A stretch of DNA of 32,290 nt from Prochloron sp. SulCav_FS08_3_32_3330 (lineage in GTDB: Bacteria > Cyanobacteriota > Cyanobacteriia > Cyanobacteriales > DYNF01), in NCBI GenBank assembly GCA_020721205.1, contig DYNF01000050.1, positions 1 to 32,290 of the forward strand, written 5' to 3'. The notes under the pieces are model-generated. The model did no database searches, was not told the DNA's origin, and saw only the letters and a list, made by a program, of their open reading frames with translations. Below are positions 1 through 32,290 of this stretch, piece by piece (within the stretch, counting starts at the first letter, position 1; each line of letters begins with the position of its first letter). The translations under genes and the position numbers were made by a program.

Positions 1-356
1 TTGAATGATAAGTAGCGGTTAACAATCATTTTTTCAGTAACTCTGCTATATTAATGAACAACTTATGAATGATAGCAATGATTAATAAGTAAAACTAATG
101 ATTGAGTTAAGCGACTACCTTTAACTGATAAGCTAAACTTATTAATCTTACCCTTATTCTTGTCATCTTGTTATCATTCTTAAAAGTTACTAACTTTGTT
201 ACTAACTTTGTTACTAACTTTCAGAAATGACCTAGCAAGGTAACAAGTTAAGGTACTGATTAATAAGTTTTACTAATCAATCTTTTCTCTAGCTAAAACC
301 CTAGTAACTTGATACTATTTTAAGATTAAATTGAGTAATAGTTGAGTAAAATGTCA
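1..356. other. Gene-free AT-rich repetitive stretch
   Basis: No plausible reading frame lies here. The stretch holds a perfect 12-bp tandem triplet (186-221) and several loose variants of TGATAAGT / TGATTAATAAGT near 5, 79, 127 and 258. It lies downstream of the TIR-like gene. No tRNA, terminator or consensus promoter is evident. It could be a degenerated intergenic or an iteron-like region, but nothing proves either. Confidence 0.6.
186..221. repeat. 12-bp tandem repeat, three perfect copies
   Basis: GTTACTAACTTT occurs three times in a row (186-197, 198-209, 210-221). It lies in gene-free AT-rich DNA and looks like a slippage-type microsatellite. Confidence 0.9.
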
Positions 357-1253
357 TTACTCAAAAATCTTAAGCCTTAAAAGTATTGATATATATAGTT
401 TATATCTATATCTTAACATTATCATCTCTAAAATGTTCTCATCTCCACGCCTTTCCCAAATATTTTGATACAGTTCATCGAAAAATAGCTTTAGTTTATA
501 CAAAAATTGTTTTCTTTTGTCTTCCAGCACAGGATTTATAAATTCATATAGTGAATTATTCCACTCATTAATAAAATTTTCAATTGGTTCTAAGTATTTA
601 CTACGACTAATTGGTGTGGCAACATGATACTCTTTCAGGAAATAAGCTAGATCGCCATTCGGTGAAAATTGCTCCAAAAGTTTACTAAATAGTTGTCGAT
701 CAGAGCGTAGTGATGAACTTGTAATAGGAGGTGAAAATAGGACTCCACTATTATTCATACTTTTAAGTGCATCAGAAAGTTTCTCTGTAAGTTCCTTTTT
801 GACCTTCTTACGAGTCTCTTTGTCAGAGTCTGGCTCAAGATTGTAGGTAATTGGCCAACGACGTGACGCAAGATTAAAAGGCATTTGATCTTTAGGACTT
901 CCAAAATGTTCATTCATTACTAGAATTATCCTTTCCTCACCGAGTGCGTGTAGTGCAAATCCAAGTTCAATTAAGACATTAGGATTTGCACTAAGCCTGT
1001 TGCCATCAGATTTAGAAGTAAAAGATACATCAGCAACAAAGACAAAACTTGCCTCTATTTTTGAAAAAATGGTTTGTACAATATCAGGTAATCCCGGTAT
1101 TCCTTTTGTATCGTGATCAACTTTGGGACGCTCATCAAGTCCACATTCATTCTTAATGACACCCATTGCATCCTTCAAAGCATCCCGAATGAAGTAGTGA
1201 TTTATTTGCTCTGGCGATTGACTTTGCCAAGAATAAAAAATAGATATTGGCAT
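357..1253 (-). CDS. TIR-like predicted nucleotide-binding protein
   Basis: From the chosen ATG the product is 298 aa. It starts with IFYSWQSQSP, a hallmark of a bacterial family with a TIR-like/CAP12-like fold (family recognised from memory). DTKGIPGLPDI lies near residues 48-58 and NPNVLIELGFAL near 90-101; Glu96 in the IELG motif is the likely catalytic or nucleotide-contacting residue by analogy. Relatives occur as NAD-consuming or nucleotide-sensing defence effectors, but no cyclase, sensor or second defence gene is visible beside it. An ATG 21 bp upstream (1274) adds seven residues; I prefer 1253 because the family begins right before the first beta strand. Neither start has a strong Shine-Dalgarno. 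The tail after QNIWERRGDE is short and Leu/Ile/Arg-rich, so the C-terminus may be truncated. TIR-like fold is likely; biological role is open. Confidence 0.75.
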   Translation of the reverse strand: MPISIFYSWQSQSPEQINHYFIRDALKDAMGVIKNECGLDERPKVDHDTKGIPGLPDIVQTIFSKIEASFVFVADVSFTSKSDGNRLSANPNVLIELGFALHALGEERIILVMNEHFGSPKDQMPFNLASRRWPITYNLEPDSDKETRKKVKKELTEKLSDALKSMNNSGVLFSPPITSSSLRSDRQLFSKLLEQFSPNGDLAYFLKEYHVATPISRSKYLEPIENFINEWNNSLYEFINPVLEDKRKQFLYKLKLFFDELYQNIWERRGDENILEMIMLRYRYKLYISILLRLKIFE

Positions 1254-1329
1254 ATTTTTAAGCAACCTATACATATTAATAAATTGTTTTCATTACTAAT
1301 TTTACCTTAAATAGTTATTAATTTTTAAT

Positions 1330-4026
1330 TTATTCTTGGCTAAAATATCCTGCTATTAAGCCCATAATATCACTTAAAATTTCTGAATCATCCATAAACA
1401 TCCATTTACCTTTCTGATAACAGATATAAGGAAGATAACCTTTTGATAGTGAAAGATTAAATTCTTTTTTATTATATAATTCTTGGTTGAAAGCCTCAAA
1501 CCAGTCAACTTTTTCTCTAAAATCGTCATTATCATTATTGACATCTTGAAAAATCTTAAATTGAATAGTAAAACCAAATTTTTCTTGACTATATTTACGC
1601 CATAACCAATCAATGATATGAAAATCAGAATAATTTATTTTCTGTAATTCTTTAGCTTCAATACAAGTTTTTTCAGGTTTACCAACTATTTTACAAAAAA
1701 TATTCCATGTTTCATAATCTGCTTTTTTCCAATCTTGATTTTTTAATAAATTATTGAGTTTACTAAAATCAACTTTTGATTCTGAAGCATTGCTTAATAA
1801 TTTATTAACTATATCTAAATATAGATCTTGTTTTCTAATATTATCTAAGAATGAGTCATTTTCTAACATTTCTAAATCATAAAAGCCGTTAGAAATCGCT
1901 TTTTCAAGATAATTTATAGCTTCATATTCTTTATTACAAGCGCAAATACAAGCAAGACGATAAGAAGAATAACAATTTTCCGGTACTTTTTCTAAAACTT
2001 GATTATAGTAAATTTTAGCTTGAGTTAAATTGTTAGCTCCTAAATAAGCATCTGCTACAAATATTTGATTTTTGATTAAGGTTATTTCGTCATCTTGTAA
2101 ATTACCTAGTGCTACCAAATCAGGATGTTGTTTATTAGGAAAAATATTATTAGCTTTTTCAACTTCTGCTATACATAAATCATATTGTTCTGCTTCATAA
2201 TATTTCCAAGCTTCTTGATAATGGTTTTGATATTGATTAAATTGCTCATGAAATTGCTCATAAGATTGTAATTTAATGTTTACATTATTTAACATAATTG
2301 AGCAAATTTCATTATAAAAATTTTGCCAAATTTTATTAATTTCTTCAATTACTTTTTCTTTAGTTTCTTGATATTTTGATAAAAGATTTTGGATTTCTTC
2401 TTGTCTCTTATTTCCAGCCATCCAACCACCAATAGCACTACCAACAAGTGTACCTAAGCCCGGAGCGATTAAAGTTCCAATAGCCGCACCAATAGCAGTT
2501 TCTTGTGAAGCAACACCTTTAATTCCTATTTCAGAACTAAAACCTTGTAAAACATTTTTAAAAGCATCAGTAAGATTATCATTATTTTCTGGAAAATTAT
2601 AAGCTAAAACTTCATCAGTAACCCTACTTAATTTTTTAACTGCTAAATTAATATTACCGAAATTAGAACTAATAATTTTATTAATACTTTTTTCTGTAAT
2701 ATCAGAATCCAGATTAGGAATTATTTTTTCAATCAGAGAAATCATCTTAGTCAAATTACTTCGTAGATCATTTTCTAAATAATCAATGTTAAATCTTTTA
2801 ACAATTGCATGGACAGTTTCTGCTTCTTCCTCATCATTAAATCTCTTTGATAAAGGTTTAAAAAATTCTCTATGTAATTGATCATACAAGGTAATTGATA
2901 ACTGTGTTAAATCAATTTCAGAACTATTATTATCACTAATAGATAAAGATAATGATTCTTGATTAGATTCTAATACTTCTACTTTTTGTTCAATATTAGA
3001 GCTAATATCTTGAGAATTTTCCGTAGATTTATTACTGGAAATATCTAAATTAAATTCTTGATACCATTCTGGAAAATCCTCCTCTATTTGTTGAGCATAA
3101 ACCTTAACAATGTTCACTGATTTAATATTTAATTTATCCAAATTATTCTTAATCAAAGAAACTATTTTGTTTTGCTCTGGGATTTTTTCTACTATAAGTT
3201 TAATTTGTAAACAATTATCTTTTATTTTAGCTTGAGTTTTAATGTTTTGAGATTCTAACCATTGATTGATTAAAAGATTGATAGCATTAATATCCCCTAG
3301 AGTTGCTAATTCTTCTAAACTTTGATTTTTGTTTACTTCAAGATTTAATTCTTGATGCCATGCCTGAAAATCATCATCTTTTTGTTTACCATATACTTTA
3401 ACGGTTTTAATGATAGAAATATTTAATTTTATTAAAAACTGACTTAACCAATTTACTAATTGTTTTTGAGGTGGCACTTTTTCACCTTCTAACATGATCT
3501 GTAAACAACTTTCTTTAATCGAAATTTTGGTAACATTAATTTTTTTTGTTTGAAGTGCATGGTTAGTCAATCTTGCGATCGCATTGACATTACCTTGTCT
3601 GGCTTCTGTGATAATTTGATTTTTATTCATAATTATTGGGGTTCTCCTTAAATTTACAATAACTTTTTTAATTAATTTATCTACTTCTTGAGGTTTCCAG
3701 TGCCAAACCTCACAAATTTTATTGACTAATTTTCTTTCTAAGGGTGCAAAATAACCGTCAATATGAGCGATCGCTAAAACTTGACGCATCGTTTCAGTTT
3801 GTAAACCATGAGGAATGTTATTGGCGATCGCCTCTACAGAAAGATGATTTTCCTCTTGAGCTAAAATTTTCTCCATTTCCTGTAAGGTAACGTCATTAAT
3901 TTCCGCTACTTGTGCCAATTCTCGTAAAGCTTTAGTTTCCTCTGAGTGAATTTGTCCATCAGCACAAACTACATGAGTTAAGAGGAGAAATTGACAGTTT
4001 AATGATTGATTAACAATTGTGGACAT
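1330..4026 (-). CDS. TerB / repeat / glycine-zipper / TPR / GUN4 fusion protein
   Basis: 898 aa. Residues 10-120 look like a TerB domain (LLLTHVVCADGQIHSEE and a second AIAHIDGYFAPLE half). Two homologous units follow at about 135-230 and 238-330, each with a CLQI strand, a KVP/KIP turn and a VKVYxxQxxxDFxxWxQEF/LNL end; I recall this unit as common but uncharacterised in cyanobacteria. A glycine-zipper segment (about 505-540: AAIGTLIAPGLGTLVGSAIG) suggests membrane insertion or oligomerisation. TPR-like helices lie at about 610-740. The last 145 residues are a GUN4 domain (IDWLWRKYSQEKFGFTIQ). GUN4 binds porphyrins and activates Mg-chelatase in its best-known form, but multidomain GUN4 proteins often have other, unknown roles. 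A strong promoter lies upstream (4062-4090). An internal AAGGAG plus ATG at 3630 falls exactly between TerB and the repeats. Fusion architecture is clear; function is not. Confidence 0.85.
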   Translation of the reverse strand: MSTIVNQSLNCQFLLLTHVVCADGQIHSEETKALRELAQVAEINDVTLQEMEKILAQEENHLSVEAIANNIPHGLQTETMRQVLAIAHIDGYFAPLERKLVNKICEVWHWKPQEVDKLIKKVIVNLRRTPIIMNKNQIITEARQGNVNAIARLTNHALQTKKINVTKISIKESCLQIMLEGEKVPPQKQLVNWLSQFLIKLNISIIKTVKVYGKQKDDDFQAWHQELNLEVNKNQSLEELATLGDINAINLLINQWLESQNIKTQAKIKDNCLQIKLIVEKIPEQNKIVSLIKNNLDKLNIKSVNIVKVYAQQIEEDFPEWYQEFNLDISSNKSTENSQDISSNIEQKVEVLESNQESLSLSISDNNSSEIDLTQLSITLYDQLHREFFKPLSKRFNDEEEAETVHAIVKRFNIDYLENDLRSNLTKMISLIEKIIPNLDSDITEKSINKIISSNFGNINLAVKKLSRVTDEVLAYNFPENNDNLTDAFKNVLQGFSSEIGIKGVASQETAIGAAIGTLIAPGLGTLVGSAIGGWMAGNKRQEEIQNLLSKYQETKEKVIEEINKIWQNFYNEICSIMLNNVNIKLQSYEQFHEQFNQYQNHYQEAWKYYEAEQYDLCIAEVEKANNIFPNKQHPDLVALGNLQDDEITLIKNQIFVADAYLGANNLTQAKIYYNQVLEKVPENCYSSYRLACICACNKEYEAINYLEKAISNGFYDLEMLENDSFLDNIRKQDLYLDIVNKLLSNASESKVDFSKLNNLLKNQDWKKADYETWNIFCKIVGKPEKTCIEAKELQKINYSDFHIIDWLWRKYSQEKFGFTIQFKIFQDVNNDNDDFREKVDWFEAFNQELYNKKEFNLSLSKGYLPYICYQKGKWMFMDDSEILSDIMGLIAGYFSQE
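3628..3649 (-). promoter_or_regulatory. Internal ribosome-binding site and in-frame ATG
   Basis: On the minus strand AAGGAG (3649-3644) precedes an in-frame ATG (3630-3628) by 13 nt. It sits at codon 133 of the fusion gene, between the TerB domain and the first repeat. The residues just before it (VIVNLRRTPII) have the look of translated intergenic DNA. The spacing is long, so use is uncertain. Confidence 0.4.
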
Positions 4027-4061
4027 TTTCCCCGATCGATCAAGTAAATTTATCTACAGTT

Positions 4062-4090
4062 AGATTATCTCATTTTATAGGAACTGTCAA
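4062..4090 (-). promoter_or_regulatory. Sigma70-type promoter for the TerB-GUN4 gene
   Basis: Reading the minus strand: -35 TTGACA (4090-4085), 17-nt spacer, -10 TAATCT (4067-4062). The start codon is about 36 nt past the -10. Near-consensus hexamers and ideal spacing. Confidence 0.7.
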
Positions 4091-4134
4091 CTCCTTTTTT
4101 CCATTGAATGTGTTATCATGGTTAATCAGATCAT

Positions 4135-4163
4135 TTGACAAATAGAATTGATCTGACTATATT
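4135..4163 (+). promoter_or_regulatory. Sigma70-type promoter for the HTH-TPR gene
   Basis: -35 TTGACA (4135-4140), 17-nt spacer, -10 TATATT (4158-4163). The ATG at 4204 is about 40 nt downstream. It is divergent from the TerB-GUN4 promoter; the two -35 boxes are 44 nt apart. Confidence 0.75.
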
Positions 4164-4203
4164 TATTGATGATTAATCTCACGAAGTAAAGGTATTAAAA
4201 TTT

Positions 4204-5445
4204 ATGATTCCTCAAGATTTTCTTAAAAATATCACTAAACGTCTTGGCGTTTCGGAAACCGAGTTAGAAGCTTTACAAGAAGCCTTAAAAGGTAACAATG
4301 TAGATGCGATCGCTGAAAAATTAGAAGTAACAAAAGAAGCGATCCAAAAAAGATTAGGAGAAATTTATAAAAAATTTCAAATTGAAGGACGAGGTCCCGG
4401 AAAATTAACTCGTCTTCAACAACAATTAATGGAAGAATATCAAAAATATTTAGAGCATTTTGGGCAAGTAGCAACGGGGAATAATCCCACTAATGAAATT
4501 AAGCCTTTTTTACCTTTAGAAATTGATAGTTTATCACCTTGTGAAACTCAAATTTTATATACCTTAGCATTAACAGAAACTCCTCTGAGTTTAGACCAAA
4601 TTCAAAAGACTTTTTCTACTGAAAATTTATCGGAATTACTGATCGCTTTAGCTTCCCTTTTAAAACAGTCTTTAGTGGAACAAATAAGCAAAGGTGAATA
4701 TACTCAATTTGTGGGGGCATTTAGCTTTAAACAGTGGGTTTTACATCAGTGTAAACAGTTTGATTTAGATGCAACTAATCTCTTGTTAAAAGACTATCCT
4801 AAGCTTTATCAACAATTAGCTAAAAATCTTAATCAATCGGGTTATGAAAGTTATTGTCAAGGGGAATTATTTACCGCTAAATTTAACTTAAAATTAGCTT
4901 GTAATTTACAACCAAAATTAGCGGCGGCTCATTATAATTTAGCGTCAACTTATGAGCAGTTACAACAAAATAATTTAGCTAAAAAACATTATCAAATAGC
5001 GGTATCTTTAAATAAAAAAGCTTCAGATTCAGCCCTTTGTAATTTAGCAAGATTAAATATTTTAGATGGGAATATTAATCAAGCTATTAAAGAGATTAAT
5101 TCTATCTTAGAGACAGTAAAAGATGATTTAGTAAAAGCAGATTTATTTAAAAATTTAGCATGGGCTTATTTATTAAAAAATAAATTAGATCCAGCTTTCA
5201 CTAATATACAGTTAGCTTTACAATTAAATCCTCAGAAACCTATAATTAATTGTTTAATGGCAGAAATTTTAGAAGCGCAAGGAAAAGAAAAAGAAGCCTT
5301 AGAATATTGGCAAAAAGTGTTAAATTTTGAGCGAAAAGAAGAAGAAAATAACGGTTTAAATTGGCAAACTCCTGAGTTAATTATGGGGCGTTTACAAGCT
5401 TATCAAAGAGTTAATTTTGGATTAAAATCAAAGGTAACTGTTTAA
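4204..5445 (+). CDS. HTH and TPR-repeat protein
   Basis: 413 aa. The N-terminus (about 5-60) is a LuxR/sigma-like helix-turn-helix: VSETELEALQEALKGNN, then IAEKLEVTKEAIQKRLGEIYKKF, with a basic RGPGKLTRLQQQ wing. A second winged-helix-like part lies at about 105-180 (LSPCETQILYTLALTETPLSLDQI). TPR-like helix pairs run from about 205 to 390 (AAHYNLASTYEQLQQNNLAKKHYQIAV; LAWAYLLKNKLDPAFTNIQLALQLNP). This HTH type often heads NB-ARC or WD40 proteins in cyanobacteria, but no NTPase domain is present here. It is likely a DNA-binding or adaptor protein with a protein-interaction scaffold. It faces the TerB-GUN4 gene head to head, which could mean co-regulation. Target and partner are unknown. Confidence 0.7.
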   Translation: MIPQDFLKNITKRLGVSETELEALQEALKGNNVDAIAEKLEVTKEAIQKRLGEIYKKFQIEGRGPGKLTRLQQQLMEEYQKYLEHFGQVATGNNPTNEIKPFLPLEIDSLSPCETQILYTLALTETPLSLDQIQKTFSTENLSELLIALASLLKQSLVEQISKGEYTQFVGAFSFKQWVLHQCKQFDLDATNLLLKDYPKLYQQLAKNLNQSGYESYCQGELFTAKFNLKLACNLQPKLAAAHYNLASTYEQLQQNNLAKKHYQIAVSLNKKASDSALCNLARLNILDGNINQAIKEINSILETVKDDLVKADLFKNLAWAYLLKNKLDPAFTNIQLALQLNPQKPIINCLMAEILEAQGKEKEALEYWQKVLNFERKEEENNGLNWQTPELIMGRLQAYQRVNFGLKSKVTV

Positions 5446-5476
5446 GATTTAGTTTTGATCAGTGAATTATTAAAGA

Positions 5477-5495
5477 ATCAGGCTTTTAGCCTGAT
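5477..5495. terminator. Bidirectional hairpin between convergent genes
   Basis: ATCAGGCT-TTT-AGCCTGAT, an 8-bp stem with a 3-nt loop, lies between the converging HTH-TPR and MerA-like genes. It includes the stop codon of the MerA-like gene (5486-5488). There is no long T-tract, so termination is only probable. Confidence 0.45.
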
Positions 5496-7030
5496 ATACT
5501 GTACAAAAATCCTAAGATTTTTTGAGTTCTTGGAGTTAACAACTTACGACGATAAGCGTCTGCTGTTTTTTTGATTGCTTCAGCTTGAGTAGGATAGGAG
5601 TGAATAACGCTAGATAAACCATTTAAACCGATTTTATTTACCATTGCACTCGTAATTTCTGAGATCATTTCTCCTGCATGACTCGCTATAATAGTCGCTC
5701 CTAAAATTTGATCTGAGTTTTTTCTGTGGTGAATTTTGACAAAGCCCTCTGTTTCTCCATCAGCGATCGCCCGATCTACAGCACTCATCATAATTTTAAT
5801 CGTTTCATAGTCTATCCCTTCTTTTTGTAATTGATGCTCATATTTACCTACATGAGCAATTTCGGGATCCGTATATGTTACCCAAGGAATAACTAAATTA
5901 CTAAATTTTGATTTACCTAAACCAAAGGGAGAAAACAGAGTATTTTTAATCACAATTCTTGCCGCCGCATCCGCCGTATGAGTAAATTTATAGGGTAAAC
6001 AAATATCTCCGGCGGCGTAAATTTTCGGGTTAGTTGTCTGTAAATAATCGTTAACTTTAACTCCTTTTTGATCATATTTTACCCCTACAGCCTCTAAATT
6101 TAAACCTTCTATATTAGGAGATCGCCCTGCTCCAATTAAAATTTCTTTAACCATAATTAAATCTTCTTTTTGATTAGATTGATAGTAAATTTTTTTACCT
6201 TCATTTGTTGTTTCTATCCTTAATATTTGAGCATTTAAAATAAGATTAATCCCCTCTCTCTTAAAGGTATTTTGTATAATTTCAGCCCCATCACTATCTT
6301 CCTTATTTAAAATATGATCATCCTGATGAAATAAAGTAACATTTGAGCCTAAACGATGAAAAGTTTGAGCTAATTCGCAACCAATGGGACCCGCTCCAAT
6401 AACTGCTAAACTAGAGGGTAATTCTGTTAAAGAAAAAATAGTTTCATTAGTATAAAATTCTCCTGTTTCTATACCTTTAATGTTTGGTTTTACTGCCCTT
6501 GCTCCCGTAGCGATTACTGCTTTTTTATAATTTAATTTTTGTTGATTAACTTCTATTATATTATTACACAAAAAACGAGCTTCTCCTAAGAAAACATCTA
6601 CGCCTAAATTGTTAAATCTTTCCGCAGAATCATGATGACTAATCTGCGCTCTAATTTTACGCATTCTTTCCATTATAAAAGAAAAATCTATTTCTTTTTC
6701 TATTACATTAATCCCTAATTTTTGAGCCTTTAAAATTTCCCCAATAACTTTAGCTGATCTAATCATAGCTTTAGAAGGAATACAACCAAAATTTAAACAA
6801 TCTCCCCCCATTAAATGTTTTTCAATTAAAGCAACTTTTAAACCTAAATTTAAACCTGCTACTCCTGCGGATACCACTAAACCAGCCGTTCCCGCTCCTA
6901 TTACGATTAAATCATAACAGGATTTAGGAGTAGGATTAACCCAATCGGGAGGATGAACAAAAGAGATTAATTTTTGATTATATTCATCCATTGGTTGAAT
7001 ATTTAGATCAGAATTGTTTGCTTGATTCAT
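5486..7030 (-). CDS. MerA-like pyridine nucleotide-disulfide oxidoreductase
   Basis: 514 aa, class I flavoprotein disulfide reductase. FAD-binding motif VIGAGTAGLV is at about 43-52. The redox-active pair is Cys78-x4-Cys83 in GGDCLNFGCIPSK, the MerA/lipoamide dehydrogenase signature. A second nucleotide-binding motif AVIGAGPIGCELA lies in the middle, and AAGDIC begins the second FAD contact. The dimerisation domain carries HSYPTQAEA. True mercuric reductases also have a C-terminal Cys-Cys pair; this protein ends in GFLYSISG with none, and there is no HMA domain, so Hg(II) reduction is doubtful. It is the last gene of the ArsS cluster, just behind a TVP38 gene. Cytosolic reduction of a disulfide or metal(loid) substrate is the likeliest role. 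The annotation mercuric reductase would be an over-call. Confidence 0.85.
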   Translation of the reverse strand: MNQANNSDLNIQPMDEYNQKLISFVHPPDWVNPTPKSCYDLIVIGAGTAGLVVSAGVAGLNLGLKVALIEKHLMGGDCLNFGCIPSKAMIRSAKVIGEILKAQKLGINVIEKEIDFSFIMERMRKIRAQISHHDSAERFNNLGVDVFLGEARFLCNNIIEVNQQKLNYKKAVIATGARAVKPNIKGIETGEFYTNETIFSLTELPSSLAVIGAGPIGCELAQTFHRLGSNVTLFHQDDHILNKEDSDGAEIIQNTFKREGINLILNAQILRIETTNEGKKIYYQSNQKEDLIMVKEILIGAGRSPNIEGLNLEAVGVKYDQKGVKVNDYLQTTNPKIYAAGDICLPYKFTHTADAAARIVIKNTLFSPFGLGKSKFSNLVIPWVTYTDPEIAHVGKYEHQLQKEGIDYETIKIMMSAVDRAIADGETEGFVKIHHRKNSDQILGATIIASHAGEMISEITSAMVNKIGLNGLSSVIHSYPTQAEAIKKTADAYRRKLLTPRTQKILGFLYSISG

Positions 7031-7080
7031 AATATCAAAAAATAAATTTTTAGGTTTAAAATAAATTAAATATTTCAGAT

Positions 7081-7770
7081 TTAACTAACATTTTCTTTTA
7101 GAGCTTCATTTAATGCTTTTCTGGCTATTTTTGTGACAGATAAAGTAACAGCTACGGTAGCGATAAAACCAACTATTTTAATTGTCCATTGAGCGATAGG
7201 ATTAGCGCTAGGAGTTTGAGTGCCAATAGTAGCTAAATTTCCCGCTAAAGAACCAAGATAAACATACATAATTGTACCCGGAATCATGCCCACTGAACCA
7301 ATAATATAGTCTTTTAAAGATACTCCGGTTACTCCATAAGCATAGTTTAATAAATTAAAAGGAAAGAGCGGAGATAAACGAGTTAATAAAACAATTTTTA
7401 AGCCTTCTTTGCCCACAGCTTGATCTATTGCTTTAAATTTTTGATTGTTAGAAAGTTGTTTTACTACCCAATTTCTAGCGATATATCTTCCGATTAAAAA
7501 AGCCAAAGTTGCACCAATGGTAGCACCAATAAAAACATAAATTGAGCCAAAAACTACTCCAAAAACTACCCCTGCTCCTAAAGTTACAATAGAGCCGGGT
7601 AAAAAGGCAACCGTAGCAATAATATAAAGTAAAATAAAGGCGATTGCTCCTAATGATCCTAAACTATCAATCCATTGTAAAGCATTAATTAACAAATCTT
7701 GAGGATTAAAATAAGAGGTTAGAAATTGAGCTAAAATTATGATTGGTGTAAACATTGAAAAAGCTAACAT
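7081..7770 (-). CDS. TVP38/TMEM64 family membrane protein
   Basis: 229 aa from ATG 7770. It has the SNARE-associated/VTT core: LPGSIVTLGAGVVFG, a Gly-rich GATIGATLAFLIGRYIAR segment, then RLSPLFPFNLLNYAYG and GSVGMIPGTIMYVYLG, with about six hydrophobic segments. The frame is open up to 7860, but a start there would overlap the 3' end of arsS by 55 nt and add a charged Trp/Arg-rich stretch unlike the family, so I chose the Met before the first membrane helix (7755 is also possible). No clear ribosome-binding site precedes either. The gene follows arsS and precedes the MerA-like gene. In cyanobacteria TVP38 and a MerA-like enzyme are frequent neighbours (from memory). Family members are thought to move lipids or small solutes; substrate unknown. 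Confidence 0.85.
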   Translation of the reverse strand: MLAFSMFTPIIILAQFLTSYFNPQDLLINALQWIDSLGSLGAIAFILLYIIATVAFLPGSIVTLGAGVVFGVVFGSIYVFIGATIGATLAFLIGRYIARNWVVKQLSNNQKFKAIDQAVGKEGLKIVLLTRLSPLFPFNLLNYAYGVTGVSLKDYIIGSVGMIPGTIMYVYLGSLAGNLATIGTQTPSANPIAQWTIKIVGFIATVAVTLSVTKIARKALNEALKENVS

Positions 7771-7805
7771 TTTTGTATATAAATTACTAGAATTGACAAT
7801 AGAAA

Positions 7806-8798
7806 TTAAGTTAAAGCACCTCCACAACTTGATCCACTTCCGGCTGTACATCCATAACAATAGGGGGCTGTTTGTATATTTTTAATTACATCTAAATTCC
7901 CTATTTCTAATAAGTTAGAAACGGTTAATTTCTCTCCATTTTCTAATTTTGAGGGTAAATTTTCCATCTGATTAAAGTCACAATCATAAATATTACCTAA
8001 ATAATCAATTGATAATTCATTTTTACACATTAAATTATCAAGAGTTTGAGGATTAAAATTAGATTCTAAAAATTGTAAATAGGGATTAATTAATCCTTGT
8101 TTTTCTAAATAAAATTTTGTTCTACCAATGGGTAAATTAGTAATAGTTAATAAGCGATTAAATTTAATCTTAAAATGTTGTTCTAAGAACTTTTGATAAT
8201 CCTGTTCTAATTTAACTTGATTTGGGGTTAAACTGAAATTTTCATTAATCGGTAATTTTGGATTATAAACTAAATCTAAGTTTAATTTCGGATTAATTCC
8301 ATAACCTAAATTATTTAATAATTGTAAAGCTTTAATCGAATTATGATAAACACCTTTACCTCGCATTTGATCCACATTATCCTCTAAATAACAGGGTAAA
8401 GATGCGATAATTCTAACCTCATTTTTAGCACAAAATTCTGGTATATTTTGATAACCTTGTTCAAAATAAATAGTTAAATTTGATCTAACAATTATTTCTT
8501 TTTGATGTTTTCTAGCAGTTTCTACTAAGGTTTTAAAACCATAATTTAATTCGGGTGCGCCTCCCGTTAAATCTACGGTTTTAATTTGGGGAAATTTAGC
8601 AATTAATTCTATTAGTTGATCACAAATTTCTGGCGTTAATTCTTCAGTGCGTTTGGGACTAGCTTCCACATGACAATGATGACAAGCAAGATTACATTTT
8701 TTCCCTAAATTAATTTGTAAAACTGTAATTTTACTTTTAGTTAAAGGTTGCTTGATTTTCTGTTTAAATGATGTTATTTCTAAGGTTTTTGTTTCCAT
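7806..8798 (-). CDS. arsS: Arsenosugar biosynthesis radical SAM protein ArsS
   Basis: 330 aa, the usual length. The radical SAM cluster motif CNLACHHC gives Cys35, Cys39 and Cys42 (CX3CX2C), followed by HVEASPKR. A glycine motif DLTGGAPEL follows. The C-terminal Cys-rich part has CDFNQ and ends with CYGCTAGSGSSCGG, typical of the radical SAM/Cys-rich family (TIGR04167), which likely holds an auxiliary iron-sulfur cluster. ArsS is thought to transfer the 5'-deoxyadenosyl group to methylated arsenic in arsenosugar synthesis. Its normal partner ArsM, the arsenite methyltransferase, is not in the window. Both flanking genes run the same way, and the two TIGR0428x glycosyltransferases upstream are typical companions. 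Family assignment is firm; activity here is inferred. Confidence 0.9.
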   Translation of the reverse strand: METKTLEITSFKQKIKQPLTKSKITVLQINLGKKCNLACHHCHVEASPKRTEELTPEICDQLIELIAKFPQIKTVDLTGGAPELNYGFKTLVETARKHQKEIIVRSNLTIYFEQGYQNIPEFCAKNEVRIIASLPCYLEDNVDQMRGKGVYHNSIKALQLLNNLGYGINPKLNLDLVYNPKLPINENFSLTPNQVKLEQDYQKFLEQHFKIKFNRLLTITNLPIGRTKFYLEKQGLINPYLQFLESNFNPQTLDNLMCKNELSIDYLGNIYDCDFNQMENLPSKLENGEKLTVSNLLEIGNLDVIKNIQTAPYCYGCTAGSGSSCGGALT

Positions 8799-8877
8799 TT
8801 TTGTTAGTTATATTTTTAGATTAGAATAATAATAAGAAGAATTACAAAGAAACCTAGTTTCTTCAAGTATTTGATAG

Positions 8878-10029
8878 TTAGATTAAATTTTCAAATTGTT
8901 GCATAAATTGGCGATCAATATAATCTTTCAATTTCCATAATAAAGGAGATTGACAGCCAAATTTTGACCAAGATGCGATCGCCTCTTGATTTCCTGTCCC
9001 AATTAAAGCTAAGTGATTTTTCTGAGGAATATAACTTTTAAGAGGTTTGTCATTAATGATTCTGTGTAAATTTTCAAACAAAGGTTTGCCCTGACGCACA
9101 GCGAAAACTCCCGCTTTAGGGCGAGGATGATCTTTCATCGTAGCAATGTCCCCAGTAGCAAAAATAAATTCATGAGAAATAGATTGTAAATAAGGATTAA
9201 TTAAGATAAAACCTCTGTTATCCGTAGTAAGTCCTGAATTTTTGATCCAAGGGGGAGCGCTGGCTTGAGTAACCAAAAAAATAAAATTACAATTAACATT
9301 TAAACCCGATTGACAGATAATATTATTTAGGTCAATTTTTTCCACAGTTTCTCCTAAATAAAGATTAATTTTTTCGTTTAATAATAATTGATAAAGTCTG
9401 TTACTAACCCATTGATTATGATTAGATAAAAGATTATTTTGACGATTAATTAAATTAATTTTAAACTGATTTTCTGGTAACAATTGACTTAAACGGTGAT
9501 TAATATTTAAAGCCAATTCAACTCCTCCAGCCCCTCCTCCTACTATACCTAATGTTAGAGGATTCTTAACCCAAATATGTTCAGAATTAACTTTAATTGT
9601 CGTTAAAATTTGATTCCAACCTTGTAAAAATTGAGGTACTGGTTTAGCAGGAATTGTATATTTTTTAGCCCCTGTGATTAAGTTTTGATCGGGGGTGCTA
9701 CCAATATCAATAGATAAAAAATCAAAACTAATCGGCTCAGTATTTTGACAAAAAACTTTTTTATTTTCCAAGTCAATTCCTAGACATTGATCAAGATAGA
9801 ATTGAGCTTGGGCAAATTTGGCTAAAGTAATTAAATCTATATGAGTTTCTGAATCGGAATAAAACCCCGCTATATAACCGGGTAACATTCCAGAATAGGG
9901 AGTTTTTTTTACATTACTGATTAAAATAACTTGGGTATTTATTAAAGGAAATTGCCCGATTTTTTTCAATAATATTGCATGACTATGACCTCCGCCAATT
10001 AAAATTAATTTTTTCATTTTTAATGTCAT
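8878..10029 (-). CDS. NADH dehydrogenase-like flavoprotein (SelD N-terminal type)
   Basis: 383 aa. It opens with LILIGGGHSHAILL, the FAD-binding signature of the oxidoreductase family found N-terminal to selenide-water dikinase (TIGR03169 type). A second Rossmann motif TLGIVGGGAGGVELAL lies mid-protein, and FIFATGDIAT makes the late FAD contact; GMLPGYIAG and PAKPVPQF are further family motifs. Many cyanobacteria have this domain fused to SelD; here it stands alone and the gene ends before arsS with no SelD-like remnant. The start ATG overlaps the upstream stop as TAATG, implying translational coupling; a second ATG four codons in is possible. Likely a cytosolic or membrane-associated NAD(P)H:acceptor reductase serving the arsenosugar cluster, substrate unknown. 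Confidence 0.8.
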   Translation of the reverse strand: MTLKMKKLILIGGGHSHAILLKKIGQFPLINTQVILISNVKKTPYSGMLPGYIAGFYSDSETHIDLITLAKFAQAQFYLDQCLGIDLENKKVFCQNTEPISFDFLSIDIGSTPDQNLITGAKKYTIPAKPVPQFLQGWNQILTTIKVNSEHIWVKNPLTLGIVGGGAGGVELALNINHRLSQLLPENQFKINLINRQNNLLSNHNQWVSNRLYQLLLNEKINLYLGETVEKIDLNNIICQSGLNVNCNFIFLVTQASAPPWIKNSGLTTDNRGFILINPYLQSISHEFIFATGDIATMKDHPRPKAGVFAVRQGKPLFENLHRIINDKPLKSYIPQKNHLALIGTGNQEAIASWSKFGCQSPLLWKLKDYIDRQFMQQFENLI

Positions 10030-10730
10030 TAAATTTTTTCTCTGCGGTAAAATTGGTTCAATTTTTTTGGGGAAATACCACTATAATAACCCATAATAAC
10101 CAGTTGATTAATTAGGGTAGTTTTTAAGATCCCTAATTTTTGCCAACGACGATCACAAGTAATAACAGAAGCTTCGGCAATTCTAATTTTTCCTAATTTT
10201 TTTAATCTTTGGATTAAATCAAAGTCTTCCATAATTTCTAAGTTTTGAAACCCTCCTATTTGTTCAAAAATCGAGCGTTTAAGAAATATGCCTTGATCTC
10301 CGTAGGGTAAAGAAAATAGATAAGATCGCCAGTTAGCCATTATTTCAATAAATTTAAGTGCTTTATTCTTACTATTTATTTTTAATAAAAATGCTCCCGC
10401 TACAATAGTAGATTTTCCTAAAATTTCCCTAATAATATTAGGAAAATTCGGGGGAATAATTGTATCACCATGGAAAAATAAAAAAATATTACCCGTCGCT
10501 TTTGACGCACCAAAATTCATTTGATTAGCCCTACCTTTTTGGGGTGAAATATAGATTGTAATACCCATTGATTGAACAATTTTTACTGTTTCATCTGTAC
10601 TACCTCCATCTATAATAATAATTTCAATTTGATCCTTATTGCTATTATTTAAAATAGCAGTTAAGGTATTTTTGATCTTTTTTTCTTCATTTAAAACGGG
10701 AATAATAATTGAAATTTTTTGTTTTGCCAT
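10029..10730 (-). CDS. Family 2 glycosyltransferase, arsenosugar-associated (TIGR04283 type)
   Basis: 233 aa GT-A glycosyltransferase. N-terminal ISIIIPVLNEEKKI and IIIIDGGSTDET bind the sugar nucleotide; FFHGDTIIPP holds the DxD-like metal site; YGDQGIFLKR and EDFDLIQRLKKLG are typical of the rSAM-associated subgroup. No membrane anchor is seen, so it is probably cytosolic. Its 3' end overlaps the start of the flavoprotein gene (TAATG). In arsenosugar loci it is proposed to add or modify the ribose-linked moiety; the acceptor is unproven. Confidence 0.85.
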   Translation of the reverse strand: MAKQKISIIIPVLNEEKKIKNTLTAILNNSNKDQIEIIIIDGGSTDETVKIVQSMGITIYISPQKGRANQMNFGASKATGNIFLFFHGDTIIPPNFPNIIREILGKSTIVAGAFLLKINSKNKALKFIEIMANWRSYLFSLPYGDQGIFLKRSIFEQIGGFQNLEIMEDFDLIQRLKKLGKIRIAEASVITCDRRWQKLGILKTTLINQLVIMGYYSGISPKKLNQFYRREKI

Positions 10731-10837
10731 AGCCTGTTAAAGTTAAAGTTTTTAATAATGTAGGTTGGGCAATTGCTATCATAATCTTGGGGCAAAAGTT
10801 TTAAGCTTTTTCTAGCAATTTTCTCCCTCTCGTTTAA

Positions 10838-11458
10838 TTATACCAATCTACTTACTTTTTCCCAAATAGATAAATCTTCCGGGCGATCAATATCAGGTAA
10901 TTCTGGTAATAAATGATAATTTAATTTTAATTTTTTAGCAATATCAAGAGTTTGATTTAATACTTGATTGCTTCCCCATGTAATCTGATTAAAAATTGGC
11001 TCAATTATTCTATTTAAACCGATTAAATAATAACCCCCATCTTGAGCTTTTCCTAAAATCAAATCCTGATTAAAAGTTAATAAATTAAAGCTTTGTTGTA
11101 GAAGATCAATTGTTATTTCTGGACAATCAGTGCCGATCAAAATTACTTGTTTTTTTTCCTCATTAAAAGCATCAATAAAAGCCGATTTCATTTTATTACC
11201 TAAATCCCCTTCAGCTTGATATTTATAGGTTAAACTAGAACCTAACCATTGTTGCATTAAAATATTATTACCCCCCGTAAAATAAATTTGAATTTCTATA
11301 TTTTCCTGTGACAATTCCTTAAATTTATTAACTGTATATTCTGTCATTTGACGATGTAATTCCATCGCTCCTTTTTCTCCTAAAATGGGAATCATTCGGG
11401 TTTTAGTTTTTCCTATTTCGGGATACCTTGTCAAAATAATTAAAAGTTGTTTATTCAT
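10838..11458 (-). CDS. DUF2064 nucleotidyl/glycosyltransferase, arsenosugar-associated (TIGR04282 type)
   Basis: 206 aa, CofC/GT-A-like fold. The N-terminus LLIILTRYPEIGKTKTRMIP is the nucleotide-binding loop of the DUF2064 family; QVILIGTDCPEIT carries the acidic site; AQDGGYYLIGL and DIDRPEDL are family hallmarks. It is the first gene of the minus-strand cluster and lies 107 nt ahead of the TIGR04283 gene, with which it usually pairs next to arsS. Its precise reaction is not established. A hairpin-rich region sits just upstream. Confidence 0.85.
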   Translation of the reverse strand: MNKQLLIILTRYPEIGKTKTRMIPILGEKGAMELHRQMTEYTVNKFKELSQENIEIQIYFTGGNNILMQQWLGSSLTYKYQAEGDLGNKMKSAFIDAFNEEKKQVILIGTDCPEITIDLLQQSFNLLTFNQDLILGKAQDGGYYLIGLNRIIEPIFNQITWGSNQVLNQTLDIAKKLKLNYHLLPELPDIDRPEDLSIWEKVSRLV

Positions 11459-11474
11459 AATTTTTATACCACAC

Positions 11475-11520
11475 TTTGCTTATGTAGCAACGGGTTGAAA
11501 CCTGTTGCTACATAAGCAAA
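11475..11520. repeat. Long dispersed hairpin (AACGGGTT family)
   Basis: A near-perfect hairpin of about 21 bp: TTTGCTTATGTAGCAAC..., ending ...GTTGCTACATAAGCAAA around a GTTGAAACC-type loop. The core repeats at 11598-11620 and 32264-32287. It lies 17 nt upstream of the TIGR04282 gene. No T-tract follows, so it is better read as a dispersed palindromic repeat than a terminator. Confidence 0.75.
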
Positions 11521-11570
11521 ACAGGCATACGCAGGTTAAATTTTTTAATATTAGTTAATATTTAACCTAA

Positions 11571-11590
11571 AAACCCGTGAAGACGGGTTT
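11571..11590. terminator. Hairpin terminator between divergent-tail genes
   Basis: AAACCCGT-GAAG-ACGGGTTT has an 8-bp stem and tetraloop and is followed by TATTT. It may end minus-strand transcription from the RHH-like gene (11626). A second AT-rich palindrome, GGTTAAAT...ATTTAACC, lies at about 11534-11566. Confidence 0.45.
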
Positions 11591-11597
11591 TATTTGG

Positions 11598-11620
11598 GTA
11601 GCAACGGGTTAAAATCCGTT
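11598..11620. repeat. Short AACGGGTT-family hairpin
   Basis: CAACGG-GTTAAAAT-CCGTTG, preceded by TAG; a diverged copy of the palindromes at 11475 and 32264. It abuts the 3' end of the RHH-like gene. Confidence 0.6.
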
Positions 11621-11625
11621 GAAAA

Positions 11626-11958
11626 TTATCTCAGACTATTAACGCTTAAGGGAACAAGATCGCCACTTAAAGTTAAACCTAAATACATCGGTTCATTTTC
11701 CTGTATCAATTCCCCTGTGAGAACACAACTTTCATCTTTTTCGGCGATCGCATCAATTCTGGCACGAATATCAAATTTAGAAAAATGGGGGCGATAATCC
11801 CCTGATTTTTGATGGACATAATTCCAGAGTATATCTCGAATTAATGCCTGATAACCTTGATTACCCGAAAGCTCTTTCAGTTTCTCCTTCAGGCTTCTTT
11901 CTAAACGGATACTGGTAACTTCCATTTGGGTTGTGGTCGAACGAGTTTGGGTTTCCAT
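11626..11958 (-). CDS. Small RHH-like conserved protein
   Basis: 110 aa from ATG 11958, chosen because GAGG lies about 10 nt upstream; the open frame reaches 12027 but the extra residues are implausible. Residues 12-45 (MEVTSIRLERSLKEKLKELSG then YQALIRDILWNYV) match a ribbon-helix-helix pattern: a short strand and two helices, as in CopG-type repressors. The C-terminal part (CVLTGELIQENEPMYLGLTLSGDLVPL) is a small beta-rich segment that I do not recognise; its CVLTGE...EPM phrase recalls zinc-ribbon-like cyanobacterial proteins but only one Cys is present. Likely a small DNA-binding regulator. It is transcribed away from the structured HNH leader. Confidence 0.6.
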   Translation of the reverse strand: METQTRSTTTQMEVTSIRLERSLKEKLKELSGNQGYQALIRDILWNYVHQKSGDYRPHFSKFDIRARIDAIAEKDESCVLTGELIQENEPMYLGLTLSGDLVPLSVNSLR

Positions 11959-12062
11959 AATTTTTTTCCTCAAAATAGTAGACATATTTATAATACAAGT
12001 GTAGTATAGAAAAGGAAAGTTAACCACGTTTAGTAAATCTAATTATTCTTATGACATCTTTA

Positions 12063-12427
12063 AACCTATCTCTCACCACCAACTACAGCGATGATTGTCA
12101 GTCAAACTGGCACGATCGCGCTATTGGTGGTTATTTTATAGGTTATTTTAGATTGGATAGAATAGAAACAAATGATCATCGGTCTCTGCTGGAGACAAAA
12201 CTTAATATTTTATTCAATTTTTCTAACTGTCATTATTCACCAATTAATCCAATCATTAGCCCAAAATTTAATAATTTAAAACTTAATTTTCTCAGGGGGA
12301 GGTCTCGGTTTAAACTAAAACTGTATCAGTTTTTATCAAAATTTAAACTGATTGTACTCACCTAAAATTAAATCTGATTTTAATTTTTCCCCCGCATCTT
12401 AATTTAAGAAGTGGGGAATTTTTTGTT
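12063..12427 (+). ncRNA. Candidate structured RNA or cis-regulatory leader of the HNH gene
   Basis: Three nested helices are visible: AACCTAT (12063-12069) with ATAGGTT (12138-12144), CCACCAA (12076-12082) with TTGGTGG (12124-12130), and GCGAT (12088-12092) with ATCGC (12115-12119). The apex is capped by CAGT-CAA-ACTG. GTCTC-TGCTG-GAGAC follows at 12182-12196. At 12317-12350 the segment CAGTTT can pair with either an upstream AAACTG or a downstream AAACTG. A terminator with a T-tract closes the unit on the plus strand only. It does not carry the signature sequences of RNase P RNA, tmRNA, SRP RNA or 6S RNA that I know. No convincing promoter was found, so the 5' end is a guess. Confidence 0.45.
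12389..12427 (+). terminator. Intrinsic terminator upstream of the HNH gene
   Basis: CCCCGCATCTTAA then TTAAGAAGTGGGG forms a stem of about 12 bp with one mismatch, followed by AATTTTTTG. The T-tract is on the plus side only. It precedes the HNH start by about 55 nt, so it either ends a separate RNA or acts as an attenuator. Confidence 0.7.
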
Positions 12428-12482
12428 TAATTCATTTTTGTAAGAGCTTCAACCTAATTCTAAAAACAAAAGGAGTTCAGCC

Positions 12483-13010
12483 GTGACCAGTCTAACGAAT
12501 ATTTTTAAACAATCTGTGGTGGTCTTTTCTAAAAATTACCTACCGATTGAACGAATTAATCTTAAACGAGCGATCATTCTGCTTGTCACCGATAAAGCTG
12601 AACCCGTTGATTTTCTCGCCGGAGAGATATTAGAAGTGCGATCGCCAAGTTTAATTTTACAAGTACCACCTTGTATTCGTTTAAAAATTGGTGGCTCAGA
12701 AAGGGGCTGGAAAGTTCCCCCTGTATCTCGCAAAGAGATTTTACGACGGGATAAACATCAATGTCAATATTGTGGAAGCAAAAAAAATCTGACTATTGAT
12801 CACGTTATTCCCCGTTCTAAAGGCGGAAAACACACTTGGGATAATGTCGTCATCGCTTGTGAGTATTGTAACTCCCATAAAGGAGATCGTTTTCTTCATC
12901 AAGTGGGAATGCACCTCAAAACTACGCCGAAAGCCCCCTGTCATCCTGCTGTCACCTTTGCTGAAAAATTTTGGCATGATCAACAGCAAAAGCAAGTTAA
13001 CCCTCTATAA
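12483..13010 (+). CDS. HNH endonuclease
   Basis: 175 aa starting at GTG with AGGAG 7 nt upstream. The N-terminal half (VVVFSKNYLPIERINLKRAI, then a KAEPVDF strand) is the small beta domain that precedes HNH in the widespread McrA-like bacterial family. The HNH module is complete: Cys94-x2-Cys97, Asp106-His107 in IDHVIPRSKGG, Asn121 in WDNVV, then Cys126-x2-Cys129 and His132. It should be a metal-dependent nuclease. The beta+HNH layout at about 175 aa also resembles the short IshB proteins of the IscB lineage, but there is no RuvC and no mobile-element ends are seen. A structured, terminator-capped stretch lies directly upstream, and a small gene follows after 16 nt. Substrate unknown. Confidence 0.85.
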   Translation: MTSLTNIFKQSVVVFSKNYLPIERINLKRAIILLVTDKAEPVDFLAGEILEVRSPSLILQVPPCIRLKIGGSERGWKVPPVSRKEILRRDKHQCQYCGSKKNLTIDHVIPRSKGGKHTWDNVVIACEYCNSHKGDRFLHQVGMHLKTTPKAPCHPAVTFAEKFWHDQQQKQVNPL

Positions 13011-13026
13011 CAGGAGAAGATCACAG

Positions 13027-13407
13027 ATGTTGAAATTAACCTATACAGAAAATGGCTTTTATTTAGAACTTTTAAATCAATCTCTGGAAAAATGGTTAAA
13101 AAACCGTTTATGGGTGTCTGTAAGGGCGGCTACTAGCTTTTTTATTGAACCCAGTTCAGCTTCTTTTTTAATTCCGGCTGATTTAAAGGGCTTAAAACCT
13201 TTAGAAAAAGTACAATCTGAAAATGGTGATCTAATGGCGATCGCTTTAGCTGATGAGGATTTTGTCGAAATTAGTCTTCAAGGAAATTGGATCGTAGGGG
13301 ATCCCCATAGTGAAGAAGGAATTTTTGTCACAAATTTAACGCAAAAAGCTGAATTTTTCCTCTTTAAATTATGGCAAGAAGCTCAAAATACACCGATTGA
13401 ATTTTAA
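13027..13407 (+). CDS. Small conserved hypothetical protein behind the HNH gene
   Basis: 126 aa from ATG 13027, with AGGAGA about 9 nt upstream; the frame extends upstream inside the HNH gene but that part is a shadow. Alpha/beta, acidic and soluble: LTYTENGFYLELL, then VSVRAATSFFIEPSSASFLIPADL, MAIALADEDFVEISLQG and a final helix EFFLFKLWQEA. No catalytic motif or signal peptide is evident. It is 16 nt behind the HNH gene and probably co-transcribed, so it may modulate or accompany the nuclease. I recall similar proteins only from cyanobacteria and assign no function. Confidence 0.65.
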   Translation: MLKLTYTENGFYLELLNQSLEKWLKNRLWVSVRAATSFFIEPSSASFLIPADLKGLKPLEKVQSENGDLMAIALADEDFVEISLQGNWIVGDPHSEEGIFVTNLTQKAEFFLFKLWQEAQNTPIEF

Positions 13408-13430
13408 ATTATTAGTTATTAGTTATTAGT

Positions 13431-13489
13431 TATCAATACTTTAAGGGATAACTGTGAGTATTCATCTCGCTTTGAAATAAATTTCAAAG
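13431..13489. repeat. 41-bp dispersed repeat, copy 1, with palindrome
   Basis: TATCAATACTTTAAGGGATA... to CATCTCGCT (13431-13471), directly followed by the palindrome CTTTGAAAT-AA-ATTTCAAAG (13470-13489). The repeat itself contains AATACT and its complement AGTATT. It is 38/41 identical to copy 2. Confidence 0.85.
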
Positions 13490-13545
13490 CTAATAGCAAA
13501 AGTCTGCTAAAGCGACTAAGAAATTATATTTTAAACCCGACTTTG

Positions 13546-13576
13546 AAAACACCCTGCTACAATACAGGGTGTTTTT
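13546..13576 (+). terminator. Intrinsic terminator after the HNH operon
   Basis: AAAACACCCTG-8 nt-CAGGGTGTTTTT: an 11-bp stem followed by T-rich sequence. The A-tract on the other side would also allow termination of minus-strand transcripts. Confidence 0.85.
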
Positions 13577-13716
13577 ATTCTCAAATTTTGTGATGTTTAT
13601 AACCTTTTTTTGATTAGGTTTTTAGGTTATTTTTAATGTTAATAAATCAAATATTATGAAAAAATCAGATCATTATTAACAGCAATTTAGTTAACTTTAG
13701 TTAACGATTTTTATTA

Positions 13717-13738
13717 GCAATGAAATTCATTTCATTGC
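13717..13738. repeat. Perfect 10-bp palindrome with GAAAT-TC-ATTTC core
   Basis: GCAATGAAAT-TC-ATTTCATTGC. It lies just before copy 2 of the 41-bp repeat and shares its core with the palindromes at 13470-13489 and 21774-21789 while the outer arms differ. Confidence 0.8.
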
Positions 13739-13740
13739 GG

Positions 13741-13797
13741 TATCAATACTTTAATGGATTAATGTGAGTATTCATCTCGCTCTTAAATCCATTTAAG
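13741..13797. repeat. 41-bp dispersed repeat, copy 2, with palindrome
   Basis: 13741-13781 matches copy 1 at 38 of 41 positions. It is again followed by a palindrome, this time CTTAAAT-CC-ATTTAAG (13782-13797), which contains the stop codon of the PD-(D/E)XK-like gene. Confidence 0.85.
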
Positions 13798-14407
13798 TAA
13801 TTTCCATAATCCCAATAATACTTGAAATTAACTGTTCTAAATCCCCCGGAACTTTATATAATTCTAAATCTTGACTAATCGTTTTTTCTTGATTATTAAG
13901 TTTAGCAAAACGCCAAATTTCTCCCATCGTTACTGCACCATATAAACAATCAATTTGTTCATCCCATTCTGTTAAAGCAATTAATTCTACTGCTAATTGA
14001 GTAAAGCCTTTTGCTAAATCATCATGTTTGGCTTCTACTACTAAAAATTGATGTTCTGAACGTAATAAATAATCCAAATTTCCCTTTAACCATTGATTAA
14101 TATTTACATTATATTCAATTTTTAATTGACAATGACAAAAAGCCGCAATTTCTAATAAAATTGGAGCAACTAATGTTTCCCTTCTTGCCGTTTCACTCGT
14201 AAGAGTAACACAAGGTAAAGTTCTTTCTAAACGCTGACGTAATTCTGGTAATTGTTCAGGAAGTCGTTGAGCCTGTGGTAAATTTAATTGAGATTGTACA
14301 AATTTATAACCAAATTCGGCTAAAATATCATCTGGTTCACAATTTAACTCAAAATAAGAACGAAAAGTATATGATTGATCTTCTTGTAAAATTCTACGTT
14401 TTACCAT
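13793..14407 (-). CDS. PD-(D/E)XK-like conserved protein
   Basis: 204 aa. The core GNLDYLLRSEHQFLVVEAK shows Asp112, Glu125 and Lys127 in the spacing of a PD-(D/E)XK nuclease, followed by a helix (DLAKGFTQLAVELIAL) that often carries a conserved Gln; Gln137 fits. The N-terminal part has ELNCEPDDILAEFGY, and a stretch rich in Leu, Gln and Arg. No membrane segment or signal peptide. It lies 81 nt downstream of the ParA gene on the same strand and may be co-transcribed. I recall homologues in cyanobacteria annotated only as hypothetical. A nuclease-like fold is fairly likely; activity is untested. Confidence 0.65.
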   Translation of the reverse strand: MVKRRILQEDQSYTFRSYFELNCEPDDILAEFGYKFVQSQLNLPQAQRLPEQLPELRQRLERTLPCVTLTSETARRETLVAPILLEIAAFCHCQLKIEYNVNINQWLKGNLDYLLRSEHQFLVVEAKHDDLAKGFTQLAVELIALTEWDEQIDCLYGAVTMGEIWRFAKLNNQEKTISQDLELYKVPGDLEQLISSIIGIMEIT

Positions 14408-14455
14408 GATTTTTATGCCCTATTTATTAATAGTTTTGATCACTATTGTTGAGTT

Positions 14456-14488
14456 TTAAAATTAAAAATTAAAAATTAAAAATTAAAA
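14456..14488. repeat. AT microsatellite
   Basis: About four copies of AAAAATTA-type 7-8 bp units lie directly behind the ParA stop codon. Slippage-type low-complexity DNA. Confidence 0.7.
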
Positions 14489-15427
14489 TTATTCTAATGT
14501 TTTTAAATCTACAGAAGCATTTTCTAATTTTTTCGCACTTTCAGTTTGTTGTACTTTTTCTAAAACTTCCTCAGTTAACTTTAAAAAAGCCCTAGCCCCG
14601 GCTGAAGCAGGATGAGATAAAACCACAGGGCTAAAAGTATCTAAAGCTTTAGAAACATTAATATCCATAGGTATTTTTTGTTGGAATAATTCACTAGGTT
14701 TAAAGTCATTTTGTACCCGTTTCATTACTTGTTTATAATAAGTTCCGAGTAAAGTATTTCCAGATAAAATAAAGACAATTCCTAATAATTCAATCGTCAA
14801 AGGATGATTTTTTTTATGATTTTCTCTTAACTGTTTAATTCTTCTTTGTAAAAGTTGAATACCAATCACAGAAAGAGGCTCCGGGCGTGAAGGTAATAAA
14901 TAAAAATCACTCGCCGCAATACCACTACGAGTAGTTAAATTATACCCGGGCGCACAATCCATAATAATAAAATCATATTGATCCAGCACAGGCTCTAAAA
15001 TATTTTTCACTAATACTCTTTCAAATTCACTCCACACTTCTTCAAATTTAATATTATTTTCTTCTAAAGCCTTATTATGGAGCATTTCAGATACTAAATA
15101 TTCATCATAAAGTTCAATATCTCCGGGCAATAAATCTAAGCCATTTAAGTTACAAACGTAGGATTTTAAAACATCATTAATATCAAGATTTTTTTCACTA
15201 GGTTTAATTTGATTATTTATTAATGAGCTAATTGTCCGTTTTTCTTTTCTGAGTTTAGCAAATTCTTGAGGAGGCATTAAACTCAATGTAGCACTAATTT
15301 GTGCGTCTAAATCCACTACTAATACTCGTTTTTTATGGTTTTTGACTAAAGAGGCGGCTAAGTTAACGGTGAGAGTTGTTTTGCCGACACCACCTTTCAT
15401 ATTGACTGTACTAATAATGATTGCCAT
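14489..15427 (-). CDS. ParA/MinD-family ATPase
   Basis: 312 aa. The deviant Walker A box NMKGGVGKTT has the signature Lys11 and the P-loop Lys16. Walker A' VVDLDAQISATLSL and Walker B DFIIMDCAPG are intact, and LPSRPEPLSVIGIQ follows. It is longer than minimal ParA owing to an insert around residues 70-125 (charged, KLRKEKRTISSLINNQIK and onward). It keeps the signature lysine, unlike the carboxysome-positioning McdA type. No ParB, parS array or plasmid gene is near, so this is an orphan ParA. Such proteins position protein or DNA cargo on the nucleoid. The cargo is unknown; the PD-(D/E)XK-like gene downstream is a candidate partner. Confidence 0.85.
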   Translation of the reverse strand: MAIIISTVNMKGGVGKTTLTVNLAASLVKNHKKRVLVVDLDAQISATLSLMPPQEFAKLRKEKRTISSLINNQIKPSEKNLDINDVLKSYVCNLNGLDLLPGDIELYDEYLVSEMLHNKALEENNIKFEEVWSEFERVLVKNILEPVLDQYDFIIMDCAPGYNLTTRSGIAASDFYLLPSRPEPLSVIGIQLLQRRIKQLRENHKKNHPLTIELLGIVFILSGNTLLGTYYKQVMKRVQNDFKPSELFQQKIPMDINVSKALDTFSPVVLSHPASAGARAFLKLTEEVLEKVQQTESAKKLENASVDLKTLE

Positions 15428-15529
15428 TGAGATTAATCCTTATAAAAAATAGTTTAATACCTAATCATAACAGAAATTAGAGATTTGATCACAGACATCC
15501 TACCTGTGCCACAATCCATCATTAATCAG

Positions 15530-15576
15530 AAATATTATCAATAAGTATTGCAAAATATTATCAACTAGGGTAAACT
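15530..15576 (+). promoter_or_regulatory. feoB promoter with overlapping direct repeats
   Basis: -35 TTGCAA (15548-15553), 17-nt spacer, -10 TAAACT (15571-15576), ATG at 15611. AAATATTATCAA occurs at 15530-15541 and again at 15553-15564, upstream of and inside the promoter. GATAAT-type half sites on the minus strand resemble Fur-box halves, so iron-dependent repression is plausible. Confidence 0.5.
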
Positions 15577-15610
15577 GAGAAATCAATCAAGATTATGGAA
15601 TATCAAAATT

Positions 15611-16207
15611 ATGGAATGTCATAAATGTTCTCGTAACAGTTGCCACTCAAAAACTCAGAAAAATTGGTTTACATCTTTATTTAATTTTCAATCTAAATCT
15701 CAATCTTATACAGAAGTTTTCTCTGAAATAGCTTTAGTGGGTATGCCTAATGTGGGCAAAAGTGTTTTATTTAATGCTTTAACCGGAATTTATGCCACCG
15801 TGTCTAATTATCCGGGTACTACGGTAGAAGTGGCACGGGGTAAAACTCAGATTGGGGAGCATTCTTTCGGAGTAATAGATACTCCCGGGATGTATTCCCT
15901 TTTGCCTATTACAGAAGAAGAAAAAGTAGCAAGGGATCTATTAATGAGAAAGTCTGTCAGTTTAGCCATTCATGTGGTGGAGGCGAAAAATTTAGGGAGA
16001 ATGTTACCTTTAACTTTTCAGTTATTAGAAGCAGGTCTACCTTTAATTTTAGCAATTAATATGATGGATGAAGCTAGTAGATTAAAAATTAAAATTGATC
16101 CTCTATCTTTAGAAGAAAAATTAAATATTCCAGTGGTAAAAATGTCAGCTACTCAAGGGATTGGTATTGATCAATTAAAACGGAGAATTGTTAATTATGT
16201 CAAATAA
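15611..16207 (+). CDS. feoB: FeoB N-terminal GTPase (split gene, part 1)
   Basis: 198 aa small G protein of ferrous iron transport. G1 GMPNVGKS (44-51), switch I NYPGTTVEVARGK, G3 DTPG, G4 NMMD and G5 SAT are all present, so GTP binding should be intact. The KIDPLSLEEKLNIPVV segment starts the helical GDI-like part, which ends early. The first 14 residues add a Cys/His cluster (Cys3, His4, Cys6, Cys11, His12) not found in E. coli FeoB as I recall it. The frame ends with TAA at 16205-16207 while the permease gene already starts at 16197, in another frame. A -1/+1 frameshift in an intact feoB is the alternative; the overlap with a good RBS favours a true split with translational coupling. Confidence 0.88.
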   Translation: MECHKCSRNSCHSKTQKNWFTSLFNFQSKSQSYTEVFSEIALVGMPNVGKSVLFNALTGIYATVSNYPGTTVEVARGKTQIGEHSFGVIDTPGMYSLLPITEEEKVARDLLMRKSVSLAIHVVEAKNLGRMLPLTFQLLEAGLPLILAINMMDEASRLKIKIDPLSLEEKLNIPVVKMSATQGIGIDQLKRRIVNYVK

Positions 16208-17660
16208 AATTATTTATCCTCAAGGGATTGAAAAAGCTTTACAACAAATTCATGAAATTTTAGAGGAAGCTCAATTAGATTTTTTTACTAATAATAATTT
16301 GCTTTCTCAAAGGACTTTAGCTTTATTAATTTTACAAAAAGATCGGGATATTTGGCACAATGTACAAGTCAATCTTCCTAATTATAATGAAATTGAACAA
16401 ATTATTTTTGAAACTCAACAAAATTTAGGAAAACCGATTACAGAAGCCATCGCTTTAACTAGACAAAAAATTGCGATAGATTTGGAAAATCAAGTATTAC
16501 AAGAAAGTCAGTTTGATCAGGTAGGAATTGGGGAAAAAATACATCATTTAATGGTTAATCCTCTAACGGGTTTTCCCTTATTATTATTAATACTTTATTA
16601 TGGGGTTTATCAATTTGTTGGAAATTTTGGCGGAGGCACTTTAGTTGATTTAATTGAAGGCTTTTTTGAAACTAGAATAAATCCCGTAGTCAATGAAGCT
16701 GTTAAAGTCATATTTCCTTGGCAAATATTACAAGATTTATTTGCGAATGACTACGGAATTATTACTTTAGGGATTCGTTATGCAACGGCGATTATTTTAC
16801 CGATTGTTGCCACTTATTTTTTAGTATTTTCAATCATGGAAGATACGGGATATTTACCCAGATTGTCTTTAATGTTAGATCGGTTATTTAATTTAATTGG
16901 TTTATCGGGAAGGGCAGTTATACCAATTGTTTTAGGTTTTGGTTGTGATACAATGGCAACGGTAGTTACTCGAACTTTAGAAACAAAAAGAGAACGAATT
17001 ATTGCTACATTTTTATTAGCTTTAGCGATTCCCTGTGCGGCACAATGGGGAGTAATTTTAGGTTTATTAGCACAGAAACCTTACGCTTTATTATTTTGGG
17101 CAATAATAGTTAGTTGTATTTTCCTAATTACTGGTTTTTTAACTTCCCGTTTATTACCCGGAAAATCTGCTAATTTTTATATGGAAATTCCTCCTTTACG
17201 TTTACCTAAACTAAAAAATATTATCACTAAAACTTATGTTAGAATGCAATGGTATTTTTGGGAAATTATCCCTTTATTTATCTATGCTTCTATTTTAATT
17301 TGGTTAGGAAGATTAACAGGTTTATTTGATTTAATTATACGTTGGTTAGAGCCTGTTAGTTTAAGTTTAGGTTTACCAAGGGAAGTCGCCCCTGTATTTT
17401 TATATGGATTTTTCCGCCGAGATTATGGAGCGGCGGGTTTATTTGATATTCAAAAAAATATTGGTTTAACGGGTAATCAGTTAGTAATTTGTGCAATTAT
17501 TTTAACCTTATTTTTACCTTGTGTTGCTCAATTTCAAGTAATGTTAAAAGAACAAGGTTGGAAAAATACTTTAGCAATGGTTTCTTTTATCTTTCCTTTT
17601 GCTTTTGTCGTGGGTTTTTGTGTTTTTCACGGTTTACAAATTACGGGAATCAATCTTTAA
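16197..17660 (+). CDS. feoB: FeoB ferrous iron permease (split gene, part 2)
   Basis: 487 aa from ATG 16197, preceded by GGAG about 11 nt upstream; a TTG nine bases earlier is less likely. The first 115 residues are soluble and helical. From about 118 on there are 8 or more membrane segments with both FeoB Gate motifs: VLGFGCDTMATVVTRTLETKRER followed by IPCAAQ, and the second repeat with YGFFRRDYGAAGLF followed by LPCVAQFQVM. These Cys-containing gates form the Fe(II) path in the inner membrane. It overlaps the GTPase gene by 11 nt. Together the two genes encode a full-length FeoB. The second Gate starts with FFRRDYG where many FeoBs also have R-x-D/E, so nothing key is missing. Confidence 0.9.
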   Translation: MSNKIIYPQGIEKALQQIHEILEEAQLDFFTNNNLLSQRTLALLILQKDRDIWHNVQVNLPNYNEIEQIIFETQQNLGKPITEAIALTRQKIAIDLENQVLQESQFDQVGIGEKIHHLMVNPLTGFPLLLLILYYGVYQFVGNFGGGTLVDLIEGFFETRINPVVNEAVKVIFPWQILQDLFANDYGIITLGIRYATAIILPIVATYFLVFSIMEDTGYLPRLSLMLDRLFNLIGLSGRAVIPIVLGFGCDTMATVVTRTLETKRERIIATFLLALAIPCAAQWGVILGLLAQKPYALLFWAIIVSCIFLITGFLTSRLLPGKSANFYMEIPPLRLPKLKNIITKTYVRMQWYFWEIIPLFIYASILIWLGRLTGLFDLIIRWLEPVSLSLGLPREVAPVFLYGFFRRDYGAAGLFDIQKNIGLTGNQLVICAIILTLFLPCVAQFQVMLKEQGWKNTLAMVSFIFPFAFVVGFCVFHGLQITGINL

Positions 17661-17664
17661 TTTG

Positions 17665-17714
17665 GTTTGTTGTTGTGCTTTAGCACCACAAATATAGCGC
17701 TAAAGTGCAACAAA
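17665..17714. repeat. Imperfect inverted repeat heading the 26-bp array
   Basis: GTTTGTTG and GCTTTAGC pair with GCTAAAG and CAACAAAC across an AT-rich loop. It is built from the same words as the tandem array that follows and sits 4 nt behind the feoB stop. Confidence 0.65.
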
Positions 17715-17870
17715 CCTTAGTGCTAAAGCACAACAACAAACTTTAGTGCTAAAGCACAACAACAAACCTGAGCGCTAAAGCACAACAACAAACCTGAGCG
17801 CTAAAGCACAACAACAAACCTGAGCGCTAAAGCGCAACAACAAACCTGAGCGCTAAAGCGCAACAACAAA
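17715..17870. repeat. 26-bp tandem array, six copies
   Basis: Units begin at 17715, 17741, 17767, 17793, 17819 and 17845. The consensus is CCTGAGCGCTAAAGC plus RCAACAACAAA; the first two units carry CTTAGTG or TTTAGTG instead of CTGAGCG and the last two have CGCAAC. There are no unique spacers. It lies between the feoB permease gene and feoA. A single diverged inverted pair of the same words occurs at 23673-23724. Confidence 0.9.
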
Positions 17871-17913
17871 CCTTGATTAATTATTATTTATTGAAAAATT
17901 CAGAGGTTAATTT

Positions 17914-18147
17914 ATGTCAGCTTATTTTCCTTTACCCAATTTAAAAATTGGTGCTAAAGCAATTGTTAATAAAATTGAAACGACCGATGAAGGGATCATC
18001 GGTCATTTAATGGCTTTAGGGGTGCTTCAAGGCGTAACAATTATGCTAGAAAGACGTTTTCCTTCTTATGTTGTAATGGTAGGTAGAAGTAGAATTGCTC
18101 TTGATGAAGCCACTGCTAAAACTATTTATGTAACTCAGAATTTTTAA
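17914..18147 (+). CDS. feoA: FeoA ferrous iron transport accessory protein
   Basis: 77 aa, SH3-like, the usual length. LPNLKIGAKAIVNKI, HLMALGVLQGVTIMLERRFP and VVMVGRSRIALDEATAKTIYV match FeoA. GAGG lies 8 nt before the ATG. FeoA works at the cytosolic side of FeoB and probably modulates its activity. In most genomes feoA precedes feoB; here it follows, 253 nt behind the permease gene with the tandem array in between, and may rely on its own promoter. Its TAA shares TTAA (18144-18147) with the stop of the converging gene. Confidence 0.9.
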   Translation: MSAYFPLPNLKIGAKAIVNKIETTDEGIIGHLMALGVLQGVTIMLERRFPSYVVMVGRSRIALDEATAKTIYVTQNF

Positions 18148-18512
18148 GAATTTGCAAAAAATTCACTTTGTACATCATTACGACCATTTCCCATTCCTCT
18201 GTTTCCACGACAGCGACCCATACCTCTCATTTGTCTTTGTGCTAACACAGCTTGAATTTGGGTTAATAACTGACGCACTTGTTCCCATTGTGTCCCTTCA
18301 TTTCCCTGACATTTAGCCTCCCATTCTGCCAATAATTGTTGAAGTTGGAGACAAGTTTGACCTGCGATGATCCCTTGTCCTCGATCTAATTGTTGACCAA
18401 TATCCATCAATTCTTCTTTGATTACCACAGGCACACGAATGGTCTGAGTTTCTCCATTTCTCCACATTCCTTTGCGTCCTGCCCCTTGTCTTCTGCCACC
18501 TCTAGCGTTCAT
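18144..18512 (-). CDS. Putative small DNA-binding protein converging on feoA
   Basis: 122 aa; AAGGAG lies 9 nt before the ATG. It starts with a basic Gly/Arg stretch GGRRQGAGRKG resembling an AT-hook, followed by TQTIRVPVVIKEELMDIGQQLDRG, which has the strand-helix pattern of the RHH-like GRRxGxGRK proteins I recall from cyanobacteria. The middle is helical and Gln-rich (LQLQQLLAEWEAK, VRQLLTQIQAVLAQRQ). The tail is Met/Gly/Arg-rich (MRGMGRCRGNRGMGNGR) with one Cys. Its stop codon overlaps that of feoA within a single TTAA. Position suggests a regulator near the iron genes or a local repressor, but this is inference. Confidence 0.6.
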   Translation of the reverse strand: MNARGGRRQGAGRKGMWRNGETQTIRVPVVIKEELMDIGQQLDRGQGIIAGQTCLQLQQLLAEWEAKCQGNEGTQWEQVRQLLTQIQAVLAQRQMRGMGRCRGNRGMGNGRNDVQSEFFANS

Positions 18513-20280
<1,768 letters not shown>

Positions 20281-20281
20281 T

Positions 20282-20418
20282 ACTATGATTAGATTGATTA
20301 TTTGATTGACTATGATTTTGATTTAAAATTATGAAAACAAATCATAGTGATCATTGATTTTTGATTTAAAATTATGAAAACAAATCATAGTCATCAAATA
20401 ATCAAAACTAATCATAGT
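20282..20418. mobile_element. MITE-like unit A with 35-bp inverted ends
   Basis: ACTATGATTAGATTGATTAT... (20282-20316) is repeated inverted at 20384-20418, with a few mismatches. The interior holds two about 33-bp direct copies at 20316-20348 and about 20359-20391. The inverted end overlaps the stop codon of the GxxExxY gene (20412-20414). No transposase is present. Confidence 0.6.
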
Positions 20419-20813
20419 CGGTTTCTGTGTGGTTTCATTACTCTCTTAAACTGTAAACTAACATTCCCAAAATTAATTAATAAACCAATATCTAAACCGT
20501 AAGCTTCGAGATAATTGATCGCTTGTGCTAGATGTACATTTTCAAGTTGAATAATAGCTTTTAATTCCACCATTACTTTTTCTTCAACAAAAAAATCCAC
20601 TCGTCTTGTGCCTATTTGATCACCCTTATAAAAGATTGGTATTTCATGTTCTCTTGAAAAAGATAGTCCTTGTAAAGTCATTTCTTTTGCCAAAGCTCTT
20701 TGATAAATAACTTCTTGAAAACCATTACCTAAAGTTCGGTGAACTTCCATTGCACAACCGATAATTTTGCCTGTTAAGTCACTTTTAGGGTATTGAGGAT
20801 TAATAAAAGTCAT
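20412..20813 (-). CDS. GxxExxY family protein
   Basis: 133 aa. The name-giving motif is GNGFQEVIYQRAL near residues 29-41, preceded by IIGCAMEVHRTL. RVDFFVEEKVMVELKA supplies the Asp, Glu-x-Lys arrangement of a PD-(D/E)XK fold, and NYLEAYGLDIGLLINFG is the typical late helix and strand. Members (also called PDDEXK_3/TIGR04256) are predicted nucleases of unknown function, often beside mobile or repeat DNA. The gene is bracketed by two MITE-like units; its stop falls inside one and its ATG abuts the other. The tail KPHRNRL is encoded partly by repeat sequence, so the true C-terminus may have been altered. An intact, probably expressed gene. Confidence 0.85.
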   Translation of the reverse strand: MTFINPQYPKSDLTGKIIGCAMEVHRTLGNGFQEVIYQRALAKEMTLQGLSFSREHEIPIFYKGDQIGTRRVDFFVEEKVMVELKAIIQLENVHLAQAINYLEAYGLDIGLLINFGNVSLQFKRVMKPHRNRL

Positions 20814-20814
20814 A

Positions 20815-20946
20815 ACTATGATTAGATTAATTATTTGATTAACTATGATCTTATTTTGTCATAATACTATGTTCTTATTAATTAAGAACAATAACTTAAT
20901 AAAACTTAATTAATCATAGTGATCAAACAATCAATTTAATCATAGT
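20815..20946. mobile_element. MITE-like unit B with 34-35-bp inverted ends
   Basis: 20815-20849 is 33/35 identical to the left end of unit A; an inverted copy lies at 20913-20946. The interior differs from unit A and includes a perfect hairpin TGTTCTT-ATTAATT-AAGAACA (20870-20890). The right inverted copy is duplicated once more at 20998-21031 by the 85-bp tandem duplication. Confidence 0.6.
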
Positions 20947-21060
20947 CTGGGTTTAATTAAGATAAATAAACTACCATAACTTAATAAAACTTAATTAATC
21001 ATAGTGATCAAACAATCAATTTAATCATAGTCCGGGTTTAATTAAGATAAATAAACTACC
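20891..21060. repeat. 85-bp tandem duplication
   Basis: 20891-20975 and 20976-21060 differ at one position only (84/85). The second copy contains the last 12 codons (with stop) of the PAP/fibrillin gene; the first copy is a detached duplicate of that 3' end, in which the mismatch would change Gly to Arg. Confidence 0.95.
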
Positions 21061-21672
21061 ATCTCCACCCCTGCCGATGCGCATATTTTCATCAAGATAA
21101 GTAATATTTAAAGAGGGGATTCTTCCTTGAGGATTTCTCGCTTGAACAGTTTTTATTGGCTCAAAAAATGGCGTTTTAATCCCTAATATTTTACTAATCG
21201 CAATAAATCTTTTTTGAAAATTAACATTAATTTTTTGATCAGGAAGTTGATCATTTGTTTGTAAATCTGGCTCAAAAGTTGCCGTTACTCTCACATATCC
21301 TGAAAGTAATTTTGAAGAATGTTTAACAAAAGCTTTATTTTCAAAACTAGCGGAGTTAACATCTATTATTTGATAAATTTTACCCACTTTAAAACCAAAA
21401 GGAAGTTTACTTAAAGAGCGAATTTCTCTAGCAGTAGAATATTGTAATAACCAAGCTCCATTTAATAATTCACTAGCATAAAATAAGGGGCGAGGAAAAG
21501 GATTATTTGTTTCTAAAGCTTTAGTTAAATTTTCAATTTCTGTTACTTTTTCAGGAGAAATTTCTAAATCAGTAACGGGCGCACCTTCAACTTTTTTTAG
21601 TTCAATTTTTAAGTTATCTATGGTGTTTAATAAATCTTGTTTTAGGGTAATTCTATTGTTAGATATAGTCAT
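21025..21672 (-). CDS. PAP/fibrillin family protein
   Basis: 215 aa. LLNTIDNLKIELKKVEGAPV starts an N-terminal helix, NPFPRPLFYASELLNGAWLLQYSTARE is the family's lipocalin-like core entry, and ITYLDENMRIGRGGDGSLFILIK is the highly conserved C-terminal PAP motif. No signal peptide. In plants and cyanobacteria these proteins associate with thylakoid membranes and lipid bodies and support stress tolerance and photosystem protection. The gene lacks operon partners. Its final 12 codons lie within an 85-bp tandem duplication, and the complete copy ends normally, so the protein is intact. Confidence 0.92.
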   Translation of the reverse strand: MTISNNRITLKQDLLNTIDNLKIELKKVEGAPVTDLEISPEKVTEIENLTKALETNNPFPRPLFYASELLNGAWLLQYSTAREIRSLSKLPFGFKVGKIYQIIDVNSASFENKAFVKHSSKLLSGYVRVTATFEPDLQTNDQLPDQKINVNFQKRFIAISKILGIKTPFFEPIKTVQARNPQGRIPSLNITYLDENMRIGRGGDGSLFILIKPGL

Positions 21673-21738
21673 AGTTTTTAGATCAAGAATTTTTTAAGTT
21701 AAGTTAATATTATATCATTAGATTAGTTTTATTGTGAT

Positions 21739-21755
21739 ACAGGCATCTTGCCTGT
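21739..21755. repeat. ACAGGCA hairpin
   Basis: ACAGGCA-TCT-TGCCTGT, a 7-bp perfect hairpin of a dispersed cyanobacterial type. A decayed relative (ACAGACATCCTACCTGT) lies at about 15492-15508, upstream of feoB. Confidence 0.6.
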
Positions 21756-21773
21756 AACTATCTATAATTAAGA

Positions 21774-21789
21774 TTGAAATTAATTTCAA
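21774..21789. repeat. Palindrome with GAAAT-TA-ATTTC core
   Basis: TTGAAAT-TA-ATTTCAA, a perfect 7-bp stem. It shares its core with the palindromes at 13470-13489 and 13717-13738. Confidence 0.65.
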
Positions 21790-21809
21790 AGAGGTTTATT
21801 TTTACTAAT

Positions 21810-22352
21810 TTATTCCCAAAATTTACTAACTAAAATGTCTATATTTGGAAAAGCAAGAGCATTAATTTTACCTTGATTAATAATTAATTCTAGCTCATAA
21901 TTATTATTTTGAGGATTACGAAAGAGATAAATTTGATAATTCTTAAGATCTACTACCCAATATTCAGGAATATTAGCTTGGGCATAAATTCTTTTTTTCT
22001 CATTAAGATCAAAATCTAAAGTAGTATTAGAAATTTCAATTAACCAGAAAATATCTTCCGGGTAAGGATGATGATTTCTATATCTATTTCTCGGTAGTTT
22101 AATAATAGCTAAATCAGGCTCAGGCTCAGAATTTTCTAAAGTTATAGGATGAGCTTCTTGCACTAATGCTAATCCTTTTAAAACATTGCGAATATAATCA
22201 GTAATTCCTTCATTAATATAACGATGGAAAGGACTTTCAGGGGGCATATTAATAATTTCTCCTTCAATAAATTCTACATTTTTTTGATTTAAAACTCCTG
22301 TATTAATTAGTTTATGATATTCTTCAATTGTCCATTTAATTAAAGTTTTCAT
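21810..22352 (-). CDS. Uma2 family (DUF820) nuclease-like protein
   Basis: 180 aa, the usual length. TIEEYHKLINTGVL, EFIEGEIINMPPESPFH, EPEPDLAII, FWLIEISNTTLDFDLNEKKRIYAQANIPEYWVVDL are the ordered family motifs. PD in EPEPD and Glu in IEIS make a PD-(D/E)XK-like site with the typical ExS variant, and the Lys lies in NEKKRIYA. These proteins are very numerous in cyanobacteria and of unknown role; nuclease activity is predicted from the fold only. Stand-alone on the minus strand, 91 nt downstream of the DUF482 gene. Confidence 0.9.
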   Translation of the reverse strand: MKTLIKWTIEEYHKLINTGVLNQKNVEFIEGEIINMPPESPFHRYINEGITDYIRNVLKGLALVQEAHPITLENSEPEPDLAIIKLPRNRYRNHHPYPEDIFWLIEISNTTLDFDLNEKKRIYAQANIPEYWVVDLKNYQIYLFRNPQNNNYELELIINQGKINALAFPNIDILVSKFWE

Positions 22353-22442
22353 AGGTTTAAATTTTTGATTAATTTAATGGTTTAATTATTTTTTGGGTTA
22401 AAATTTCTCAATTTTAGCAATCAAGAAAATCATTAATTATTT

Positions 22443-23636
22443 TTAATCAATCATAACATTAATTTCCCTTTTTGTAAAGGGTAAATCATTATTAATTGCG
22501 TTAATTTCTTCTGTTTCCATTTGATTTATTTCAGCGATATAATGATTAAAAATTCTCGCTAATTTTTGATTATAAAACCGATGTAAACTATAGTTAGGAG
22601 TAGCAGGAAAACCTCGTCTTCTTTTATGTTGTCCTCCGGCACCGGGATCAAACATTTTAACATTATTTTCGATTGCCCATTCTATGGGTTTATAGTAACA
22701 AGCTTCAAAATGTAAACAGTCATAATTTTGAAAACTTCCCCAATAACGACCATAAAGATTTTCCCCTTTTCTAATACAAAAAGACATTCCTACAGGTTTA
22801 TGATCATCATCTTCACTAAAGGCAACAAATAGGACTACTTTATCACAAAAATTCGGGTAAAGTTGATCAAAAAATTCACGAGTTAAATACTTACTTCCAC
22901 CCCAAAATTTATCACAAGTATCACTATAAAAATGATAGATATAGGGGATTAAATAATGAGGAATATTATCTCCCGTAAATACTTTCATTACTAGCTTTGC
23001 TTGAGTAACAGCTTTTCTTTCTCTTTTAATATTTCTTCTTTGATTTGCGTTAAAAATTTGTAAATAATCATCAAAATTATTAAAGTTTTTATTACTCCAA
23101 ATATAACTATGATGTAACCAAGTAGAAAAACCATATTTTTCGACTATTTTCTGCCAATCTGGATCCACAAATAAGAAGTTACAACTAAAAATCCCATTAC
23201 GATTACAAAAGTGATCAATTTCTGAGATTATTGTCTTAGTTAATATTTCTTGATCTTCCCCTTCTGCCATTAAAAAACGATAGCCAACGGCGGGAGTAAA
23301 GGGTGTCATTCCTATTAGTTTGGGGTAATATTCTATCCCTAAACGAAAAGCTAGATCTGCCCATTGATAATCAAAGATAAATTCGCCATAACTATGCCCT
23401 TTAATATATAATGGTGCTATAGCAATTAATTGTTGATTTTTCCAGATTGTTAAATGACAAGGTTGCCAACCCGTGCGAGGTTTTGCACTACCCGAAGTTT
23501 CAAGATTATTTAACCATTCCCACTCTAAAAAAGGGGTTTTTAATGGTTGTGCTAACTTATCCCATTCTTGTGGGGAAATATCGGAAAGATGAGATAGCCA
23601 TTTAACAGAATATTGAGCTTTATTTTGTTTAAACAT
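22443..23636 (-). CDS. DUF482/GNAT-like acyltransferase family protein
   Basis: 397 aa, the normal length. The N-terminal half has WDKLAQPLKTPFLEWEWLNNLETSGSA and TPFTPAVGYRFLM, and the C-terminal half has NQRRNIKRERKA, FYSDTCDKFWGGSKYLTREFF, GRYWGSFQNYDCLHFEACYY and FDPGAGGQHKRRRGF. These match PF04339, a double-GNAT fold related to FemAB peptidyltransferases, predicted to transfer an acyl or aminoacyl group. No substrate is known. Cytosolic, without membrane segments. It lies between Uma2 and the glycosyltransferase gene; a dispersed hairpin separates it from the latter. Confidence 0.88.
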   Translation of the reverse strand: MFKQNKAQYSVKWLSHLSDISPQEWDKLAQPLKTPFLEWEWLNNLETSGSAKPRTGWQPCHLTIWKNQQLIAIAPLYIKGHSYGEFIFDYQWADLAFRLGIEYYPKLIGMTPFTPAVGYRFLMAEGEDQEILTKTIISEIDHFCNRNGIFSCNFLFVDPDWQKIVEKYGFSTWLHHSYIWSNKNFNNFDDYLQIFNANQRRNIKRERKAVTQAKLVMKVFTGDNIPHYLIPYIYHFYSDTCDKFWGGSKYLTREFFDQLYPNFCDKVVLFVAFSEDDDHKPVGMSFCIRKGENLYGRYWGSFQNYDCLHFEACYYKPIEWAIENNVKMFDPGAGGQHKRRRGFPATPNYSLHRFYNQKLARIFNHYIAEINQMETEEINAINNDLPFTKREINVMID

Positions 23637-23672
23637 ATTAGTTATTGGTTAATTAAAATTATTTATAAATAG

Positions 23673-23724
23673 GTTTGTTGTTGCGCTTCAGCGCTAATGT
23701 GGTGCTAAAGCACAACAACGAACT
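23673..23724. repeat. Solitary inverted repeat of the feo-array family
   Basis: GTTTGTTGTTGCGCTT pairs with AAGCACAACAACGAAC around a loop. The words GCTAAAGCACAACAAC are identical to the 26-bp array units at 17715-17870. It lies between the DUF482 and glycosyltransferase genes. Confidence 0.75.
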
Positions 23725-23731
23725 TTTTAAT

Positions 23732-26179
23732 TTATTTAATTTCTTGCCAAAATTTTAACAAATTTAATTGCATTAGGGAAGAAATTGCTTTTAAAGTTTT
23801 AATTTCTGGAGGAGCATTTTCTGATTTTTCGGCAATATTTAAGGCAATTTCTGCCTGTTTTGGCTGAAAATTATACAATCTTACAAAAGCTAAATATGTC
23901 CAAGCATAAGCATTTTGAGCATCAAGTTTGGTAATATTTTCTAAAGTTTGTAATAAGGGTTTAACTTTAGTTTGCATAGCTTGAGCTAATGCCAAACTAT
24001 AATATAATTCTAATTGATTTGGATTAGTTTGTAAACGAAAATTAGAGGCTATTTCTACTTGTTTTAAATAGTCTTTAATCGGATCATAAAAGTTTAAGAC
24101 TCCAATATTTTCTATTACTTGATTAATTTTACCTTCAGCAAAAGGCATTATTTGTACAGAAAATTGCGTTACCCAATCTAATTCTGGTGCGACAATAGGG
24201 TTAAGATTATGGTTAATTTTTACCATAATTTCGGGCATTTTTAAGTCATAATTTACCCCTGTTTTCCGGTTTAAATAGATCCCTTTTAAAGTATAATTAC
24301 CATCGGGTAAAGTAGCAGGTGGAAATGTAGCAAAATTTTCAATAATTTTAAAGGTTGCTGTGGGTAAAGGCTCGGTAAAACCTTGATAAATTTGTCCCAT
24401 TCCTATCCCATGATCTTGAGTCCATTTTGCTTGATCTCCTTGCCATGTTAATATTAATAAACCCTCTTTTAATTCTTGCCAATTTCCTTCTATATTATAA
24501 GTTATAGCCATTGGAAAACCTTGAGGAATTTCTGAAGGTATATTAACGGATTTTAACTGAACTTGATTAATAGTTTTAGTTAAAGGTTTTACTTGCAAAA
24601 AAGGATTTTTTCTATGGTATAAATTGAGTTTTCCATTATCGGGTAATGTCCAAGTTTTAAATAAGTCTATTTCTTTGTTATTTTCTAATTCTTTTTGGAG
24701 TTTAATTTGTGCTTCTTTTGGGTTAGGCTCATTAGAGCGAGTTAAATACCATGTCAAGGATTTTAGGTCTTTTTCGATGTTATTTAATGAGGAAGCGACT
24801 TCTCTTGCATATACCTGAAAATCTTGTAAACGTCCATAATAATCCATAGTAAAATGATTAATTTCTTCTGTATTTTTGGCGACTATACCAATATTACTTT
24901 TAAGATAAGGGTCTGTTTTAATTATTTCTTGAATTACCTCGGTTTGATGCCAACTTTCTCCTTGATAGGGTAAATGTTTACCCGCAATTTTATCGGCAAA
25001 AGGTAAGGGAAAAATATTAAAAAGTAGGAAGATAAAACCTAAACTATAAGTTAACCATTGTAAACGATTTGCCCAAATATTTTGTTTAAGATTTAACAAA
25101 TATGCTAAGATTAAAGCAATACCTGTTAAATAAGGCATAATAAAACGACTATCTTTATTTGTACCAAAAGAACATAAAATATATGAACCAATTATAAATA
25201 AACTAAGCCAAGTAAGATTATAATGATCTTGATTTAAAGTAATTTTTCTAGTTTTAATAATAGTTAATATATCTTTTCTATTATATATTAAAGCTATACT
25301 AAAGGGAAAAATTAATAAAGGGAAAGAGATCATATTTGGTAATAATTTAAGATACCATAACCACCCGGATAAACTCATCGTAGGAGGATCTCCTTCTAAT
25401 TTTCCGACGGCGTTAGCAGATAGGGCTGTGGTAATAATAGTTAACCAATTATATTGATACCAATTACCACAAATTAACCATGCTATAATAACAGCAATTA
25501 AACATTGTAATAATTTTTCCCATTGTTTTTGTTTAAATATGGTAAAGATAAAGTAAATTCCGGGAAAAAAGATAAAGAAAAATCCCGTTATTTTGGTTAA
25601 CATAATTAAACCGAATGTAAAACCAAAAGCAATGCTATAAAACCAACTTTTTAACCGATTATTACTATTTTTCCAAAAGGTTAAAACAGTAAAATTAACA
25701 ATCACAAAAGCGACTAAACCATAATCAATTAAATAATCAAGTCTAGCATAAATAAAACTAGGAAATAATAAGCATAAACTGGAAGCTATTAAGCCTATTT
25801 TTGGGGAAAATAAATGTTTTCCTAAGCGATAAACACTAATAACAATAATACTGGTAAAAATAAAATTAACAATAATTGCTTGATGATATCCTACTCCTAA
25901 TAAATTGAAAAAAGGTACGGTTAATAAATAAATTAAAGGACCTCTATAACTGGTGGCACTTTGCCAATAAGTTAACCACCATTGACTATTAAAAATGTTA
26001 GGAGTTTGCCAATATTTCCATCCTCCCATAGCACTGGTTAAATGAGCGCTTTGATCCCACGCTGGGCTAGAATTATCTAATTTTAACCAGCTTAAATCAA
26101 TCAGAAATGAGCCTAATAAAATTAAGCTTAAAACTAACCAGTTTTTGTTAAATTTTGTCAGAAAATTAAACGGTTTCAT
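23732..26179 (-). CDS. GT39-like membrane glycosyltransferase with TPR tail
   Basis: 815 aa from ATG 26179; a TTG at 26200 adds seven residues but is less likely. The N-terminal half (about 15-400) has about 10 membrane segments. A short extracytoplasmic acidic motif SPAWDQSAHLT near residue 46 is the expected catalytic Asp of PMT/ArnT-type enzymes, and ARLDYLIDYGLVA a second. A soluble beta-rich domain follows (about 420-660), then helix pairs that look like two or three TPRs (LELYYSLALAQAMQTK, NAYAWTYLAFVRLYNFQPKQAEIAL). It should transfer a sugar from a lipid carrier to an unknown acceptor at the cytoplasmic membrane. GT39 family is probable from the layout; no operon partner helps fix the substrate. 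Confidence 0.75.
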   Translation of the reverse strand: MKPFNFLTKFNKNWLVLSLILLGSFLIDLSWLKLDNSSPAWDQSAHLTSAMGGWKYWQTPNIFNSQWWLTYWQSATSYRGPLIYLLTVPFFNLLGVGYHQAIIVNFIFTSIIVISVYRLGKHLFSPKIGLIASSLCLLFPSFIYARLDYLIDYGLVAFVIVNFTVLTFWKNSNNRLKSWFYSIAFGFTFGLIMLTKITGFFFIFFPGIYFIFTIFKQKQWEKLLQCLIAVIIAWLICGNWYQYNWLTIITTALSANAVGKLEGDPPTMSLSGWLWYLKLLPNMISFPLLIFPFSIALIYNRKDILTIIKTRKITLNQDHYNLTWLSLFIIGSYILCSFGTNKDSRFIMPYLTGIALILAYLLNLKQNIWANRLQWLTYSLGFIFLLFNIFPLPFADKIAGKHLPYQGESWHQTEVIQEIIKTDPYLKSNIGIVAKNTEEINHFTMDYYGRLQDFQVYAREVASSLNNIEKDLKSLTWYLTRSNEPNPKEAQIKLQKELENNKEIDLFKTWTLPDNGKLNLYHRKNPFLQVKPLTKTINQVQLKSVNIPSEIPQGFPMAITYNIEGNWQELKEGLLILTWQGDQAKWTQDHGIGMGQIYQGFTEPLPTATFKIIENFATFPPATLPDGNYTLKGIYLNRKTGVNYDLKMPEIMVKINHNLNPIVAPELDWVTQFSVQIMPFAEGKINQVIENIGVLNFYDPIKDYLKQVEIASNFRLQTNPNQLELYYSLALAQAMQTKVKPLLQTLENITKLDAQNAYAWTYLAFVRLYNFQPKQAEIALNIAEKSENAPPEIKTLKAISSLMQLNLLKFWQEIK

Positions 26180-26517
26180 AGAAAAAACTTTTCTTTTCAA
26201 TTAAGCAATAATGTAATATAATTTAAAATGTAGTCTAAAATCAGAATCTTTTTCGCATTTTGGCACGAATTAATGGTAAAATTCTCAAATATAAACAAGT
26301 AGTCAATTTAGAAAAATTTGACGATCCTCTTGGTTAAGTTTTTTGCTAAAATTACAGTATAACTGAAATCAGAGAGTGACATAATTAATTTTACAGCTTT
26401 ATTTTGAGAATGAAAAACTGAATGTTTTTTCTTCATTGTTTATCATTCCTATCCTATCTTTATCGCAAGAATAAATCCAAATTCCTAAATCTAAAATCTA
26501 AAATAGACTTGACAAAA
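26180..26517. other. Divergent intergenic region
   Basis: 338 nt between the divergent glycosyltransferase and GGDEF-EAL genes. AT-rich. A possible plus-strand promoter is TTGGTT (26330-26335), 17 nt, TACAGT (26353-26358). No RNA gene or repeat is evident. Confidence 0.4.
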
Positions 26518-29500
26518 ATGGCTCCAAGAAACAATAATATTCAAAAACATTATGATAATTTAACTCATGAAAATGAGCAACTTCGCCATGAATTAAAAAC
26601 CCTCAAAAACCAATTAGATCAAGAAATTAAAACTCGTCAAGATTTAGAAACTACTTTTTCTCAAAAAGAGGCTCAATGGTATATTGAAAAAAATCATAAT
26701 CCTGTAGCTATATTTGTATGGGAAGATCAAGGAAACGGTTATATATTAACAGAATATAATGAAGTTGCACAGAAAATTTGTACGCAAAAATTAAATACAA
26801 AATTAGGGGAATCTTATGAAAATATCTTGTTAGATCAACCAGAAATAATGAAGATTATACAACAATGTGCTAAGGAAAAAACGATTATTGAAAATGTTTT
26901 TAATGATGATTTATATCTCAATTGTAAATGTGTTTTTGTGCCTCCTCAACAGATTATTTTATATTGTCAACTTCCTCATAATTCTTTAGGTATGGAACAA
27001 AAATTAAAAAATCAAATTGAACAGGAATCTATTATATCTTTGTTTGGTAAAAAAGCTTTAGCTCTTGTGGAAATCACTGATTTAATGGAAGAAACTGTTA
27101 ATTTAATTGCCCAAACTTTAAATGTGAAATATGCTAGTATCTTAGAACTATTGCCCAATGAAGCGACTTTTTTATTGAAGGCGGGAACGGGTTGGCAAGA
27201 GGGTTTAATCGGTAAAGCTACTTTAAGCGTCGGTTTACACTCTCAAGCGGGTTATGTCTTGACTCATAAAACACCTATTGTTATAAAAGATCTGCTGATC
27301 GATCCTCGTTTTAAGGGGGATCCTCTCTTGCATAATCATCGGATAGTGAGTGGGATAACCGTCATAATTAGTGAAAGGGAGAAAGCCTACGGTGTGTTAC
27401 AGGTTCATTCTCAAGAATATCGTCATTTTTCTGAGGATGATGTGCATTTTTTACAGGCGATCGCAAATATTTTAGCGATCGCGATTGAAAAGTATAAACA
27501 AAGAGAACAACTTAATCTTTTAGAAAGGGCAATTAATGTTAGTAGTAATAGCATTTTTATGATGGATGCTTTAGGGAATGATCATGCTATAACCTACGTC
27601 AATTCAGGTTTTGAGCGTTTAACAGGTTATAAAAAAGAGGAGATTTTAAATCAATCTTATAAGATTCTCAATCAGGATGAAGCCGATGCAGAAATTATGA
27701 ATGAAATTCAACAAGCAATGGTGGAAGGAAAAGAATATAGTACAACTATCCGCACTTATCGAGAAGATAATACGGTTTTTTGGAATGAATTTTATCTGTC
27801 TCCCATTCACAATTTACAGGGATATTTAACCCATTTTATCGGAGTACAAACAGATATTACTGAGCGTAAATGTATTGAAGAAAGTTTACAAATGACTCAA
27901 TTTTGTTTAGACAGGGCAAAAGATGGGGTATTTTGGTTACATTCTAGTGGTTATTTTATCTATGTTAATGAGGCGGCTTGTCAATTATTAGGTTATTCCA
28001 AACAAGAACTTTTATCTTTAAAATCCTCTGAAATAGGTGCTTATTCTTTACAAGAATCTGGGTCTAAAAATAGCTCTAATAAAGATTCTTTAACTTTTGA
28101 AACTCAACATCGTTGTAAAGATGGCAGTATTTTACCCGTAGAAATTAGCGTTATTTATCTTGAATTTAATGAACAAGAATATAATTGTGCTTTTGTAAGG
28201 GATATTAGTGGGAGAAAAAAAGCAGAATTAGATTTAAGAGAAAGTGAGGAAAAATTTAGAGGAATATTTGAACAAGCCGCCGTAGGGATTGTGATTGCTA
28301 CACCGGAGGGTCAATTTTTAGTCGTTAATCCCGGGATCTGTGAATGGCTAGGATATAGTAGTGAAGAACTTTTACAACTTAATGACAATTTATTAACCAC
28401 TGCTGAGGAAATAATAACGGATCAGCAGTATCTTCAAGATTTAATTAATAATTCTATAGAGGAATTTTCCAGAGAAAAACGCTATTTTAGGAAAAATGGG
28501 ACTCTGGTATGGGGACAAATTACTGTTTCTTTAGTCAGGGATCTGATTGGAACTCCTCGATATTTAGTCACTGTCATTACTGATATCACTGAACGTAAAA
28601 AAGCTGAAGCGGCTTTAGTGAAAAGCGAACAGGCTTTAAGAGAAAGTGAGGAGCGTTTGGATAGTATTCTTAGTTCTCTTGAAGATATTGTCTGGTCAGT
28701 TAATCCTTATACTTTGGAATATATTTATATTAATCCGGCAATTGAAAAAGTTTATGGTTATTCAGTGGCACAATTTACTGAAAATATGGAGCTTTGGATT
28801 AATTTAATTCATCCAAAAGATCGTTTACAATCTGAATTTGCTAGTGAACAACTCAGAAAATATGGGATTAATAAAGACATTGAATATCGGATTATTCGTG
28901 CTGATGGAGAAATACGTTGGATTCGAGATCGGGCAAGAATGATTTATAATAAGGCGGGAGATGCTATCCGCATGGATGGAATTGCGGTAGATATTACGGA
29001 TCGTAAAAATGCTGAGGCTGAATTGAAAAAAAGTGAGGAACAATTCCGACGCACTTTTGAACTTGCGCCCATTGGTATGGCGATCACGGCACTTAATGGG
29101 AAATATGAAAAGGTGAATAAGGCTCTATGTCATGCTCTTAACTATTCTAAACAGGAATTATTAGAACAAACTTTAACGGATCTTGATCTTACTCATCCGG
29201 CGGATCGCTCGGTAGATATTGCCCTTAATCAAAGATTATTAAAAGGAGAAGTTTCCCATTTTCAACGGGAAAAACGATATTTGGCAAAAGATGGGAGAGT
29301 GGTTAATGTTTTGTTACAGGTGGTATTAGTGGAAAATAGCAAGGGAAAACCCCTTCATGTGGTGCGTCAAATCGTTGATATTACCCAGCGCAAGAAAATG
29401 GAGGAGCGGTTATTACATACGGCTAGTCATGATATTTTAACGGGTTTACCTAATCGGATGCTTTTTCTTGATCGACTACAACAATTACTGAGAAAGAAAA

Positions 29501-30723
29501 GGGAGAATCCTCAGTTTTTATTTGCCGTCCTATTTTTAGACCTCGATCGCTTTAAAATGGTGAATGATAGTATGGGACACACCGTTGGCGATAAACTCTT
29601 AATTTCGATCGCGCGTAAACTTCTTACCTGTGTGAGAACAGAGGATACAGTGGCACGGTTCGGCGGGGATGAATTTACGATTATTCTGAGTGAAATTAGC
29701 TCAAAAGAAGAAATTAATCAGATCGCTGAAAGAATCCACCAAGGATTAAAAAATCCTTTTTTGATCGAAGGCTCGGAAATATTTACCAGTGCCAGTATTG
29801 GTATTGCGATCGCTGATACTCATTATGAAAAACCCGAAGAAATGCTAAGGGATGCGGATTTGACGATGTATCACGCTAAAGAAACCGGGCGATCTCGTCA
29901 TGAAATTTTTGATCAGACCATGTATCAAAAGATTCGCACTCGTTTAGAGTTAGAAACCGACTTAAGAAAAGCAATTCAACAACAGGAATTTGTCTTATAT
30001 TATCAACCAATTTTAGACTTAAAAACTCAAGAATTAGCAGGTTTTGAAGCTCTGATTCGCTGGAATAATCCTCATAAAGGTTTTGTTTCGCCTCTACAAT
30101 TTATTTCCATAGCAGAAGAAACAGGTTTAATTGTACCCATAGGAGAATGGGTATTAGAGGAAGCAACTCGTCAAATGAATCAGTGGAAAAAAGATTTTAT
30201 TTCCTCTCAAAATTTAACAATTTCGGTTAATTTATCAGGAAGACAAATTAAAGAAGCTCAGTTAATCAATAAAATAGATGAAATTTTAATCAAAACTCAG
30301 TTTGAACCTAATCGTTTGAAATTAGAAATTACCGAAAGTATTTTAATGGAAAATTTGGAAGAAACGACCCTTTTCTTTCAACAATTGAAAGATCGTCAGA
30401 TTCAACTAAGTATGGATGATTTTGGCACAGGATACTCATCCTTGAGTTATTTACACCGTTTTCCGATGAATACCTTAAAAATTGATCGAGCTTTTGTCAG
30501 TCCAATTGAAAATGACTCTCAAAAACATCAAGAAATTATACAGGCAATTATTACCCTCGCCCACGCTTTTAAAATGAACGTAGTAGCAGAAGGGATTGAA
30601 ACTGAAACTCAAATGAAAAAACTCCAAAAATTAGGCTGTGAATATGGACAGGGTTATTTATTTGCAAAACCTCTGAAAGCGGAGGAAATTGAAACAAAAT
30701 ATTTTAAAAATGGCGTTACATAA
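26518..30723 (+). CDS. GAF-PAS(x5)-GGDEF-EAL cyclic-di-GMP protein
   Basis: 1401 aa from ATG 26518; an in-frame ATG at 26422 would add 32 unlikely residues. Order: coiled coil (about 8-55), poorly defined region, GAF (about 175-325), five PAS domains (about 335-452, 461-570, 579-697, 712-833, 842-960), each ending in a DI(T/S)xRK linker, GGDEF (about 970-1130) and EAL (about 1145-1395). GGDEF1049-1053 is intact and RTED1040-1043 forms the product-inhibition I-site. EAL1177-1179, EITES and DDFGTGYSS are intact, so both synthesis and degradation of cyclic-di-GMP are possible. No membrane segment. PAS1 resembles a LOV domain (YVNSGFERLTGY, FWNEFYLSPI, THFIGVQTDITERK) but its cysteine position is Tyr. 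GAF lacks an obvious bilin-binding Cys-His pair. Inputs are unknown. Confidence 0.93.
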   Translation: MAPRNNNIQKHYDNLTHENEQLRHELKTLKNQLDQEIKTRQDLETTFSQKEAQWYIEKNHNPVAIFVWEDQGNGYILTEYNEVAQKICTQKLNTKLGESYENILLDQPEIMKIIQQCAKEKTIIENVFNDDLYLNCKCVFVPPQQIILYCQLPHNSLGMEQKLKNQIEQESIISLFGKKALALVEITDLMEETVNLIAQTLNVKYASILELLPNEATFLLKAGTGWQEGLIGKATLSVGLHSQAGYVLTHKTPIVIKDLLIDPRFKGDPLLHNHRIVSGITVIISEREKAYGVLQVHSQEYRHFSEDDVHFLQAIANILAIAIEKYKQREQLNLLERAINVSSNSIFMMDALGNDHAITYVNSGFERLTGYKKEEILNQSYKILNQDEADAEIMNEIQQAMVEGKEYSTTIRTYREDNTVFWNEFYLSPIHNLQGYLTHFIGVQTDITERKCIEESLQMTQFCLDRAKDGVFWLHSSGYFIYVNEAACQLLGYSKQELLSLKSSEIGAYSLQESGSKNSSNKDSLTFETQHRCKDGSILPVEISVIYLEFNEQEYNCAFVRDISGRKKAELDLRESEEKFRGIFEQAAVGIVIATPEGQFLVVNPGICEWLGYSSEELLQLNDNLLTTAEEIITDQQYLQDLINNSIEEFSREKRYFRKNGTLVWGQITVSLVRDLIGTPRYLVTVITDITERKKAEAALVKSEQALRESEERLDSILSSLEDIVWSVNPYTLEYIYINPAIEKVYGYSVAQFTENMELWINLIHPKDRLQSEFASEQLRKYGINKDIEYRIIRADGEIRWIRDRARMIYNKAGDAIRMDGIAVDITDRKNAEAELKKSEEQFRRTFELAPIGMAITALNGKYEKVNKALCHALNYSKQELLEQTLTDLDLTHPADRSVDIALNQRLLKGEVSHFQREKRYLAKDGRVVNVLLQVVLVENSKGKPLHVVRQIVDITQRKKMEERLLHTASHDILTGLPNRMLFLDRLQQLLRKKRENPQFLFAVLFLDLDRFKMVNDSMGHTVGDKLLISIARKLLTCVRTEDTVARFGGDEFTIILSEISSKEEINQIAERIHQGLKNPFLIEGSEIFTSASIGIAIADTHYEKPEEMLRDADLTMYHAKETGRSRHEIFDQTMYQKIRTRLELETDLRKAIQQQEFVLYYQPILDLKTQELAGFEALIRWNNPHKGFVSPLQFISIAEETGLIVPIGEWVLEEATRQMNQWKKDFISSQNLTISVNLSGRQIKEAQLINKIDEILIKTQFEPNRLKLEITESILMENLEETTLFFQQLKDRQIQLSMDDFGTGYSSLSYLHRFPMNTLKIDRAFVSPIENDSQKHQEIIQAIITLAHAFKMNVVAEGIETETQMKKLQKLGCEYGQGYLFAKPLKAEEIETKYFKNGVT

Positions 30724-30894
30724 TTAAGGGATGATAAAATCTCGTTCATGTGCAAAGGCACAAAGAAATATTTTTAAATAATACCTCCATTCAGCAACGC
30801 CCATTTTTTATCTCACTATGGCAATCTTCAGCAAATTGTAATAGATTAGAAAGTAGGAGGATGAAAAATTTATCAAAATCATACTCAAAAAAAC

Positions 30895-31329
30895 ATGGCT
30901 TCAGAAGAAAAAGTTAAAAGCTATCTTGCCCAATGGTTTCACTTAGGAAAAAAAGTAATTTTAGGCAAAACTCAAGAAGCTATTTGTCCTGATCCCGTAA
31001 TGGTGATGGATCATTATTCCCCTGTCTTTGAAACATATTGGCAGAAAATTTTATCTGTTAATGGCAAAGATTTTTATTTAGAAGGAACGGATCAAACTAT
31101 TGCGGAATTGCTTTCATCACAATGGGAAATTCACTCCTGTTCCCGTTGTCAAATGCCCGTTCCCCTTAAAGAAAGAGGAATCCCCTCCGGGAGTTGTCCC
31201 TGTGCGGATTTATCGAATTGGCCCAATTTAGATCTTCCGATCCCTCACCCTCCGATTAATACTAAAAATTATCTTCATAAACTTCAATTACGCTTAACTA
31301 ACAACTCAGTTAAATCCGAACAGGTTTAA
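30895..31329 (+). CDS. Conserved hypothetical protein with Cys pairs
   Basis: 144 aa. The body is mixed alpha/beta; CSRCQMPVPL followed by GSCPCADLSNWPN gives two closely spaced Cys pairs (about residues 82-85 and 99-101) that could bind zinc or an iron-sulfur cluster. Further motifs are FHLGKKVILGK and CPDPVMVMDHYSP. No signal peptide. I recall it as a cyanobacterial conserved protein without function. An AGGAGG at 30855 is 34 nt upstream and too far to serve this ATG; the ribosome-binding site is weak. Confidence 0.7.
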   Translation: MASEEKVKSYLAQWFHLGKKVILGKTQEAICPDPVMVMDHYSPVFETYWQKILSVNGKDFYLEGTDQTIAELLSSQWEIHSCSRCQMPVPLKERGIPSGSCPCADLSNWPNLDLPIPHPPINTKNYLHKLQLRLTNNSVKSEQV

Positions 31330-31384
31330 CAACAAAAATATTGTTTTTTAAGAAAAGTAAAAGATAGGATAATTCCGTTAAAAA

Positions 31385-31413
31385 TTGAGGAAAATAGAAT
31401 AAAATCTTATAGT
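31385..31413 (+). promoter_or_regulatory. Sigma70-type promoter upstream of the Mo-nitro_C gene
   Basis: -35 TTGAGG (31385-31390), 17-nt spacer, -10 TATAGT (31408-31413); ATG is 37 nt downstream. Confidence 0.6.
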
Positions 31414-31450
31414 TAATCAGATACAACTTTAATCTAGGAAATAAAAAATT

Positions 31451-31825
31451 ATGGCAGTCATCACTTATAAAATTTCTCAATTTGTGGTTAATAGTTTCAT
31501 TTTTCATCCTGAAAAATGGAATGATTTAGGGCAAAAAATTACTCAAAAAATTACTCAAAAAATCAAAAGTTTATTCTCTATAGATCTACTTTTTCCCATT
31601 AGACAATTTTTAAGAAATATTACAATTAATGATCCTAAATTTGCTCATCAATTATGTGATCTTATTCCCAGTCAATGTCCTTTTGAAAGAGATATTAAAA
31701 TTTTTGGTAAAGTCTTATTTCACATTCCCCCTATGTGTAAATTAAATCCTTTTTATGATGATTTAGTGGAATTACGTTTCCGGGCGCAGTGTTATTTAGT
31801 TGACGAATGTGGAGAAGAACTTTAG
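31451..31825 (+). CDS. Mo-dependent nitrogenase C-terminal domain protein (stand-alone)
   Basis: 124 aa, PF06967 type. FPIRQFLRNITINDPKFAHQLCDLIPSQCPFERDI, then FHIPPMCKLNPFYDDLVELRFRAQCYLVDECGEE, are the family core, with conserved Cys at about 76, 98, 115 and 120. Despite the family name it is not a nitrogenase subunit; it is a small cyanobacterial protein with unknown role and occurs in non-fixing strains. The N-terminal QKITQKITQKIK is coded by a 12-bp tandem repeat. It has its own likely promoter. Confidence 0.9.
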   Translation: MAVITYKISQFVVNSFIFHPEKWNDLGQKITQKITQKIKSLFSIDLLFPIRQFLRNITINDPKFAHQLCDLIPSQCPFERDIKIFGKVLFHIPPMCKLNPFYDDLVELRFRAQCYLVDECGEEL

Positions 31826-31937
31826 TTATTTGTTATTTGTTATTAATTATTTACAACTTATAACTATTTTGAATTTTAAATTTATGATATACTCAAAAAT
31901 CAATCTTTAAAAATTTTAAGATAGGAAAACAATAATT

Positions 31938-32150
31938 ATGGGTGAATCAAAACGACGGAAAGAGGCTTTAGGGGAAAAATATGGGCAAGAACAACAAATT
32001 TTTTCTTGGCTACCCCTTACTAAGTCTCAAGCTGATCAATTTATCAAAATAACCACTAAAGGCGCTTGGATCGGCATCGGTTTAATGATAGCCGCATGGG
32101 TGACAATTCGTTTTATTGGACCTGCTTTCGGTTTTTGGCAAGTTAATTAA
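31938..32150 (+). CDS. DUF2839 family small membrane protein
   Basis: 70 aa. The start MGESKRRKEALGEKYGQ and SWLPLTKSQADQFIK, then the single membrane segment GAWIGIGLMIAAWVTIRFIG and GPAFGFWQV, are the hallmarks of DUF2839, nearly confined to cyanobacteria. The basic N-terminus is probably cytoplasmic. An extended -10 element TGATATACT (31885-31893) lies upstream. Function unknown, thought to be thylakoid- or plasma-membrane-associated. Confidence 0.92.
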   Translation: MGESKRRKEALGEKYGQEQQIFSWLPLTKSQADQFIKITTKGAWIGIGLMIAAWVTIRFIGPAFGFWQVN

Positions 32151-32220
32151 AATTAATCATAAAACGATGCAAAAAAGTCGGGGATTTTCTTAATATTGAA
32201 GAAGAAAAATTTGATCAAAG

Positions 32221-32251
32221 AAAACGCCCTGCTTAAAAAGCAGGGCGTTTT
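32221..32251 (+). terminator. Strong intrinsic terminator after DUF2839 gene
   Basis: AAAACGCCCTGCTT-AAA-AAGCAGGGCGTTTT: a 14-bp stem with a T-rich 3' arm. The symmetric A/T flanks allow use on both strands. Confidence 0.9.
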
Positions 32252-32263
32252 CATTCTCCAAAA

Positions 32264-32287
32264 AGCAACGGGTTGAAACCCGTTGCT
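32264..32287. repeat. AACGGGTT-family hairpin at window end
   Basis: AGCAACGGGT-TGAA-ACCCGTTGCT, a perfect 10-bp stem; third copy of the family seen at 11475 and 11598. Confidence 0.75.
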
Positions 32288-32290
32288 ACA

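Follow-up and report, generated by a model that had tools for sequence, protein, structure and literature searches.

Introduction

The closest known system to the locus described here, and a proven precedent for an attenuator, is the bmrB leader of bmrCD in Bacillus subtilis, where a repressor is combined with a terminator and with a small open reading frame (ORF) that has alternative stem-loops; the system responds to protein-synthesis drugs (PMC4191407). The toiL upstream ORF (uORF) of topAI-yjhQ in Escherichia coli senses several classes of ribosome-targeting antibiotics (PMC12121999). In Anabaena PCC 7120, all0854 encodes TrcR, a ribbon-helix-helix (RHH) repressor of a translational-stress regulon that is induced by elongation inhibitors (Wang et al., 2023; PMC10272220). 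The footprint of TrcR at trcR runs from -53 to -28 and encloses the motif ATACTACACTTGTATTAC, and loss of TrcR increases expression of asr0855 (9.2-fold), alr0856, which encodes an HNH protein (7.2-fold), and alr0857 (8.5-fold); chloramphenicol induces asr0855 and alr0857 (PMC10272220). According to these published data, asr0855 is both transcribed and induced; the authors add that the signalling acting on TrcR has yet to be worked out (Wang et al., 2023; PMC10272220). Another HNH gene, all8564, also belongs to the published TrcR regulon. The asr0855 product (83 residues) has been named among the signature proteins of a cyanobacterial clade (PMC2823733). In the regulon paper asr0855 is a hypothetical gene, and searching the text of the paper for attenuation or for a leader returned no mention of either (PMC10272220). 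Lastly, a structured RNA directly 5' of an HNH gene is the arrangement known for the HEARO/OMEGA RNA with IscB.

Here, we analyzed a DNA stretch of 32,290 nucleotides from Prochloron sp. (hereafter, the window) that carries the gene order of the TrcR regulon of Anabaena (trcR-asr0855-alr0856-alr0857) together with the same operator. When compared to bmrB-bmrCD, this locus is in a different phylum and involves different genes, its terminator follows the ORF rather than lying within it, and its ORF is longer, is structured in its 5' half, and encodes a peptide that is nearly free to vary; dependence on ribosomes is what we infer here. Unlike toiL, whose output is repression of translation and Rho-dependent termination (PMC12121999), the locus has an intrinsic terminator. 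It also differs from HEARO/OMEGA loci in that its leader has no HEARO match, contains an ORF, and outlives the nuclease gene, which in turn lacks RuvC. The leader is likely to be a translation-sensing (ribosome-controlled) transcription attenuator that operates beneath TrcR, a reading to which we assign a probability of about 0.7.

Results and Discussion

Organization of the Locus and Its Repressor

The stretch upstream of the HNH gene is the 5' leader of an operon comprising the leader ORF, the HNH gene, and an alr0857-family gene, and it is divergent from the gene for a TrcR-type repressor. The features of the locus are as follows.

11626-11958, minus strand: divergent RHH gene, counterpart of trcR (all0854) by gene order and operator position; an ORF
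11979-12007, plus strand: leader promoter TAGACA-N17-TAGTAT; same promoter layout in most orthologs
11990-12007, unstranded: TrcR box ATAATACAAGTGTAGTAT; 17/18 of the published motif, as its reverse complement
12051-12365, plus strand: leader ORF of 104 codons, most likely the counterpart of asr0855
12063-12144, plus strand: 5' nested hairpin of three helices within the leader ORF, from folding and the synonymous-shuffle test
12286-12428, plus strand: hit of covariance model R1, which describes the 3' module (E 1.5e-6, E-values of this model being rough)
12294-12302, plus strand: region 1 (AGGGGGAGG; AGCGGGAGG in most species), predicted antiterminator strand within the ORF
12301-12362, plus strand: hairpin A (GGU...ACC), enlarged in the Prochloron window and ending at the stop codon
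12390-12424, plus strand: intrinsic terminator, with a 5' arm that has two possible partners, region 1 and the 3' arm
12483-13010, plus strand: HNH endonuclease gene, counterpart of alr0856, without RuvC
13027-13407, plus strand: alr0857-family gene, function unassigned (NF045647 at 149.8 bits)

The RHH protein of the window had no match in Pfam or NCBIfam. Its gene is nonetheless identifiable as the putative trcR counterpart because both the order of the four genes and the position of the operator agree with those published (PMC10272220). The TrcR box is 32-49 bp from the start of the RHH gene and overlies the leader promoter, from which transcription would start near 12014. A TrcR box with at most four mismatches was identified in 89 of 102 leaders. 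De-repression without TrcR is known for the Anabaena counterpart only (PMC10272220). A search of the phage collection with this protein detected no phage copy of TrcR.

Among the approximately 120 orthologous loci examined, the layout is nearly uniform: the RHH gene points away from a TGGACA-N17-TAGTAT-type promoter, which is followed by an ORF, a terminator (C-rich/G-rich), and the HNH start. The alr0857-family gene was present in 43 of 60 representative genomes of the order; in the window, as in most of these 43 genomes, it is located 3' of the HNH gene. Two sets of repeats flank these genes in the window: an imperfect direct repeat of ~50 bp (TATCAATACTTTAA.GGAT..TGTGAGTATTCATCTCGCT) 3' of the operon (13439-13490 and 13741-13793) and, downstream of trcR (11480-11640), AT-rich palindromic repeats (TAGCAACGGGTTGAAACCTGTTGCTA, with another, partial copy).

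Conservation of the Leader Reading Frame

The initial annotation held that no protein explains the stretch. This proved incorrect, as a 104-aa ORF (12051-12365) spans almost the whole stretch and has homologs among leader ORFs throughout the order; the in-frame homology includes the window (MTSLNLSLTTNY...NW..RAIGGYF versus MSLHLTLST...DW..AAMSVDF). Several of the leader ORFs are 82-83 codons long, matching the size of asr0855. Since this size and the TrcR box agree with Anabaena, as does the gene order, the leader ORF is most likely the counterpart of asr0855.

In all 102 leaders with a recognized region 1, the reading frame crosses this conserved AGCGGGAGGUAC element, and in nearly all of them the stop codon is 14-51 nt past the start of region 1. 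Dinucleotide shuffles of 56 representatives predict only 1.5 of 56 frames to be open, and 4.5 of 56 is the fair bound over three frames, given that frames were chosen for openness over region 1. Amino acids, in turn, are weakly constrained: the median dN/dS was 0.62 (185 non-independent pairs), with third positions evolving only slightly faster. Because frames are open in 102/102 leaders but amino-acid constraint is weak, it is the reading frame rather than the peptide sequence that is kept. In three leaders (L009, L012, and L027), the C-terminal frame is shifted or lost and the nucleotides of region 1 are unchanged.

RNA Structure and the Predicted Terminator Switch

Three nested complementary segments had been described in the initial annotation and their symmetry judged unlikely by chance, and both statements were borne out. 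The segments are present as three nested helices in the minimum-free-energy fold; positions 12050-12160 fold at -33.9 kcal/mol (z -4.7; 0 of 200 shuffles as good) and positions 12040-12430 at -91.9 (z -4.95; 0 of 100). Structure 5' of region 1 also exceeds that of synonymous-codon shuffles, which preserve the peptide and destroy the structure, with z -3.84 in the window and a mean z of -1.99 among 57 leaders, 47% of which were below -2.33. Most folded leaders share a 5' architecture in which an apical hairpin is preceded by an inner helix (CUCCAC:GUGGAG) and an outer one. Pairing of the inner helix amounts to 95% across 28 species, with a single compensatory pair; the register of the outer helix shifts between species, making column-by-column counting impossible.

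The plus-strand terminator that had been noted ahead of the GTG of the HNH gene is likewise present (stem 12390-12401/12405-12416, followed by AATTTTTT), with about 59 nt separating its end from the GTG at 12483. In many species the terminator lies directly 5' of the HNH start, leaving little room for another promoter; some species have a weak U-tract. Region 1 almost duplicates the 3' arm of the terminator and can pair with the 5' arm to form helix P1. In models of partial transcripts that end before the 3' arm, region 1 holds the 5' arm in 47 of 47 cases (mean 0.94), and this pairing drops to 0.04 when the upstream sequence is shuffled. In the full transcript, the terminator is favored (0.92 versus 0.02 for P1), and antitermination must therefore be kinetic or need help.

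Related genomes contain compensatory changes in P1, hairpin A, the terminator, and the inner 5' helix, such that the base-pair covariation proposed earlier as a check was found. Among 70 aligned 3' modules (alignment A2), the paired fraction is 88% for P1 and 92% for both hairpin A and the terminator. Cells with both sides changed exceed those of all 500 shuffles in both covariation tests; the cells counted are not independent events. Four pairs of hairpin A (A2 positions 19-40, 20-39, 21-38, and 22-37) change on both sides, and region 1 has changed together with both terminator arms in four leaders (L098, L114, L115, and L128). RNAalifold alone recovers only hairpin A and the terminator; P1 was counted separately because one arm is common to P1 and the terminator. 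The GCGGGAGGUAC core is nearly invariant, and a few orthologs (L029, L031, L169, and L172) have no recognizable region 1.

Collectively, three elements of a ribosome-mediated transcription attenuator are found at this locus: a leader ORF upstream, an intrinsic terminator before the gene, and an antiterminator that shares an arm with the terminator. The folding models indicate that these form a kinetic terminator/antiterminator pair with the antiterminator strand inside the reading frame. The attenuator option, which the initial annotation had listed among others, is thus supported by the alternative pairing of region 1 and the terminator and by the conserved frame.

These data also bear on whether the small ORF might instead encode a functional, fast-evolving stress-response protein (i.e., asr0855 as a real protein), with the 3' RNA acting as a strong terminator and its alternative pairing being incidental. 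The open frame in 102/102 leaders, a dN/dS below 1, and the listing of asr0855 as a clade signature protein (PMC2823733) would all fit such a protein. However, structure beyond that of synonymous shuffles, the pairing of region 1 with covariation across three strands, and the retention of nucleotides in the three leaders that have lost the C-terminal frame all argue against it, and we consider this explanation unlikely. The leader also puts in question the annotation of asr0855-type genes as signature proteins, as the sequence of these genes drifts and the RNA is kept.

Distribution of the Leader and Its Association With the Operon

Clear orthologs of the HNH protein (about 56-72% identity) were identified in 157 of the 281 genomes that represent the order; a genome from another order of the class has one as well. 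When the covariance model R1, which was built without the window sequence, was applied to 60 genomes, nearly all hits were at the HNH locus. Two further hits, on contig 195 of the window's own genome (L189) and inside a coding gene (L190), were rejected as false positives based on sequence and context. The possibility that the leader is a repeat or mobile element was also rejected, as a DNA search found no second copy in its own genome; a DNA search of 291 genomes yielded short, low-complexity matches only.

Synteny with the HNH gene, put forward earlier as a test, is the rule and yet is not obligatory. Three genomes (G057, G043, and G018; loci L185, L187, and L188) have no HNH ortholog and keep the RHH gene, leader, terminator, and alr0857 in order, and at a second locus of another genome (G004; L186) the leader is located beside a degraded HNH gene and an intact alr0857. 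Because the leader outlasts loss of the HNH gene in this manner, it is part of the operon rather than a companion of the nuclease.

Additional copies of the HNH gene with their own leader (TrcR-like box, ORF, region 1, and terminator) were observed at several loci (L221, L100, L106, L107, L133, L134, L136, and L171), mostly without an adjacent trcR. One of these (L221) is on plasmid pNOS7524.01 of Nostoc sp. PCC 7524 (1450-1800).

The persistence of the leader with alr0857 after HNH loss, its strong and conserved structure, and its nearly invariant core are also what might be expected if the leader were an attenuator or riboswitch for some other ligand (a metabolite, a tRNA, or a protein such as the alr0857 product), with translation of the ORF being secondary. 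This is a still less probable explanation than a functional small protein: the frame is kept despite extreme sequence drift, the leader has no match among the known riboswitches in Rfam, and the regulon responds to translation inhibitors (PMC10272220).

Proposed Mechanism of Attenuation

We infer that the leader attenuates transcription, that ribosomes provide the signal, and in which direction the switch works. As RNA polymerase makes the leader, region 1 would pair with the terminator 5' arm while the 3' arm is not yet transcribed. The antiterminator P1 would thereby form first and delay the terminator, allowing polymerase to reach the HNH and alr0857 genes. A ribosome moving at normal speed would arrive at the end of the ORF and cover region 1, in which case the terminator would form and transcription would stop. 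If ribosomes were stalled or lagging within the roughly 80-100 structured codons, or were absent, region 1 would be free and the operon would be read. The cell thus probably turns the operon on when protein synthesis stalls, with TrcR setting initiation and the leader providing a second, direct test of translation elongation. The switch may also work in the opposite direction, as in most species a ribosome resting on the stop codon would mask hairpin A but leave region 1 free. Any attenuation would be incomplete, because alr0856 and alr0857 are already up 7-8 fold in unstressed cells that lack TrcR (PMC10272220).

We tentatively extend the attenuator reading, at somewhat less than even odds, to a general sensor of translation speed. 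In such a sensor, a long structured frame whose peptide hardly matters would make the ribosome a timer, such that any elongation stress, rather than a single codon or drug, would open the terminator; the device would be conserved across cyanobacteria and copied onto plasmids. If so, there would be a direct link, beneath TrcR, from stalled translation to an HNH nuclease and to the alr0857 protein. The leader is a candidate for a second, direct stress sensor in the operon adjoining trcR, and its covarying strands supply precise mutations for testing.

The HNH Protein and the Question of a Guide RNA

The leader had no covariance match to HEARO, even at permissive thresholds, and no gathering-score match to any Rfam family, including the cyanobacterial sRNAs; the Rfam scan proposed earlier thus returned no family. 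NsiR1 scored 18.6 bits (39 are needed) over the terminator region only. No description of the leader was found in the mainly open-access literature searched (IshB, HEARO, or attenuators in cyanobacteria).

An RNA-guided HNH system, in which the structured RNA would be the partner of the HNH protein as in IscB/HEARO, had been raised in the initial annotation as an RNA-nuclease pair; despite the adjacency of the genes, an HNH domain nearest to those of IscB and Cas9, and an N-terminus that aligns at the right place with the PLMP segment of TbaIscB (very weakly, at 1.3 bits), this is highly improbable and was rejected, given the missing HEARO match, the survival of the RNA in three genomes without HNH and beside a remnant elsewhere, and the conserved ORF and terminator switch that it contains. 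Unlike the HEARO/OMEGA RNA, the leader is not obligately paired with a nuclease gene, and the locus is a clear example of an RNA next to an HNH nuclease that serves as a regulatory leader rather than as a guide.

The HNH family (L035, L037, L040, and L042; alignment A1) is also present in Neomarinimicrobia and other phyla, and its N-terminus carries a conserved motif (SVxVxNxxYxP...RAIxL) at a position resembling that of the PLMP segment in IscB. Judging from sequence, the family may be linked to IshB-type proteins (PLMP and HNH, without RuvC). Nearly all 60 genomes of the order, also those from which the operon HNH is absent, encode another HNH paralog that is more distant (about 40% identity and about 90-100 bits).
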